A stretch of DNA of 64,000 bases, taken from Mesorhizobium sp. BR1-1-16 (GTDB taxonomy: Bacteria; Pseudomonadota; Alphaproteobacteria; Rhizobiales; Kaistiaceae). Below, piece by piece: positions 1 through 64,000 of this stretch. The stretch's first letter is position 1. The number at the start of each line of letters is the position of its first letter. Both the position numbers and the translations under genes were made by a program. Under the pieces are notes generated by a model. It was given only the letters and a program-made list of their open reading frames with translations, was not told the DNA's origin and ran no database searches. The stretch lies in the NCBI RefSeq assembly GCF_020165495.1, contig NZ_JAIUIE010000003.1, positions 372,001-436,000 on the forward strand, written 5' to 3'.

Positions 1-208
1 TGCCGGCCTTGGCGAACACCTCGCCGGCCGTCGCGGCGATCGTGGCGCCGGCAGCGACATAGGCGGCGTCCGGTGCGTCGATCCCAAGCCCGGCGCCCGT
101 CTCGACGATGACCTGATGGCCCCGCGCCACATATTCGCGCACCGCGGCCGGCGTCAGGCCGACGCGGAATTCGTTGTTCTTGATCTCTTTCGGAACGCCG
201 ACGAGCAT
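1..208 (-). CDS. ald: alanine dehydrogenase, N-terminal part (truncated by window edge)
   Basis: NAD-dependent L-alanine dehydrogenase interconverts L-alanine and pyruvate plus ammonium. Only the first 69 codons are present, reading left from the ATG at 208-206. The N-terminus carries the VGVPKEIKNNEFRVGLTP block and then an ETGAGLGI stretch, both typical of the Ald/PntA substrate-binding domain. The full protein would be about 370 residues and continues outside the window. The gene diverges from an Lrp/AsnC regulator, the usual arrangement for an alanine-inducible ald gene. A transhydrogenase alpha subunit shares this fold, but the residues fit Ald better, and a separate pntA is present at 54439-55599. 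Confidence 0.85.
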   Translation of the reverse strand, partial: MLVGVPKEIKNNEFRVGLTPAAVREYVARGHQVIVETGAGLGIDAPDAAYVAAGATIAATAGEVFAKAG

Positions 209-343
209 GATGATATCCCCTGGCTCTTATTGGCTGTGCCTGAAGGATATCGCCGCGCCTGGGAGGTTTTCGTGCTATTTCATGTCGCCAAGCGCACCTT
301 GTCGCACTAACTTTGCGCTGACGGCGGCGGAGGCGCCCGATTC
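209..343. promoter_or_regulatory. ald / Lrp-regulator divergent control region
   Basis: This 135-bp region lies between two divergent starts and must hold both promoters. I see a perfect 7-bp inverted repeat, GATATCC at 212-218 and GGATATC at 245-251. Their centres are about 33 bp apart, close to three helical turns, as would suit an Lrp-type octamer touching several sites. No convincing -35/-10 pair stands out. The regulator has a usable GGAGG about 10 nt before its ATG. Confidence 0.4.
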
Positions 344-805
344 ATGCAGCTCGACGATTTCGACCGCCGCATCGTCGGCGCTTTGGCCCGCGAGGGCCGG
401 CTTTCGGCCGTTGAACTTGCCGAGCGGATCGGCCTGTCCGCTTCCGCTGTAACGCGGCGGCTGCAGCGTCTGGAGGCCGGCGCCGTCATCACAGGCTATC
501 GTGCGGTGGTGGACCCCAACGCGCTCGGCCTCGGCATCACGGCCTTCGTCGAGATCTCGCTCGACCGGCAGAATGACGAAGCGCTGAAGACCTTCGAGGC
601 CGCAGCGCGCAAATGCCCCAACATCCTGTCGCTCTATCTGATGTCGGGCTCGAGCGACTATCTGCTGCGCATCGTCGCGCGCGATCTGCCGGATTTCGAG
701 CGGCTGCATGCCAATGTGCTCGGCCACCTGCCGGGTGTTGCGCGCATCTATTCGAAATTCGCGCTCCGCGAAGCGATCGAGCGGCCTCTGGTGCCGATCG
801 GCTGA
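344..805 (+). CDS. Lrp/AsnC family transcriptional regulator
   Basis: A 153-residue feast/famine regulator of full family length. Residues 1-60 form the winged helix-turn-helix (LDDFDRRIV, then the recognition segment LSASAVTRRLQRLE). Residues 65-145 form the RAM ligand-binding domain, with the conserved AFVEISL strand and the SGSSDYLLRI motif. Such proteins bind amino acids and form octamers. The divergent ald gene makes alanine or a related amino acid the likely effector, with this protein as an AldR-like activator of ald; that role is inferred from position. The downstream FAD oxidoreductase follows after 74 bp on the same strand and may be co-transcribed. Confidence 0.88.
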   Translation: MQLDDFDRRIVGALAREGRLSAVELAERIGLSASAVTRRLQRLEAGAVITGYRAVVDPNALGLGITAFVEISLDRQNDEALKTFEAAARKCPNILSLYLMSGSSDYLLRIVARDLPDFERLHANVLGHLPGVARIYSKFALREAIERPLVPIG

Positions 806-879
806 CGGGATCGCTTCGCCGCATCGACGGCGAAACAGGCGCATGCCATGCTCGCGCTCTTTCATGACGGAGCTGAAGC

Positions 880-2058
880 GTGGCGCGCCACCATGATGTC
901 ATCATCGTCGGCGGCGCCGTTCATGGCGCCTCCGCCGCCTATCACATCGCCGCCCATCCCGGCTTCACCGGCAGCGTGTTGCTCGTCGAGAAGGACCCGA
1001 CCTTCCAGCAGGCGGCAAGCGCGCTTTCCGCCGCCTCGATCCGCCAGCAATTCTCCTCGCCGGTGAATATCGACATGTCGCTCTACGGCATCGAATTCTT
1101 GCGCGCGATCGGCGACACGCTCGCCGTCGGAGACGACCGGCCTTTCATCAGCCTCAACGAGGGCGGCTATCTGTTCCTCGCCACGACGGCTGGCGTTCCG
1201 ACGCTGACCGAAAACCATATCCTCCAGTCGAGCCGCGGCGCGGATGTCGTGCTGTTCAATCCGACTGAACTCGCCGAGCGCTTCCCCTATCTCGCCCTCG
1301 ACGACATCGCGGCCGGCGCCTTCGGCGCGACCGGAGAAGGCTGGTTCGATGGCTATGGGCTGATGCAGGCCTTTCGCGGCAAGGCGCGGTCGCTCGGCGT
1401 CGAGACGGCCGGCGCCACCGTGACCGAAATCCTCACCGAAAGCAGCCGCGCAACAGGCGTGCGCTTTGCGGACGGCGAGACGGCCTTCGCGGGCACGGTG
1501 ATCATCGCGGCCGGCACCGGCACCAGCGCCCTGCTGCAGCCGCTCGGGATCCCGCTGCCCGTCGAGGCGCGCAAGCGCTGCATCTTCACCTTCGCCTGCC
1601 GCGACAAGCTGCCCGGCTTCCCGATGCTGATCGACCCGTCTGGCGTCTATTGCCGGCCGGAGGGCGAGCTCTTCCTCTGCGGCTCGGCGCCGGAGGCCGA
1701 CAATGATCCGCTCGCCGAGGATTTCGACGTTGATCATGCACTGTTCGAAGAGATGATCTGGCCGATCCTCGCGGCCCGCGTTCCGGCCTTCGAAGCGATC
1801 CGCCAGGGACGCGCCTGGGCCGGCCATTACGACATGAATCTTTTCGACCACAACGCAATCGTCGGCCGCCTGCCGCCCTATGGCAATCTCCTCATCGCCA
1901 ACGGCTTTTCAGGCCACGGCCTGCAGCAAGCACCAGCCGTCGGCCGCGGCCTCGCCGAGCTCGCAGTGGACGGCGCCTACCTGACGATCGACCTTACCCC
2001 GCTCGGCTACGAGCGCATTCTCGAAAACCGGCCGCTGATTGAGAAGAACATCGTCTGA
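880..2058 (+). CDS. FAD-dependent oxidoreductase (DAO family, FOXRED1-like)
   Basis: A 392-residue flavoprotein of the D-amino-acid-oxidase/glycine-oxidase fold. It begins with GTG (GACGGAGC lies just upstream), directly before the Rossmann motif DVIIVGGAVHGASAAYHIA at residues 5-24 that binds the FAD ADP moiety. The C-terminal FAD-loop segment ANGFSGHGLQQAPAVGR matches FOXRED1-like and sarcosine-oxidase-like proteins. It probably oxidises a secondary or D-amino acid with flavin as acceptor; the substrate cannot be read from sequence. There is no signal peptide, so it should be cytoplasmic. It follows the Lrp regulator on the same strand, which hints at amino acid catabolism. Confidence 0.82.
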   Translation: MARHHDVIIVGGAVHGASAAYHIAAHPGFTGSVLLVEKDPTFQQAASALSAASIRQQFSSPVNIDMSLYGIEFLRAIGDTLAVGDDRPFISLNEGGYLFLATTAGVPTLTENHILQSSRGADVVLFNPTELAERFPYLALDDIAAGAFGATGEGWFDGYGLMQAFRGKARSLGVETAGATVTEILTESSRATGVRFADGETAFAGTVIIAAGTGTSALLQPLGIPLPVEARKRCIFTFACRDKLPGFPMLIDPSGVYCRPEGELFLCGSAPEADNDPLAEDFDVDHALFEEMIWPILAARVPAFEAIRQGRAWAGHYDMNLFDHNAIVGRLPPYGNLLIANGFSGHGLQQAPAVGRGLAELAVDGAYLTIDLTPLGYERILENRPLIEKNIV

Positions 2059-2143
2059 AGCCGATCCCCTACGCTCTCCCGCAAAGCCGGGGAGAGTTGG
2101 GGACGAGGGCGCGTCCTTTGCTCACGACCCTACCCCAAACGAA

Positions 2144-2167
2144 ATCGGGCGCCCGAAGGCGCCCGAT
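2144..2167 (-). terminator. UUCG-loop terminator of the pyrimidine/hydantoin operon
   Basis: A perfect 10-bp inverted repeat (ATCGGGCGCC / GGCGCCCGAT) with a four-base loop. Read on the minus strand, the loop is TTCG and the stem is followed by TTCGTTTG. It lies 26 bp beyond the stop codon of the binding-protein gene, so it should end the leftward operon. Confidence 0.85.
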
Positions 2168-2192
2168 GCCGAAATGGGGAACAGGCCGAGGA

Positions 2193-3185
2193 TTACTTCA
2201 GCCCGGCCTTGTCGGTGACCGCCGTGGTCGTCGCTGTTGCGTCGGGCTCCTTGGAGATGACGCCACCGGCCGACAGCATGGTCTGCACCGTCTGCTTGTA
2301 ATCGGCCGGCTCGAGCGCGCCCGACGTTCCGTCGGTGAGCTTGTTCACTTCTCCGATCATGTATTTCTGGTGATCGAGCGTCTGCGAACCGGACTCATCG
2401 GCGTCGACGGTGATCTGCGCCGCTTCGTCTGGGTTCTCGCGCGCATAGGCCCAACCCTTCTCGGAAGCCTTCACGAAGCGGGCGAGCTTGTCGACATAGG
2501 CCGGATCGGCAAGCTTGCCCTCGAGCGCATAGAGACCGTCCTCGAGCATGCCGACATTCTCGTCGCGATAGTTGAAGACGACGAGGTCTTCGGCCTTGAT
2601 GCCGGCATCGAGGATCTGGCCATATTCGTTATAGGTCATGGCCGAGATGCAATCCGCCTGCTTCTGCACGAGCGGATCGACGTTGAAGGCCTGCTTCAGA
2701 ACCGTGACGCCATCGGCGCCGCCTTCGGTCTTGTAGCCAAGCTTGTTCATCCAGGCCATGAACGGATATTCATTGCCATAGAACCAGACACCGAGCGTCT
2801 TGCCCTTGAAATCGGCCGGCGTGGCGATGCCGGTGTCCTTGCGGCAGACGAGCAGCAGGCCGGAGCTCTTGAATGGCTGCGCGATGTTGACGAGCTTGAC
2901 GCCCTTTTCGCGCGAGGCGAGCGCATCCGCCATCCAGTCGACGATCACGTCGGCGCCGCCGGCCGCGATCACCTGCACCGGCGAGATGTCCGGCCCGCCC
3001 GGCTTGATCGTGACGTCGAGCCCTTCCGCGTCATAAAAACCCTTGGCCTTGGCCACCAGATAGCCGGCGAACTGGGCCTGCGTGACCCATTTCAGCTGCA
3101 GGGTCAGCGGGTCGGCCGCAAAGGCAGGCCCGCTCATCGCAAGGCCGGTCGCGGCAGCGATCGCGCCCATCATCCACTTCTTCAT
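2193..3185 (-). CDS. ABC transporter substrate-binding protein (NMT1/THI5-like)
   Basis: A 330-residue periplasmic binding protein. The chosen ATG at 3185 is preceded by GGAGGGG and gives a clean signal peptide (MKKWMMGAIAAATG, cleavage after AFA at about residue 23). The mature start TLQLKWVTQAQFAGYLVAKAKG is typical of NMT1/SsuA-like proteins that bind pyrimidine, thiamine-precursor or riboflavin-type ligands. It is the last gene of an operon with two permeases and an ATPase. The enzymes upstream imply a pyrimidine, dihydropyrimidine or hydantoin ligand; that is inference from context. Confidence 0.9.
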   Translation of the reverse strand: MKKWMMGAIAAATGLAMSGPAFAADPLTLQLKWVTQAQFAGYLVAKAKGFYDAEGLDVTIKPGGPDISPVQVIAAGGADVIVDWMADALASREKGVKLVNIAQPFKSSGLLLVCRKDTGIATPADFKGKTLGVWFYGNEYPFMAWMNKLGYKTEGGADGVTVLKQAFNVDPLVQKQADCISAMTYNEYGQILDAGIKAEDLVVFNYRDENVGMLEDGLYALEGKLADPAYVDKLARFVKASEKGWAYARENPDEAAQITVDADESGSQTLDHQKYMIGEVNKLTDGTSGALEPADYKQTVQTMLSAGGVISKEPDATATTTAVTDKAGLK

Positions 3186-3213
3186 TGACCCCTCCAGGTT
3201 GTCGTTTCCGTCC

Positions 3214-4341
3214 CTAAGTGCGGAAGGACGGATGCCAGAAAGTCGCGGCGCGCTCGGCGAGCGCGACCACACCGTAGAACGCGGAGCCGGCCAGCGCCGC
3301 CACCGCGATTTCCGCCCACACCATGTCGATGTTCATGCGCCCGACTTCGGTAGAGATACGGAAACCCATGCCCACGATCGGCGTGCCAAAGAACTCCGCT
3401 ACAATGGCCGCGATCAAGGCGAGAGTCGAATTGATCTTGAGCGCGTTGAACACGAACGGCATCGCCTCCGGCAGCCGCAGCTTGAACAGCGTCTGCCAAT
3501 AGGTCGAGGCATAAGTCCGCATCAGATCGCGGCTGATCGGCTGCGAGGCGGAAAGCCCGGTGACCGTGTTCACCAGCATCGGAAAGAACGTCGAGACCAC
3601 GACGACAGCCGCCTTGGAGGGCCAGTCGAAGCCGAACCACATCACCATGATCGGCGCGATGCCGACGATCGGCAGCGCCGAGACGAGATTGCCGATCGGC
3701 AGCAACCCGCGCTTCAGAAACGAGACGCGGTCGACCAGGATCGCCACCAGGAAACCTGAGCCGCAGCCGATCGCATAGCCGGCCACGACCGCTTTCAGGA
3801 AGGTCTGACGGAAATCGGCGGCAAGGATCGGCAGTGAACTGGCGATGCGCGTTCCAATCGCCGAAGGCGGCGGGATCAGCACGAACGGCACCTCGAAGAC
3901 GACGACGACGATCTGCCAGAGGATCAGCAGCCAAAGACCGAACAGGAACGGAATAAGCAGCGACAGCACAAGGCCAGGCAGGCCCGGTCGGCGCGGCCAT
4001 TCCGACAGTTCGGTGACCAGCGCCCAGGCGAGCAGCCAGGATGTCAGCACCAGCGCCCAGAACCCGCTGCCGGCATGACCGGCAAGGCTGGGCAGCAGAC
4101 CGATGGCCATCGCCGCGCCGCCATGCGCTGCCAGCGCCAGCAATCCCGCCGCGACAAGGCTGCGCCGGGCGCGGATCGCGGCGATGATGGCGGCCGCCAT
4201 GACCGCGACCAGCGCCCAGCCGGCCGGCCCCTCGCGCACCAGCAGCCGCGCCGGATCGGCTGAATCAAGCGGCATTGCGAAAAGCGCGATCAACCCGACC
4301 AGCGCGATCCAAGGCTGGATATGGCCACGGTTCCGGTTCAT
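3214..4341 (-). CDS. ABC transporter permease with N-terminal membrane extension
   Basis: A 375-residue inner-membrane permease of the SsuC/TauC type. The C-terminal 260 residues form the usual six-helix domain, with the EAA-type loop around LMRTYASTYWQTLFKLRLPEA that contacts the ATPase. Before it are about 115 extra hydrophobic residues, rich in Ala and Leu and likely forming four helices, which the partner permease lacks. Its start overlaps the end of the neighbouring permease by 4 bp (ATGA), so the two are translationally coupled and probably form a heterodimeric channel. The role of the extension is unknown. Confidence 0.88.
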   Translation of the reverse strand: MNRNRGHIQPWIALVGLIALFAMPLDSADPARLLVREGPAGWALVAVMAAAIIAAIRARRSLVAAGLLALAAHGGAAMAIGLLPSLAGHAGSGFWALVLTSWLLAWALVTELSEWPRRPGLPGLVLSLLIPFLFGLWLLILWQIVVVVFEVPFVLIPPPSAIGTRIASSLPILAADFRQTFLKAVVAGYAIGCGSGFLVAILVDRVSFLKRGLLPIGNLVSALPIVGIAPIMVMWFGFDWPSKAAVVVVSTFFPMLVNTVTGLSASQPISRDLMRTYASTYWQTLFKLRLPEAMPFVFNALKINSTLALIAAIVAEFFGTPIVGMGFRISTEVGRMNIDMVWAEIAVAALAGSAFYGVVALAERAATFWHPSFRT

Positions 4342-5273
4342 CGCGCGAGCCCCATTCGCTTGACGACCGCCGTGCCGCCGAGGCTGACCATCCAGACGAG
4401 GAGCGCAGCCAGCACGGACGCTGCGATGAGCGCGGACCAGATCTGCACCGTCTGCCCGTAATAGGAGCCCGCGAGCAGCCGCGCGCCGATGCCCGCCGAA
4501 GCGCCGGTCGGCAATTCGCCGACGATGGCGCCGACGAGGCTGATGGCAATCGCGACCTGCATCGAGGCAAACAGGAATGGCAGCGCCGCCGGCATACGCA
4601 GCTTCCAGAAGGTCTGCCAGCGATTGGCCGAATAGGTCCGCATCAGATCGACGAGGATGGTATCGGGGGAGCGCAGCCCCTTCACCAGTCCGACCGTGAT
4701 TGGAAAGAAGGAGAGATAGGTCGAGATCAGCGCCTTCGCGATGAAGCGCGACGTATCGGTCGAAAAGCCCATCTGCCCGTTCATGAGATTATAGCCGACC
4801 ACGACGATCATCGGCGCAATGGCGACGATCGGGATGGTCTGCGAGGCGATCACCCACGGCATCAGGCTGCGATCAAGGCTCGGCACATGCACGATGGCCG
4901 CCGCAAGGATCAGGCCGAGCAACGCACCGGAAAGGAAACCGGCGAGCGTCGCGGAAAGCGTGATCCAGGAATGATAGACGAGGCTCTTCTTGGAGGTGAC
5001 CGGCGTCAGCGCGGTCGACTTCCAGATCTCGGCGACGATCTGATGCGGTGCCGGCAGCAGCGGTCGGTCCATGGCATAGGTCGCGAGCAGAAGTTCGCTC
5101 GCTGTCGGTTCCTTCTTGGCGCGCAGGAAGGCATCGCGCGCCAGCGTCGCATTCATGAAATAGGCGCCGACATACCAAAGCGCGATCAAAGCCAGCGTCA
5201 CGACGAGGACCGGAACGAGCTTACCCTTAGGCTTTGCTGGCAAGGGGTGCGGAGTAGCAGCAAGTGCCGTCAT
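4338..5273 (-). CDS. ABC transporter permease
   Basis: A 311-residue inner-membrane permease with the binding-protein-dependent transport domain over about residues 100-300. The coupling-loop segment LMRTYSANRWQTFWKLRMPAALP closely parallels that of the second permease. I chose the ATG at 5273 because GGATAGAG lies 7 nt upstream; a GTG at 5279 would be too close to it. It has one N-terminal helix (VPVLVVTLALIALWYVGAYFM), a long periplasmic stretch, then the core helices. It lies between the ATPase (66 bp upstream) and its partner permease (4-bp overlap). Confidence 0.88.
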   Translation of the reverse strand: MTALAATPHPLPAKPKGKLVPVLVVTLALIALWYVGAYFMNATLARDAFLRAKKEPTASELLLATYAMDRPLLPAPHQIVAEIWKSTALTPVTSKKSLVYHSWITLSATLAGFLSGALLGLILAAAIVHVPSLDRSLMPWVIASQTIPIVAIAPMIVVVGYNLMNGQMGFSTDTSRFIAKALISTYLSFFPITVGLVKGLRSPDTILVDLMRTYSANRWQTFWKLRMPAALPFLFASMQVAIAISLVGAIVGELPTGASAGIGARLLAGSYYGQTVQIWSALIAASVLAALLVWMVSLGGTAVVKRMGLAR

Positions 5274-5339
5274 GACCACACTCTATCCGCCAGCGGTGGC
5301 AGAAAGGCCGCCCGGTGCTCGGCCTCGATCAACCAGCGC

Positions 5340-6152
5340 TCAATCCTCATAGGAGTGCCCAGCTCTGAGGCCAGCACGGACGCGGGCGGCGATGGCGAGG
5401 AATTCCGGCGTCTCGCGGATGTCGAGGCTGCGGTGACGCGGGAAGCCGCACTCGATGATATCGGTGACGCGGCCCGGCCGCGGCGACATCACCACGATCT
5501 TGGTCGAGAGAAACACCGCCTCGGGGATCGAATGGGTGACGAAGACGACGGTCTTCTGCGTCCGGTCCCAGAGCCGCAGCAGCTTTTCGTTGAGATGGTC
5601 GCGGACGATCTCGTCCAACGCCCCGAACGGCTCGTCCATCAGCAAAAGCTCGGGCTCAACCGCAAGCGCGCGGGCGATCGAGGCCCGCTGCTGCATGCCG
5701 CCCGAGAGCTGCCATGGATATTTCCGCTCGAAGCCGGCGAGGTCCACGAGTGCGAGATTGTCGGCGACGCGCTTCTCGCGATCGGCCCTGGTGAGCCCCA
5801 TGATCTCCAGCGGCAACGCGATGTTCCGGGCGATCGTGCGCCAGGGATAGAGCGCCGCCGCCTGGAAGACATAGCCATAGGCGCGCGCGAGGCGTGCCTC
5901 CTCCGGCGAGACGCCGTTGACTGTGATCGAGCCGCCGGTTGGCTGCTCCAGATCGGCGATGACGCGCAGCAGCGTGGTCTTGCCGCAGCCCGATGGGCCG
6001 ATGAAGGAAACGAACTCGCCGCGCTTCACCTCGAGGTCGATATCCGACAGCGCCTGAACAGGGCCGTCATTGGTGTTGAAGACGAGCGAAAGACCAGCGA
6101 TCGCAATCGCCGGACTTTCGCTCTTCTTGCCTGATGTCCCCTCCCCGGTCAT
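5340..6152 (-). CDS. ABC transporter ATP-binding protein
   Basis: A 270-residue importer ATPase that should energise the two permeases downstream. It has Walker A GPSGCGKTT, Q-loop in YVFQAAALYPW, signature LSGGMQQR, Walker B LLLMDEPFGALDE and H-loop VTHSIPEA. It is of the SsuB/TauB/NitT class, matching the permease and binding-protein types. Its start is 7 bp after the end of the dihydropyrimidinase gene, so it belongs to the same operon. Confidence 0.92.
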   Translation of the reverse strand: MTGEGTSGKKSESPAIAIAGLSLVFNTNDGPVQALSDIDLEVKRGEFVSFIGPSGCGKTTLLRVIADLEQPTGGSITVNGVSPEEARLARAYGYVFQAAALYPWRTIARNIALPLEIMGLTRADREKRVADNLALVDLAGFERKYPWQLSGGMQQRASIARALAVEPELLLMDEPFGALDEIVRDHLNEKLLRLWDRTQKTVVFVTHSIPEAVFLSTKIVVMSPRPGRVTDIIECGFPRHRSLDIRETPEFLAIAARVRAGLRAGHSYED

Positions 6153-6159
6153 CAGGCGC

Positions 6160-7617
6160 TCAGACGCCGATCGGCATGTGTTCGGCCGAGCGGGTGACGG
6201 CGCGCGGCGCGGTCAGCTCTTTCCATTTGGAGAGCGCCCGGTTGACGGCCGGGAAGGGCTTGCGCGGGATGAACTTGCCGCGACCGGGCTGCGGCTGCGA
6301 GTTCTGGCCGTCCGACCAGACCACTTCGCCGCGCGAGAGCGTATAGCGCGGCAGGCCGCGCACCTCGACGCCCTCGAAGACGTTGTAGTCGATGATAGAC
6401 TTCTGGTTGGCCGCCGAGATCGTCTTCGAGAGCTTCGGATCCCAGACGACCAGGTCGGCGTCGGAGCCCGGCAGGATGGCGCCCTTACGCGGGTAGATAT
6501 TCAGAATCTGGGCGATGTTGGTCGAGGTCACGGCGACGAACTCATTCGGCGTCAGCCGTCCCGTCTCGACGCCGCGTGTCCACAAGACCGGCATGCGGTC
6601 CTCGATCCCGCCGGTCCCGTTCGGGATCTTGCGGAAATCGCTGGCGCCCATCCGCTTCTGCTCTGTGGTGAAGGAGCAATGGTCCGTCGCCACCACCTGC
6701 AGCGAGCCGGCGGCCAGCCCGGCCCACAGGCTGTCCTGGTGGCTCTTGTCACGGAAGGGCGGCGACATCACACGCCGCGCCGCATAGTCCCAGTCGCGAT
6801 TGAAATACTCGCTTTCGTCGAGGACAAGATGCTGGATCAATGGCTCGCCATAGACGCGCATGCCCTTCTGACGTGCCCGGCGGATCGCCTCGTGCGCCTG
6901 CTCGCAGGAGGTATGGACGATATAGACCGGCACCCCTGCGGCATCGGCGATCATGATCGCGCGATTGGTCGCCTCGCCCTCGACCTCGGGCGGCCGCGAG
7001 AAGGCGTGCGCCTCCGGCCCGGTTTTACCTTCGGCCATCAGCCTCTGCTGCAGGGCGGCGACGATATCGCCGTTCTCGGCATGGACGAGCGGCAGCGCGC
7101 CGAGCGCGGCGCAGCGCTGGAACGAGGCGAACATCTCGTCGTCGTTCACCATCAGCGCGCCCTTGTAGGCCATGAAATGCTTGAAGGTGTTGATGCCGCG
7201 GTCGACGATCTTCGCCATCTCGTCGAAATGCGCCTCGGACCAGCCGGTGACGCACATGTGAAAGGAATAATCCCCCGATGCCTGGCGCGTTGCCTTGCCG
7301 CTCCAGTCCTCGAGCGCTGCGAGCATGCCGGCCTCGCCGGGGATGACGAAATCGACGACCGTGGTCGTGCCGCCGGAAAGGGCCGCGAAGGTGCCGCTCT
7401 CCCAGGTTTCAGCCGCCGTGGTGCCCATGAACGGCATTTCGAGATGCGTGTGCGGGTCGATGCCGCCCGGCATCACATAGGCGCCGCTCGCATCGACCAC
7501 CGTATCGCCTGAAAGATCGGGCCCGATCGCCTTGATCGTCTCGCCCTCGATGAGGATATCCGCCTCATAGCTGCGGTCCGCGGCCACGATCGTGCCGCCC
7601 TTGATCACCGTCGACAT
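6160..7617 (-). CDS. hydA: dihydropyrimidinase (D-hydantoinase)
   Basis: A 485-residue cyclic amidohydrolase that opens the ring of 5,6-dihydrouracil or dihydrothymine (and hydantoins) to N-carbamoyl-beta-amino acids. All binuclear-zinc ligands are visible: H56-T-H58 in GGIDPHTHLE, the carbamylated lysine K152 in FMAYKGAL, H179 in LVHAENGD, H235 in VHTSC and catalytic D312 in ATDHCSF. Length and motifs fit the family throughout. It lies between the N-carbamoyl amidohydrolase (31 bp upstream) and its importer genes, which supports the reductive pyrimidine pathway. Hydantoin as the real substrate remains possible. Confidence 0.95.
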   Translation of the reverse strand: MSTVIKGGTIVAADRSYEADILIEGETIKAIGPDLSGDTVVDASGAYVMPGGIDPHTHLEMPFMGTTAAETWESGTFAALSGGTTTVVDFVIPGEAGMLAALEDWSGKATRQASGDYSFHMCVTGWSEAHFDEMAKIVDRGINTFKHFMAYKGALMVNDDEMFASFQRCAALGALPLVHAENGDIVAALQQRLMAEGKTGPEAHAFSRPPEVEGEATNRAIMIADAAGVPVYIVHTSCEQAHEAIRRARQKGMRVYGEPLIQHLVLDESEYFNRDWDYAARRVMSPPFRDKSHQDSLWAGLAAGSLQVVATDHCSFTTEQKRMGASDFRKIPNGTGGIEDRMPVLWTRGVETGRLTPNEFVAVTSTNIAQILNIYPRKGAILPGSDADLVVWDPKLSKTISAANQKSIIDYNVFEGVEVRGLPRYTLSRGEVVWSDGQNSQPQPGRGKFIPRKPFPAVNRALSKWKELTAPRAVTRSAEHMPIGV

Positions 7618-7648
7618 CTGTAATCCCTCTCTGTTTCTGGCAGGCGGA

Positions 7649-8899
7649 TCAGCCGACGATCTCGGCCGTCTCGAGCACGGCGTGCAGAAGCACGTCCGCC
7701 CCGGCTGATGCCCATTCCGGTGTGATGGTTTCGTCTTCGTTGTGCGAGAGCCCGTCGACGCATGGGCACATGATCATGGTGGCCGGCGCCACCTTGGCGG
7801 CCCAGCAGGCGTCGTGTCCGGCTCCGGAAATGATGTCCATATTGCTGTAGCCGAGCCGCTCGGCGGCGCTGCGGACCCGCCCAACCAGCACCGGATCGAA
7901 GGTCACCGGGTCGAAATGGCCGACCGGCTCGATCGTGCAGCCGACCGCGAGCTCGGCGGCGATCAGCAACGCCTCCTCTTCGATCCGCGCGCGCATGCCG
8001 TCGAGCTTCGCCTGATCGGGGCTGCGGATATCGATCGTGAACACGACCTTGCCGGGCAACACGTTGCGCGAGTTCGGCGTGAAGAACACCTGGCCGACGC
8101 CGCCGACGGCGCCGGGCTGGCTCTCCATCGCAACCGTCTGCACCATCTCGATGATCCGCGCCATGGCAAGACCGGCATTGACGCGCATCGCCATCGGCGT
8201 CGAGCCTGTATGCGCTTCCTTGCCGGTCAGCGTCACTTCGAGCCACCACAGGCCCTGGCAATGCGTGACGACGCCGATCTGCTTCTTTTCGGCCTCGAGG
8301 ATCGGCCCCTGCTCGATATGATATTCGAGATAGGCGTGCATCTTGCGCGCCCCGACATTCTCCTCGCCCAGCCAGCCGATGCGCTTCAGTTCCTCGCCAT
8401 AGGTCTTGCCTTCGGGATCCTTGCGGCCATAGGCGTAGTCGAGCGTCAGCTGTCCGGCAAAGACGCCCGAGGCGAGCATGGCCGGCGCAAAGCGCGCGCC
8501 CTCCTCGTTCGCCCAGTTGGTCACGACGATCGGATGCTTCGTCTTGATGCCGAGATCGTTGAGGCTGCGCACGACTTCCAGCGCCGAGAGCACGCCGAGC
8601 ACGCCGTCGAACTTGCCGCCGGTCGGCTGGGTATCGAGATGCGAGCCGACATAGACCGGCAGCGCCGCCGGATCGGTGCCCGGCCGCGTCATGAACATGG
8701 TGCCCATCTTGTCGACGCCCATGATGAGCCCAGACGCCTCGCACCAGCCCTCGAAAAGCTTCCGCCCCTCGCCATCGGCGTCCGTCAGCGTCTGGCGATT
8801 ATTGCCGCCCCTGAGGCCTGGCCCGATCTTCGCCATCTCCATCAGGCTGTCCCACAGGCGCTCGCCATTGATGCGGAGGTTATCGGTCGGGGCGGTCAT
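7649..8899 (-). CDS. Zn-dependent N-carbamoyl amino acid amidohydrolase (beta-ureidopropionase / allantoate amidohydrolase family)
   Basis: A 416-residue M20-family amidohydrolase. It removes the carbamoyl group from N-carbamoyl-beta-alanine or N-carbamoyl amino acids, giving the amino acid, CO2 and ammonia. Visible metal-site motifs are VGSHLDTQPTGGKFDGVLG (about residues 85-104), NWANEEGARF (about 128-137) and GAGHDACW near the C-terminus. The dimerisation/lid domain lies between. Allantoate amidohydrolases look much the same, but the adjacent dihydropyrimidinase favours a pyrimidine or hydantoin role. It is the step after hydA in the pathway and the gene before it in the operon. Confidence 0.9.
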   Translation of the reverse strand: MTAPTDNLRINGERLWDSLMEMAKIGPGLRGGNNRQTLTDADGEGRKLFEGWCEASGLIMGVDKMGTMFMTRPGTDPAALPVYVGSHLDTQPTGGKFDGVLGVLSALEVVRSLNDLGIKTKHPIVVTNWANEEGARFAPAMLASGVFAGQLTLDYAYGRKDPEGKTYGEELKRIGWLGEENVGARKMHAYLEYHIEQGPILEAEKKQIGVVTHCQGLWWLEVTLTGKEAHTGSTPMAMRVNAGLAMARIIEMVQTVAMESQPGAVGGVGQVFFTPNSRNVLPGKVVFTIDIRSPDQAKLDGMRARIEEEALLIAAELAVGCTIEPVGHFDPVTFDPVLVGRVRSAAERLGYSNMDIISGAGHDACWAAKVAPATMIMCPCVDGLSHNEDETITPEWASAGADVLLHAVLETAEIVG

Positions 8900-8930
8900 G
8901 TCGGTACTGTCCTCAAAGAGCTCGACAGCC

Positions 8931-8961
8931 TGTCATTGCCGGGCTCGACCCGGCAATCCAG
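8931..8961 (+). repeat. REP-like palindromic repeat, copy 1
   Basis: A perfect 9-bp stem (ATTGCCGGG / CCCGGCAAT, 8935-8943 and 8949-8957) with loop CTCGA, flanked by TGTC and CCAG. It resembles the short intergenic palindromes common in Hyphomicrobiales genomes. A second, diverged copy in inverse orientation follows 25 bp later. Confidence 0.65.
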
Positions 8962-8986
8962 ACCTTTACTGGAGATCGGCAACAAG

Positions 8987-9020
8987 ACTGAATCCCCGGG
9001 TCAAACCCAGGGATGACGAC
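8987..9020 (-). repeat. REP-like palindromic repeat, copy 2 (inverse orientation)
   Basis: A near-perfect 9-bp stem with one mismatch (ATCCCCGGG / CCCAGGGAT, 8992-9000 and 9006-9014) and a 5-nt loop. On the minus strand it reads GTCATCCCTGGGTTTGACCC, which aligns with copy 1 read on the plus strand. The two copies form an inverted pair inside the operon, between mmsA and the amidohydrolase gene. Confidence 0.6.
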
Positions 9021-9052
9021 TGAGAATGCAGCAGCCGAATTTGACCACATCC

Positions 9053-10546
9053 TCACATCGTCGGGAAGTTGAACACGGCGCCGGACTTGATGCCATCCGG
9101 CCAGCGCGAGGTGACGGTCTTGATCCGCGTATAGAAGCGGACGCCTTCCGGCCCATAGATGGCATGATCGCCGAAGATTGACCGCTTCCAGCCGCCAAAG
9201 GAATGATAGGCGACCGGAACCGGGATCGGAACATTGATGCCGACCATCCCGGCCTCGATCTTGTCGGCAAACGACCGCGCGGCGTCGCCGTCGCGCGTGA
9301 AGATCGCCGTGCCATTGCCGAATTCATGGGCATTGATCAGCTCGACTGCCTCGTCATAAGTCCCGGCGCGCAGCACCGAGAGGACAGGACCGAAGATCTC
9401 CTCGCGGTAGATCGTCATTTCCTTGTCCACATGATCAAAAAGCGTGCCACCGACGAAGTAGCCGCCCTCATAGCCCTGCAGCTTGAAGCCGCGCCCGTCG
9501 ACGACGAGCTTGGCGCCCTCGGCGACGCCCTTGTCGATATAGGTCGCGACCTTGTCGAGATGCTGCTTCGTGACGAGCGGCCCCATCTCGGCCTCGCGGT
9601 CGGTCGCCGGGCCGATCTTCAGCGACCGGACCCGCGGCGCCAGCGCCTCGATCAGCGCATCGGCCGTCTTGCCACCGATCGGCACGGCCACCGACACCGC
9701 CATGCAACGCTCGCCGGCCGAACCGTAGCCCGCGCCCATCAGCGCATCGGCCGCCTTGTCCATGTCGGCGTCCGGCATGATGACCATGTGGTTCTTGGCG
9801 CCGCCGAGCGCCTGAACGCGCTTTCCGGCTGCCGTGCCCGTCGCATAGACATAGGAGGCGATCGGCGTCGAGCCGACGAAGCTGACCGCCTTGATGTCGC
9901 GATGGGCGAGGATGGCGTCAACGATCTCCTTGTCGCCATGCACGACATTGAGCACGCCGGCCGGCAGCCCGGCCTCATAGAGCAGTTCAGCGACGACCAT
10001 CGCTGCACTCGGATCCTTCTCCGAGGGCTTCAGGATGAAGCAATTGCCGGCGGCGATCGCCACTGGATACATCCAGAGCGGCACCATGCAGGGAAAGTTG
10101 AACGGCGTGATGCCGGCAACGACGCCGAGCGGCTGGCGATCGGAATAGCTGTCGATCGAGGGGCCGACATTCTTCGAATATTCGCCCTTCAAAAGATGCG
10201 GGATGCCGCAGGCGAACTCGACCACCTCGAGCCCGCGCTGCACTTCGCCGAGCGCATCGTCATGCGTCTTGCCATGCTCGGCAGAGATCGCCCGCGCGAT
10301 GCGATCGGCGTTCTGCTCCAGGAGATCCTTGAAGCGGAACATCACGCGCGCCCGCTTCAGCGGCGTCGTCTCGGCCCAGGCCGGAAACGCCGCCTTGGCA
10401 ACCGCAACGGCGGCGTCGAGTTCCGCGGCCGTGGAAAGCGGCAGCTCGGCGATCTGTTCGCCGGTCGCCGGGTTGAAGATCGGCGCCATGCGGGCCGAGG
10501 CCGATGGCTGCTTCTTGCCGCCGATGAGATTGGCGATCTTGTCCAT
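9053..10546 (-). CDS. mmsA: CoA-acylating methylmalonate-semialdehyde dehydrogenase
   Basis: A 497-residue aldehyde dehydrogenase that converts malonate semialdehyde to acetyl-CoA and methylmalonate semialdehyde to propionyl-CoA, with NAD, CoA and CO2 release. The catalytic cysteine is C281 in GSAGERCMAVSV, a signature of the MmsA subfamily, in which the usual general-base glutamate is absent. PFNFPCMVPLWMYP and the FVGSTPIA NAD-site segment are also present. In this operon it would take the aldehyde made by the neighbouring aminotransferase from beta-alanine (from uracil) or 3-aminoisobutyrate (from thymine). It starts 21 bp after the aminotransferase stop. Confidence 0.95.
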   Translation of the reverse strand: MDKIANLIGGKKQPSASARMAPIFNPATGEQIAELPLSTAAELDAAVAVAKAAFPAWAETTPLKRARVMFRFKDLLEQNADRIARAISAEHGKTHDDALGEVQRGLEVVEFACGIPHLLKGEYSKNVGPSIDSYSDRQPLGVVAGITPFNFPCMVPLWMYPVAIAAGNCFILKPSEKDPSAAMVVAELLYEAGLPAGVLNVVHGDKEIVDAILAHRDIKAVSFVGSTPIASYVYATGTAAGKRVQALGGAKNHMVIMPDADMDKAADALMGAGYGSAGERCMAVSVAVPIGGKTADALIEALAPRVRSLKIGPATDREAEMGPLVTKQHLDKVATYIDKGVAEGAKLVVDGRGFKLQGYEGGYFVGGTLFDHVDKEMTIYREEIFGPVLSVLRAGTYDEAVELINAHEFGNGTAIFTRDGDAARSFADKIEAGMVGINVPIPVPVAYHSFGGWKRSIFGDHAIYGPEGVRFYTRIKTVTSRWPDGIKSGAVFNFPTM

Positions 10547-10567
10547 GTGCTGCTCCTCCCCAGCCGC

Positions 10568-11890
10568 TCAGTCGGCCTGCTTCAGCAAGCGGCCGAGCGT
10601 CTCGAAGATCTGGTCGATATGCGTCTTCTCGATGATCAGAGGCGGCGAAAGCGCGATGATGTCGCCGGTGGTGCGGATCATCAGGTTATTCTCGAACGCC
10701 TTGAGGAAGATCGAAAAAGCCCGCTTGGTCGGTGCACCGGCAATCGGATCGAGTTCGATCGCGCCGATGAGGCCGAGATTGCGGATGTCGATGACATGCG
10801 GCAGGCCCTTGAGGCTGTGCAGCGCGTCGGCCCAATAATCCGCGAGCTCGGCGGCGCGCGTCAGCAGACCTTCCTCGGCATAGATGTCGAGCGTCGCGAG
10901 CGCGGCCGCGCAGGCGACCGGATGCGCCGAATAGGTATAGCCGTGGAACAGTTCGATCGTGTTCTCGGGCGCATCCATGAAGGTGTCGTAGATCTTCTTG
11001 GAAGCGAACACCGCGCCCATCGGCACGACGCCCGACGTGATGCCCTTGGCCGTGCAGACCATGTCCGGCACGACATCGAAATAATCGACTGCGAACGGCG
11101 TGCCGAGGCGACCGAAGCCGGTGATGACCTCGTCGAAGATCAGGAGAATGTCGTGCTTGTCGCAGATTTCGCGCAGGCGCTTCAGATAGCCCTTCGGCGG
11201 AATCAGCACGCCGGTCGACCCAGCCACCGGCTCGACGATCAGCGCCGCGATGTTGGAGGCGTCATGCAGCGCGATGACCTTTTCGAGGTCCTCGGCGAAC
11301 TCGGCGCCATATTCCGGCTCGCCGCGCGTGAAGGCGTTGCGCTCGAGATCATGCGTGTGGCGAATGTGGTCGACGCCGGTCAAGAGCGTCCCGAACGTCT
11401 TGCGGTTGCCCGAAATGCCGCCGACCGAAATGCCGCCGAAGCCTACGCCGTGATAGCCGCGCTCGCGGCCGAGCAGGCGGAACTTCGTGCCCTTGCCGCG
11501 CGCACGGTGATAGGCGAGCGCGATCTTGAGGGCCGTATCAACCGACTCCGAGCCCGAATTGGTGAAGAACACATGGTCGAGCGGCGACGGCATCATGCCG
11601 GCGAGGCGGGCCGCAAGCTCGAAGGCCTTCGGATGACCCATCTGGAAAGCCGGGGCGTAATCGAGCTCGGCCACCTGCGCCGAAACCGCCTCGACGATCT
11701 TCGCCCGGCCATGGCCGGCATTGACGCACCAGAGGCCGGCCGTGCCATCGAGGATCTGACGCCCGTCGTCGGAGGTGTAATACATGTCCTTGGCAGCGAC
11801 GAGCAGGCGCGGGTTCTGCTTGAACTGCCGGTTGGCCGTATACGGCATCCAGAAGGCTTCGAGATTGTTCGGGCGGACGGGGGCGGTCAT
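10568..11890 (-). CDS. omega-amino acid--pyruvate aminotransferase (class III)
   Basis: A 440-residue PLP enzyme that transfers the amino group of beta-alanine or another omega-amino acid to pyruvate, forming malonate semialdehyde and alanine. It shows the start NNLEAFWMPYTANRQFK typical of this subgroup, TNSGSESVDTALK, the PLP-phosphate region, FDEVITGFGRLG and the Schiff-base lysine K282 in CTAKGITSG. It is the first gene of the leftward operon and diverges from the XRE-cupin regulator. The alanine it produces could feed alanine dehydrogenase, encoded at the left end of the window, which would recycle pyruvate. Confidence 0.93.
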   Translation of the reverse strand: MTAPVRPNNLEAFWMPYTANRQFKQNPRLLVAAKDMYYTSDDGRQILDGTAGLWCVNAGHGRAKIVEAVSAQVAELDYAPAFQMGHPKAFELAARLAGMMPSPLDHVFFTNSGSESVDTALKIALAYHRARGKGTKFRLLGRERGYHGVGFGGISVGGISGNRKTFGTLLTGVDHIRHTHDLERNAFTRGEPEYGAEFAEDLEKVIALHDASNIAALIVEPVAGSTGVLIPPKGYLKRLREICDKHDILLIFDEVITGFGRLGTPFAVDYFDVVPDMVCTAKGITSGVVPMGAVFASKKIYDTFMDAPENTIELFHGYTYSAHPVACAAALATLDIYAEEGLLTRAAELADYWADALHSLKGLPHVIDIRNLGLIGAIELDPIAGAPTKRAFSIFLKAFENNLMIRTTGDIIALSPPLIIEKTHIDQIFETLGRLLKQAD

Positions 11891-11977
11891 GATGGAATGG
11901 TCTCCAGGATGCCGGGCGGGACGGTTCGACCGGTCATTTTCCTGAACGTAGGCCCGCCGGAAAAGCCGGTCAATTCG

Positions 11978-12012
11978 TTGCGGACGTTAAGAGTGTTCTT
12001 TATATTGAACAC
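11978..12012 (+). promoter_or_regulatory. promoter and operator of the XRE-cupin regulator gene
   Basis: The -35 TTGCGG (11978-11983) and -10 TATATT (12001-12006) are separated by 17 bp, placing the start site at about 12013, which is the A of the ATG. A perfect inverted repeat GTGTTC / GAACAC (11993-11998 and 12007-12012, 8-bp spacer) brackets the -10 box. No Shine-Dalgarno sequence precedes the ATG, so the mRNA is probably leaderless. The palindrome is a good candidate for autoregulation and control of the divergent catabolic operon. Confidence 0.65.
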
Positions 12013-12576
12013 ATGAACGATGCCCATTTCGACATCGATGTCGGCGCGCGCCTGCGCGATCTGCGCCTCAAGCAAGGCCTGTCGCAGCGCGCGCTAGCGA
12101 AGCGCGCCGGCGTTTCCAACGCCACGGTATCGATGGTCGAGGCCAATCGCGTCAGTCCCTCGGTGTCGGGCCTTCGCCAGATTCTCGCCGGCATCCCGAT
12201 CAGCCTTGGCGAGTTCTTCGCCGGCCCGCCGGGCGACCGCGAGCAGGTCGTCTTTCGCGCCGACGAATTGAAGGAGATCGCCGGCGGCCCGATCTCGTTC
12301 CGCCAGGTCGGCGCCAATCTCGAAGGGCGCGCGCTGCAGATGATCCATGAGCGCTATCGGCCGGGCGCGGAAAGTGGCAAGGCGATGCTCTCGCATCAGG
12401 GCGAGGAAGCCGGCCTCGTCATCCGCGGCCGCATGCTGCTGGAAGTCGCCGGCATCCGCCATGAACTCGGCCCCGGCGACGCCTATTTCTTCGACAGCCG
12501 CAAGCCGCACGCCTTCAGGAATATCGGCGAAGGCGAGCTGGAACTGGTCTCGGCCTGCACGCCGCCCAGCTTCTAG
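12013..12576 (+). CDS. XRE family regulator with C-terminal cupin domain
   Basis: A 187-residue regulator. Residues 8-65 form an XRE/HTH_3 DNA-binding domain (GARLRDLRLKQGLSQRALAKR, then SNATVSMVEANRVSPS). Residues 110-180 form a small cupin sensor domain (HQGEEAGLVIRGRMLLEV, then GDAYFFDSRKPHAFRN with conserved His). The PuuR-like architecture usually senses a small metabolite and controls amine or amino-acid catabolism. It faces the aminotransferase operon across 122 bp, so it most likely controls pyrimidine/beta-alanine breakdown. The ATG follows directly on the predicted transcription start. Confidence 0.88.
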   Translation: MNDAHFDIDVGARLRDLRLKQGLSQRALAKRAGVSNATVSMVEANRVSPSVSGLRQILAGIPISLGEFFAGPPGDREQVVFRADELKEIAGGPISFRQVGANLEGRALQMIHERYRPGAESGKAMLSHQGEEAGLVIRGRMLLEVAGIRHELGPGDAYFFDSRKPHAFRNIGEGELELVSACTPPSF

Positions 12577-12577
12577 A

Positions 12578-12594
12578 CGGCCGCGAAACGGCCG
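12578..12594 (+). terminator. weak hairpin after the XRE-cupin gene
   Basis: A CGGCCG / CGGCCG stem with loop CGAAA directly after the TAG stop. No T-run follows, so it may be only a stabilising hairpin. Confidence 0.3.
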
Positions 12595-12699
12595 AAATGC
12601 GGGGCCGCGCGTCGACAATCCTCGCTGGCACCCGCCGCGTCCGATGGCGAAGCCCATCGAGCACCGCTATTCTTGCCGTCCGGATGCGGGAGATCATCA

Positions 12700-13062
12700 A
12701 TGGCCGTCAAGCGGGTCGTCACCAATATCGGACCTGTCCGCCCTGCCGAAGCCAAGGCGTTCTATGGCGATATTCTCGGCATGGAGATCGTCATGGACCA
12801 TGGCTGGATCGTCACATTTGCGGCCAACACCCGGTCACGACCCGAGGTGAGCTTTGCCGTCGAAGGCGGCTCCGGGACGCCTGTGCCTGACCTCTCCATT
12901 GAAGTCGATGATCTCGATGTGGTTCTTGAGGCGCTGGCTGCGGCCGACATCGCGATCGAATATGGTCCGGCTCACGAGCCTTGGGGCGTGCGCCGGGTCT
13001 ATGTCCGCGATCCCTTCGGCAGGCTGGTCAATATCCTTGCCCATGCTGATCGCGGTGACTGA
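12700..13062 (+). CDS. VOC (glyoxalase/bleomycin-resistance fold) family protein
   Basis: A 120-residue single vicinal-oxygen-chelate domain. The ATG at 12700 is chosen because GGGAG lies 8 nt upstream and the protein then starts directly with the first VOC strand (VKRVVTNIG). The typical segments AKAFYGDILGMEIVMDHGW and, near the end, WGVRRVYVRDPFGRLVNIL are present. Metal-dependent isomerase, dioxygenase or antibiotic-binding roles are all possible and the sequence does not choose between them. It converges with glmM, whose stop is 20 bp away. Confidence 0.85.
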   Translation: MAVKRVVTNIGPVRPAEAKAFYGDILGMEIVMDHGWIVTFAANTRSRPEVSFAVEGGSGTPVPDLSIEVDDLDVVLEALAAADIAIEYGPAHEPWGVRRVYVRDPFGRLVNILAHADRGD

Positions 13063-13082
13063 TTGCGGCAGACGCGAAGCCG

Positions 13083-14429
13083 TCAGGCCGCAACCTGCTT
13101 CAGCGCGACGCAGATATCATCCACAACCGAGGTGACGACCGTCTCGTCATCGCCTTCCGCCATGACGCGGATGAGCGGCTCGGTGCCGGAGGGGCGGATC
13201 ACGAGGCGGCCGGAGCCCGAGAGACGTGCCTCGCCTTCGGCGATCGCGGCCTTGACGCTGGCCGTATCAAGCGGCTTGCCACCGCCGAAGCGAACATTCT
13301 TGAGGATCTGCGGCACCGGCTCGAACCGGCGGCAGACCTCGCTCACCGGCTTGCCGGTCTGGCGCACCACCGCAAGAATCTGCAGCGCCGAAACGAGGCC
13401 ATCACCGGTGGTCGAGAAATCCGAGAGGATCAGATGGCCGGACTGCTCGCCGCCGACATTGAAGCCATGCTGGCGCATATGCTCGACGACATAGCGGTCG
13501 CCGACCTTGGTGCGGGCCAGCGATAGACCGAGGGACCCGAGATAGCGCTCAAGCCCGAGATTGGACATGATCGTCGCGACGATCCCGGGCTTGGAGAGCT
13601 TCCCCTCCTCGGCCCAGGAGGCGGCAACGACGGCCATGAGTTGGTCGCCGTCGACGATCTCGCCGCGCTCATCGATCAGGATCACCCGATCAGCGTCGCC
13701 ATCTAGCGCGATGCCGATATCGGCGCGCACTTCATGGACCTTGCGCCTGAGCGCATCCGTCGCGGTCGAGCCGACATCGCGATTGATGTTGAGCCCGTCG
13801 GGCTTGTCACCAATCGAAATCACTTCTGCGCCGAGTTCCCACAACGCTTCCGGCGCCACCTTGTAGGCCGCACCATTGGCTGTATCGATGACGATCCTGA
13901 GGCCGGACAGATCGAGCGACTTCGGCAGCGTCCGCTTGGCGAATTCCACATAGCGCTCGCGCGCACCATCGATGCGCTTGGCGCGCCCGAGGTCGCCGGA
14001 GGCCGCGAGGCTTCCCGACAGATCTTCCTCGATCAACGCCTCGATCCTTGCTTCGGCTTCGTCCGAGAGCTTGTAGCCGTCCGGGCCGAACAGCTTGATG
14101 CCGTTGTCCTCATAGGGATTGTGCGAGGCCGAGATCATGACGCCGAGATCGGCCCGCAACGAACGCGTCAGCATGGCAACGGCCGGCGTCGGCATCGGAC
14201 CGAGCAGGAAAACGTCCATCCCGGCGGCGGTGAAACCGGCCGTCAGCGCCGGTTCGATCATGTAGCCGGACAGACGGGTATCCTTGCCAATGACAACGCG
14301 ATGTCGATGCGCGCCATTGCGGAAGGCAATACCGGCCGCAATGCCGACCTGCAGTGCCATTTGCGGCGTGATCGGGAAAGCATTGGCCTTGCCCCGAATG
14401 CCGTCTGTACCGAAGAGCTTGCGCGCCAT
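13083..14429 (-). CDS. glmM: phosphoglucosamine mutase
   Basis: A 448-residue enzyme converting glucosamine-6-phosphate to glucosamine-1-phosphate, for UDP-GlcNAc, peptidoglycan and LPS synthesis. The start chosen gives the family N-terminus [13 protein letters not shown]; an ATG three codons upstream is possible. The phosphorylated serine is S102 in [13 protein letters not shown], the Mg2+ loop is DGDADR at residues 243-248, and RPSGTEP near the C-terminus binds the sugar phosphate. It lies downstream of ftsH on the same strand, separated by a clear terminator, so it likely has its own promoter. Confidence 0.96.
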
Positions 14430-14551
14430 CACTGCCATCCGTCTTTTCGCATGCGGACCTTCATAGTCCGAACACTAGGCGAAGACCGTTCAAAATTGAT
14501 GAGCGACGGTCACATCCTCGCCGCGCCTTTGGATGAGAGGATGCACCAACG

Positions 14552-14575
14552 AAAAGGGCGGCCCGAAGGCCGCCC
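14552..14575 (-). terminator. UUCG-loop terminator after ftsH
   Basis: A perfect 8-bp stem (GGGCGGCC / GGCCGCCC). On the minus strand the loop is TTCG and the stem is followed by TTTTCGTT. It lies 23 bp beyond the ftsH stop codon. Confidence 0.85.
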
Positions 14576-14598
14576 GATTGCGTGGCAAAACAAATCCA

Positions 14599-16521
<1,923 letters not shown>

Positions 16522-16656
16522 AAGAGTCCCTTCAAGGGCGGGGAGCTGCGCACGGGCGCTGCTCGTCACCCGCTAAGATAGGTGTGTGGACCTGTGAAGC
16601 CAAGTGAAGCTCTGGCGGCGCCGACGCATAAAATGCCAGAATGGTTGAGACGCTCG

Positions 16657-17964
16657 TCATAGATCATCGATCCGCGTTCGATCAAGCAGCCGAAGTGGCA
16701 CGATCGAGCGCATTTCAGCGCGGATTCGCTGCGCGGGGTCGGCGTCCATCCCGAGAACGGGTGCGGCGATGAGCGTATCGCCGCGATAAAGTGCGGGGCA
16801 GGCTTCGATGGCGCGTGGCAATCCATCGACGAGGCATGCACCCACGGACCGCCGTCCGGCCTCGCCGAGTGCCGCGAGCCGCAGTGGTACGCCATCTGAC
16901 GTGACACGCACGGAGAAACGGCCGTCCCAGACACCGTCAAAGGCGCCGCTGACAGCGATCTCGGGCAGTCCGTCGCGCCCGGCCTCGCGCTGGAAACGCA
17001 ATTCGCCCTTCCGACGCTCGACGGTCACGCCGGCCAGCGTGCGCGCCGGCACGGTTCCGGCACCGCCGGTCATGGCCGCCGCGAGATCCGAGAGACTGTC
17101 GAGGCGCGGACCATAGGTGGCGCCGCCCACCGCCCTCAGGATGCGGGCAAGGACCCGCAGCCGCGTTTCCTCGGGCTCGGCCGCGAGGCGAGCCGCCTCG
17201 AGCCGCACTGCGCCGGTGACGTCGACACGCGCCGCGTCTAGCAACCGATCGGCATAATCATCGAGGGCCGATGCCGCGCGGCGAAACCGGGTCGCGGTCG
17301 CGACCAGCGTCGGCGTGTCGAGGCCTTCCCTGGCGAGAGCCGCCATCAGGGCGCGAATGCGGGCCCGGGCAAAGCGATCGTCCTCGTTGTGCGGATCGAG
17401 AACAGGCTCAAGACCTGCTTCAGCAACGATGGCGGCGAGCGCAGACCGGCGGAGACCGAGAAGCGGACGCGCGATGCGGATGCCCTCGCGCCGGCTTTCC
17501 GTTGCCATCGCGGAGAGGCCATAGACGCCCGAGCCGCGCGCCATACGCAGCAGCAGCGTCTCGGCCTGGTCGTCGGCATGGTGCGCGGTCATGAGCACGG
17601 CCGCGCCTTCCGCGCGCGCGGCGGCGAACAGCAAGCCGTAGCGGAGCGACCGCGCCGCCGCCTCGATATCGGATTCCGGCGCCGGTCCTGTGCCACGAAG
17701 CGCCCGGAAATCCAGTCCAAGCCGGGACGCCGCGGCGCCGACAGCCGCAACCTCGGCCGCCGCCTCGGCCCGCAGGCCATGATCTACGGAGAGCACGACG
17801 AGACGCGGCCCCGCATCGAGCGACTGCCGCCAATGATGCGCAGCGAGCATCAGCGCCAGCGAGTCCGCCCCGCCGGAGACCGCGAGCGCGATTACCGGCT
17901 CGTCAGCCCAGCGGCTGAAAAGCCCGGCGCGATCAGCGCCGATGTAAGGCTCAGCAGCTCGCAC
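16657..17964 (-). CDS. tilS: tRNA(Ile)-lysidine synthase
   Basis: A 435-residue enzyme that modifies the wobble C34 of tRNA-Ile(CAU) to lysidine, so that it reads AUA. The N-type ATP pyrophosphatase PP-loop SGGADS is at residues 30-35, followed by SVDHGLR and the conserved MTAHHADDQAETLLLR segment. The C-terminal half is less conserved, as in other alphaproteobacteria. Its start overlaps the end of cpoB by 14 bp, so it is probably translated from the Tol-Pal transcript. The overlap with cpoB, not a visible ribosome site, supports this start. Confidence 0.93.
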   Translation of the reverse strand: MRAAEPYIGADRAGLFSRWADEPVIALAVSGGADSLALMLAAHHWRQSLDAGPRLVVLSVDHGLRAEAAAEVAAVGAAASRLGLDFRALRGTGPAPESDIEAAARSLRYGLLFAAARAEGAAVLMTAHHADDQAETLLLRMARGSGVYGLSAMATESRREGIRIARPLLGLRRSALAAIVAEAGLEPVLDPHNEDDRFARARIRALMAALAREGLDTPTLVATATRFRRAASALDDYADRLLDAARVDVTGAVRLEAARLAAEPEETRLRVLARILRAVGGATYGPRLDSLSDLAAAMTGGAGTVPARTLAGVTVERRKGELRFQREAGRDGLPEIAVSGAFDGVWDGRFSVRVTSDGVPLRLAALGEAGRRSVGACLVDGLPRAIEACPALYRGDTLIAAPVLGMDADPAQRIRAEMRSIVPLRLLDRTRIDDL

Positions 17965-18934
17965 TGGCCTGTTCGGTCTTGACGCGCTGCATCAGCGCGT
18001 TGGAGGCCTTCGGATATTTCTTCAGGATCTCGGCATAGGTGCCGCAGGCGGCGTCGCGCTGGCCGAGGCCGACCAGCGAGAGGCCGAGCTTCAGCAGCAT
18101 GTCGGGCGCCTTGCCGCTCTTGGGATATTGCTGGTAGCCGGTCAGGAACGCATCGGCCGCGCCGCGGAAGTCGCTGCGCTGATAGAGGCTCTCGCCGATC
18201 CAGAACTGCGCGTCCGGCGCCAGCGCATCACCGGGATAATTCGCGAGGAAGACCTGGAAGGCCTTTTCGGCAACGTCGTAATCGCCCTTCAGAACCAGAT
18301 CATAGGCCGTGTCATAATCGCTGCGTGAATTGCCAGAGGGCGCCGGCGCCGGCGAAGGCGTCGCGGCCGGAGCAGCGAGCGTCGCAAGATCGAGCGGCTG
18401 GCCGTTGGCGCCCGCCGGCAACTGGCCGAGCGGTCGCGGCGGGGTGCCCGGCCCTCCGGCATCGACAGGGGCAACGTCTGAGCCGGACCCAATCGCCTGA
18501 CCGATTGGATCGGGCGCAGCGGTGGCAGCGGGAGCATTCGCCGGCGGGCGAACACCCGGCGCCGCGGGTGCTTCGGCCGCCGTCCTGCGACTGCCCGAAG
18601 TCCCGCCTTGCGAGGCGCGGATCTGCGCCTGCAACTGGTTGAGCTGGAACGTCAATTCCTCGATCTGGCCGGTCATCTGGCGCATCTGTTGCTCCATGCG
18701 GTCCATCCGCATGGCGGCCTGCGCCTCGCTGGAGGGCGATGCAGCCTGCGCCGAGAAGCCTGGCGTGGCGTTGGTGCTGCCGCCGCCAACCGATGACGGC
18801 GGCGCCGGCGCATTGGGGTCCGGCATCTGCTGCTCGCGCTTGAAGATGTCGAAGAGGCCGGCATGCGCGGGCGCACTCGACGCCAGGACCATGGCACCGA
18901 GCGCCACGGCGAGTAATGTGTCGCGTGTCGTCAT
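17951..18934 (-). CDS. cpoB: cell division coordinator CpoB (YbgF-type TPR protein)
   Basis: A 327-residue periplasmic protein that links the Tol-Pal machine to peptidoglycan synthesis at the septum. The chosen ATG (GGATGGA just upstream) gives a signal peptide ending SAPAHA at residue 25. After a Pro/Ala/Gly-rich stretch comes a coiled coil rich in Met, Gln and Leu (MRMDRMEQQMRQMTGQIEEL), then another flexible Ala/Pro linker. The C-terminal TPR region (YDTAYDLVLKGDYDVAEKAF, DAQFWIGESLY, AACGTYAEILKKYP) completes it. It sits in the canonical place after pal. Confidence 0.93.
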   Translation of the reverse strand: MTTRDTLLAVALGAMVLASSAPAHAGLFDIFKREQQMPDPNAPAPPSSVGGGSTNATPGFSAQAASPSSEAQAAMRMDRMEQQMRQMTGQIEELTFQLNQLQAQIRASQGGTSGSRRTAAEAPAAPGVRPPANAPAATAAPDPIGQAIGSGSDVAPVDAGGPGTPPRPLGQLPAGANGQPLDLATLAAPAATPSPAPAPSGNSRSDYDTAYDLVLKGDYDVAEKAFQVFLANYPGDALAPDAQFWIGESLYQRSDFRGAADAFLTGYQQYPKSGKAPDMLLKLGLSLVGLGQRDAACGTYAEILKKYPKASNALMQRVKTEQASASC

Positions 18935-19111
18935 TGATCCATCCATGGGACGGCGCGCAACGCGCCGGACAAACCGCCGCACTGATCGCGGCATCCCTTT
19001 GGATGCATAGAGACCGTTGAGTTCGGCCAAAGTTTGACGCATGGCCAAACGACAGCGGCGGCTCCCGTTCAGGAAGCCGCCGCGTCACGATCCGCTGGTG
19101 GACGGATGGGC

Positions 19112-19606
19112 CTAGTTGTCGAGCACGGTGACGGCGCGACGGTTCTGCGACCAGCAGGAAATGTCGTTGCAGACCGCGACCGGGCGCTCCTTGCCATAGG
19201 AAATGGTGCGGATACGGGCCGGGCTGATGCCACGCGAGACGAGATAGTTCTTGACGTTGGTGGCGCGGCGGGCGCCGAGCGCGATGTTGTATTCGCGCGT
19301 GCCACGCTCGTCAGCATGACCCTCGATGGTCACCTGATAGCGCGGGAAGCGCTGCAGCCATGCGGCCTGCTTGTCGAGAGTGACGCGGCCCTGCGCCGAA
19401 ACGTCGGTCTGGTCGGTATCGAAGAAGACGCGGTCGCCGACATTGACGACGAAGTCCTGCGCGCTGCCCGGCGTCGCGGAGCCGATGCCACCGGCGCCGG
19501 CGCCTTCCGGACCACCCGGCTTGTTGGCGCAAGCAGCCAGCATGAGAGCAAGGCCCAGGAACCCGACGAGCTTCACCCCGTGCGAGACCGATCGAATATC
19601 CATCAT
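19112..19606 (-). CDS. pal: peptidoglycan-associated lipoprotein Pal
   Basis: A 164-residue outer-membrane lipoprotein that anchors the outer membrane to peptidoglycan and partners with TolB. The ATG at 19606 has AAGGAG 8 nt upstream. The lipobox is LMLAAC, with the lipidated cysteine at residue 26. After a glycine-rich linker, the OmpA-like domain begins at about residue 50, with the peptidoglycan-binding segment EGHADERGTREYNIALGARRA. It sits between tolB and cpoB, as expected. Confidence 0.97.
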   Translation of the reverse strand: MMDIRSVSHGVKLVGFLGLALMLAACANKPGGPEGAGAGGIGSATPGSAQDFVVNVGDRVFFDTDQTDVSAQGRVTLDKQAAWLQRFPRYQVTIEGHADERGTREYNIALGARRATNVKNYLVSRGISPARIRTISYGKERPVAVCNDISCWSQNRRAVTVLDN

Positions 19607-19824
19607 CAAATAAACTCCTTGTCCACCATGATCGGACTGCCGGTTTTTAGGCTGCGCTTGGTTAAATGCGGGTTCACGGACAGGGTTGATCAAAGGTTAA
19701 GCGATTGCGCGATACGCGACTCGGCGCGGCGGAAGCCTTGATCCGTCTCGATTCCGCCAACGCTCGAAAGCAACGGGCGATCCCGGCGGATGAAGGAAAT
19801 TGAGCGGCGCAGCTGGGCGCCGCT
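19607..19824 (-). promoter_or_regulatory. tolB-pal intergenic region
   Basis: This 218-bp gap holds a hairpin directly after the tolB stop (AGCGGCGC / GCGCCGCT, 19803-19824) without a good T-run. Further down the minus strand are TTAACC-containing stretches (near 19696 and 19660) that resemble CtrA half-sites, but none forms a full TTAA-N7-TTAAC box. The gap and hairpin suggest that pal has a promoter separate from tolQRAB. I see no open frame with a ribosome site here. Confidence 0.35.
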
Positions 19825-21198
19825 TCAGTTGATCAGGGGCGACCAGGCGGGATCCGAGCCGAAATTGGGCGTCGGTACGCGGAACTCGTTGTAGCCCGTC
19901 AGGTCGATCGACCAGAGTTGCGGACCGCCCGTCGGGCCTGGGACGTCGCGGAAGAACATCAGCACGCGGCCGTTCGGCGCCCAGGTCGGACCCTCGTTGT
20001 GGAAGCCCTCGGTCAGGATGCGTTCGCCTGAGCCATCTGGCTTCATGACGCCGATGGCAAAGCCATTCGCGGATTGGCGCGTGAAGGCGACGAGATCGCC
20101 GCGCGGCGACCAGACCGGCGTCGAATAGGACCCCTGACCGAACGAGATGCGGGTCGGATTCGAGCCATCTGCGCCCATCACATAGATTTGCTGGCTGCCG
20201 CCGCGATCGGACGTGAACGTGATCTGCGAACCATCCGGCGAATAGGACGGGCTGGTATCGATCGAGGCCGAATTGGTGAGCCGCGTCGTCTTCTTCGAGC
20301 GCAGGTCCATCCGGTAGATGTTCGCGTTGCCCTGGTCCTCGAGGCTCATCACGATGCTTTGGCCATCCGGCGAGAAGCGCGGCGCGAAGGTCATGCCCGG
20401 GAAATTGCCGACCAATTCGCGCTGTCCCGTTTCAATATTGAGCAGGTAAACGCTCGGCTGATCCTGCCCATAGGACATGTAGACAATTTCCTGCGACGAC
20501 GGATTGAAGCGCGGCGTCAGCACCAGATCGTTGCCACGGGTCAGGAAGCGGGCATTGGCGCCGTCCTGATCCATGATCGCGAGGCGCTTGACGCGCTTGT
20601 CCTTCGGCCCGCTCTCGTCGACATAGACGATGCGCGTATCGAAATAGCCGCCGTCGCCGGTGAGCCGCTCATAGATCGCGTCGGCGATGATATGGGCGAC
20701 GCGGCGCCAGTTGTCGGGGCTCGTATAGAATTGCTGTCCCGCCATCTGCTGGCCGGCATAGATGTCCCAGAGGCGGAACTCGGCCTTGAGGCGGCCGTCG
20801 GGCTGGCGCGTCACGCCGCCTGTCACCAGCGCCTGCGCGTTGATGACCGTCCAGTCCTGGAAGCGCGGCGTCTGGTCGGCGCGCGTGATCTTCTCGATGA
20901 ACGAAGCCGGATCGAGCGGCATGAACAGGCCGGAGCGCTTGAGATCCGCCGCCACGACGCCGGAGACATCGGCGGCGAGCTGCGCGTCCTCGGCGGTGCC
21001 GCCGATGAAGGTCGGAATCGCGATCGGCAGCGGCTGGACATTGCCCTGCGTGACGTCGAGGCTGATCAGCGCCTCGGCCCGATCGGCCGTCATCACCCCG
21101 GCAGCGAACATGGTCGCCGCGAGGCCGATAGATGCGAAGGTCAGGCGAATGAAGCGGAGCGGCCCGGCGGCGCGTCTCTCGGCAGCGTGAACCGTCAT
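19825..21198 (-). CDS. tolB: Tol-Pal system protein TolB
   Basis: A 457-residue periplasmic beta-propeller protein that binds Pal and TolA during outer-membrane constriction. The ATG at 21198 gives a long signal peptide with a basic start and hydrophobic core ([20 protein letters not shown]), cleaved after about AEA. Residues 40-160 form the alpha/beta N-terminal domain. The propeller repeats follow, with repeated blade segments such as [32 protein letters not shown] and [10 protein letters not shown]. The order tolQ-tolR-tolA-tolB-pal is intact. Confidence 0.97.
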
Positions 21199-21278
21199 GA
21201 TGGTGTTCCTTGAATCCGAAAGTCTCGAGTTGGGCCGGTCATGCATGAAGATAACGGCGGTGCGGTGACGAAGGCGCA

Positions 21279-22274
21279 TCATCCCTGCGGGCTGAAACGC
21301 ATCTGGACTTCGCTCCACTGGTCATATTTCTCGGCCGGAAGCTGATACGGCCCGCATTGCAGGACTGCGCGCACTGCGCCTTCGGCGGCGACGGTGCCGT
21401 AATTGCTGGCGGGATACTGCTCGATACTGGGCGTTCCATTGACGGTGCCGTCCTGATTGAGCTTGAAGCGGATCGTGACCGTCACCTCGCGCGGATCGGT
21501 CCAGCCGACCGGCAGGTTCCAGCAGCGCTGCACCTGCGAGCGCAGCGCGTCGAGCTCGCTTTGCGACATCATCGCCGTCGGATTGCGCGCCTCTTCGGCG
21601 CCGAAGCTCTCGGGCTCCTGGCTCGCCTGCGTGCTACCGGTCGGCTTCTGGCGGTCGAGCAGCGCCGAAATCTTGTCCGGATCGAATTTTGAATCGGTCG
21701 TGCTCTGCGTCGGCGTCGCCGGCTTCGCAGCGGCCGTCTGGTCGGGCTTCGGCGGCGTCGGCGTTGGCGGGGTCGGCCGAACGCGCGGCTTCGGCGCCGG
21801 TGGCGGCGGCGGCGCTTCGGCAACCTTCTCGGCCTCGGGCGGCTTTGGCGCGACGGCAGGTTCAGGCGACGGCGCAGGCGCCGGCTCGGCCGGTTTTTCA
21901 GGCGCGGCCGGTGTCGGTGGAGGCGTCGCCTCGGCCTTCGGGGCGGGCGGCGTCGGCTCGGCCTTTGGTGCCGGCGGCGTCGGATCCGCCTTGGGCGGTG
22001 GCGGCGTAGAGGGCGGTGTCGGCTTTGGCGGTGGCGGCGTCGGGGCCGGCTTCGGCGAATCCTTTTCAGCCGGCTTGTTCGGCGAGGGCTTGTCCTTGAC
22101 CTCAGCGGTCTTCTTGCCCTTCTGCAGGCTGGTCAGATCGGAGATCGGCACAAGCTCGACCGGCAGCGCCTCGACCGAGCTCGTATCGAACGGCTTGGTA
22201 TCGGGCAGCGCAAAAAGGCCCCAGAAAATAATGAGGAGATGGGCAATGATCGAAGTGATGAGCCCGGTACGCAT
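21279..22274 (-). CDS. tolA: Tol-Pal system protein TolA (proline-rich form)
   Basis: A 331-residue energy-transducing protein. Residues 6-24 form the single inner-membrane helix ([18 protein letters not shown]). Residues 60-200 are a long proline-rich spacer with repeats such as PTPPAPKAE instead of the helical domain of enterobacterial TolA, which makes it look more TonB-like. The C-terminal 90 residues ([20 protein letters not shown], then [14 protein letters not shown]) form the domain that binds TolB/Pal. It starts 5 bp after tolR on the same transcript. Confidence 0.93.
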
Positions 22275-22279
22275 CGGGA

Positions 22280-22738
22280 TCAGCCGCCCTGGGAGTCGAT
22301 CGTGACCAACCCGATGTTGCGGTAGCCGGCGCCGGAGATCAGGCCCATGACCTGCATGATCGCGCCATAATTACTGGTCTTGTCGCCGCGCACGAAGATG
22401 CGCTCGTCATAGCCGGTGGTGGCGATCGCCTTGAGCTTCGGCACGAGTTCGTCGGCCGCAATCTCGGTGTCCTGCAGGAAGATCTTGCCCGCCGGGTCGA
22501 TCGTGATCGAAATCGGATCCTTGTCCGCCGAGAGCGCCTTGGCCTCGCTCTCAGGCAGGTTGATCGGAACGCCGGACGTCAGCATCGGCGCCGAGACCAT
22601 GAAGATGATGAGCAGAACGAGAATGACGTCGACGAAAGGCGTGACGTTGATCTCGCTCATGATCGCGGTCGAACGACGGCGACGACGCGCGCCGCGGCGC
22701 CCGCCTCTCCCGCCTGCCCCACCGACGGCCATGGCCAT
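22280..22738 (-). CDS. tolR: Tol-Pal system protein TolR (ExbD family)
   Basis: A 152-residue proton-channel partner of TolQ. After a short Gly/Arg-rich cytoplasmic tail, the single membrane helix reads INVTPFVDVILVLLIIFMV, with the essential proton-carrying aspartate D37. The periplasmic domain includes INLPESEAKALSADKDPISI and IFVRGDKTSNYGAIM. Three base pairs separate it from tolQ. The start could be one or two codons later, because ATG occurs at codons 1 and 3. Confidence 0.96.
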   Translation of the reverse strand: MAMAVGGAGGRGGRRGARRRRRSTAIMSEINVTPFVDVILVLLIIFMVSAPMLTSGVPINLPESEAKALSADKDPISITIDPAGKIFLQDTEIAADELVPKLKAIATTGYDERIFVRGDKTSNYGAIMQVMGLISGAGYRNIGLVTIDSQGG

Positions 22739-22741
22739 TGC

Positions 22742-23455
<714 letters not shown>

Positions 23456-23694
23456 TCGCTTCGAACCTCTCGGGGTTGACCCTCGATGCCTCGGTGCTGA
23501 CCTTGGCGTTTACGAGGTCGGGACCGGCCTGATGCTGATCCCCGCCTGGAAATTATGTCCTTGCAAGCGGCGGGCCGGACGTGAACTCCCGGTGGCTGTC
23601 TCGCCTTCAAATTTGTCGAAAAGAGGGCGTTTCCATCAGGTTTTCGGCCGCTTCCGCGTCGCTTGCTTATAGCGGGAGCATGGTTAATCAATCC
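23456..23694 (-). promoter_or_regulatory. ybgC-tolQ intergenic region, probable tolQ promoter
   Basis: A 239-bp gap without a credible gene. On the minus strand, near 23680-23700, there is TTGATTAACC followed by TATAAG at about 23670. The spacing is short for a standard promoter, but the position fits a tol transcript with a leader of about 200 nt. TTAACC also resembles a CtrA half-site. The leader upstream of tolQ shows no strong terminator. Confidence 0.35.
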
Positions 23695-24147
23695 TTATTG
23701 CGGCGCCGCAGCGAAACGCTCCGCCAGCGCGTCCGGAATACGGCACGGCCGACCGGCCCGGTTGACCAGAACCACCGTCACGGTCGCGTCGACGAGCCGC
23801 TCTCCGTCCCGCATGACCTGCTGCGACAGGATGATCCGCGCCCCGCGAATCTCCTTCGGCCGCGTCACGACTTCGACGACATCGTCGATCCTAGCCGGAC
23901 GGCGGAACTCGATTTCGAGCCTGTGAACGGCGAAGGCGAGCGATTCGCCGGTTTCGCCGGCATCGAGCGCCGCGTGATGGACGCCGAGCAGGCGCACATA
24001 TTCGGTGCGGCCCCGCTCCAGGAAGCGGACATAGGAGGCGTGATAGACGACGCCGGAGAAATCCGTGTCCTCGAAATAGATGCGGATCGGCAGCACATGG
24101 CCATCGGCCGTATGGCGGCCGGACGAGGGAAGATTGGCCTCGCTCAC
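23695..24147 (-). CDS. ybgC: Tol-Pal associated acyl-CoA thioesterase YbgC
   Basis: A 150-residue hotdog-fold thioesterase that hydrolyses acyl-CoA or acyl-ACP thioesters and accompanies tol genes. The active-site motif [26 protein letters not shown] matches the 4HBT/YbgC family, with the catalytic aspartate in EDTDFSG. Its ATG overlaps the ruvB stop (ATGA), so it is translationally coupled to ruvB rather than to tolQ. Confidence 0.93.
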
Positions 24148-25178
24148 GGGTCTTCCTCGAAAAGAGGGAGTGGAAGGGCCGGCACGCTCGGCGCGGCAAG
24201 GCCGAGATGCGCAAAGGCATGCGGCGTCAGGACGCGGCCGCGCGGCGTGCGCTGAACCATGCCCTGCTGGATCAGATAGGGCTCGACGATCTCCTCGATC
24301 GCATCCCTCGGCTCGGCGAGTGCTGCGGCGATCGTCTCGATGCCAACAGGGCCGCCGCCGAACGACATCGCGATCGTCGTCAGATAGCGCCGGTCGAGTT
24401 GATCGAGCCCCATCGCGTCGACCTCGAGCCGCAGCAGCGCCTTGTCGGCGATCGCCCGGTCGATGACGCCCGACCCCTCGACGAGCGCAAAGTCACGCAC
24501 CCGCCGGAGCAACCGGCTGGCGATGCGCGGCGTCCCGCGCGAGCGTCGCGCGATCTCGCTGGCGCCATCCTCGCTCATGGCGACACCCATCAGCCGCGCG
24601 CCGCGCGAGACGATGTGTTCAAGCTCGGGCACCGTATAGAACTGCAGGCGCACGGGGATGCCGAAGCGATCCCGCAGCGGCGTCGTCAGGAGGCCCAGCC
24701 GCGTCGTCGCGCCGACCAGCGTGAATTTTGCGAGTTCGATGCGCACCGAGCGAGCCGCGGGGCCCTCGCCGATGATCAGATCGAGCTGATAATCCTCCAT
24801 CGCCGGATAGAGGATCTCCTCGACGGCCGGCGACAGCCGGTGGATCTCGTCGATGAAGAGGACGTCGCGCTCCTCGAGATTGGTCAGAAGTGCCGCGAGA
24901 TCGCCGGCCTTGGCGATGACGGGACCCGAAGTCGCGCGAAAATTGACGCCGAGCTCGCGCGCGACGATCTGCGCCAGCGTCGTCTTGCCAAGACCGGGCG
25001 GGCCGACGAACAGCACATGATCGAGCGCATCCTTGCGTCCGCGCGCCGCCTCGATGAACACCGAAAGATTGGCGCGTGCCTGCGCCTGGCCGACGAAATC
25101 GGCCAGCACCTTCGGCCGCAGCGTGCGGTCGTCATCTTCCTGCTGCTCGGCGCCGCCAAGCAATCGGCTGTCGCTCAT
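24144..25178 (-). CDS. ruvB: Holliday junction branch migration ATPase RuvB
   Basis: A 344-residue hexameric motor that drives branch migration with RuvA. The ATG at 25178 has GGAGGG upstream. Walker A GPPGLGKT lies at 59-66. [26 protein letters not shown] is the Walker B/sensor region, and [21 protein letters not shown] includes the arginine region. The C-terminal winged helix ([39 protein letters not shown]) is intact. It lies downstream of ruvC and ruvA, separated from ruvA by a membrane-protein gene. Confidence 0.98.
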
Positions 25179-25251
25179 CGTCCCTCCGGCGGCGGCAAGG
25201 CCGCGCTCATCGGCAACGTCCCTAGCAGAGAGATGCTGCAGCAGCCATTGC

Positions 25252-25788
25252 TCATCGCGTCCATCCCGCGGCAGCGGGCGCCAGCGACGCGACACGCCAG
25301 CAGATGAGCGTCGCGATGAGACTGCCGAGCACGACCCAACCGGCGAAGAGCGCGATCCGCGTCGCGCCGAGGAACGGGTGGCCATAGCCGACAACGGCGA
25401 TATCGGCGATGAGCCCGACGGCGATCCCTGTCGCGGCAGCGAATCGCCAACCGACCGTACCGAACAGAATCTGGCGAACCGCGATCGCAGCGCCGGCCAT
25501 CGCGGAGGGCAACAACAGCGCGCCATAGATCATCAGCCAGCCGACACGCAGCAGCACCAGCATCAGTCCGGTCGCGACCACCATCGACGTCGTTGGATCG
25601 AAGCGGCGGCCGATGGTCAGCGCATCGATCGCATCACCGGCAAAGGTCGTCAGGATGACGCCGAGGAACAGCACCGCGCCCAAGACCAATGGCGCGACCA
25701 GCACGAACAACGCCACGCCAACCGTGATCTGGAACAGTTCGCGCCCGCCTGATGGACGCGGCGCGATCTCGGGCTGATGGCCGCTCAC
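25252..25788 (-). CDS. hypothetical four-TM membrane protein between ruvA and ruvB
   Basis: A 178-residue protein not recognised from a named family. The GTG start at 25788 overlaps the ruvA stop (GTGA), which strongly supports translation. Four hydrophobic segments are visible: [60 protein letters not shown] and [20 protein letters not shown]. No catalytic motif is evident. It ends 73 bp before ruvB. Position suggests co-expression with the resolvasome, but nothing in the sequence shows a DNA-repair role. Confidence 0.75.
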
Positions 25789-26402
25789 CGCGCAAGCTCC
25801 TTGAGGCCGAGGCGGATCAATTGCTCTGTCGTCGCACCTTCGCCGGCATTGCGGGCGGCAGCCGCAACGGCTGTTCCGGCCTGGACCTGCGGATAGCCGA
25901 GATTGACGAGCGCCGAGACCGCATCGGCGATCGGCTGTGGCGCCCGCTTCTCGGAAAGCTCGGTCTGCAAGGCAATCGCGGCGGGATCGGCCGTCGAATA
26001 GGCCGGTGCCTTGTCCTTCAGTTCGGCCACGACGCGCGCCGCCACCTTCGGCCCGACGCCCGGCGCCCGCGCGATCTGCGCCTTGTCGGCCATGGCGATG
26101 GCGGTCGCGAGATCGCCCGGCTTCAGCACACCGAGGATCGCCAGCGCCACCTTGGCGCCGATACCCTGCACGGTCATCAGGAGGCGAAACCACTCACGCT
26201 CGACATCGGCGGCAAAGCCATAGAGGCGGATCATGTCCTCGCGAACATAGGTCTCGATCGCGAGTTGCGCCGCCTCGCCCGGCGCCGGCAGCCCCTGCAG
26301 CGTGCGCGAGGAACAATGCACCTGATAGCCGACGCCGCCGACATCGAGGATGACCCAGTCTTCCCCGAAGGAATCGACGATGCCCTTGAGCTTGCCGATC
26401 AT
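25785..26402 (-). CDS. ruvA: Holliday junction branch migration protein RuvA
   Basis: A 205-residue junction-binding protein that loads RuvB. The N-terminal OB domain starts [20 protein letters not shown]. The two helix-hairpin-helix motifs are around [16 protein letters not shown] and [19 protein letters not shown]. The C-terminal domain III ([18 protein letters not shown]) contacts RuvB. It is separated from ruvC by 130 bp. Confidence 0.97.
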
Positions 26403-26532
26403 ATGCTGATGTCCCCGATGGCACTGTAGCGAATCGTAGGTGTCGTGACGGCCTGCGACCGGCGCCGATCCGGCAGCCGCGTCCCGGATGCGCCACGAAT
26501 GAAAACAGGCGGAATCATCTCACAAGCCTGCC

Positions 26533-27042
26533 TCAACCCACCAGCGCCTTCATCCGCGCCAGCGAGACGCGGTGATGGGCGTGGCAGATGGCAACCGCCA
26601 GCGCGTCGGCCGCGTCGTCCGAATCGAAATCGGCCTTCGGCAGCAGCACGCCGACCATCATGCGGATCTGCGCCTTCTCGGCATGACCGGCGCCGACAAC
26701 GGTTTTCTTGACCGAGTTGGGCGAGTACTCGGCAACGGAAATACCCGCCAGCGCCGGCACCAGCAACGCGATGCCGCGCGCCTGGCCGAGCTTCAGCGTG
26801 CCGGCGGGATCCTTGTTGACGAAAGTCTGCTCGACGGCCGCCTCGTCGGGCTGAAAAGCCGCGACGATCTTGGTCAGCCCCTCATGCAGCGCCACGAGCC
26901 GATGCGCCATTTCGCCGTCGAGCGTCGCGCGGACGGTTCCGGCCGCGACATAGGATAGCGTATTGCCGCGGCACTCGATGAGGCCCCAGCCTGTCCGTCG
27001 CAAACCTGGGTCGATGCCCAATATCCGAATCACTGCCACCAT
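26533..27042 (-). CDS. ruvC: crossover junction endodeoxyribonuclease RuvC
   Basis: A 169-residue Holliday junction resolvase. The first catalytic aspartate is D11 in [14 protein letters not shown]. The glutamates of the [22 protein letters not shown] region and the C-terminal acidic pair in [18 protein letters not shown] complete the RNase H-like site. Length is normal. It is first of the ruv genes on this strand. Confidence 0.97.
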
Positions 27043-27098
27043 CCTCCAGCACTAGACGAAGATGGCGCGGCAAAGAAGAACGTTCGGTGAACGCCCGC

Positions 27099-27704
27099 CT
27101 AAAGCGGCGGGACGCCGTCCTTCTCCGCCTGGATCGCGCGCGCCGTCAGCGCGCCATCGCCCTGCGGATTGACCATCACGGCGACGAGCGCGCCCGGCTT
27201 CACCAGCGCCATGTCGCCGGGGATGATAGCGACGATGCGCGTATCAGGATCCACCTCGATCGACTGCGCGCCACCGGGGTAGGTCAGCTGCAACGTCGAG
27301 CCGGCCGGATCCGCGGTCACGGTGGCGACCGTCGCATTGGTCATGGTCTGGTTGGGTCCGGCCATCGGATGGTGGCCCTCGCCAACGCCGCGCATGGCCG
27401 CCGAGAAGATGTGCACCTCCTGCGCATGCAGCTTGCCGTCCGCTCCGGCGACGGCAGCGGAGCCGACATAATCGCCGGCCTTGATGTCGGAGAGCTTGCT
27501 GTTCGCGAGCGCCGTGACCGAAAGATGCGGCGGCAGATGGATGGTCTTCTCGGTCCCATCCGCCTGCTTGACGGTCAAAAGGTCGCCGGTCAGCGTCTCG
27601 ACCGTGCCGCGGACGCGGGTTGGCGGAGAGGCGGCAAAGGCAGAGGTCGCAGCAACGAGTGCGACGCCGACAAACAGGCGATTGAAGAGAGTATGCGCGC
27701 GCAT
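27099..27704 (-). CDS. secreted hypothetical protein (DUF5666-like beta domain)
   Basis: A 201-residue protein with a clear signal peptide (FVGVALVAATSAFA, cleavage near residue 24). The mature part contains short beta-strand repeats, such as RVRGTVETLTGDLLTVKQADG and a similar block near the end of the protein. These resemble the OB-like DUF5666 type that often binds metals or ligands. The segment HIFSAAMRGVGEGHHPM is His-rich. Its function is unknown. It precedes ruvC by 56 bp on the same strand. Confidence 0.75.
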   Translation of the reverse strand: MRAHTLFNRLFVGVALVAATSAFAASPPTRVRGTVETLTGDLLTVKQADGTEKTIHLPPHLSVTALANSKLSDIKAGDYVGSAAVAGADGKLHAQEVHIFSAAMRGVGEGHHPMAGPNQTMTNATVATVTADPAGSTLQLTYPGGAQSIEVDPDTRIVAIIPGDMALVKPGALVAVMVNPQGDGALTARAIQAEKDGVPPL

Positions 27705-27805
27705 GATCCGGTTCCGATGGAGGCCCCGGTGGACAGTCTAGCCCAAACGGACGCCCCAAAGGACAGCACGCGAAAATGTGTTGGCGACGTGAGCGGGCGT
27801 CCCGA

Positions 27806-28555
27806 TCAGGCGGCCGTCAGCTTCTGCAACACCTCGTCCGAAACTTCGAAATTGGTGTAGACGGCCTGGACGTCGTCATCGTCGTCGAGCTGGTCGATCA
27901 GCTTCAGCAGCGAAGCTGCCTTCTCTTCGTCGACGGGGACGAGATTCTGCGGCTTCCAGACGGGCTTCACCGACTCGGCCTCGCCAATCTTTTCTTCGAG
28001 CGCCTTGGCGACGTCGCCCATCGCCTCGAAAGCGGCGATCACGACATGGCCTTCCTCGGTGCTCTCGACATCATCGGCGCCGGCTTCGATCGCCGCCTCC
28101 ATGATGGCGTCGGGCGTGCCCGCCTCGGGCTTGTAGGTGATCTGCCCGACATGATCGAACATGAACGAGACGGCGCCGGTCTCGCCGAGCGCGCCACCGG
28201 CGCGGGTGAAATAAGAGCGGACCGCGCTCGCCGTACGGTTGCGATTGTCGGTCAGCGCCTCGACCACGACGGCGACGCCGCCGGGCCCGTAACCCTCGTA
28301 GCGGATCTCGTCATAGTTCTCGCCGTCATTGCCGAGCGCCTTCTTGATGGCGCGATCGACATTGTCCTTCGGCATGTTTTCGGCGCGCGCATTCTGGATC
28401 GCGAGACGCAGCCGCGCATTCATCTTCGGATCAGGCAGGCCGAGCTTGGCGGCCACGGTGATCTCGCGGGCCAGCTTGGCGAACAGCTTGGAGCGCTTGG
28501 CGTCGGCTGCGCCCTTGCGGTGCATGATGTTCTTGAATTGTGAATGGCCGGCCAT
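27806..28555 (-). CDS. yebC: YebC/PmpR family DNA-binding / translation factor
   Basis: A 249-residue member of the TACO1/YebC family. The start [20 protein letters not shown] is the family hallmark. [20 protein letters not shown] and [18 protein letters not shown] are equally typical. Family members have been described both as transcription regulators and as ribosome factors that ease stalling at proline runs; the sequence cannot decide. It heads the ruvC-ruvA-ruvB block, which is a widely conserved neighbourhood. Confidence 0.96.
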
Positions 28556-28652
28556 CGTCCGTCGTCCTGTCAGCTGCGGCGCGGCAGACCCGCGCTCGTC
28601 GTTCGATGGCCGCTTATAGGGGCTGGGCCGCCCGAAATAAAGCCGGCGAGGC

Positions 28653-29897
28653 TCAACCCGGCGGCGGTTTCGCCACCTCGACCGGCGGTTTGAGCCCTGG
28701 CGGGGGCAGTTCATCGGCCGGAGCCGGGCCAGTCATGACAGGCTTTGGCGCCTGGCCATCATGCTTCAGCGATTGCGCAGCGACCGGCGAAGCCACGCTG
28801 CCCGGCGGCCAGTGCGCCGCCTCATCGGTCGCCTTCTTGCGATCGGCATCCGAAAGACGGCCGATGAAATCCTGGAGCCAGTCGTCCTTGGCACCCGCCT
28901 TCGCGGCGATCAGATGCCACTTCGCCGCCTCGACCCGGTCCTGCGGCACGCCGGCGCCGATCGCCAGCATCCGCGCATAGCGATTCTGGCCGATCGGGTT
29001 GCCGGCCTCTGCCGCGCGCTTGAACCATGTCGCAGCAGCAGCTTCGTCCTTGGCGATTCCCACGCCATTGAACAGGCGAATGCCGTATTCGACTTCGGCG
29101 TCCGCATGGCCAGCCGCTGCAGCCTTGCCGAGCCACATCGTGGCGATCGTATCGTCGAGAATGACGCCGTCGCCCGCCGCATAAAGTTCGCCCAGCGCGT
29201 ATTGCGCGTCGGCGCTGCCCTGCGCCGCGGCCCTGCCGAACAGATCGGCAGCCTTCAGCGGATCGCGCGGCCGCACCTCGCCTTCGAGATAAAGAAGGCC
29301 GAGATTGTAGAGCGCGGCGCGGTCGTTCCAGGCCGCCGCCTGCTCGAAGGCGTCGGCCGCCTTGGCCTTGTCCTTCTTGACGCCGCGTCCGTCCAGATAA
29401 AGCAGCCCAAGCGCCAGCTGGGCCGCCGGGTCGCCGCCGAGCGCTGCCTGCTGATACCAGGCCGCGGCGGCGCGGTCGCTCTGCTTGACGCCGAGACCAT
29501 CCTGATAGATCCGCCCGACAAGCGTCTGCGCCGCAGGGTCGCCGACCTTCGCCCGCTCGAGCGCCAGCTTGAAGGCGGTGAGGTAAAGGCCGCGCTGGAA
29601 TGCGCCAAAGGCGGGATCGCCGACATCGACATCGAGACCGCGCCCAGAGCGCAGATATTGATCGGCAGAGGGCAGAACGCCGGCATCCGGCGGCGGCACG
29701 CCGAGCATGGGATCGGGGGGCGGCTGGAACAATTCGGCCTTGCCATCGGGCTCGCCCGCCGGCCCTGCTGCGGGCGCCGGGGTCGTCGTGGCGGCATTTC
29801 CCGCCGGCTTCGGCTCGGGCTTCGGCGGCGCGGCACCGGCTGCCACCGGAACGACGATGCCGAGTGCCAGGACAGAGGCCAGGACGACAAGCCTCAT
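28653..29897 (-). CDS. secreted Sel1-repeat (SLR/TPR) protein
   Basis: A 414-residue protein with a signal peptide ([20 protein letters not shown]). A Pro/Ala-rich linker leads to seven or so Sel1-like repeats from residue 120 to 350, for example [25 protein letters not shown] and [18 protein letters not shown]. The C-terminal tail is again proline-rich. Sel1 repeats act as protein-binding scaffolds; the partner is unknown. Its ATG overlaps the stop of the ThiE-like gene (ATGA). Confidence 0.88.
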
Positions 29898-30604
29898 GTC
29901 GCCGCCTCGGGCTGCGCCGCTAGGACAAGGCTGGCTGCGGCTTCGACAGCTGCGGCCGGGCCATCCGGATGCTCCCAGATCGCAGCACGAAGTGCGACGA
30001 ATTCGATGCGCGCGGCCACCGCCTCGGCAATGCAGTCGAGGCTCGTACCACCCATGACGATGGCCGGAATCTCGAACAGTGCCGACCACCAGGCAGCGAG
30101 ATCGAGTGTCTTGTCGTGGATCGCGGCGCCGTCATCGCCGTCGAAGCGACCGAAGAACAGATAATCGCATTCAGTTTCGGCAAGCAGCATCGCCTCGTGG
30201 CGGCTGTGGATGTCGCCGGCACCGACGATGCGGTCGGGCCGCCACTGGTCAACGCCGCGGCGCAGATCCGCGATGCCGCCGGCAACATGCAGCCCGTCGG
30301 CGCCCGCCCGCACCAAGAGGTCACTGTCGGTGAGGATCGCGGCGGCGCCATTCGCCTGCGCGATCGGCACCAGCTTCTCGGCAGCGGCAAGGCGAAGGTC
30401 CGGCGCCAGCCCCTCCGTTGCGATGATCAGCGAAGCCACCGCGCCTGATGCGAGCGCCGCGTCGAGAAGCGGCGCGAAGGTTGCCGCATCGAACACGGGC
30501 GGCGTGATCAGGCAGAGCCGCGCGAAGGGCGGATCGAGCGCCGCACCCTTCTTCTTCTTCGACGATTGCTGCGGATTGCTGCCGGTCTTTGTGGATTTGG
30601 CCAT
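29894..30604 (-). CDS. ThiE-like protein (divergent thiamine phosphate synthase fold)
   Basis: A 236-residue TIM-barrel protein of the ThiE/TenI type. The ATG at 30604 starts a lysine-rich tail (SSKKKKG) before the barrel (FARLCLITPPVFDAATFAPL). Family segments include AAAILTDSDLLVRAGADGLHV and IVGAGDIHSRHEAM. The pyrophosphate-binding TKT-type motif expected after the FFGRF strand is not visible; instead the sequence reads FDGDDGAAIHDKT. It may therefore not be an active thiamine phosphate synthase. It is coupled to the Sel1 protein gene downstream. Confidence 0.7.
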   Translation of the reverse strand: MAKSTKTGSNPQQSSKKKKGAALDPPFARLCLITPPVFDAATFAPLLDAALASGAVASLIIATEGLAPDLRLAAAEKLVPIAQANGAAAILTDSDLLVRAGADGLHVAGGIADLRRGVDQWRPDRIVGAGDIHSRHEAMLLAETECDYLFFGRFDGDDGAAIHDKTLDLAAWWSALFEIPAIVMGGTSLDCIAEAVAARIEFVALRAAIWEHPDGPAAAVEAAASLVLAAQPEAAT

Positions 30605-30691
30605 GCTTCGGCTTCTTGAAAAACCGCCGGACTCCGGCACAGCCTTGTGGCGAAAACGGGACGCGGCGCCAAGGCGCCTACAGTGCCGCCG

Positions 30692-31480
30692 TCAGGACCG
30701 TGCGAGCGTCGCCAGCAGCTTGCGGTGAATGGTTTCGTTGCCGGCGCAGACATCGCCGCTCTGCATCATCGTGTCGCCGCCATTGAGATCGCTGGCGAAG
30801 CCGCCGGCCTCGCGGATCATCAGCAAGCCAGCAGCGATATCCCAAGGCTTCAGGCCATCTTCCCAGAAGCCGTCAAACCGGCCGGAGGCGACCCAGGCGA
30901 GATCGAGCGCCGCCGCGCCATTGCGGCGCACGCCCGAGGTCTCCATCATCACGCGACCGAGCGTCTGGAGATAAGGCGCGTGGCCGGGCTTGCCGAGATG
31001 CGGGATGCCGGTCGCGATCACGCAATCCGGGAGCGCCGTGCGCTTGGCGACCCGCATGCGGCGGTCGTTGACGAAAGCCCCGCCGCCGCGCTCGGCGACA
31101 TAGAGCTCGTCCATCACTGGATTGAAGATGACGCCGGCGACGATCTGGCCCTCGCGCTCCAGCGCGATCGAAATGGCGAAGATCGGGATGCCGTGCAGGA
31201 AATTGGTGGTGCCATCGAGCGGATCGATGATCCAGCGATGGGCACGGTCGGTGCCCTCGATCTCGGCGGATTCCTCGGCGAGAAAGCCATAGCCGGGCCG
31301 CGCCTTCGAAAGCTCTTCGACGAGGGTCCGCTCAGCCTTCTTGTCGGCGGCCGACACGAAGTCTCCCGGTCCCTTCAGCGAAACCTGCAGGTTTTCGACC
31401 TCGCCGAAATCGCGCGCGAGGGTCCGGCCGGCCTTCATCGCGGCGGCGACCATGACATTCAAGAGGGCCGAACGGGCCAT
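30692..31480 (-). CDS. suhB: inositol monophosphatase family protein
   Basis: A 262-residue Mg2+-dependent sugar/inositol phosphatase of SuhB type. GGAGTTC precedes the ATG. The metal-site motifs are GFLAEESAEIEG, WIIDPLDGTTNFLHGIPIF and, near the C-terminus, LKPWDIAAGLLMIREAGG. The family dephosphorylates myo-inositol-1-phosphate and related compounds; SuhB also has an RNA-antitermination role in enterobacteria. Substrate not determined here. Confidence 0.92.
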   Translation of the reverse strand: MARSALLNVMVAAAMKAGRTLARDFGEVENLQVSLKGPGDFVSAADKKAERTLVEELSKARPGYGFLAEESAEIEGTDRAHRWIIDPLDGTTNFLHGIPIFAISIALEREGQIVAGVIFNPVMDELYVAERGGGAFVNDRRMRVAKRTALPDCVIATGIPHLGKPGHAPYLQTLGRVMMETSGVRRNGAAALDLAWVASGRFDGFWEDGLKPWDIAAGLLMIREAGGFASDLNGGDTMMQSGDVCAGNETIHRKLLATLARS

Positions 31481-31604
31481 GACGGAACTCCTGTTGCGCC
31501 GTGCCGAGGGAGCGGTCGCTCCCGTCGAGGCCGGGCGAAGACGAATGACGGGTGGGCGCTTCTCCGATCACGGAATGACGCTGCCCGTCAACCCCAGAAC
31601 CAAT

Positions 31605-32426
31605 TCAGGCCCAGAACGGTGGCAGCCGCTGTTCGAGCACGCCGCCGATGGCGAGCGGCGCCACGGCCTTGGCAAGACCGGTCGCCTCGTCGATCTCGAC
31701 GGCGATACCGCAGAGCGTCCCCTCCCCGCTGGCTGGCGAAAACCGGCCTGACGGGATCTTGGTCAGGAAGCGGCGCACCGGCTCCTCCTTCTCCATCCCG
31801 AGCACGGAATCATAGTCGCCGCACATGCCGGCATCCGACTGATAGGCAGTGCCGCCCGGCAGGATGCGATGGTCGGCTGTCGGCACATGGGTATGCGTAC
31901 CGACGACGAGGCTGACGCGACCGTCGAGATGATGCGCCGCCGCCTGCTTCTCGCTTGTCGCTTCGGCGTGGAAATCGATGACGATCGCGTCGGCCTGCTC
32001 GCCGAGCGGACAGGCGGCGACCTCGCGGTCGAGCGCCGCGAACGGATCGTCGAGCGCGTCCATGAACACGCGGCCCATGACATTAACGACGAGCACACGG
32101 GCGCCATTGCGGGCAACGAAGAGATTGGCGCCCCGACCGGGCGTGCCGGCGGGGAAGTTCACCGGGCGCAGGAAGCGCGGCTGCCTCTCGGCAAAGACCA
32201 GCGCCTCGCGCTGGTCGAAGGCGTGGTTACCGGTGGTGATGACATCGGCCCCGGCATCGAGCACGTCCTGCACGATCTCTTCGGTAATACCGAAACCACC
32301 GGCGGCGTTTTCACCATTGATGATGACGAAATCGAGCCGGTGACGGTCGACGAGGCCGGGAAGCAGATTGGCGACGACAGCCCGTCCGGGCCGCCCGACG
32401 ATGTCACCGAGGAAAAGCAGACGCAC
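31605..32426 (-). CDS. TIGR00282 family metallophosphoesterase (YmdB-like)
   Basis: A 273-residue metallophosphoesterase starting at GTG (GGGGATC upstream). It has the family start MRLLFLGDIVGRPGRAVV, then FVIINGENAAGGFGI, VITTGNHAFDQ and VVGTHTHVPTADHRILPGG, which hold the metal ligands. Characterised YmdB proteins hydrolyse 2',3'-cyclic nucleotides. It lies 27 bp upstream of nothing else but follows the cyclo-ligase gene closely on the same strand. Confidence 0.9.
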   Translation of the reverse strand: MRLLFLGDIVGRPGRAVVANLLPGLVDRHRLDFVIINGENAAGGFGITEEIVQDVLDAGADVITTGNHAFDQREALVFAERQPRFLRPVNFPAGTPGRGANLFVARNGARVLVVNVMGRVFMDALDDPFAALDREVAACPLGEQADAIVIDFHAEATSEKQAAAHHLDGRVSLVVGTHTHVPTADHRILPGGTAYQSDAGMCGDYDSVLGMEKEEPVRRFLTKIPSGRFSPASGEGTLCGIAVEIDEATGLAKAVAPLAIGGVLEQRLPPFWA

Positions 32427-32453
32427 GGTCGATCCCCAAAAAGGTCGGCGCCA

Positions 32454-33023
32454 TCAGGCGCCCGCCGCCGCGATCAGCTCTTCCTCCGTGACGATGAAAT
32501 CGAGGGGAATATCATGCGGCTCGAAAGGAACCTTTTCGACTTCCTGAACCGCGAAGGCAAGGCCGATCAGCAGCGGCCGGTGTCCAAGAGCCCGCAGCCC
32601 ATCGATCGCGCGGTCATAATGGCCCTTGCCATAGCCGATCCGGTGCAGCCGCCGGTCGAAGGCGGCGAGCGGCACCACGAGGATGTCCGGGACCACGGCC
32701 GGCGCGGCCGGCGATGGGCCCGACGTGCCAAACCCGGCGGGAACCAGCGGCTCGCCATGGTGCCACCGGCGAAACACGAGGCCGGACGGCGTGGTGATCG
32801 GCAGGGCGAGCTCGGCACCCCGCGCCGCCGCCACCGTCATCAGCGGCCCTGGATCGGCCTCACTGCGGATCGGGAAATAGGCGGAGAGGATGCGGCCGCG
32901 CAGCTCAACCAATACCGGCTTGGCGCGCTCGGCAGCTGCGGCCGCATGGGCCACCCGCGCCTCCGGCGAAATCGCATCGCGCCGGGCGAGCGCAACGGCT
33001 CGAAGCTCGGATTTCTCGGACAA
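32454..33023 (-). CDS. 5-formyltetrahydrofolate cyclo-ligase
   Basis: A 189-residue enzyme converting 5-formyl-THF to 5,10-methenyl-THF with ATP. The start is uncertain: TTG at 33023 gives the usual short N-terminus (SEKSELRAVALARRDAI), whereas a GTG at 33074 would add 17 unconserved residues close to the 6S RNA end. The active-site segment RIGYGKGHYDRAI and the ending ESRS-type VPFEPHDIPLDFIVTEE region match the family. This gene next to 6S RNA (ssrS-ygfA order) is conserved across proteobacteria. Confidence 0.88.
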   Translation of the reverse strand: MSEKSELRAVALARRDAISPEARVAHAAAAAERAKPVLVELRGRILSAYFPIRSEADPGPLMTVAAARGAELALPITTPSGLVFRRWHHGEPLVPAGFGTSGPSPAAPAVVPDILVVPLAAFDRRLHRIGYGKGHYDRAIDGLRALGHRPLLIGLAFAVQEVEKVPFEPHDIPLDFIVTEEELIAAAGA

Positions 33024-33077
33024 GACGAAACCGGCTCTCGGATGATCAGAGCGGAAAGGAAGGTGGCGACCCACGAT

Positions 33078-33226
33078 GGGCCGATGGATTGATCGATCCC
33101 GGGAACCTACAGCGTAGGTGGGCTCCGTGTATCCAAGCCCAGGGGCCAGGACAGGGACAGCTCCCTTTTGGATCGATAAGGCCCCGGGGAATTAGACATC
33201 CTGTCGGGCCGCGCAGCATCGCCATC
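33078..33226 (-). ncRNA. ssrS: 6S RNA
   Basis: An approximately 149-nt RNA predicted from structure and place; ends are estimates. Its 5' CGATGG end pairs with CCATCG at the 3' end to close the rod. Inside are the alphaproteobacterial 6S elements: GGGGCCTTATCGATCC, GGGAGCTGTCC, CTGGCCCCTGGGCTTGG and ACCTACGCTGTAGGTTCC. A -10-like TATATT is at 33235-33230 on the minus strand. It lies just upstream of the cyclo-ligase gene and downstream of zapA, the classic ssrS location. 6S RNA sequesters housekeeping RNA polymerase in stationary phase. Confidence 0.85.
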
Positions 33227-33255
33227 GCCAATATAGGCGACCACTGCCCCGCCTC

Positions 33256-33774
33256 CTAGGAAAAATCCACCGTGCCGTGCTCGCCGTCCCCATCCGGCTT
33301 CTCATCCGTCCACATGGCCTTGGCATAGCCATAGAGGCTGACCATGGCCGAAGACGGCGCGTCCCAATATTCGGCCTCCTCGATATCGACGCGGATCAGC
33401 GCGAGATAGGGATCATCGGGACCGCCCGGAAACCACGGCCGCGCCGCTTCCGACCACAGCGCGCGCACCTTGCCGGGCTCGCGCGAAATCGAGGCCATAC
33501 CGGAAATGGAAACATAGCGGCCCGCCGCTTCGTCGGAATAAGCGAGCAGGACCGTCGGCTCCTGCTCCAGCTCCTCGATCTTGCCGGAGCGGGCATCGGT
33601 CAGGAACCACAGGGCGCCATCGAGCGGCTCTTTGCCGGTCGCCATCGGCCGCGCATGCCAGCGGCCATGTTCGCCGAGATTGGCCATCATCGCGATATGC
33701 GCGTCCGCCACCAGCGCGAACACTTTCGCGCGGGCCTCAGGACCCGTTTTCACGGAAAGACCGGTTTCGGCCAT
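33256..33774 (-). CDS. pyridoxamine 5'-phosphate oxidase-like (general stress) protein
   Basis: A 172-residue split-barrel flavin-binding protein. GAGGAGGC precedes the ATG. The segments IAMMANLGEHGRWHARPM, GALWFLTDARSGKIEELEQEP, VLLAYSDEAAGRYVSISG and RPWFPGGPDDPYLALIRVD match the general-stress Pyridox_ox_2 family, which binds FMN, F420 or haem. True PNPOx activity is unlikely. It sits between zapA and 6S RNA, where most relatives have nothing, so it is an insertion into the conserved zapA-ssrS pair. Confidence 0.87.
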   Translation of the reverse strand: MAETGLSVKTGPEARAKVFALVADAHIAMMANLGEHGRWHARPMATGKEPLDGALWFLTDARSGKIEELEQEPTVLLAYSDEAAGRYVSISGMASISREPGKVRALWSEAARPWFPGGPDDPYLALIRVDIEEAEYWDAPSSAMVSLYGYAKAMWTDEKPDGDGEHGTVDFS

Positions 33775-33838
33775 CGGTGCCTCCTCGAAATGGCAATTCG
33801 AGAGGAAACGGCCTTATGGCGCCCGGAGTTCCCGGGCC

Positions 33839-34210
33839 TCAGCCGTGGCGGCGCTGCGCGACCAGGCGGTCAGCAAAGCCCTCGATGCGGAGAGCCACCT
33901 GGTCGATGGCCCGCGCAAAGCCCGCTTCAGCCTCTTCATACCGCGCGATGACGGCGGACTTGTTCTCGTTGATGCCGGCGAGCTCTGCTTCGAGGCGGCG
34001 GATGCGCCGGTGCGCCTCGGTGAGTTCGTCGCCCATGGTGAGCGCCGCCATCACCGTGAGCCGCTGGTCGCCGATCTCGCCAAAGCTCCCGCGCAGCCGA
34101 TCGATGACGACGTTGAGGCGATCCGCAAGGCCCTCGAGATGGGCCTCCTGGCCGTCATCGCAGGCCATGCGGTAGATCTTGCCGTTGATGGTGACGTTGA
34201 CCTGCGGCAT
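33839..34210 (-). CDS. zapA: cell division protein ZapA
   Basis: A 123-residue Z-ring-associated protein that crosslinks FtsZ filaments. The ATG at 34210 gives the family N-terminus MPQVNVTINGKIYRMACDDG, then LEGLADRLNVVIDRLRGSFG. The C-terminal half is a long coiled coil (RRIRRLEAELAGINENKSAV). It is preceded by DUF4164 (4 bp upstream) and followed by the 6S RNA/cyclo-ligase region, the typical arrangement. Confidence 0.92.
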   Translation of the reverse strand: MPQVNVTINGKIYRMACDDGQEAHLEGLADRLNVVIDRLRGSFGEIGDQRLTVMAALTMGDELTEAHRRIRRLEAELAGINENKSAVIARYEEAEAGFARAIDQVALRIEGFADRLVAQRRHG

Positions 34211-34214
34211 GGGC

Positions 34215-34496
34215 TTACGCTCCGTTGCGATCGAGGACGGACCTGATCGTCTCCATCGCTGCGACGAGGCGTCGCGACACGTCCTGATTCGCGTCTTCCA
34301 CCCGGTCGGAGCGCGCCTCAGCGACGTCGAGCGATTGTGCCAGACGCGACCGGTCGAGACTGATGCGCTGCAATTCGGCCTCGAGTTCCTCCAGCCGGTG
34401 ACCGGAATCCAGCCGCCCGTCGACGGCGCCTTCCAGCGCATCGAGCGCAGCTGTCAGCCGCCTTAGCGCATTCTCGATCGGAGACGCCCCTTGCAT
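34215..34496 (-). CDS. DUF4164 coiled-coil protein
   Basis: A 93-residue protein, predicted almost entirely alpha-helical coiled coil (LRRLTAALDALEGAVDGRLD, LEELEAELQRISLDRSRLAQ). It matches the DUF4164 family found directly upstream of zapA in Hyphomicrobiales. Four base pairs separate the two genes, so co-translation and a divisome role are likely, but no function is established. Its start diverges from tkt. Confidence 0.85.
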   Translation of the reverse strand: MQGASPIENALRRLTAALDALEGAVDGRLDSGHRLEELEAELQRISLDRSRLAQSLDVAEARSDRVEDANQDVSRRLVAAMETIRSVLDRNGA

Positions 34497-34805
34497 ATCT
34501 GCCTCGCCCCCCTGCCCCGGTGTCGAAGCATGTTTGCCCCGGCATCGAAACCCAGTCGCTTGATTCTAGGCAGGGCCGGAAGCGAGCGTCAATGGCGCGT
34601 CGCCGGCAAAGGAAAACGCCATGAAGACAGCCGATTCGAAGCCGCCACCCGGTCGCCGCCCGCGATTGACTCGACTCCCTGACCTGTTATTTGTCGCAAC
34701 GACCTTTCCGGACGGTCGCTGCGGCCGGGTATCGATCCGAACGACAACGAGGCCGGGCGCGGCATTGCGATCAGCTCCGCCCCCATTCGAAGCGAAGAGC
34801 AAATC
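34497..34805. promoter_or_regulatory. DUF4164-zapA / tkt divergent intergenic region
   Basis: A 309-bp region between divergent operons. On the plus strand TTGACT (34666-34671) and TATTTG (34688-34693), 16 bp apart, form a plausible tkt promoter with a leader of about 105 nt. The tkt ribosome site is weak (GAAGAGC). The minus-strand promoter of DUF4164 cannot be placed with confidence. A short open frame at 34621-34809 lacks a ribosome site and overlaps the tkt start, so I do not call it a gene. Confidence 0.45.
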
Positions 34806-36797
34806 ATGATTGATCCCCAACTCGAAACGCGCATGGCCAACGCCATCCGCGCGCTCGCCATGGATTCCGTCGAGAAAGCCAAGTCGGGCCATCCCGGCAT
34901 GCCGATGGGCATGGCGGATGTCGCGACCGTGCTGTTCACCCGCTTCCTGAAATTTGACGTCGCTCAGCCGCATTGGCCGGATCGCGACCGTTTCATCCTG
35001 TCGGCTGGCCACGGCTCGATGCTGCTCTATTCGATCCTCGAGCTGCTCGGCTCCAGCGTCGTGACGATGGACGAGTTGAAGCAATTCCGTCAGCTTCATT
35101 CGAAGACGCCCGGCCATCCCGAGAACTTCCACACGACCGGCATCGAGACGACGACCGGCCCGCTCGGCCAGGGTCTCGCCATGTCCGTCGGCTTCGCGCT
35201 GGCAGAGCGCATGCTCGCCGCCGAATTCGGCGAGGATATCGTCGACCACCACACTTACGTCATCGCCGGTGACGGCTGCCTGATGGAAGGCGTCAGCCAC
35301 GAGGCGATCGATCTTGCCGGCCATCTGAAGCTCAACAAGCTGATCGTCCTCTGGGACGACAACCGCATCACCATCGACGGCCACACCGACCTCGCCACCT
35401 CGATCGACCAGGTCGCCCGCTTCAAGGCGTCGGGCTGGAATGCCGAGCATGTTGACGGTTTCGACCGCGAAGCTGTCGCCGCCGCCATCGAGCGCGCCAA
35501 GGCCTCCGACAAGCCGTCGATGATCGCCTGCAAGACCATCATCGGCTACGGCGCCCCGACCAAGGCCGACAGCCACGCCTCGCACGGCTCGGCCCTCGGC
35601 GCGACCGAGATCGCCGGCGCCCGCGAGGCGCTGCACTGGCCCTACCCCGCTTTCGAGATCCCGGACGACGTCTCCACCGCCTGGCACGAGACTGCCAAGC
35701 GCTGGGTCGCCGATCGCGAGGCCTGGGAAGCGCGCTTCGCCGCCCGCGAGCACGACGTGAAGTCGGAATTCAAGCGCCGCTTCGCCAATGTGCTGCCCGG
35801 CAATTTCGAGGCGGCAATCGAAGCCTACAAGCGCAGCCTTTCCGACACGAAGCCGAAGGTCGCCACTCGCAAATCCTCGGAAATGGCGCTCGACATGCTG
35901 ACCGCCATCGTCCCGGAGATGGTCGGTGGCTCGGCTGACTTGACCGGCTCGAACCTGACGCGCGGCAAGCCGCAGCGTCCGCTGACGCCCGACGATTATT
36001 CGGGCCGCTACATTCATTACGGCATCCGCGAATTTGGCATGTCGGCGGCGATGAACGGCATCGCGCAGCATGGCGGCTTCGCGCCCTATGGCGGCACGTT
36101 CCTCGTCTTCTCCGATTACGCCCGCCCGGCGATCCGCCTTTCGGCGCTCACCGGCGCGCCGGTCATCTATGTGATGACGCATGACTCGATCGGCCTCGGC
36201 GAGGACGGCCCGACCCACCAGCCGGTCGAGCATCTCGCCGCCTTACGCGCCATCCCGCAGCTCAACGTCTTCCGTCCCGCCGACGCCGTCGAAGTGGCCG
36301 AAGTCTGGCAGATCGCGCTCGAAAGCCGGCACAATCCGTCGCTGCTCGCTCTCTCGCGCCAGAACCTGCCAGTGCTGCGCGTCCAGCATTCGTCCGAGAA
36401 CAAGTCGGCCCGCGGCGCCTATCTCATCGACGGTCCCGAGACCGCCGACGTGACGCTGTTCGCCACCGGCTCGGAAGTTGAGATCGCTGTCAACGCCAAG
36501 GCGAAGATCGAGGCCGCCGGCCGCACGGCCCGCGTCGTCTCCGTCCCCTGCTTCGAGCTGTTCTTCAAGCAGGACGAGGCCTACCGCGCCGCCACGATTG
36601 GCAATTCGAAGGTCAAGGTCGCCGTCGAAGCCGCCATTCGCCAGGGCTGGGACGCCTTCATCGGCAATGACGGCATCTTCATCGGCATGAGCACCTTTGG
36701 CGCCAGCGCGCCGATCGAAGCGCTCTACCCCTATTTCGGGATCACCGCCGAGGCCGCTGCGGATGCAGCGCTGAAGCGGCTCGACTCGAACACGTAA
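34806..36797 (+). CDS. tkt: transketolase
   Basis: A 663-residue thiamine-diphosphate enzyme of the pentose phosphate pathway, transferring two-carbon ketol units. The N-terminal domain shows [14 protein letters not shown] and the ThDP/Mg2+ motif [21 protein letters not shown] through DNRITIDG. The pyrimidine-binding domain has [15 protein letters not shown] with the catalytic glutamate region, followed by the C-terminal domain ([12 protein letters not shown]). Length is normal. It leads the tkt-gap-pgk-fba cluster. Confidence 0.97.
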
Positions 36798-36806
36798 TTG
36801 ACGGAG

Positions 36807-36829
36807 CGGCCGGGCGTGTGTCCCGGCCG
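36807..36829 (+). other. strong hairpin between tkt and gap
   Basis: A perfect 8-bp stem CGGCCGGG / CCCGGCCG with a 7-nt loop, 10 bp after the tkt stop. No T-run follows. It could be an mRNA-stabilising or processing hairpin that sets different levels for tkt and gap. Confidence 0.5.
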
Positions 36830-36873
36830 ACCATGACAACGACGGCGCAGGGCGCCTCTTCAGGAGACCAGAT

Positions 36874-37881
36874 ATGGCGGTGCGGGTTGCTATCAACGGG
36901 TTTGGCCGGATCGGACGCAACATCCTGCGCGCGATCGTTGAATCGGGCCGCACGGACATCGAGGTCGTATCGGTCAATGATCTCGGCCCGGTCGAGACCA
37001 ATGCGCACCTTCTCCGCTTCGATTCGGTCCATGGCCGCTTTCCGAAGGAAGTTAAGGTCGAAGGCGACAGCATCGTCGTCGACGGCAAGCCGATCCGCGT
37101 CACCGCGATCAAGGATCCGGCGACGCTGCCGCATGGCGAGATGAACATCGACATCGCCCTCGAATGCACCGGCATCTTCACGTCCCGCGACAAGGCCGCG
37201 GCGCATCTCACCGCCGGCGCCAAGCGCGTCATCGTCTCGGCCCCGGCCGACCATGCCGACTTCACGGCCGTTTATGGCGTCAACCACCATGGCCTGACGA
37301 AGGATCACCTCGTCATCTCCAACGGCTCCTGCACGACCAACTGCCTCGCTCCGGTCGCCAAGGTGCTTCAGGAAGCGGTCGGGATCGAGCACGGCTTCAT
37401 GACGACGATCCATTCCTACACCGGCGACCAGCCGACGCTCGACACGATGCACAAGGACCTCTACCGCGGCCGTGCGGCAGCGCTGTCCTCGATCCCGACC
37501 TCGACCGGCGCAGCCAAGGCGATCGGCCTGGTGATCCCGGAACTCAAGGGCAAGCTCGACGGCAGCTCGATCCGCGTGCCGACGCCGAATGTCTCGCTCA
37601 TCGACTTCAAGCTCGTCACCAAGCGCGCTACGACGATCGACGAGATCAACGAGGCGATGAAGGCAGCCGCCGCCGGCCCGCTGAAGGGCGTCCTCGCCAT
37701 CACCGACCAGCCGAACGTTTCGCACGACTTCAACCACGACCCGCATTCGGCCACCTTCCATCTCGACCAGACTAAGGTGATCGACGGCAATTTCGTCCGC
37801 GTCCTCGCCTGGTACGACAATGAATGGGGCTTCTCGAACCGCATGGCCGACATGTCGGTCGCCTTCGCCAAGCTGATCTGA
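36874..37881 (+). CDS. gap: type I glyceraldehyde-3-phosphate dehydrogenase
   Basis: A 335-residue NAD(P)-dependent glycolytic enzyme. The Rossmann motif is VRVAINGFGRIGRNILRAIV. Catalytic C153 lies in SNGSCTTNCLAP, and its partner histidine is H180 in MTTIHSYTGDQ. The C-terminal WYDNEWGFSNRM segment is intact. Residue 35 in VVSVNDLG keeps the aspartate typical of NAD preference. It lies 76 bp after tkt and 99 bp before pgk. Confidence 0.97.
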   Translation: MAVRVAINGFGRIGRNILRAIVESGRTDIEVVSVNDLGPVETNAHLLRFDSVHGRFPKEVKVEGDSIVVDGKPIRVTAIKDPATLPHGEMNIDIALECTGIFTSRDKAAAHLTAGAKRVIVSAPADHADFTAVYGVNHHGLTKDHLVISNGSCTTNCLAPVAKVLQEAVGIEHGFMTTIHSYTGDQPTLDTMHKDLYRGRAAALSSIPTSTGAAKAIGLVIPELKGKLDGSSIRVPTPNVSLIDFKLVTKRATTIDEINEAMKAAAAGPLKGVLAITDQPNVSHDFNHDPHSATFHLDQTKVIDGNFVRVLAWYDNEWGFSNRMADMSVAFAKLI

Positions 37882-37980
37882 TCATCACGACGATCTGATC
37901 CTCGGGACGAACAGAAGCTAAAGATGACAATCGGGTTCGGGCGCCGTCCGGACCCGCAGCAATCCTTGGGGACACGCAGC

Positions 37981-39177
37981 ATGACCGCCTTTCGAACCCT
38001 TGATTCCGCCGAAGTGAAGGGCAAGCGGGTCCTCATCCGCGTCGATCTGAATGTGCCGATGAACGACCGTGTCGTCACGGACGACACCCGCATCCGCGCC
38101 ATCCTGCCGACGGTCAACGAAGTGACCAAGAAAGGCGGCAAGGCGATCCTGCTCGCCCATTTCGGCCGGCCGAAGGGTGAGCGCGTCTCCGACATGTCGC
38201 TCGCGCCGGTGGTTCCCGTGCTGCAGACGCTGCTCGGCAAGCCCGTCGCCTTCGCCAATGACTGCATCGGCAACGACGCCGCCTCGGCGATCGCCAGGAT
38301 GTCGGACGGCGACGTGCTGCTGCTGGAGAATACGCGCTTCCACAAGGGCGAGGAAAAGAACGACCCGATCTTCGTTGCCGCGCTGGCCGAACTCGGCGAT
38401 ATCTATGTCGACGACGCCTTCTCCGCCGCGCATCGCGCCCATGCTTCGACCGAAGGCATCGCGCGCCAGCTCCCGGCCTTTGCCGGGCGCTCGATGCAGT
38501 CGGAACTCGAAGCGCTCGAAAAGGCGCTGACCGCGCCGCGGCGCCCGGTGATTGCCGTCGTCGGTGGTGCCAAGGTCTCGTCCAAGATCGAACTCTTGAA
38601 CAATCTGGTCACCAAGGTCGACGCGCTGGTCATTGGCGGCGGCATGGCCAATACGTTCCTGAACGCGCAGGGCTACAATGTCGGCAAGTCGCTCTGCGAG
38701 CATGAGCTGGCCGATACCGCCCGCCGCATACTCGCGACGGCCGCCGACAGCGGCTGCGCCATCATCCTGCCGGTCGACGCCGTCGTCGCCTGGCGCTTCG
38801 AGGCGCGCGCGCCGAGCCAGGCCTATGCGGTTGATTCAATTCCCGCCGATGCGATGATCCTCGACATCGGCCCGCACTCGATCGAGCGCGTCAAGTCGGC
38901 GATCGACGACGCCGCGACGCTGGTCTGGAACGGACCGCTCGGCGCCTTCGAAATGGAGCCGTTCGATCGTGGCACGCTGGCGGCAGCGCAGCACGCAGCG
39001 GCGCGGACCCGCGACGGTCACCTCCTCTCGGTCGCCGGCGGCGGCGACACCGTGGCCGCGCTGAATGCAGCCGGCGCGGCCGATGATTTCAGCTATATCT
39101 CGACGGCTGGCGGCGCCTTCCTCGAATGGCTCGAGGGCAAGCAACTGCCGGGCGTCGAGGTGCTCCGTCGCGGATGA
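37981..39177 (+). CDS. pgk: phosphoglycerate kinase
   Basis: A 398-residue kinase transferring phosphate from 1,3-bisphosphoglycerate to ADP. The ATG at 37981 (GGGGA upstream) gives the normal N-terminus [33 protein letters not shown], the nucleotide site [14 protein letters not shown] and the C-terminal [13 protein letters not shown] are all present. An in-frame ATG at 37924 would add 19 unconserved residues and is less likely. Confidence 0.97.
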
Positions 39178-39260
39178 TGTGTGGTCGCTGATCTCTCGCG
39201 GGCGGCGTGATCGCCCGGATTGACGACCTCTTCATCCTGGCGGAACGTTCTCTACTGCCG

Positions 39261-39288
39261 GTTTTATTTTGCGATGCAAAATCAAAAC
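39261..39288. promoter_or_regulatory. AT-rich palindrome upstream of fba
   Basis: A perfect inverted repeat ATTTTGC-GAT-GCAAAAT (39266-39282), with outer arms GTTTT / AAAAC extending it with a one-base bulge. It lies 73 bp before the fba start in an otherwise GC-rich 177-bp gap. The form suits a LacI- or GntR-type repressor operator. No regulator gene lies next to it. Confidence 0.55.
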
Positions 39289-39354
39289 TCGCACGTTATG
39301 CAGGGCTAGCGGATCGGATCGGCCGGTTCCCGCCTCGACGAGAGACCGATACGC

Positions 39355-40386
39355 ATGAGCGAGAGCTTGCAGGACATTGCCCGCCGTCTGGTTGTGCCGC
39401 AAAAGGGGCTCCTTGCCGCCGACGAGAGCTCCGGCACGATCAAGAAGCGGTTCGACACCATCAACCTGACCTCGACCGTCGAAAGCCGGCGAGACTATCG
39501 CGAGATGCTGTTCAGCGCCCGCGAGGCGATGCACGACCATATCTCCGGCGTCATCCTTTTCGACGAGACGATCCGCCAGTCGGCCAAGGACGGCACGCCG
39601 CTCGTCAAGCTGATCGAGGATGCCGGCTCGATCCCGGGTATCAAGGTCGATGCCGGCGCGATCCCGATGGTCGGCTTCCCGGGTGAAACGATCACCGAGG
39701 GTCTTGATGGCCTCGGCAAGCGGCTAGCCGAATATCGCGGCCTTGGCGCCCGCTTCGCCAAATGGCGCGCCGCGATTGCCATCTCCAAGGTTCTGCCGAC
39801 CTCCGGCGCGACCTATGCGAACGCCCATGCCCTCGCCCGCTACGCCGCGCTCTGCCAGTCCGAAGGCATCGTGCCCATCGTCGAGCCGGAAGTGCTGATG
39901 GACGGCGCAGAGGCAACGCATGACATCGAGCGCTGCCAGGCGGTCACGCAGGAAGTGCTGCGCGTCGTGTTCGAGGAACTGGCGCGCCTCCGCGTCGATC
40001 TCACCGGCATGATCCTGAAGCCGAACATGATCGTCCCGGGCAAGGACAGCGGCCAGGTCGTCAGCCCGGAAGAGATCGCCGAGCGGACGATCGCGGTGTT
40101 CCATGCGAGCGTCCCGACCACTGTCCCGGGGATCGCCTTCCTCTCCGGCGGCCAGTCCGACGAGGAAGCAACGGCTAATCTCTCGGCCATCAACAAGATC
40201 AAGGACTTGCCCTGGCCGATCACCTTCTCCTATGGCCGCGCGCTTCAATCCGCCGCGATCAAGGCTTGGGATGGCAAGGCCGAGAACGTCGGGGCCGGCC
40301 AGCGCGCTTTCCTGCATCGCTGCGAGATGAACGGCCTCGCCACTGTCGGCGAATGGACCGAGGCCAAGGAAAAGCAGGCGGCCTGA
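39355..40386 (+). CDS. fba: class I fructose-bisphosphate aldolase
   Basis: A 343-residue Schiff-base aldolase that interconverts fructose-1,6-bisphosphate with dihydroxyacetone phosphate and glyceraldehyde-3-phosphate. The lysine K222 in MILKPNMIVPGK is the Schiff-base residue. GLLAADESSGTIKKRF and VPIVEPEVLMDG are class I signatures, as is SGGQSDEEAT near the C-terminus. No metal is needed. It closes the tkt-gap-pgk cluster but has its own leader with a palindrome. Many bacteria use the unrelated class II enzyme instead. Confidence 0.97.
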   Translation: MSESLQDIARRLVVPQKGLLAADESSGTIKKRFDTINLTSTVESRRDYREMLFSAREAMHDHISGVILFDETIRQSAKDGTPLVKLIEDAGSIPGIKVDAGAIPMVGFPGETITEGLDGLGKRLAEYRGLGARFAKWRAAIAISKVLPTSGATYANAHALARYAALCQSEGIVPIVEPEVLMDGAEATHDIERCQAVTQEVLRVVFEELARLRVDLTGMILKPNMIVPGKDSGQVVSPEEIAERTIAVFHASVPTTVPGIAFLSGGQSDEEATANLSAINKIKDLPWPITFSYGRALQSAAIKAWDGKAENVGAGQRAFLHRCEMNGLATVGEWTEAKEKQAA

Positions 40387-40413
40387 CCGGCCACGCTGCG
40401 ATCAAGAGACGTG

Positions 40414-40436
40414 GCCGGGCGACCTGATCGCCCGGC
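40414..40436 (+). terminator. hairpin after fba
   Basis: A perfect 9-bp stem GCCGGGCGA / TCGCCCGGC with loop CCTGA, 28 bp after the fba stop. It is followed by TGTCCAAAAGTCTTCCT, so the U-tract is weak. It may be a leaky terminator before the motor-like gene pair. Confidence 0.45.
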
Positions 40437-40519
40437 TGTCCAAAAGTCTTCCTAATTCCGGCCAAATCACGCTACAGGAGTAGGGACACCTCCCCTTTGT
40501 GAGACGGCCGGCGCGACCG

Positions 40520-41536
40520 ATGGCACGAGACTTCGATCCCTACAGGCTGGCGAGCCCCCAGGTTTATCTCTGGCGGATGATCATCTTCCTGATCATCGCC
40601 GGCTTTGTCGCGCTGATCCTCTATCGCCAGGCCTATGCCTCCTTCCTCGCCAATCCGGCGCTGAACGGCGTCATTCTCGCGGTGCTCGCGATCGGCATCA
40701 TGCTGGCGTTCCGCCAGGTGATCCGCATCTTCCCCGAAATCCGCTGGGTCAATTCCTTCCGCACGTCGGACCGCTCGGCAGAGATGGAGCGCATGCCCGT
40801 CCTGCTGGCGCCAATGGCCGCGATCCTCGGCGACCGCATCGGCCGCATGTCGATCTCGACCCAGACCATGCGGTCGGTGCTCGATTCGATCCTGATGCGC
40901 CTCGATGAGGACCGCGACACCTCGCGCTATCTGACCGGCCTGCTGATCTTTCTCGGCCTGCTCGGCACCTTCTGGGGCCTGCTGCAGACGGTGAGCGCTG
41001 TTGCGGACGCCATCGGCTCGCTGAATGTCGGCACAGGCGACAGCGCCGTCATCTTTGAGGATCTGAAAGCCGGCCTCCAGGGCCCGCTGACCGGCATGGG
41101 CACCGCCTTCTCGTCCTCGCTGTTCGGCCTGTCGGGCTCCCTGATCCTCGGTTTCCTTGATCTGCAGGCCGGCCAGGCACAGAACAAGTTCTATACCGAG
41201 CTCGAGGACTGGCTCGCGACGGTCACCGACCTCGATCCGACGATGCTTGACGTGAACGACCGCGCCGCCTCCGGCGATGATCTTCGCCTCGCCGTTGAGC
41301 GGCTGACGCTGGCCCTCCAGGAAGGCGGCGGCGCCGGTGCGCCCGCGTCCTCGCAGCGCGCAACGGCGGCCATGGCCAATCTCGCCGAAGGCATCCAGGG
41401 CCTTGTCCAGCACATGCGCAGCGAGCAGCAGGTGGTGCGCGGCTGGGTCGAGCAGCAAGCCGACCAGCAGCGCGACATCCAGCAATTGCTCGAAGTCATC
41501 GCCCGCGCGCTGAAACAGCCAACGGCGGGAGAATAG
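40520..41536 (+). CDS. MotA/TolQ/ExbB-like proton channel protein
   Basis: A 338-residue inner-membrane protein. Two helices near the N-terminus (YLWRMIIFLIIAGFVALILY, NGVILAVLAIGIMLAF) precede a cytoplasmic loop. Two more follow (TGLLIFLGLLGTFWGLLQTV and MGTAFSSSLFGLSGSLILGF), carrying the GLLGTFWGL signature of the family. The C-terminus is hydrophilic and helical. It is longer than TolQ and distinct from the tolQ at 22742-23455. The start is uncertain: ATG at 40520 or GTG at 40499. It is paired with the MotB/OmpA-like gene 2 bp downstream. Confidence 0.85.
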   Translation: MARDFDPYRLASPQVYLWRMIIFLIIAGFVALILYRQAYASFLANPALNGVILAVLAIGIMLAFRQVIRIFPEIRWVNSFRTSDRSAEMERMPVLLAPMAAILGDRIGRMSISTQTMRSVLDSILMRLDEDRDTSRYLTGLLIFLGLLGTFWGLLQTVSAVADAIGSLNVGTGDSAVIFEDLKAGLQGPLTGMGTAFSSSLFGLSGSLILGFLDLQAGQAQNKFYTELEDWLATVTDLDPTMLDVNDRAASGDDLRLAVERLTLALQEGGGAGAPASSQRATAAMANLAEGIQGLVQHMRSEQQVVRGWVEQQADQQRDIQQLLEVIARALKQPTAGE

Positions 41537-41538
41537 AC

Positions 41539-42567
41539 TTGGCCGTGCGCGCCCGCCGCCGCGAGGCGAGAAGCGATGTCTGGCCTGCCTTCGTCGACGT
41601 CCTCTCCAATCTCCTGCTCGTCTTCATTTTCCTGCTCTCGATCTTCGCGCTGCTGCAATTCCTGCAGACGCGGGAGATCACCGGCAAGGACACGGTGCTG
41701 AACCGTCTCAATTCGCAGATCGCGGAGCTGACGGAACTGCTTGCGATGGAGCGCTCCAACAAGCAGGAGCTGAACGACGAACTCACCAATATGCGGGCCT
41801 CTTTGGGCGCCGCCGAAAGCGAACGCGACCGCCTCAAGGGCGCAGCCGACACGTCCTCCCAGGCCGCCAATTCGGCCGACGGCCAGATCGCCATCATCAC
41901 CAAGGCGCTCGACAATGAGAAGGTGGTGAGCCAGAAGGCGCTGTCGCAGGTCGAGATCCTGAACCAGCAGATCGCGGCGCTGCGCCGTCAGATCGCGGCG
42001 CTCGAGGATGCGCTCGGCGCCTCCGAAAAGCGCGATCAGGAGAGCCAGACGCAGATCGCCGATCTCGGCAAGCGTCTCAACGTCGCCCTTGCCCAGCGTG
42101 TTCAGGAACTGTCGCGCTACCGCTCCGATTTCTTCGGCCGCCTCCGCGAGATCCTCGGCGACCGGCCCGATATCCGGGTCGTCGGCGATCGCTTCGTCTT
42201 CCAGTCTGAAGTGCTGTTCCCGTCCGGCTCAGACGAGTTCAACGACGCCGGCAAGACCGAACTCGACAAGCTGGCCGACGCGATCAAGCAACTCGAAGCC
42301 GAGATCCCGCCCGAGATCGCATGGGTCTTGCGCGTCGATGGCCACACCGATGCGCGCCCCCTCTCGGGTACAGGCCGCTTCCGCAACAATTGGGAGCTGT
42401 CGGCTGCTCGCGCGATCGCGGTCGTGCGCTATCTGATCGATCGCGGCGTCTCGCCCCAGCATCTCGTCGCCGCCGGCTTTGGCGAATATCAGCCCCTGGA
42501 GCCCGGCGACAGCGACGAGGCCAATGCGAAGAACCGCCGCATCGAGCTGAAGCTCACCGAACGCTAG
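41539..42567 (+). CDS. MotB-like / OmpA-family peptidoglycan-binding protein
   Basis: A 342-residue protein with TTG start and GGGAG 7 nt upstream. Its single membrane helix reads WPAFVDVLSNLLLVFIFLLS; D20 occupies the place of the proton-carrying aspartate of TolR and MotB. Residues 50-180 form a long coiled coil. Residues 200-340 form an OmpA-like domain (VLRVDGHTDARPLSGTGRF, then NWELSAARAIAVVRYLIDRG). With the preceding channel protein it would form a peptidoglycan-anchored ion-driven machine. No flagellar genes are near. Confidence 0.87.
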   Translation: MAVRARRREARSDVWPAFVDVLSNLLLVFIFLLSIFALLQFLQTREITGKDTVLNRLNSQIAELTELLAMERSNKQELNDELTNMRASLGAAESERDRLKGAADTSSQAANSADGQIAIITKALDNEKVVSQKALSQVEILNQQIAALRRQIAALEDALGASEKRDQESQTQIADLGKRLNVALAQRVQELSRYRSDFFGRLREILGDRPDIRVVGDRFVFQSEVLFPSGSDEFNDAGKTELDKLADAIKQLEAEIPPEIAWVLRVDGHTDARPLSGTGRFRNNWELSAARAIAVVRYLIDRGVSPQHLVAAGFGEYQPLEPGDSDEANAKNRRIELKLTER

Positions 42568-42600
42568 TCGGAACGAGACATCCGGCGGGAGCGATGCGTC

Positions 42601-43071
42601 ATGGATGGACCGAGCGACCCGATCGAGATCATCCACTGGCGCGACCCAGTCTTGCCGGTCGCGCTTGATCAGCTTCTTCGGGAAGCCATCGAGACGGAAA
42701 ACGAATGGGCCGCCGATTTCCGGCCGGCATGGGAAGCGCGCCCGTTCATCGACGCTGGCGAAGCGCTGTTCCTGGCCCGCGATGGCCAGCAATTGCTGGC
42801 GATGGCCGCGATCAGCGCCGATCCTTTCATTGCGGACGGCGAGACCGGTCGGCTGCGCTTCATCTATGTCCAGACCTCCGCGCGCCGGCGGGGCCTTGCC
42901 GACAGACTTGTTGCCGCGTGCCTTGCTCGCGCCGCCGGCACCTGGCAGAGGCTCCGCCTCCACACCGACAATCCTGCCGCCGCCCGTCTCTATGAACGCT
43001 ACGGCTTCCGTCCGGCACCCGGCGCGTGGCGCGCCACGCACATTGCCGAGATCGCGCCGCCGGCAGGGTGA
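42601..43071 (+). CDS. GNAT family N-acetyltransferase
   Basis: A 156-residue acetyl-CoA-dependent acyltransferase. The acetyl-CoA-binding motif A is FIYVQTSARRRGLADRLVAACLAR, followed by RLHTDNPAAARLYERYGFRPA, the classic motif B region. GGCGGGAGC precedes the ATG. Its substrate is unknown. It follows the OmpA-like gene by 33 bp and may be co-transcribed. Confidence 0.88.
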   Translation: MDGPSDPIEIIHWRDPVLPVALDQLLREAIETENEWAADFRPAWEARPFIDAGEALFLARDGQQLLAMAAISADPFIADGETGRLRFIYVQTSARRRGLADRLVAACLARAAGTWQRLRLHTDNPAAARLYERYGFRPAPGAWRATHIAEIAPPAG

Positions 43072-43145
43072 TGGGTCTCGGCTGAGCGGCAAGAGCGAAC
43101 ACAGCGTCAACCGGAATCGGCATTTTCTATCCTGGCGAAAGGATC

Positions 43146-43559
43146 ATGCTGCAGACTGCCTCAGCCCGGAGTTTCCAGATGGCCGCCATGTCTGCCCCGT
43201 CGCGCGTGATGACGATCGTCATCTGGGTACTATGTGTCCTGCTTGCGGCGCTGTTCCTGATGGCAGCGTTCATGAAGCTCTCGGGCCAGCCGACGATGGT
43301 TGAGGAGTTCGGCGTCATCGGCCTTGGTCAGTGGTTCCGCTATCTGACCGGCCTTCTCGAATTGATCGGCAGCATCGCGCTCCTGGTACCGGCAGTGTCG
43401 GTTCTCGGCGCTGTCCTGCTGCTCTGCATCGACATCGGCGCGTTCATCACGCAGGCGTTCGTGCTGCATGGCGACGTCGTCCACACGATCGTTATCGCGG
43501 CGCTGCTGCTGGTGGTGATCTATCTGCAGCGTGAGCGTCTCAAGGCATTCCTGCCCTGA
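43146..43559 (+). CDS. DoxX family membrane protein
   Basis: A 137-residue membrane protein with four hydrophobic segments (VIWVLCVLLAALFLMAAFMK, YLTGLLELIGSIALLVPAV, VLGAVLLLCIDIGAFI, VVHTIVIAALLLVVIYLQ). FMKLSGQP and FRYLTGLLELIG match the DoxX/DoxD-like family, whose members have been linked to oxidative stress and quinone chemistry. AAAGGATC precedes the first ATG; downstream ATGs at codons 12 and 15 are alternatives. Its stop lies 2 bp from the convergent ABC gene. Confidence 0.85.
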   Translation: MLQTASARSFQMAAMSAPSRVMTIVIWVLCVLLAALFLMAAFMKLSGQPTMVEEFGVIGLGQWFRYLTGLLELIGSIALLVPAVSVLGAVLLLCIDIGAFITQAFVLHGDVVHTIVIAALLLVVIYLQRERLKAFLP

Positions 43560-43561
43560 TA

Positions 43562-45355
43562 TCAGGCTGCGTCGGCGCGGAACTGCAGCCGCGCCAGCCG
43601 CGCATAGAGGCCGCCGGCGCCGACGAGCTGCTCATGGCGGCCCTCCTCGACAATCCTTCCGCCGTCCATGACCAGGATGCGGTCGGCCTTCAGGATCGTC
43701 GCCAGGCGATGAGCGATGACGATCGTCGTGCGCCCCGCCATCAGGCGGTCGAGCGCTTCCTGCACCGCCGCCTCGCTTTCGGCGTCGAGCGCGCTGGTCG
43801 CCTCATCCAGCAGCAACAGCGGCGCATCGCGCAGCACGGCCCGGGCGATGGCTATGCGCTGGCGCTGGCCACCCGACAGCGTGACGCCACGCTCGCCGAG
43901 TTCCGTCGCATAGGCCCCTGGCAGGGCCGCGATGAACCCGTCGGCATGGGCAGCCCGCGCAGCGGCGCGAATCGCCTCCGGCGTGGCAGTGGCATCGCCA
44001 AAGGCGATGTTTTCGCCGGCAGTCGCGGCGAAGATGGTGGGATCCTGCGGCACGATGGCGATCTGGCGACGAAGCGCGAGCGGATCGAGCCGGGCAAGAT
44101 CGATCCCGTCAAAGAGAACGCGGCCGCTGGTCGGGTCGTAGAAGCGCAGGATCAAGTTGAACAATGTCGATTTGCCGGCGCCAGACGGGCCCACAACGGC
44201 GATGCGCTCGCCCGGCCGGATCGCGAAGTCGATGCCGGCAATCGAAGCCTCGCGGCCACCCTCGGGATAGCGGAACGAGACATTCTCGAAGGTGACCGCG
44301 CCTCGGGCGGGCAGCGGCAGCGCGTAAGGCGCGACCGGCGCCGCGATGCTCGGCCGCTCGTCGAGGATCTCTGAAAGCCGCTCGGCGGCGCCGGCGGCAT
44401 TAGCGATATCGCCCCAGACCTGGCTGAGTTCGCCGAGCGCTCCCGCGCCGATGACAGCGTAGAAGAGGAACTGGCCGAGGGTTCCGGGGCTCATCCGGCC
44501 GGCCAGCACGTCCTGCGCGCCCCACCAGAGGATCGCGACCATGCTGGCGAACACCATGAAGATTCCGAAGGCGGTCAGCGCGGCACGCGCCGCCGTCGAT
44601 TGGCGTGCAGCGATGAAGGCCGCTTCGACCGCCGCGGTGAAACGCCCCGTCACCGCGCCCTCCGCCGTCGAAGCCTGCACCGTACGAATCGCGCCGATCG
44701 CTTCGCTGGCATAGGCCGACGCATCGGCCAGCATGTCTTGTGCCTTGCGCGAGCGAACGCGGACGCGGCGGCCGAAGCCGACCAGAGGGAGCACCACGAC
44801 CGGAAGCGCCACCAGCACCAGCGCCGAAAGGCCGGGGCTCGTGACGACCATCAGCCCGATCGCGCCGATGAACATCACGATGTTCCGGAGTGCGATCGAC
44901 ACGTTGGCACCGGCGACAGCCTTGATCTGCGTCGTATCAGCCGTCAGGCGCGATGTGATCTCGCCGGAACGGCTGCGATCGAAGAAGTCGATACCGAGCG
45001 AGGCGAGATGGCGGAAGACGTCCGCCCGGAGATCCGCGACCACGCGCTCGCCAAGCCAGGTGACGAAATAGAAGCGGAGGCTTGAGGCCGCCGCCAGCAC
45101 GGCGACCACCCCGATCAGCGCCAGGAAATAGGTGTTGATCGCTGCGGCATCGTCGGCATTGAAGCCGTGATCGATCATCCGCCGGACGGCCATGGGAACA
45201 GTCAGGGTCGCCCCGGCCGCCGCAATGAGCGCGAGTGCAGCGCCGGTCAGTTGCGCTTTGTAGCGCAGCACATAGGGCACCAGCATGCGCAGCGGCTTCA
45301 GGGCGCTGCGGCGGCGCTCCGTCACGTCCCGCTGCCGGTCGTCGCGGTCAGTCAT
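43562..45355 (-). CDS. ABC exporter, fused permease and ATPase (MsbA-like)
   Basis: A 597-residue half-transporter. Residues 30-320 form the six-helix exporter domain (LTGAALALIAAAGATLTVPM, TYFLALIGVVAVLAAASSLR). The ATPase domain has Walker A GPSGAGKST, signature LSGGQRQRIAIARA, Walker B LLLLDEATSALD and H-loop VIAHRLATI. It likely works as a homodimer exporting lipids or hydrophobic compounds. No accessory genes point to a substrate. Confidence 0.93.
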   Translation of the reverse strand: MTDRDDRQRDVTERRRSALKPLRMLVPYVLRYKAQLTGAALALIAAAGATLTVPMAVRRMIDHGFNADDAAAINTYFLALIGVVAVLAAASSLRFYFVTWLGERVVADLRADVFRHLASLGIDFFDRSRSGEITSRLTADTTQIKAVAGANVSIALRNIVMFIGAIGLMVVTSPGLSALVLVALPVVVLPLVGFGRRVRVRSRKAQDMLADASAYASEAIGAIRTVQASTAEGAVTGRFTAAVEAAFIAARQSTAARAALTAFGIFMVFASMVAILWWGAQDVLAGRMSPGTLGQFLFYAVIGAGALGELSQVWGDIANAAGAAERLSEILDERPSIAAPVAPYALPLPARGAVTFENVSFRYPEGGREASIAGIDFAIRPGERIAVVGPSGAGKSTLFNLILRFYDPTSGRVLFDGIDLARLDPLALRRQIAIVPQDPTIFAATAGENIAFGDATATPEAIRAAARAAHADGFIAALPGAYATELGERGVTLSGGQRQRIAIARAVLRDAPLLLLDEATSALDAESEAAVQEALDRLMAGRTTIVIAHRLATILKADRILVMDGGRIVEEGRHEQLVGAGGLYARLARLQFRADAA

Positions 45356-45588
45356 GTCGCTTCCGATCCTTCGCGCGGCCGGCGCCGCTCCTCCGGCTTA
45401 GTTGCATGAGGGATTCGGCCGTTTCAAGCACGGCTCCGCTCTTGTGCGCGCCGGAGGGGTGGGCTATATCGTCGCCCCGATAGAGCGGTCGCCGATGCGC
45501 GGCCGGTTTTCCCATTCATGTGGCTGTGCGGGCAAGATGCCCGACCGGCAGAGCGGTCCTGATGAGACCGGTTTCGAAGGACCGAGCG

Positions 45589-45813
45589 ATGAAGAAGAGC
45601 ATTCATCCTGACTATCACGCCATCACGGTCGTGATGACGAACGGCACCGAGTACCAGACCCGGTCGACCTATGGCGAGGAGGGCGCGAAGCTCCAGCTCG
45701 ACATTGATCCCTCGACCCATCCGGCCTGGACCGGCGGCAACCAGACGCTGCTGGACCGCGGCGGCCGCGTTTCGCGGTTCAATAACAAGTTCAAGGGCTT
45801 CATCGGCGGCTGA
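45589..45813 (+). CDS. rpmE: 50S ribosomal protein L31 (zinc-free type)
   Basis: A 74-residue ribosomal protein. GAAGGACC precedes the ATG at 45589. The sequence [19 protein letters not shown] through [21 protein letters not shown] matches alphaproteobacterial L31. It contains no cysteine, so it is the C-minus form that does not bind zinc. A strong terminator follows. Confidence 0.96.
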
Positions 45814-45838
45814 TTTCCAGCGCCGGCAAGCTGATACG

Positions 45839-45867
45839 AAAACCCCGGCGCCTGCGCCGGGGTTTTT
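45839..45867. terminator. rho-independent terminator between rpmE and rcdA
   Basis: A very stable stem, AACCCCGGCGC / GCGCCGGGGTT, with a 2-nt loop and five Ts (45863-45867) on the plus strand. A-residues on the left side let it also act for the convergent rcdA transcript. Confidence 0.92.
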
Positions 45868-45901
45868 CATTTTGAAGCATCCACCCTGCCGATGAGGCCC
45901 G

Positions 45902-46429
45902 CTATTCGGCGCCGCCGAAGGCGCGCGCGAGGCGGCTGATCTGGTGACCGACCGGGTTGTCGGCAGGGACGTCCTGCAAGGCGCCAGAAAGCGCATCATC
46001 GAGCCGGATGACCCGCTCCTGCAACCGTATGGATCGCTCGATCAGCGAACGGAGCCTTGCCGGCAATTCATCCCAGGCGGGACCCGTGACGGAGGAGCTG
46101 TAGCCCCGGAGGCGAACCTTCGCCTGTTCCTCGCCCGCCTGTTCGGGCGTCATTTCCCCGTCATTCACCGCGCGCTGCAGCAACAGCCATGAAGCGATCT
46201 GCATCAGGCGTGTCGTCAGGCGCATCGATTCGGTCGCATAGCCGAGCGAAGCGGTGCGCATCAGTTCGCGCGATTCCGAGCGGCCGTCGCCATCGAGATA
46301 GGCCGCGGTTTCCTCGACCAGCGCCATGCCCTCGCGAAACAGCGTCTTGAATGTCTCGGAATGCGCGAAACGCCGTCCGAAGACGATCGGCGCCACATCA
46401 TCTCGTGTCGTCGAATTATCGTTGCTCAT
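45902..46429 (-). CDS. rcdA: DUF1465 protein, RcdA-type protease adaptor
   Basis: A 175-residue helical protein of the DUF1465 family, to which Caulobacter RcdA belongs. RcdA links CpdR-primed ClpXP to substrates such as the cell-cycle regulator CtrA. Recognisable stretches are FKTLFREGMALVEETAAYLD and TESMRLTTRLMQIASWLLLQ, forming the three-helix bundle. The ATG at 46429 is chosen because it begins the conserved part after a short polar tail. Function is inferred from family; PopA and CpdR are not in the window. Confidence 0.82.
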   Translation of the reverse strand: MSNDNSTTRDDVAPIVFGRRFAHSETFKTLFREGMALVEETAAYLDGDGRSESRELMRTASLGYATESMRLTTRLMQIASWLLLQRAVNDGEMTPEQAGEEQAKVRLRGYSSSVTGPAWDELPARLRSLIERSIRLQERVIRLDDALSGALQDVPADNPVGHQISRLARAFGGAE

Positions 46430-46537
46430 CGCGCCTGCCAACCTCTCGGACCGCTCGCAAGCGGCCAATCCCTTCGGTGCACCATGGCAGCGAACCGCTA
46501 AAGGATTCCTGCCAACGGCGCATACAGCCGGGCAAAC

Positions 46538-46566
46538 AAAAAAAGAGCCGCTTCTGGCACGGCTCT
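46538..46566 (-). terminator. terminator downstream of DUF1192 (candidate sRNA end)
   Basis: A stem AGAGCCG / CGGCTCT (46544-46550, 46560-46566) with a 9-nt loop, followed on the minus strand by seven Ts. It ends the DUF1192 transcript, or an independent small RNA, before rcdA. Confidence 0.85.
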
Positions 46567-46640
46567 TATAGGTCAACAGGGAGGGAGAGAGACAGAGCGG
46601 ACAGGCCCCGCTCCGATCCGGAGATCCGGACACCCCATAT
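46538..46640 (-). ncRNA. candidate small RNA with pyrimidine-rich (anti-SD) motif
   Basis: The 111-bp stretch between the DUF1192 stop and the terminator is long for a simple 3' end. On the minus strand it carries a hairpin around TCCGGATCTCCGGA and an unpaired-looking TCTCTCTCCCTCCCT (plus 46578-46592), complementary to Shine-Dalgarno sequences. The strong terminator follows. A weak -10 (TTATAT, about 46646) would start a transcript of about 100 nt. It may be independent or processed from the DUF1192 mRNA. Confidence 0.35.
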
Positions 46641-46677
46641 AATCGACCGTAAAGGTTAATGCTTCACTAACGGATGG

Positions 46678-46869
46678 TCAGCTCTTAAAGAAGCTCGAGG
46701 CCGCATGCCGCGACGCAGTCTTGCCCTCGATGGCAGCACGCAGACGGACAATTTCCTCTTCGAGAAGGCTGACCCGTTCATTCAGCTCGTCGATGGAGAG
46801 GGCCGCAAGATCCTCACCCAGCCGATGCGGTTGTGGCTTCTGCTTTGGTGGTTCATCGAACAACGACAT
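46678..46869 (-). CDS. DUF1192 small coiled-coil protein
   Basis: A 63-residue protein. The ATG at 46869 gives MSLFDEPPKQKPQPHRLGED, the family start, followed by LAALSIDELNERVSLLEEEI, a short coiled coil. DUF1192 is common in Hyphomicrobiales; its function is not known. It diverges from the quinone oxidoreductase gene 88 bp away. Confidence 0.88.
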   Translation of the reverse strand: MSLFDEPPKQKPQPHRLGEDLAALSIDELNERVSLLEEEIVRLRAAIEGKTASRHAASSFFKS

Positions 46870-46957
46870 CCTGGCGCCTCCTTGCCTCAAAGCCTTCTGC
46901 GACAGAGACTAGCAACAATGGTCGCCCCTTGCAGCGACGCTGATAAGGACAATTCCC

Positions 46958-47965
46958 ATGCCCGATCTTCCTGCCAGCATGGCCGCCATCGCGATGGACG
47001 GCGCCGGCGGCCCTGAGGTCCTCCGCGTTGTCGAGCGGCCCCTGCCGAGTCCCGGACCGGGCGAAGTCCTGATCCGCGTTGCGGCGTCAGGCGTGAACCG
47101 GCCCGATATCTTCCAGCGCCAGGGTCACTATCCGCCGCCAAAGGGCGCATCCGACCTGCCCGGGCTCGAGGTCGCGGGCCATGTCGCCGCTGTCGGCCCG
47201 GGCGCAGGCGGACATGCGATCGGCGACGCGGTGACGGCCCTGCTCTCCGGCGGCGGCTATGCCGAATATGCCGTCGCATCTGCAGGCTGCGCCCTTCCCG
47301 TCCCGGCCGGCCTTTCGCTGGTCGAGGCCGCGGCGCTGCCGGAGACGGTGTTCACGGTCTGGCACAATGTGTTCGAGCGCGGCGGCCTCCTCGAAGGGGA
47401 GACGCTGCTGGTGCATGGCGGAACGTCCGGCATCGGTACGACCGCCATCCAGATCGCGGCGGCGCGGGGCGCACGCGTGATCGCAACGGCGGGCTCGGCT
47501 GACAAATGCGAGGCCTGTATCCGTCTCGGTGCGTCCGTCGCGATCAATTATCGGGACGAAGACTTCGTGGAGGCGACCAAGGCGGCAACGGATGGACGCG
47601 GCGCCGACGTCATCCTCGACATGGTCGGCGGTGATTATGTCGCTCGCAACATCGCGGCCGCGGCTGAGGATGGCCGGATCGTGCAGATCGCTTTTCTCGG
47701 CGGATCGGACATCCACCTCGACGCGCAACGCCTGATGACGCGGCGTCTGACCTGGACCGGGTCGACGCTGAGAGCCCGGCCCGTTGCCTTCAAGGAGCGC
47801 CTCGCCGCATCTGTCCATCGCGAGGTGTGGCCACTGATCGAGGTGGGCCAGGTTCGCCCGCTGATCGATTCGACACTGCCACTTCGCGACGCCTCGAAGG
47901 CGCATCAACGCATGGAGAGCTCGGACCACATCGGAAAGATCGTGCTCGTCACAGGAAGCGTGTGA
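46958..47965 (+). CDS. NAD(P)H-quinone oxidoreductase (MDR superfamily, PIG3-type)
   Basis: A 335-residue medium-chain reductase without structural zinc cysteines. AAGGAC precedes the ATG. The catalytic-domain segment SGVNRPDIFQRQGHYPPP and the nucleotide site LLVHGGTSGIGTTAIQIAAA are typical of PIG3/TP53I3-like quinone oxidoreductases using NADPH. It likely reduces quinones or related electrophiles. Downstream genes on the same strand are small and unrelated. Confidence 0.9.
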   Translation: MPDLPASMAAIAMDGAGGPEVLRVVERPLPSPGPGEVLIRVAASGVNRPDIFQRQGHYPPPKGASDLPGLEVAGHVAAVGPGAGGHAIGDAVTALLSGGGYAEYAVASAGCALPVPAGLSLVEAAALPETVFTVWHNVFERGGLLEGETLLVHGGTSGIGTTAIQIAAARGARVIATAGSADKCEACIRLGASVAINYRDEDFVEATKAATDGRGADVILDMVGGDYVARNIAAAAEDGRIVQIAFLGGSDIHLDAQRLMTRRLTWTGSTLRARPVAFKERLAASVHREVWPLIEVGQVRPLIDSTLPLRDASKAHQRMESSDHIGKIVLVTGSV

Positions 47966-48014
47966 AACCAAGCCGTACCTCGCGCGTTGAGCCGAGTTGG
48001 AAGGAGGGAGGTCC

Positions 48015-48239
48015 ATGATCCATTCGAACACGATCCTCAGCAGGATGCAGGTGCTTGATTCCCGCGGCAATCGGGTCGGCTTCGTCGATCGCGTCTTACC
48101 TGACAACGAGATCAAGCTGACGCGCCACGATTCACCCGATGGGTTGCATCATTATATTCCCCTCGACTGGGTGGCCGAGGTCGGCGTTGCGGTCCGTCTC
48201 AACAAATGTTGCGCCGAGATCTTCCGTGATCGCGCCTGA
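48015..48239 (+). CDS. DUF2171 family protein
   Basis: A 74-residue PRC-barrel-like small protein. A strong site (GGAAGGAGGGAGG) precedes the ATG at 48015. It shows SRMQVLDSRGNRVGFVDRV and HHYIPLDWVAEVG, the DUF2171 pattern. The family tends to accompany stress-response genes; no function is shown here. It lies 49 bp after the quinone oxidoreductase. Confidence 0.8.
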   Translation: MIHSNTILSRMQVLDSRGNRVGFVDRVLPDNEIKLTRHDSPDGLHHYIPLDWVAEVGVAVRLNKCCAEIFRDRA

Positions 48240-48415
48240 CGTAGTGCACCCCTAGTCAACGCGTCCTGTCGCGACCGCCACGATAGAAGGATAGAGGCTG
48301 CATTGCCGCGTGAACGAACCACGCGAGGCCGACATCCTTCTGCTGCTCTTCGTAACGACGCGTGAATCAGCTATGGATACAGCGTCTGAGTTCCTGAAGA
48401 ACAAGGAGGAACGGA

Positions 48416-48628
48416 ATGCAACGCCAAAATACCTGGATCTGGGTGGTTGTCGTCGTCGTCGTGATCGTGATCGCGTGGTTCTGGTGGCAGTCGCGCGCGA
48501 CGGTGGCGCCGCCTCCGCCTCCCGCCGCAACCGAGAGCGCTCCGGCCCCCGCCCCGGCATCGCCGGCTCCCGCGGCTGAGCCTGCGCCTGCGACGCCGGC
48601 ACCCGCCACACCGGCTCCGGCAAACTAA
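48416..48628 (+). CDS. small single-TM protein with Ala/Pro-rich tail
   Basis: A 70-residue protein with an excellent ribosome site (AAGGAGGAACGGA before ATG). Residues 7-23 form one very hydrophobic helix dominated by valine (WIWVVVVVVVIVIAWFWW). Residues 32-70 are an alternating Ala/Pro tail with Glu and Thr. It is not recognised. It may be inner-membrane anchored with a periplasmic tail, like small envelope spacer proteins. The codon pattern and strong SD support a real gene. Confidence 0.7.
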   Translation: MQRQNTWIWVVVVVVVIVIAWFWWQSRATVAPPPPPAATESAPAPAPASPAPAAEPAPATPAPATPAPAN

Positions 48629-48657
48629 AAACAACTTGATCCTGACGGGGGGGGGGT

Positions 48658-48687
48658 GGGCGCGGGTGGCCGGCGCCCGTTCTGTTT
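48658..48687 (+). terminator. G-rich terminator after the small TM gene
   Basis: A GGGCGC / GCGCCC stem with a 9-nt loop, followed by GTTCTGTTT. It is preceded by a run of ten Gs (48647-48656). Confidence 0.5.
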
Positions 48688-48732
48688 GAAGCATTGCCCC
48701 GTGCGGTCTTCTGCGCCTCGCCGCCGAATAGT

Positions 48733-48761
48733 TTGATTCAGCGGGTCGGGAGGGCTATATA
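48733..48761 (+). promoter_or_regulatory. trcR promoter
   Basis: The -35 TTGATT (48733-48738) and -10 TATATA (48756-48761) are exactly 17 bp apart. The start site would be near 48768, giving a leader of about 68 nt before trcR. Confidence 0.7.
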
Positions 48762-48835
48762 GCCGGCATACCCCGTCATTCAGACGAAATCCTGCTCCTC
48801 CGGCGGACACCCGGGCGAGCGATCAGGAGAGACTT

Positions 48836-49555
48836 ATGTCGAACATCCCGCTGATGCCGAAGGCGACCGCCGTCTGGCTCGTCGAGAACACCTCGCTCGG
48901 GTTCGACCAGATCGCCGAATTCTGCAAGCTGCACCCGCTCGAAGTGAAGGCCATCGCCGATGGCGAGGCTGCGCAGACGATCAAGGGCCTCGATCCGGTG
49001 CTGACGGGTCAGCTCACCCGCGAAGAGATCGACCGCGCCCAGCGCGATCCGAAATATCGGCTGAAGATGGCCGAGACCAAGGTTCGCGTCCCCGTGCAGA
49101 AGCGCAAGGGCCCGCGATACACGCCGGTCTCGCGCCGCCAGGATCGGCCGAACGCCATTCTCTGGCTGCTCCGCAGCCATCCCGAACTCAAGGACGCGGC
49201 CATCATGCGTCTTGTCGGCACCACCAAGCCGACGATCGATTCGATCCGCGGCCGCAGCCACTGGAACTCTACCAACCTGACGCCGATGGATCCGGTGACG
49301 CTTGGCCTCTGCTCGCAGATCGACCTCGATTTCGAAGTCGAAAAGGCCGCGAAGAGCGCCCCGCCGCGCGAAGTTGGCCCCGATGGCGAGACGCTGCTGC
49401 GTCCCGAGGAGACGACGGCGGCCGACGCGCTCGCTTCCGCGGCGCTTCGTTCCTATCGCCCGGAAGAGCCGAAGGAAGACGAACTCGATGCCGACGCCGT
49501 CTTCGCCAAGCTGAAATCGCTGAAGGGCCCCGTCGAGGACGACGAGGACGTCTGA
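48836..49555 (+). CDS. trcR: cell cycle transcriptional regulator TrcR (DUF1013)
   Basis: A 239-residue protein of the DUF1013 family, named TrcR after Caulobacter work. CAGGAGAG precedes the ATG. The conserved N-terminal part includes MPKATAVWLVENTSLGFDQI, TIKGLDPVLTGQLTREEI and DRPNAILWLLRSHPELKDAA, followed by a helix-turn-helix-like IMRLVGTTKPTIDSIRGR. The C-terminal tail is acidic. It acts with RNA polymerase in cell-cycle transcription in relatives; this role is inferred. Confidence 0.88.
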   Translation: MSNIPLMPKATAVWLVENTSLGFDQIAEFCKLHPLEVKAIADGEAAQTIKGLDPVLTGQLTREEIDRAQRDPKYRLKMAETKVRVPVQKRKGPRYTPVSRRQDRPNAILWLLRSHPELKDAAIMRLVGTTKPTIDSIRGRSHWNSTNLTPMDPVTLGLCSQIDLDFEVEKAAKSAPPREVGPDGETLLRPEETTAADALASAALRSYRPEEPKEDELDADAVFAKLKSLKGPVEDDEDV

Positions 49556-49574
49556 AAGCGAGCGAGCGTCGCCG

Positions 49575-50360
49575 TCAGTCCTTGACGGCGACGGTATAGT
49601 TGAGCGCGAGACGGCCGCCATCAGCGTAGATCGTCTCGCCAGTGATATAGCTGGCATCATCTGAAGCCAGGAAGGCGGCGATCGCGGCGATTTCTGACGG
49701 CTCGCCGATCCGGCCGAGCGGCGTGCGCGACAGCAGCCGGCGCTTCGCCTCGGGATCGCTGTTGACGCTGGCGAGGATGTCGGTCGCGATCGAGCCGGGG
49801 CCGATCGCATTGACGCGGATGCCGCGGGGGGCCAGCGAGACCGCCATGGCGCGGGTCAACTGCATGAGACCGCCCTTGGAGACCGTATAGGGCACCTGGT
49901 TTGGCAGCCCGAACACCGCATTGACCGAGGTCATGTTGACGATCGCGCCGGCAGTGCCGCCGGCGTCGACCCGGGCCGCCATGTGGCGCGCAACCACCTG
50001 GCCGCAGAGGAACGCGCCTTTCACATTGACGCGCAGCACGCGGTCGAAATCCTCTTCAGTGACGTCGAGAAAATCGGCGCCGGCGACAATGCCGGCATTG
50101 TTGACGAGAATATCGATCTCGCCGCCGAAGTTGGTCGCCGCCGCCACGAGATTGGCCACGTCGTCGCGATCACCAACGTCGCAGCGCACGAAGCGGCAGG
50201 CGCCATTCGCACCGAGACGCTCGATCGCGGATGATCCCGCGTCCTCGTCGATATCGGCGATGACGACCCGCGCGCCCTCCTGGAGAAAGCGTTCGGCGAT
50301 GGCAAAGCCGATCCCTTTGGCGCCGCCGGTGACGATGGCCAGTTTGTTCTCGAGCTTCAC
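49575..50360 (-). CDS. SDR family oxidoreductase (3-oxoacyl-ACP reductase/glucose dehydrogenase-like)
   Basis: A 261-residue classical short-chain dehydrogenase. The cofactor motif TGGAKGIG lies at residues 11-18, NNAG at 87-90 and the catalytic Tyr-Lys pair at Y158 and K162 in VPYTVSKGG. The aspartate after strand 2 (VIADID) favours NAD(H). The substrate is unknown. It converges with trcR, 19 bp away. Confidence 0.9.
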   Translation of the reverse strand: MKLENKLAIVTGGAKGIGFAIAERFLQEGARVVIADIDEDAGSSAIERLGANGACRFVRCDVGDRDDVANLVAAATNFGGEIDILVNNAGIVAGADFLDVTEEDFDRVLRVNVKGAFLCGQVVARHMAARVDAGGTAGAIVNMTSVNAVFGLPNQVPYTVSKGGLMQLTRAMAVSLAPRGIRVNAIGPGSIATDILASVNSDPEAKRRLLSRTPLGRIGEPSEIAAIAAFLASDDASYITGETIYADGGRLALNYTVAVKD

Positions 50361-50460
50361 GTCGTCATTCCCCTTATCGAGATCTGCGTCAGGAACGACA
50401 CATAGCGGCTGAGGCGGCTCAAAAACACCGAAAATCCGCGCTTTTCGGCCGTGAGATGCT

Positions 50461-50489
50461 TTGACGCCCCTTATGGCTTCTGCTATGAG
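50461..50489 (+). promoter_or_regulatory. rpsU promoter
   Basis: The -35 TTGACG (50461-50466) and -10 TATGAG (50484-50489) are separated by 17 bp. The leader to the rpsU start is about 90 nt. The region also separates the divergent SDR gene. Confidence 0.7.
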
Positions 50490-50586
50490 AGCGCCGAATT
50501 CGGGAAAGAAGCCGCAGACTTGTTAGCCAAGCGCGCCTGAAGCTCCCGCAAACCCGATCGATCGGATCAAAACAGGACGCAACCGC

Positions 50587-50820
50587 GTGCAGATACTCGT
50601 TCGCGACAACAACGTCGACCAGGCGCTCAAGGTTCTCAAGAAGAAGATGCAGCGTGAAGGCATCTTCCGCGAGATGAAGCTCCGTGACTTCTACGAGAAG
50701 CCGTCGGTGAAGCGCGCCCGCGAGAAGGCCGAGGCCGTCCGCCGCGCCCGCAAGCTGGCGCGCAAGAAGGCGCAGCGCGAGCTCGGCATCGTCGCCGCGC
50801 CGAAGGCGAACAAGCACTGA
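50587..50820 (+). CDS. rpsU: 30S ribosomal protein S21
   Basis: A 77-residue ribosomal protein that helps initiation-site selection. GTG start with AGGACG about 8 nt upstream. It reads [20 protein letters not shown], then [20 protein letters not shown], followed by a basic Arg/Lys/Ala-rich tail. Typical of alphaproteobacterial S21. Confidence 0.97.
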
Positions 50821-50827
50821 GATTGGT

Positions 50828-50855
50828 CGCCGACTTCGGTCGGTGCCATCCTTTC
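50828..50855 (+). terminator. UUCG-loop hairpin after rpsU
   Basis: A GCCGAC-TTCG-GTCGGT stem (50829-50834, 50839-50844) extended by one C-G pair, followed by a pyrimidine-rich CCATCCTTTC tract. The U-run is weak. Confidence 0.5.
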
Positions 50856-50961
50856 GCCCTTCCTTTGACATCATAAGGGTAACGAGCCCGCAGGCGCGGT
50901 GTTCGTTGCCCTTGCACGTCTTTGTCCTGGCGCCTGAACCCACCTATTGAGGAGCCGCCCC

Positions 50962-51822
50962 ATGAACGTCTCGATGCTGCTGCTGCGCCCACAAGCCGGA
51001 TCGAAGACTGCGGGTTATTTTCTCGCCGGTTCGCTCGTCGCCATTGCGCTGGCGGGCTGTCAGTCCGGCCTGCCCGGCCCAGAAGCCGGCATCGACCCGG
51101 CGATCGCGTCCCCAGCGAACATCGCCTCGCTGAGCGCGGTGGTGAGCCAGAGCCCGAACGACGCATCGAGCTATAATGTGCGCGGCACGGCCTATGGACG
51201 CGCCGGCCGCTACGACGATGCACTCGCCGACTTCAACCAGGCGATCCGGCTCAACCCGAATTTCTACCAGGCCTATTCGAATCGCGCCCTCGTTGAGCGG
51301 CGCCTGAAGCAGGACCAGAAGGCGCTGGCCGACTACAACACGGCCATCCAGCTCAATCCGAACTACAGCGACGCCTATGTCGGCCGCGCCAATCTGTACC
51401 GCTCGCAGGGACAGGTCGATCTCGCCCTCGCCGATCTGACGCGGGCCATTCAGCTCGAGCCGAACGACCCCAAGGGCTATTACAACCGCGCGCTGATCTA
51501 CCAGAGCCAGAACCGCCACGACGACGCGATCCAGGATCTGACGGCGGCAACGACCTACGCGCCCAACTCGGTCGACCCGTATCTGAGCCGCGGCCTCTCC
51601 TATCTCGCCACCGGCGACTACAAGGCGGCGCTCGACGATTTCAACCTCGCGGTCCGCAAGGACAAGCAGTCCTATCTCGGCTGGACCTATGAGGGCCTGG
51701 CGCTCGAGAAGCTCGGCGAGCCCCAAAAGGCCCATGACGCCTTCGCCCGCGCCCAGATCATCAACCCGAACTACGCACCTGCCCGCGACGGCATGCGCCG
51801 CACGGCCCCGAACGGCGCCTGA
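50962..51822 (+). CDS. TPR-repeat lipoprotein (NlpI-like)
   Basis: A 286-residue lipoprotein. GAGGAGCC precedes the ATG at 50962. The signal peptide ends in the lipobox AIALAGC with the lipidated cysteine at residue 33. Six TPR units follow, for example ASSYNVRGTAYGRAGRYDDA and YSNRALVERRLKQDQKALAD. In relatives such lipoproteins act as adaptors for peptidoglycan hydrolases and proteases; this is inference here. Confidence 0.88.
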   Translation: MNVSMLLLRPQAGSKTAGYFLAGSLVAIALAGCQSGLPGPEAGIDPAIASPANIASLSAVVSQSPNDASSYNVRGTAYGRAGRYDDALADFNQAIRLNPNFYQAYSNRALVERRLKQDQKALADYNTAIQLNPNYSDAYVGRANLYRSQGQVDLALADLTRAIQLEPNDPKGYYNRALIYQSQNRHDDAIQDLTAATTYAPNSVDPYLSRGLSYLATGDYKAALDDFNLAVRKDKQSYLGWTYEGLALEKLGEPQKAHDAFARAQIINPNYAPARDGMRRTAPNGA

Positions 51823-51906
51823 GTCGCGTTTCCGACCGAGCGTCCCGTCATGTCGGCGCTTTCAAGCCGGCATGACGGTCTCACGACTTGGCTAGCGGCC
51901 AGATCG

Positions 51907-52428
51907 CTACCGGCGGAAATCGAGGCGAAGCAATTTCTCGTCGATGAGCTCGCCCTCGACCATGAGGGCGGCCACGTGATGGCCATAGGCCTCGAAGCCA
52001 AGTGCGCGGTAGAGCGATCCGGCATGTTCATTGCCGACGGAGACCGCCGCTTCGAGGATCAGCACGTGGCGGCTTGCGTGGTCGATCACCGCCTCGACGA
52101 GGCGCCGCGCAATGCCCCCTCCCCTCGATGCCGGATCGACATAGACGCCCCAAAGCACGCCGCGATGACGGTGCTTCTCGCCCTCGTGGCGGAAAAAGCC
52201 GGCGACACCGACGAGCCGGCCTTCGACAAATGCACCGAAGACGGCATTGGGTGAAGCGTCGAGCCGGGCGCGCAACGTATCGATCGGAACCGCCGCCTCC
52301 TGCGCGGGGCTGGCGCCGAAGGCCGTCGGTGCATTAGCAAGCCCGGCCAAGCGGAGTTCTCGAAAGGCTTCGGCATCCGCCGCCGCGAGTTGCCTCAATT
52401 GAAAGGACGCCATTGTCGGATCACCCAT
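51907..52428 (-). CDS. GNAT family N-acetyltransferase
   Basis: A 173-residue acetyltransferase. The acetyl-CoA segment is WGVYVDPASRGGGIARRLVE, and VGNEHAGSLYRALGFEAYGH is the C-terminal part of the fold. GTG/ATG choice: the ATG at 52428 gives five extra residues compared with one at 52413. The substrate is unknown. It lies downstream of the pnt operon terminator. Confidence 0.87.
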   Translation of the reverse strand: MGDPTMASFQLRQLAAADAEAFRELRLAGLANAPTAFGASPAQEAAVPIDTLRARLDASPNAVFGAFVEGRLVGVAGFFRHEGEKHRHRGVLWGVYVDPASRGGGIARRLVEAVIDHASRHVLILEAAVSVGNEHAGSLYRALGFEAYGHHVAALMVEGELIDEKLLRLDFRR

Positions 52429-52479
52429 CCATCGAGCCTGTCATAGGCGCTCAGTCTGCGGCTTTCGCAAGCATGCCGA

Positions 52480-52509
52480 AACAAAACGGCCACCCGAAGG
52501 TGGCCGTTT
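52480..52509 (-). terminator. UUCG-loop terminator of the pnt operon
   Basis: A perfect 11-bp stem AAACGGCCACC / GGTGGCCGTTT. On the minus strand the loop is TTCG and the stem runs into TTTTGTTT. It lies 22 bp beyond the pntB stop. Confidence 0.88.
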
Positions 52510-52530
52510 GAAACGCTTGGGCGCCCACGC

Positions 52531-53934
52531 CTAATCGAGCGACTTGACGATGCTCTCCACCATCTTCTTTGCGTCGGCGAAGAGCATCATGGTGTTGTCC
52601 TTGAAGAACAGCTCATTCTCGACGCCGGCATACCCCGAACCCATGCCGCGCTTGATGAAGAGGACGGTGCCCGCCTTCTCCACGTCGAGGATCGGCATGC
52701 CGTAGATTGGCGAGGTCTTGTCGGTCTTCGCCGCCGGATTGGTGACGTCATTGGCGCCGATGACGAAGGCGACGTCGGCCTGCGCGAATTCCGAGTTGAT
52801 GTCTTCGAGCTCGAACACCTCGTCATAGGGCACGTTCGCCTCGGCGAGCAGGACGTTCATATGGCCCGGCATGCGGCCAGCCACCGGATGGATGGCGTAT
52901 TTTACCTCGACGCCGGCATGCTTCAGCTTGTCCGCCATCTCGCGCAGCGCATGCTGCGCCTGCGCCACCGCCATGCCATAGCCCGGCACGATGATGACCT
53001 TCGAGGCGTTCTTCATGATGAACGCCGCATCCTCGGCCGAGCCCTGCTTGACGGGCCGCTGCTCGACCGCGCCGCCGGCAGCCGCCGCCTGCTCACCGCC
53101 GAATCCGCCGAGGATCACGGAGATGAACGAGCGGTTCATCGCCTTGCACATGATGTATGAAAGGATCGCGCCGGACGAGCCGACCAGCGCGCCGGTCACG
53201 ATCAGGGCCGTATTGCCGAGCGTGAAGCCGATGCCCGCCGCCGCCCAGCCCGAATAGGAATTCAGCATCGAGACGACGACAGGCATGTCGGCGCCGCCAA
53301 TCGGCACGATGATCAGGCCGCCGAGCACGAGGCTGACGAGGACGATCAGCCAGAACAATGTCGGATTGCCGCTCGTCACCAGCGCGATGATCAGCACGAC
53401 GAGCAGGACTGCGAGCGCGAGGTTGATCAGGTGCCGCATCGGCAGGATGATCGGCTTGCCCGACATGTTGCCGTTGAGTTTCAGGAAGGCAATCACAGAG
53501 CCGGTGAATGTCAGTGCGCCGATCGCGACGCCAAGGCTCATCTCGAACAGCGCCTGGCGATGGATGTCCCCCACCTCGCCGATGCCGAAGGCGGCCGGCG
53601 CATAAAGTGCCGCGGCGGCGACCATGACGGCGGAGAGGCCGACCAGCGAGTGGAATGCGGCGACCAGCTGCGGCATCGCGGTCATGGCGATGCGGCGCGC
53701 GATCACCGCGCCGATGCCGCCACCGATGCCGAGGCCGAGTATGATCAGAGCCCAGGCGGTCGGACTCGACGGCGCCGCGAGCACCAGCGTGGTCAGGATG
53801 GCGATCGCCATGCCGACCATGCCGTAGAGATTGCCCTGGCGCGACGACGCGGGGCTCGAAAGCCCCCGGAGCGCCATGATGAACAGGACGCCCGAGACCA
53901 GATAGAGGACGGCCGTGATATTGGCGGTGGTCAT
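52531..53934 (-). CDS. pntB: NAD(P) transhydrogenase subunit beta
   Basis: A 467-residue subunit of proton-translocating transhydrogenase, which makes NADPH from NADH using the proton gradient. Residues 5-265 hold about nine membrane helices (ITAVLYLVSGVLFIMALRGL onward). The C-terminal domain III binds NADP(H), with VIIVPGYGMAVAQAQHALRE and VFVIGANDVTNPAAKTD-type segments. It follows pntA2 by 10 bp. Confidence 0.96.
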   Translation of the reverse strand: MTTANITAVLYLVSGVLFIMALRGLSSPASSRQGNLYGMVGMAIAILTTLVLAAPSSPTAWALIILGLGIGGGIGAVIARRIAMTAMPQLVAAFHSLVGLSAVMVAAAALYAPAAFGIGEVGDIHRQALFEMSLGVAIGALTFTGSVIAFLKLNGNMSGKPIILPMRHLINLALAVLLVVLIIALVTSGNPTLFWLIVLVSLVLGGLIIVPIGGADMPVVVSMLNSYSGWAAAGIGFTLGNTALIVTGALVGSSGAILSYIMCKAMNRSFISVILGGFGGEQAAAAGGAVEQRPVKQGSAEDAAFIMKNASKVIIVPGYGMAVAQAQHALREMADKLKHAGVEVKYAIHPVAGRMPGHMNVLLAEANVPYDEVFELEDINSEFAQADVAFVIGANDVTNPAAKTDKTSPIYGMPILDVEKAGTVLFIKRGMGSGYAGVENELFFKDNTMMLFADAKKMVESIVKSLD

Positions 53935-53944
53935 CGCGCGATCC

Positions 53945-54439
53945 TCACTTCGTCTTTTTCTTGTACATCGCCAGCATGCGGCTGGTGACGAGGAAGGCGC
54001 CGAAGATATTGACGCTGGCGAGGATCAGCCCGACGAAGCCGAAGCCCTGCGCAAGGCCATGGCCAGCCGTATTGCCAACGGCGTCGACGCCGACCGCGAG
54101 CAGCGCGCCGACGACGATGACCGAGGAGATCGCATTGGTGACCGACATCAGCGGCGTATGCAGCGCCGGCGTCACCTGCCAGACGACGTAATAGCCAACA
54201 AAGATCGCCAGCACGAAGATCGAGAGGCGGAAGACGAAGGGATCGATGACCCCGCCGGTCGCCGCATGCAGCGCAAGGCTGGTTGCATCAGCGAGGCCAC
54301 CATCGCCAGGCACGCCAGCCTGGGCTGCATATTGATGGGCGGCACGAGCGGCCTGCTGCGCGGCCTCGGCCGCAGCCGTCGCGGCATCGGCGGCCTGCTG
54401 GGCGACCGCAGCCGCCTGTTCCGGCGTCAGATTGGCCAT
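53945..54439 (-). CDS. pntA2: NAD(P) transhydrogenase subunit alpha part 2
   Basis: A 164-residue membrane part of the alpha subunit, encoded separately as in many alphaproteobacteria. After an Ala-rich helical leader (AAAVAQQAADAATAAAEAAQ), three to four helices follow (FVFRLSIFVLAIFVGYYVVW, NAISSVIVVGALLAVGVDAV, FVGLILASVNIFGAFLV). Its start overlaps the stop of pntA1 (TGATG). Confidence 0.94.
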   Translation of the reverse strand: MANLTPEQAAAVAQQAADAATAAAEAAQQAARAAHQYAAQAGVPGDGGLADATSLALHAATGGVIDPFVFRLSIFVLAIFVGYYVVWQVTPALHTPLMSVTNAISSVIVVGALLAVGVDAVGNTAGHGLAQGFGFVGLILASVNIFGAFLVTSRMLAMYKKKTK

Positions 54440-55599
54440 CAGAGGCTCCCTTCGTCCGCAGTGACGGTCTTCGGCTTGAAGGCGGGATGCACCACCGCGC
54501 CGTCGCGGGTCAGCACTGTCGCCCTGACGAGTTCATCATCCCAGTTGACGGCGAGCGCCTTGCTGGCTTTGTCGACCAGCGTTTCCAGGAAGGCCGCGAG
54601 GTTCTTCGCGTAGAGCTGGGATGCGGTGGCCGGGATGCGGCCAGCAACATTCAGGTAGCCGACGATGCGGCGTCCATCGAGATCGACGATCTCGCCCGGC
54701 TTGCTGCCCTCGATATTGCCGCCTCGCTCGACCGCAAGATCGACCAGCACGGCGCCTGGCCGCATCGAGGCCACCATCGCCGCCGTGACGAGGCGGGGCG
54801 CAGCACGTCCCGGGATCAGGGCCGTCGTGATCACGATGTCCTGCTTCTTGATGTGCTCGGCGACGAGCGCCGCCTGCTTGGCCTGGTACTCGGCCGACAT
54901 CGGCTTCGCGTAGCCGGCAGCCGTTTCGGCCTGCTTGAATTCCTCGTCCTCGACCGCGACGAACTTCGCCCCGAGGCTTTCGACCTGCTCCTTGGCGGCC
55001 GGGCGCACATCGGTCGCCGTGACCACAGCGCCGAGGCGCCGGGCGGTTGCGATCGCCTGCAGGCCGGCGACACCGGCGCCCATCACGAAGACACGAGCCG
55101 CCGGCACGGTCCCGGCTGCGGTCATCATCATCGGCATCGCACGGTCATAAGCCGAGGCGGCGTCGATCACGGCCTGATAGCCGGCGAGATTGGCCTGGCT
55201 CGACAGCACATCCATGACCTGCGCGCGGGTGATGCGCGGCATGAATTCCATGGCGATGGCGGTGATGCCGGCAGCGCCCATGGCGTTCACCGCATCCTCA
55301 TGGCCGTAGGGGTCCATGGTGGCGATGACAAGCGCGCCCTGCCGGTAGAAGGGAAGTTCGCTCTCGACCGGACGGCGAACCTTCAGCACCACATCGGCAT
55401 CGGCGACGGCAGCGGCCGCGTCCGGCGCGATCGTCGCGCCCGCCGCTTCATAGTCGGCATCGGTGATGCGAGAGGCGAGGCCCGCGCCGCGCTCCACGAC
55501 GACCGTGGCGCCGAACGCGATGAACTTCTTGATCGTCTCGGGGGTCGCTGCGACGCGCGACTCCCCGCCGTCGATCTCGGCCGGTACACCGATTTTCAT
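54439..55599 (-). CDS. pntA1: NAD(P) transhydrogenase subunit alpha part 1
   Basis: A 386-residue soluble NAD(H)-binding domain I. The ATG at 55599 (GAGGACC upstream) gives KIGVPAEIDGGESRVAATPE. The NAD site is VFVMGAGVAGLQAIATARRLG, and the mobile loop/RQD-type region is around MSAEYQAKQAALVAEHIKKQ. It is related to alanine dehydrogenase but clearly PntA by context. It follows the aa3 oxidase subunit IV gene on the same strand. Confidence 0.95.
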   Translation of the reverse strand: MKIGVPAEIDGGESRVAATPETIKKFIAFGATVVVERGAGLASRITDADYEAAGATIAPDAAAAVADADVVLKVRRPVESELPFYRQGALVIATMDPYGHEDAVNAMGAAGITAIAMEFMPRITRAQVMDVLSSQANLAGYQAVIDAASAYDRAMPMMMTAAGTVPAARVFVMGAGVAGLQAIATARRLGAVVTATDVRPAAKEQVESLGAKFVAVEDEEFKQAETAAGYAKPMSAEYQAKQAALVAEHIKKQDIVITTALIPGRAAPRLVTAAMVASMRPGAVLVDLAVERGGNIEGSKPGEIVDLDGRRIVGYLNVAGRIPATASQLYAKNLAAFLETLVDKASKALAVNWDDELVRATVLTRDGAVVHPAFKPKTVTADEGSL

Positions 55600-55687
55600 G
55601 AGTGGTCCTCGATGATGGATGAGGACGGCAACCGTCCCCTCCGGATGCCGGCCGGCCAACACCGCGCCGGCGCGGCAGCGCGCTCTC

Positions 55688-55813
55688 TCAGAGCAGGAAC
55701 AGCGCCATCAGGATCAGGATGACCACCACGGCGATCGTGCCGTATTTCGTCAGCCCGACGAAGAAGTGATAGGTGCGGTCATGTTCCACATAGTCCATGG
55801 GGGTTTCGGCCAT
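55688..55813 (-). CDS. aa3-type cytochrome c oxidase subunit IV
   Basis: A 41-residue one-helix protein. The ATG at 55813 has GAGGAGCC upstream. It reads MDYVEHDRTYHFFVGLTKYG followed by a hydrophobic helix ending at the C-terminus. It matches the short bacterial aa3-oxidase subunit IV family, which is often encoded beside pntA in Hyphomicrobiales. Its role in the oxidase is minor or structural. Confidence 0.87.
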   Translation of the reverse strand: MAETPMDYVEHDRTYHFFVGLTKYGTIAVVVILILMALFLL

Positions 55814-55953
55814 CGGATCGGGCTCCTCGACTGAACTCAGGCTGCTCGGGGCTATATCGCAGAAGATACCGCCTCGCAATCCGCCAAGCTGACGCGCTTA
55901 GCTGGGCCGCGATCCCCTGAACGCAGCAGTCCGGGCGATCGGCGAGAAGACGA

Positions 55954-57306
55954 TCACGCCAGCCCGACGCCGCCGAGCGCCGCCTGCTGGCGATGGCCGA
56001 GAAGGCGCTCGTCGAACCCTTCCAGCGTCGCCATGAACAGGCGATGGAAATTCAATTCGGCGCGCAGATGCAGGAACACTGCGCCAAGCCCGATCGCCGC
56101 GCGATCCATGAACACGAATTCGCGCGGCACGGTTACGGGACCCTTCTCCTTCAGCACCTGATGCACGCGGAATGCTTCGCGGCGGCCATATTCGGCCGGG
56201 GCGACGCCATCCGCGATGGTCCGTACACGATCATCGAGCAGCGGCGCATAGATGAACCGCGCCCAGATGTTGAGCGCATCGATCAGCTCATTCGAAAGGC
56301 CGACGAAACCCCAGCTTTCATAGGCCGCGACGACGCGCGCCCGATCCTCTTCGAGGAGACCATGGAAGAGATTGACGACCCCGTCGACAAAGGCCGGCGG
56401 GAAGATGCGGATGCAGCCATAATCGAGCAGATTGATGCCGCCCGCGACGCCGTCCTCCTCGAACACGGTGTAGTTGCCGAGATGCGGATCGCCATGAATC
56501 ACGCCGTAATGGGAGAAGGGCGACCACCAAGCCTCGAACATCGCCGTCGCGATGCAGTTGCGCTCATCGAGCGAACGGTCGCGGAAATCGAGCAGCCGCC
56601 CCCCCTCCAGCCAGGTTAGCGATAGCAGGCGCTGCGTCGAAAGCCGCGGCTCAACCTCCGGCACGCGCACCAGCGGCTGGCCGTCAAGCATGATCTTGTA
56701 GAGCAGCGCGTGGCGCGCCTCGCGGCCGTAGTCGAGTTCCTCGCGGATGCGGGCGCTGATCTCTTCCAGAATCTGGCTCGTATCGATCGAAGCATCGATG
56801 CGGCGATAGACCGAGAACAGCATCCGAAGCTGGGTCAGGTCGGCTTCGACCGCCGACTGCATGTCCGGATATTGCAGCTTCACCGCCAGGGCGCGTCCGT
56901 CCTTGCCGACCGCGCGGTGAACCTGCCCGAGCGAAGCTGCCGCCGCTGGCTGGCGATCGAAGGAGGCGAAGCGCTTCTCCCAGTCGGGCCCAAGCTCCGC
57001 CTGCATGCGCCGCCGAACGAACGGCCAGCCCATCGGCGGAGCGTTGGACTGAAGCTGCGACAACTCAGCGGCATATTCCGGCGGCACCAGATCCGGCACG
57101 GTCGACAGAATCTGGCCGACCTTCATCAGCGGGCCCTTGAGCCCGCCGAGCGCCGCCGCCAGTTCGCCGGCATTCTTGCCCTTGTCGAGGCTGGTGCCGA
57201 ACAGCCGCGCGCCGGCGACCTTGGCCGCGACCCCGCCGACATTGACCCCAACCCGGGCATAGCGGCTGAGGCGACCGGAGAGGCGATTGCGTTCGGAATC
57301 GGACAT
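55954..57306 (-). CDS. ABC1/AarF (UbiB-type) atypical kinase family protein
   Basis: A 450-residue protein-kinase-like protein. The KxGQ motif is in GPLMKVGQILSTVPDLVPPE; the alanine-rich nucleotide loop is AAAASLGQVHRAV; VAVKLQYP-type LAVKLQYPDM carries the lysine; and HGDPHLGNYTVFEEDG is the catalytic loop, followed by LLDYGCIR with the DFG-equivalent aspartate. The family supports ubiquinone synthesis. This may be a paralogue of the UbiB encoded with ubiE elsewhere. Confidence 0.88.
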   Translation of the reverse strand: MSDSERNRLSGRLSRYARVGVNVGGVAAKVAGARLFGTSLDKGKNAGELAAALGGLKGPLMKVGQILSTVPDLVPPEYAAELSQLQSNAPPMGWPFVRRRMQAELGPDWEKRFASFDRQPAAAASLGQVHRAVGKDGRALAVKLQYPDMQSAVEADLTQLRMLFSVYRRIDASIDTSQILEEISARIREELDYGREARHALLYKIMLDGQPLVRVPEVEPRLSTQRLLSLTWLEGGRLLDFRDRSLDERNCIATAMFEAWWSPFSHYGVIHGDPHLGNYTVFEEDGVAGGINLLDYGCIRIFPPAFVDGVVNLFHGLLEEDRARVVAAYESWGFVGLSNELIDALNIWARFIYAPLLDDRVRTIADGVAPAEYGRREAFRVHQVLKEKGPVTVPREFVFMDRAAIGLGAVFLHLRAELNFHRLFMATLEGFDERLLGHRQQAALGGVGLA

Positions 57307-57392
57307 GAAAATACGGACCCGCTCGAGGACGAGCCCTTAAGATGCAGCCGCCCGCCCCCACCGCAAGGGGCGGCCGTCTCGAAGCTGCCGCG

Positions 57393-57785
57393 TCAGACGG
57401 CCGCTACCGGCATGCGGTCGCGGATCCAGCGGGCGAGGTTTTCTTCGGAGATTTCACCGGCAGCGAGGCCGAGAATGGCGAGGGTCGCCTCAGGCGGCGA
57501 CGGAGCAAAGCGGACATCGTTCATGCGCAGGAAAAGCACGAGGGCCACGAACGCTGCCCGCTTGTTCCCATCAATGAAGGGATGATTGCGGGCCAGGCCA
57601 TAGGCATATGCCGCGGCCAAGACCGCGAGATCCGTTTCACCATAGGTCCATTTATTGCGAGCACGATCGAGGGCCGATTCCAGCAATCCAAGATCTCGTA
57701 AGCCTGCCGGACCGCCAAACTGCCGGAGTTGACGCTCGTGTGCCACCAGCACCTGTTCGAGTGTCAGCCATTCCGGCTCGCTCAC
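57393..57785 (-). CDS. doc: Doc family (Fic fold) toxin
   Basis: A 130-residue death-on-curing toxin. The Fic-type active-site motif HPFIDGNKR lies at residues 68-76. The NK instead of NG in the motif is the Doc variant that phosphorylates EF-Tu rather than adenylylating targets. The N-terminus WLTLEQVLVAHERQLRQFGG and GLRDLGLLESALDRARN are also family-typical. Its ATG overlaps the antitoxin stop (ATGA), as in coupled toxin-antitoxin operons. Confidence 0.93.
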   Translation of the reverse strand: MSEPEWLTLEQVLVAHERQLRQFGGPAGLRDLGLLESALDRARNKWTYGETDLAVLAAAYAYGLARNHPFIDGNKRAAFVALVLFLRMNDVRFAPSPPEATLAILGLAAGEISEENLARWIRDRMPVAAV

Positions 57786-58006
57786 TTCGCGAGTTCTCGC
57801 AGCGTATCGCGATATTCGATCATGATGTCGTCAACGATCCCCATCGCCTTGTCGAAGGCGGGGTCGTAAGGCGACACACGGATCGAGCCATCTGCGTTTT
57901 CGGTCACATTCACCCACTGCCCCTGCTTCAAGGCAAGCCGCGCCAGCAGTTCCTTCGGCAAGATCAATCCGGTCGAATTGCCGATCTTCTTGATTTCGAG
58001 CTTCAT
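57782..58006 (-). CDS. AbrB/MazE-type antitoxin
   Basis: A 74-residue antitoxin. The N-terminal swapped-hairpin DNA-binding domain reads MKLEIKKIGNSTGLILPKEL, then GQWVNVTENADGSIRVSP. The C-terminal tail (DKAMGIVDDIMIEYRDTLRE) should neutralise the toxin. It is paired with Doc, whose classical partner is Phd, so this is an AbrB-Doc type pair. An operator palindrome lies directly upstream. Confidence 0.92.
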   Translation of the reverse strand: MKLEIKKIGNSTGLILPKELLARLALKQGQWVNVTENADGSIRVSPYDPAFDKAMGIVDDIMIEYRDTLRELAK

Positions 58007-58017
58007 GGTCAGGCCCT

Positions 58018-58038
58018 CGTTATACGGAATGTATAACG
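58018..58038. promoter_or_regulatory. operator palindrome of the toxin-antitoxin operon
   Basis: A perfect 8-bp inverted repeat CGTTATAC / GTATAACG with a 5-bp spacer (GGAAT), 11 bp upstream of the antitoxin ATG. It contains TATAC-type -10 sequences, so antitoxin binding would block transcription. Confidence 0.75.
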
Positions 58039-58249
58039 CGTGGTGATGCGCCTCGCAATCGAACGACCTCGCGCCGGTCCCTCGCCTCCCGGTCCCCCTC
58101 ACAGCCCGAGCTATTGGCGGATGGTGGTGGCATTGGGATTGTCGGTGAGGCCAGCAACGAGCCGAAGCCGAGCGGCGCGTAACCGGTAGCCTCGCTTTCG
58201 ATGAAATGCGCACTGAATAGAAGAAGACGGCAACCCGTCCAGGAACTCC

Positions 58250-59107
58250 TTACCTGCTTGCGGTTGTTGCGTCTTCGCGTAGCCCGTCGGTGGACAAGGT
58301 GACAGCCTGCCAAGCCTCCAATTCCTCCCTAAGGCGCTCGATTCTCGCCGATACGTGCCTGAGCGCGTCGCTGCCAAGCAGAAGCTGGGGCGGAGGATTT
58401 TCGGATTGAACCAGTTCGAGGACAGCCGCTGCCAGTTTTTCCGGATCACCAAGCTGATTGCCGCTGGCAGCCTTTCGGCCCGCGCGTATCGGATCAAAAA
58501 GCGTGTCGTAATCGGCGATCGACCTTTCCGTGCGCACCATCGATCGCCCGGCCCAGTCTGTCCGGAACGAGCCGGGGCAGAGGGCCGTCACATGAACGCC
58601 AAACGGGGCCATTTCAGAGCGCATGACTTCCGATATGCCCTGAAGCGCGAACTTGCTACCGCAGTAGTAAGCGATGCCGGGCATGGTGATCATGCCGCCC
58701 ATCGACGTGATGTTGACGATGAACCCGCTGCGGCGCGCGCGGAACTTGGGAAGAAACGCCTTGGCGACCGCGACCGCCCCGAAAACGTTGACATCGAACT
58801 GGCGACGCAGCTCTTCGAGAGACGACTCCTCAAGTACGCCCTCATGGCCGTAGCCGGCGTTGTTGATCAGGATATCGACGGGTCCATGCTCCTCCTCCAC
58901 CTGACGAACCACGCCCGGAATGCGATCGAACTCCGTCACATCGCAGAGGACTGAATGAACGTCGGGAAGCGCGTCAGCCAGCGCCGCGCGCGATTGCTCC
59001 GAGCGGACGGTGCCAATCACTTTATGGCCCATCTGAACGGCGGCGGAGGCAATCGCCAGGCCAAAGCCCGAATTGGCGCCGGTGATGAAGAAGGTCTTGG
59101 CTGACAT
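58250..59107 (-). CDS. SDR family oxidoreductase
   Basis: A 285-residue classical short-chain dehydrogenase. Cofactor motif TGANSGFG at residues 9-16, NNAG at 82-85, and the catalytic Tyr148 and Lys152 in AYYCGSKFALQG. The arginine in TVRSEQ after strand 2 suggests NADP(H). The substrate is unknown. It diverges from an AraC regulator, which probably controls it, an arrangement often seen for inducible oxidoreductases. Confidence 0.9.
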   Translation of the reverse strand: MSAKTFFITGANSGFGLAIASAAVQMGHKVIGTVRSEQSRAALADALPDVHSVLCDVTEFDRIPGVVRQVEEEHGPVDILINNAGYGHEGVLEESSLEELRRQFDVNVFGAVAVAKAFLPKFRARRSGFIVNITSMGGMITMPGIAYYCGSKFALQGISEVMRSEMAPFGVHVTALCPGSFRTDWAGRSMVRTERSIADYDTLFDPIRAGRKAASGNQLGDPEKLAAAVLELVQSENPPPQLLLGSDALRHVSARIERLREELEAWQAVTLSTDGLREDATTASR

Positions 59108-59122
59108 GATCTGCTAACTTCC

Positions 59123-59151
59123 TTGAAGGTGGACGTATTGACAGATAATAT
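59123..59151 (+). promoter_or_regulatory. promoter of the AraC-type regulator gene
   Basis: The -35 TTGAAG (59123-59128) and -10 TAATAT (59146-59151) are 17 bp apart. A TTGACA and an AT-rich TATTAT in the same 74-bp gap may serve the divergent SDR gene. Confidence 0.55.
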
Positions 59152-59181
59152 TCAGCGAACGGCCATTCGATTGCGGATCAT

Positions 59182-60114
59182 ATGAGATCCTTGCTAAATC
59201 CTATCAATGACGAGAATGGACCGTCCAGTCGCGGCGTGTTGGTGGCGTTGGCGGGAATGCTCGCGCCTCGTCATGGATACAATCCGACAGCGCTCCCGGC
59301 CGTACGCATTCTCCGTACAGAAGCCGTGCTCCAGAACATTCCGGTCCTCTACAAGCCCGGCGCGGTTTTCGTGCTGCAGGGGAGCAAGCAGGGCATCCTC
59401 GAAGGGGAAATCCTTCGATACGACGAAGATCACTATCTGGCCGTTTCGGTACCCGTACCGTTCCGGATGGATTCGGTCGCCAGCCCGGAGCGGCCGTTGA
59501 TCGCGGTCTATATCGACTTCGACATGCAGATGGCCGGCGAGATCGCCATGCAATTGGAGGGGCATGGCGAACTGGTGAACGACAGACCGCGGGGCCTCGT
59601 TTCGAGCAGAATGGCTGCCGATATGGAAGATGTGCTGCTACGCCTCTTGAAGGCTCTTCACAGCGCCGCCGAAGCGGATGTTCTCGGTGCGAGCCTCTTG
59701 CGCGAGCTGCACTACCGGGTCTTGGTCGGACCGCAAGGCGGCGCGATGCTCGCCGCGCTTCGACATGGCGGTGCGGCCGGAAACATCATTCGGAGCCTGA
59801 CCTGGTTGCGGGAAAATTATGGGTCCGAAATCCTGGTAGCCGATCTGGCCAGAGCGGTCGGCATGAGCATTCCCTCCTACCATACCCATTTCAAGGACCT
59901 GACGGGCAGCAGTCCGATGCAGTACGTCAAGGCGATACGGCTTCACGAGGCAAGATTGAGGATCGCTCGCCAGAGCCACACAATCGCGGATGTCTCTGCA
60001 TCTGTCGGTTATGCGAGCCCTGCCCAGTTCAGCCGGGATTTCAAACGGCATTTCGGGCGTACCGCATCCGAAGAATCGAAATGGGTTCGACATCACCTGG
60101 GCGAGACCGTCTGA
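59182..60114 (+). CDS. AraC family transcriptional regulator
   Basis: A 310-residue regulator of the AraC_N (cupin-like sensor) plus AraC HTH type. Residues 25-175 form the ligand-binding domain (NIPVLYKPGAVFVLQGSKQG, then YLAVSVPVPFRMDSV). Residues 205-300 hold the double HTH (LARAVGMSIPSYHTHFKDLT, then VSASVGYASPAQFSRDFKRH). Codon use is somewhat less GC-biased than in the housekeeping block, which hints at acquisition. The divergent SDR is the likely target. Confidence 0.9.
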   Translation: MRSLLNPINDENGPSSRGVLVALAGMLAPRHGYNPTALPAVRILRTEAVLQNIPVLYKPGAVFVLQGSKQGILEGEILRYDEDHYLAVSVPVPFRMDSVASPERPLIAVYIDFDMQMAGEIAMQLEGHGELVNDRPRGLVSSRMAADMEDVLLRLLKALHSAAEADVLGASLLRELHYRVLVGPQGGAMLAALRHGGAAGNIIRSLTWLRENYGSEILVADLARAVGMSIPSYHTHFKDLTGSSPMQYVKAIRLHEARLRIARQSHTIADVSASVGYASPAQFSRDFKRHFGRTASEESKWVRHHLGETV

Positions 60115-60205
60115 CAGAGATCAGGGCTGTCCGGCGCTTCCGAGCATCGCGCAGCGTCCGACACGACAGCCCGCCGGACACGCACCTCTGCGCCCCACGC
60201 CGGAT

Positions 60206-60241
60206 CAAACGAAACAGACCGCGCTGCTGGCGCGGCCTGTT
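60206..60241 (-). terminator. terminator after the M3 peptidase gene
   Basis: On the minus strand a 12-bp stem AACAGGCCGCGC / GCGCGGTCTGTT (one G-U pair) with loop CAGCA is followed by TCGTTTG. It lies 36 bp beyond the peptidase stop codon. Confidence 0.75.
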
Positions 60242-60276
60242 CGACAGTGGCGGATGGCGAGGTTCGAGCCTCGCGC

Positions 60277-62109
60277 CTACCCCTCCATCTCTTCCAGCTC
60301 GGCGATGAAACCTTCGAGCACCGAGAGGCCCTTTTGCCAGAATTCCGGATCGCGGGCGTCGAGGCCGAAGGGGGCGAGCAGTTCGGAATGGTGCTTGGTG
60401 CCGCCGGCCTTCAGAAGGTCGAAATAGCGCGCCTGGAAGCCGCTCTCCGCTTCGCGATAGACGGCATAAAGCGAATTCACGAGGCAATCGCCGAAGGCAT
60501 AGGCATAAACATAGAATGGCGAGTGGATGAAGTGCGGGATATAGGTCCAGAAGACCTCATAGCCCGGCCCGAGGCGGATGGCGTCGCCGAGGCTCTCGCG
60601 CTGCACCTCCATCCAGATGCCGTTGATGCGGTCGGCGGTCAGTTCGCCTTCACGCCGCTCCGTATGGACCTTGCGCTCGAAGGAATAGAACGCGATCTGG
60701 CGCACGACCGTGTTGATCATATCCTCGACCTTGGACGCCAGCATCGCCTTGCGCTGGACGCTGTCGGTGGTCGCCTCAAGCAATGCGCGGAAGGTCAGCA
60801 TTTCGCCGAACACGCTTGCGGTCTCCGCCAGCGTCAGCGGCGTCGGCGCCATCAGCGCGCCCTGCGGCGCCGCCAGTACCTGATGGACGCCATGGCCGAG
60901 CTCATGCGCAAGCGTCATCACGTCACGCGTCTTGCCCTGGTAGTTGAGCAGCACATAGGGATGCGCCGAGGGCACGGTCGGATGGGCAAAGGCGCCGGGC
61001 GACTTGCCCGGACGAACCGGCGCATCGATCCAGCCCTTGTCGAAGAACTGTTCGGCGATCGACGCCATCTCCGGCGAGAACAACCGATAGGCTGAAAGCA
61101 CCGTATCGCGCGCCTCGGTCCAGGGAATGGTGCGGCTCGCAACCCTCGGCAGCGGCGCGTTGCGGTCCCAATGGTCGAGTCGCTCCTTGCCGAACCATTT
61201 CGCTTTCAGCGCGTAATAGCGGTGCGACAGCCGCGGATAGGCGGCACGGACGGCAGCGACCAGCGCGTCGACCACTTCAGGCTCGACACGGTTGGCGAGA
61301 TGACGGGATTCGGCGACATCGCCGAAGCCGCGCCAGCGATCGGAGATTTCCTTGTCCTTGGCGAGGGTGTTCGTCACCAGCGTGAACAGCCGGATATTCT
61401 CGGAGAAGGTCGCGGCCAGCGCCTCGGCGGCCGCCTTGCGCTTCGCCTCGTCCGCGTCCTGCATCAGGTTGAGCGTCGGCTCGAGCGTCAGGATCTCGCC
61501 GCTCACATCGAAGCGCAGCGAGGCCATCGTCTCGTCGAAGACCCGGTTCCAGGCACCGCGGCCGGTCACCGACTTCTCATGGAAGAGCTGCTCGACCCGG
61601 TCCTCGAGCTGATACGGCTTCTCCTTGCGGACGTCCTCGATCCACGGGCGGTAATGCGCCAGCGCCGGATCGGCCGCCATCGCCGCCTCCATCACGCCGT
61701 CGTCGATGCGGTTCAGCTCGAGGGTGAAGAACAGCACATGCGTGCCGGCATCGGTCACCTTCTGCTGCACATCGCCATAGAATTTCGCGCCGGCCGGATC
61801 GGTGGTGTCGCCGGAATAGACGAGGCCGGCATAGGAAACGAGCCGCCCGAGCAATTCATCCAGCGCCTCATAGGCGCGGATCGCCTCGACGAGGCCGCCC
61901 TCGCGCGCCAGGACATCCAGCGTTCCCTTCCACTTCGCTTCGAACTCAGCCGAATCGCGGCCAGCGCGGGCGAGATCGGCCTCGATCGCAGGCGACTGCG
62001 TGCCGGGATAGAGATCGGTGAGATTCCATTCCGGCAGATGCCCGATCTCGCTGGTCGTCGCAGATGCGGCGCCGGCGGGGGCGAAGGCTGGCTTGGCAGT
62101 CGGGCGCAT
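60277..62109 (-). CDS. pepF: M3 family oligoendopeptidase (PepF-type)
   Basis: A 610-residue zinc metallopeptidase that cleaves short peptides in the cytoplasm. The zinc motif HELGH lies in MTLAHELGHGVHQVLA, and TASVFGEMLTF provides the third ligand glutamate. The N-terminus HLPEWNLTDLYPGTQSP fits the PepF/M3B family. The ATG at 62109 is chosen; one at 62166 would add 19 unconserved residues. Neither has a strong ribosome site. Confidence 0.93.
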   Translation of the reverse strand: MRPTAKPAFAPAGAASATTSEIGHLPEWNLTDLYPGTQSPAIEADLARAGRDSAEFEAKWKGTLDVLAREGGLVEAIRAYEALDELLGRLVSYAGLVYSGDTTDPAGAKFYGDVQQKVTDAGTHVLFFTLELNRIDDGVMEAAMAADPALAHYRPWIEDVRKEKPYQLEDRVEQLFHEKSVTGRGAWNRVFDETMASLRFDVSGEILTLEPTLNLMQDADEAKRKAAAEALAATFSENIRLFTLVTNTLAKDKEISDRWRGFGDVAESRHLANRVEPEVVDALVAAVRAAYPRLSHRYYALKAKWFGKERLDHWDRNAPLPRVASRTIPWTEARDTVLSAYRLFSPEMASIAEQFFDKGWIDAPVRPGKSPGAFAHPTVPSAHPYVLLNYQGKTRDVMTLAHELGHGVHQVLAAPQGALMAPTPLTLAETASVFGEMLTFRALLEATTDSVQRKAMLASKVEDMINTVVRQIAFYSFERKVHTERREGELTADRINGIWMEVQRESLGDAIRLGPGYEVFWTYIPHFIHSPFYVYAYAFGDCLVNSLYAVYREAESGFQARYFDLLKAGGTKHHSELLAPFGLDARDPEFWQKGLSVLEGFIAELEEMEG

Positions 62110-62320
62110 GGGGTGATGTCCAGATGTCGAGGATGGTGATTGCGTAGATAGGGTCACGGGCCGCATTCGATCAACACTTCACTCCATGACACATTCGTAA
62201 TGACGTGATCGTAAGGCGGACGTAAGGCCCACGTTAAGGAAGCGCCGCGATCATGCGTGCTTGGCACGGGGCGCGGCGGTGCATGCCGCCTCCCCGGATG
62301 CCGGGAGCGATGCCGACCTC

Positions 62321-63784
62321 ATGTCCGCGAGAATCCTGATCGTCGACGACGATCCCGTGCAACGCCGGCTGCTCGAAGCAGCTGCGAGCCGGCTCGGCCA
62401 TGACGTCGTCACCGCCGACAACGGCCGTGCGGCGCTCGACCAGCTCGGCGGCCCGGACGGCGACCGCTTCCAGCTGATGATTCTCGATCTCGTCATGCCA
62501 GAGCTGGACGGCATGGGCGTGCTGGAGCGCCTGCCGGCGCTTGGACGCAACCTGCCGGTGATCGTACAGACGGCGCATGGCGGCATCGACACGGTGGTCA
62601 GTGCCATGCGCGCCGGCGCGACGGATTTCGTCGTCAAGCCGATGTCGCCTGAGCGGATCGAAGTCTCGATCGCCAATGCGCTGCGACTCGGCACGCTCGA
62701 AAGCGAACTCGCCCGCGTCAGGCGCCAGGCATCCGGCACGCTCGGCTTCCGCGATATCGTGACGGCGAGCCCCGCTATGGACCGCGTCATCGCGCTCGCG
62801 CGCCGCGCGGCCGGCTCATCGATCCCGATCCTCATCGAGGGCGAGAGCGGTGTCGGCAAGGAGTTGATTGCGCGGGCCATCCAGGGCTCGGGCGAGCGCC
62901 GCGCCAAGCCTTTCGTGACCGTCAATTGCGGCGCCCTCCCCGCCAATCTGGTCGAATCGATCCTGTTCGGCCATGAGCGCGGCGCCTTTACCGGCGCGAC
63001 CGAAAAACACGCCGGAAAATTCCAGGAAGCCCATGGCGGCACGCTATTCCTCGATGAGGTCGGCGAACTGCCGCTCGATGCGCAGGTCAAGCTTTTGCGC
63101 GCGCTGCAGGAGGGCGAGGTCGATCCCGTCGGCGGCAAGCGCTCGGTGCGCGTCGATTTCCGCCTGATCTCGGCCACCAATCGCGACCTCATCGCCCTCG
63201 TGAAGGAAGGTCGCTTCCGCGAGGATCTCTATTATCGCCTGAATGTCTTCCCAATCCGCGTTCCGCCGCTGCGCGAGCGGCGCGAGGATATTCCGGAACT
63301 TGCACGGCATTTCCTCGCCCGCTTCGCAGCGGAGGAGAAGAAGCCGCGCCTTCAGGCGATCGCGCCCGACGCCCTCGACTTGCTGGCGCGCGGATCATGG
63401 CCCGGCAACATTCGCCAACTCGAGAACGCGATGTTCCGCGCGGTGGTGCTCGCCGATGGGCCGACGCTCACGGCCGGCGAATTTCCGCAGATCGAACCCC
63501 AGCGAAGCCCGCTTTCGGCAGCGCCGGGCGATCCGGAACGCGTGGCCGAGACGGCGCCAGCGAGCGGCTTCGCCACCGAGACGCCTGTCGCGATCTTTGG
63601 CGCGGACGGCGATGTCCGCACGATCGAGGCCATCGAGGCGGACACGATCCGCCTCGCCATCGACCATTACCGTGGCCGCATGGCAACGGTCGCCCGGAAA
63701 CTCGGAATCGGACGCTCGACCCTCTATCGCAAGCTCAAGGAACTCGGCATTGCCGAGGGTGAAGAGGAACTTGCGGCAGAGTGA
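62321..63784 (+). CDS. sigma-54-dependent response regulator (NtrC family)
   Basis: A 487-residue activator with three domains. Residues 1-120 form the receiver, with acidic D10-D11, phosphorylation site D56 (LILDLVMP) and K106. Residues 145-380 form the AAA domain, with Walker A GESGVGKE at 174-181, the sigma-54 contact loop GAFTGA at 221-226 and FLDEVGELPLDAQ. Residues 440-480 hold a Fis-type HTH (RMATVARKLGIGRSTLYRKL). The ATG at 62321 starts the receiver directly. No histidine kinase is in the window. Confidence 0.94.
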   Translation: MSARILIVDDDPVQRRLLEAAASRLGHDVVTADNGRAALDQLGGPDGDRFQLMILDLVMPELDGMGVLERLPALGRNLPVIVQTAHGGIDTVVSAMRAGATDFVVKPMSPERIEVSIANALRLGTLESELARVRRQASGTLGFRDIVTASPAMDRVIALARRAAGSSIPILIEGESGVGKELIARAIQGSGERRAKPFVTVNCGALPANLVESILFGHERGAFTGATEKHAGKFQEAHGGTLFLDEVGELPLDAQVKLLRALQEGEVDPVGGKRSVRVDFRLISATNRDLIALVKEGRFREDLYYRLNVFPIRVPPLRERREDIPELARHFLARFAAEEKKPRLQAIAPDALDLLARGSWPGNIRQLENAMFRAVVLADGPTLTAGEFPQIEPQRSPLSAAPGDPERVAETAPASGFATETPVAIFGADGDVRTIEAIEADTIRLAIDHYRGRMATVARKLGIGRSTLYRKLKELGIAEGEEELAAE

Positions 63785-63908
63785 CGAACATCGCAGCACC
63801 TTCGCCCGAACGGGTGTTGAAGGATATGCCAGACCGGAAACGGAAGCTGGGCGGGAACGACAGGCCCGCTTGCGCGTCGTCTGTCAGGAGTTCGGCAAGG
63901 AAACGGCC

Positions 63909-64000
63909 ATGATCGAGAAGCGATTGACGGCATTGATGGCGGGCACGGTGCTCCTCGCTCTGACAGCGGGGACGGCCAGCGCCTATTTGCCGGAGGGCAA
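63909..64000 (+). CDS. secreted protein, N-terminal part (cut by window edge)
   Basis: AAGGAAAC precedes an ATG at 63909. The 30 visible residues form a signal peptide (LTALMAGTVLLALTAGTASA, cleavage before YLPEG). Too little remains to name a family. It lies 124 bp after the response regulator. Confidence 0.6.
   Translation, partial: MIEKRLTALMAGTVLLALTAGTASAYLPEG

Follow-up and report, generated by a model that had tools for sequence, protein, structure and literature searches.

We asked what a pair of adjacent genes, here called A and B, does in a 64,000-nucleotide stretch of a Mesorhizobium contig (the window). The original prediction, made from the letters of the DNA, had described a channel protein and a wall-anchored partner distinct from both Tol and flagellar MotAB, with a task in Hyphomicrobiales that is not defined. 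Our domain, profile and tree results agree on the distinction. As for the task, no study or experiment on it was found among the papers listed in our searches of open-access main texts, run without model-strain locus tags, but the B family has already been named (PRK09039/NF006544). In the available sections of reports on LD-transpeptidases (PMC11527210), CenKR (PMC10470753), DalA (PMC10470522), the Brucella envelope (PMC10787603) and ExoS/ChvI (PMC8343143), the pair is, as far as seen, not discussed. The motor superfamily itself is known, and A is a separate branch of it; the family of B has its name from NCBI.

We propose, with a probability of roughly 0.6, that A-B is a conserved motor of the envelope, the third one, and that it acts in growth or division. 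It is very probable, and well supported by inference, that the two proteins form a motor-type ion channel pair. A role in envelope growth or division, read from the neighbouring genes only, is the one that we favour.

A channel subunit and its wall-anchored partner

Gene A occupies 40520..41536 on the plus strand and encodes 338 residues counted from the ATG; the longest open reading frame starts at a GTG at 40499. The signature LGLLGTFWGL, from which a 338-residue channel had been predicted, was found at residues 145-154 (40952..40981, plus strand) and includes T150. By alignment, a second motif, AFSSSLFGL, at residues 196-204 (41105..41131, plus strand) carries S200, the second polar residue. 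Gene B follows after an intergenic gap of 2 bp (41539..42567, plus strand, TTG start) and encodes the expected 342-residue partner. Its membrane aspartate D20 was located by sequence and alignment at the gac codon 41596..41598 (plus strand), and Pfam places the OmpA-type peptidoglycan-binding domain, also foreseen, at residues 226-333 (42214..42537, plus strand; 1e-17). In the AlphaFold model, a helical stalk, interrupted at 106-109, covers approximately residues 43-206 (41665..42156, plus strand). The coiled coil had been put at about 130 residues, which proved too short: the model gives about 165 helical residues outside the membrane and, at 0.15 nm per residue, a straight stalk would by simple calculation measure about 25 nm.

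B is a full-length member of NCBIfam family NF006544 (PRK09039.1-3), scoring 536.3 bits against a cut-off of 362 over profile positions 5-343 of 343. The family label, 'peptidoglycan -binding protein', names the family and gives no function. Searches up to E 1 found no TolR/ExbD domain in B with Pfam, OmpA being present instead, no MotA_N domain in A with Pfam, and no TIGR02796 (tolQ) among the NCBIfam matches of A, for which no NCBIfam model came near its cut-off. Against the Pfam model MotA_ExbB, A scores 15.9 bits, below the cut-off of 22.9, and the model matches 28 of 41 aligned A relatives at E <=0.01. With A below the cut-off and the other 13 relatives short of that E value, motor surveys that count by this channel domain can miss such a gene.

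The predicted model of A (pLDDT 83.7, pTM 0.65) comprises helices at 14-33, 46-81, 114-167 and 175-237 and a C-terminal helix at 278-332. Its closest structures in the top Foldseek and VIA rows are ExbB, TolQ, ZorA and MotA, with a best Foldseek E of 0.0026. The Z scores were 11.5, 11.3 and 11.2 for TolQ, 11.1 each for ZorA (8vvn_D) and ExbB, and 9.7 for MotA; this likeness is moderate, as no Foldseek E is below 0.001, Z scores below 13 are common among helical bundles, and among the motor rows of A stands an unrelated helical design with Z 10.4. The case for the superfamily fold draws on the fact that nearly all top rows belong to one superfamily, together with the conserved residues. A PDB profile search with A was uninformative, being dominated by coiled coils. 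The model of B (AlphaFold, pLDDT 80.2, pTM 0.48), predicted like A as a single chain, shows helices at 14-105 and 110-206 followed by an OmpA fold, whose nearest PDB relatives are the MotB/MotS-type domains.

Conservation was assessed across 41 sequences, of which two come from beyond the class Alphaproteobacteria and nearly all from within it, with identities of 33-65% to A and 35-73% to B. Apart from W152, the 145-154 signature of A is invariant in 41/41, T150 included, and so are F197, S200, G203 and L204; the tail of A is variable in the same alignment as well as short. W15, V19 and D20 of B are likewise invariant, as are H269, D271, N284, L287, R291 and R333 of its OmpA domain and R334 just behind it, and D20 is unchanged also in 46/46 B sequences taken from the window and locus set 1 (80 loci, described below). 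Two sequence marks of the superfamily are thus present: an aspartate in the membrane helix of B, and a Ser/Thr residue (T150, S200) in each of two core helices of A, at positions that align with those of TolQ, ExbB and ZorA and are threonines in TolQ and ExbB. In type I ZorB, mutating the membrane Asp, H186, L199, R203, R254 or R259 abolishes function and, for the last five, wall binding as well, according to the sections available of PMC11890865. By motif rather than by a tool alignment, we equate these provisionally with D20, H269, L287, R291 and R333+R334 of B. Because the invariant residues match essential ones of ZorB, the ion path and the wall anchor of A-B look intact.

The invariant D20, T150 and S200, the fold matches and the MotB-like OmpA domain together support reading A-B as a motor. 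By analogy with the superfamily, five A subunits would ring the membrane helices of two B subunits (5:2), and the path of the ions would run between the T150/S200 ring of A and D20 of B. The OmpA domains at the end of the long stalk would pin B to peptidoglycan. Ion flow might then rotate the A ring and its C-terminal cytoplasmic helix relative to the wall; just as well, it might strain the wall through the stalk. As the neighbouring genes alone suggest, the pair may work alongside the RgsF/Tol-Pal machinery.

B is about 340 residues long in most Hyphomicrobiales, about 500 in one family (f4) and 630 in another (f15). In a further family (f70), the open frames of B reach 516-858 residues through a longer coiled coil, which is too long for one straight stalk.

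Place in the motor superfamily

We built a tree from 195 columns and 79 rows, of which 41 were A, 12 MotA and three ZorA, with TolQ and ExbB included; a further ZorA row, L232, had been left out beforehand for being weak, and the program warns of long branches. Clade support was 80/74 for A, 100/99 for MotA and 99/99 for ZorA, with TolQ weak at 59/32. The original prediction had left room for a position inside true MotAB. The tree speaks against this, as MotA forms its own clade and A falls outside. A and ZorA form one clade (98/96), and AU tests reject neither A+MotA (p 0.24) nor A+TolQ+ExbB (p 0.30).

Profile comparisons agree with the tree in part. The best outside profile score of ZorA is with A (median 10.1 bits vs about 0), and the best outside scores of A are 14.6 for TolQ and 13.7 for ZorA. 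In profile-profile comparisons, A pairs with TolQ, ExbB or ZorA at 68-73% probability and with MotA at 11%, TolQ and ExbB pairing at 100%. By sequence, A thus stands closer to ZorA and TolQ, about equally, than to MotA, which adjusts the description of A as a TolQ/MotA-like channel. Among padloc profiles, the best for A is ZorA1 (E 2.4e-14), and two ZorA subfamily profiles weakly match 27 and 26 of the 41 A sequences; against the ZorA profile, A scores 18.5 bits, with a cut-off of 100. We conclude that A is probably its own deep branch with ZorA nearest. A survey of such motors omitted ZorAB from its trees as too remote, as stated in the sections available (PMC12505986), and another survey has also been published (PMC9389320).

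The known systems each share features with A-B and differ from it in others. With Zorya ZorAB (types I and II), the pair has in common the motifs GTF.G and M.TAF..SL.GLS.S in A and ZorA, W-x4-D in B and ZorB, the OmpA wall anchor, and the fold of A. By contrast, the pair is a core gene with housekeeping neighbours, A lies far below the ZorA cut-offs, and its tail after residue 237 is about 100 residues, compared with about 460 in type I and 279 in type II ZorA in the available sections of PMC11890865. With TolQR/ExbBD it shares the channel fold and FVDV around D20 of B, as in the TolR of the window, whereas B ends in OmpA and has no TolR/ExbD match. The flagellar MotAB likewise combines a channel with an OmpA-type wall anchor, and the domain of B resembles that of MotB/MotS; A, however, lacks MotA_N, falls outside the MotA clade and has no link to flagella. 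Membership was rejected for all three: for the flagellar stator on these features of A and on the wide occurrence of B without MotA, for TolQR on the missing tolQ match in A and TolR-type periplasmic domain in B, and for Zorya on the low ZorA score and short tail.

Distribution and gene neighbourhood

B reaches at least 150 bits in 145/150 Hyphomicrobiales genomes, including 130 of the 131 rated good, which makes it a core gene of the order. A lower threshold gives 148/150 and 131/131, adding weak matches in G026, G039 and G123 (E 1.6e-14 to 5.9e-19) that are other OmpA proteins in our reading. Across the class, B was found at 1e-30 in 196/289 genomes, four of them from the order, and across the phylum in 64/249, five of them outside the class. 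At the cut-off of the family, the Caulobacter and E. coli control genomes gave no match. This probable energy-using wall machine is therefore easily overlooked in the usual model species despite its presence in 145 of the 150 sampled Hyphomicrobiales. B is also retained in five of six order genomes of at most 1.5 Mb, namely all five at 1.3-1.4 Mb; the 1.5-Mb genome G494 is without it. Three nearly complete order genomes (G039, G494 and G566) lack both A and B, so that the pair must be dispensable somewhere. A search for A found nothing in the seven genomes examined in which B is missing or weak; four of these seven are less than 90% complete.

In locus set 1, A and B are adjacent in 80/80 loci; in five, the home-made ORF calls overlap by at least 80 bp (twice by more than 1 kb), and in the rest B starts no more than 382 bp after A. 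This adjacency and the score of 536.3 bits to NF006544 place the pairing beyond chance. Other channels of the superfamily are distributed differently. The flagellar MotA_N domain was detected in 29/150 order genomes, and 116 of the 121 without it carry B. The host genome has no MotA match, and its PF01618 matches up to E 1 are three: TolQ, an ExbB and A. TolQ was found in 144/150 order genomes at 1e-10, 137 of them above the TolQ cut-off.

In the window, tkt-gap-pgk-fba (34806..40386, plus strand) adjoin A, and genes for a GNAT acetyltransferase and a DoxX-like membrane protein (42601-43559, plus strand) come directly after B. Judged by look, the window has an ABC transporter near the pair besides fba, GNAT and DoxX; in relatives, the genes around the pair are housekeeping ones. 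Further away on the minus strand lie a Sel1 gene with six repeats and, by eye, a signal-peptide-like N-terminus (28653..29897), a thiE-like gene (29894..30640), and a suhB-like inositol monophosphatase gene (30692..31480), which stands upstream of A in most relatives, often directly. The tolB-tolA-tolR-tolQ-like genes lie at 19825-23455 (tolQ was tested by profile, the others assigned by look); tolQR, at 22.3-23.5 kb, is thus separate from the pair, as the original prediction had held. These tol-like genes and the rgsF-like block (28653-31480) share one region of the window.

For synteny, we clustered locus set 2, another 80 loci plus the window, with home-made ORF calls; L078, which showed no B in the clustering, was added later by homology. 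The common order, whole or in part, is tkt-gap-pgk-fba-thiE-Sel1 gene-efp-suhB-A-B, and near the pair usually thiE-rgsF-efp-suhB-A-B. In the window, this block is split: the Sel1 gene, thiE and suhB are now on the opposite strand, and the pair is left beside fba. Proximity to glycolysis genes, reported earlier, is accordingly real, while the steadiest neighbours are suhB, efp and, within the order, the rgsF-like gene. In locus set 2, 42/52 order loci and 19/26 other class loci have suhB upstream on the same strand; for the rgsF-like Sel1 gene the counts are 33/52 and 2/26. In locus set 1, the rgsF-like gene is upstream on the same strand in 64/80 loci, or 55/62 of those with at least 9 kb upstream, and these Sel1 genes match that of the window at 35-55% identity (worst E 1.7e-38). 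Among the 82 genomes whose listed over-cut-off TolQ match lies on the contig of B, 65 have tolQ no more than 50 kb away from B.

Outside the order, 12 of the 26 class loci carry one protein family between suhB and A (e.g. L086:6624-7511 and L094:5580-6545). Of these proteins, two were tested; both end in an OmpA domain and appear secreted when inspected by eye. This family is possibly a third component that was lost or moved in Hyphomicrobiales.

A role in the envelope and its alternatives

The conserved Sel1 neighbour is probably rgsF, as judged from its architecture and conservation rather than from a comparison with the SMc03995 sequence. In the sections available of the respective reports, RgsF is described as an essential Sel1 protein that sits at the septum and the growing pole in Sinorhizobium, no growth was obtained after targeted knock-out of smc03995 (PMC5929573), and homologues beyond Rhizobiales were found only for RgsE and RgsF (PMC7327166). 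As far as the main text of the latter goes, Rgs pulldowns contained RgsP, RgsM, TolQ, TolR and eight others, none of which is presented as a channel or an OmpA protein (PMC7327166). An envelope role for A-B is suggested by the rgsF-like gene upstream, by tolQ often lying within 50 kb and by the failure of the smc03995 knock-out to grow. The pulldowns weigh against it, and so does the gene neighbourhood. Only 2/26 loci from beyond the order have the rgsF-like gene close to the pair, and the block also holds the housekeeping genes efp, suhB, thiE, gap and pgk, so that gene order alone may be silent on function.

A role restricted to polar growth was considered and is disfavoured. Rgs proteins and MreB are reported as mutually exclusive in Rhizobiales in the available sections of PMC7327166, a rule that the A-B pair breaks. 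MreB matched in 18/150 order genomes, and 16 of these 18 carry B at a score of at least 150 bits (G032 partial), the two others being G039 and G144 (61% complete). In addition, other orders carry the pair, and G494 and G566 lack it without having an MreB match, while G039, also without the pair, has MreB. A-B is a candidate for the machine that powers the growth or division of the envelope in an order most of whose genomes (132/150) have no MreB match.

The pair might instead be a second TolQR-like energiser that drives an outer-membrane or periplasmic partner, for tension or for lipid or protein movement, and not wall growth. The three top Z scores of A are indeed to TolQ, and the OmpA family between suhB and A could supply the outer partner; still, TolQ ties with ZorA and ExbB, the OmpA anchor of B and its missing TolR/ExbD match indicate a shaft tied to the wall, which better fits a stator, and the families obtained by clustering (as opposed to profile search) included no TolA- or TonB-like protein as a recurrent neighbour. 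We regard this energiser as improbable. We consider it unlikelier still that the pair is a tether or sensor, linking inner membrane and wall such that wall strain gates ion flow as a signal without mechanical work. The long stalk and conserved wall-binding residues of B would suit such a device, and wall-triggered opening has been proposed for ZorAB in the available sections of PMC11890865, but T150, S200 and D20 never vary, which is what working motors show, and A has a short tail that differs between relatives.

An anti-phage Zorya-like system is very unlikely: the ZorA1 profile match, the two weak subfamily matches, the joint clade and the shared W-x4-D stand against 18.5 bits at a cut-off of 100, a short tail, and a recurrent housekeeping locale in 145/150 order genomes, unlike patchy defence islands. 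A spare flagellar or surface-motility stator, to which the MotB/MotS-type OmpA domain of B might point, is equally remote, since MotA_N is missing from A, from the host and from 121/150 order genomes, 116 of them with B, and the MotA clade excludes A; its flagellar form is already contradicted by the B carriers without MotA.

For the envelope motor that we prefer, we would tentatively add a bolder history, which as a whole is doubtful. A-B would be a third ancient alphaproteobacterial envelope motor besides Tol and Ton, placed through RgsF in the Rgs/Tol-Pal growth-zone machinery, with anti-phage Zorya as its sister branch, derived from, or of the same origin as, a housekeeping wall-anchored motor. 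A-B further provides a housekeeping comparison for the working and the origin of the Zorya defence motor.

Two further observations concern unusual carriers of B. A second B-family locus in one genome (L106, in G260) holds two B-type ORFs and no A match. The five phylum genomes with B outside the class comprise families f216, f228 and f237 and the loci L112 and L113; neither of these two loci has the shared neighbours, which may point to transfer.
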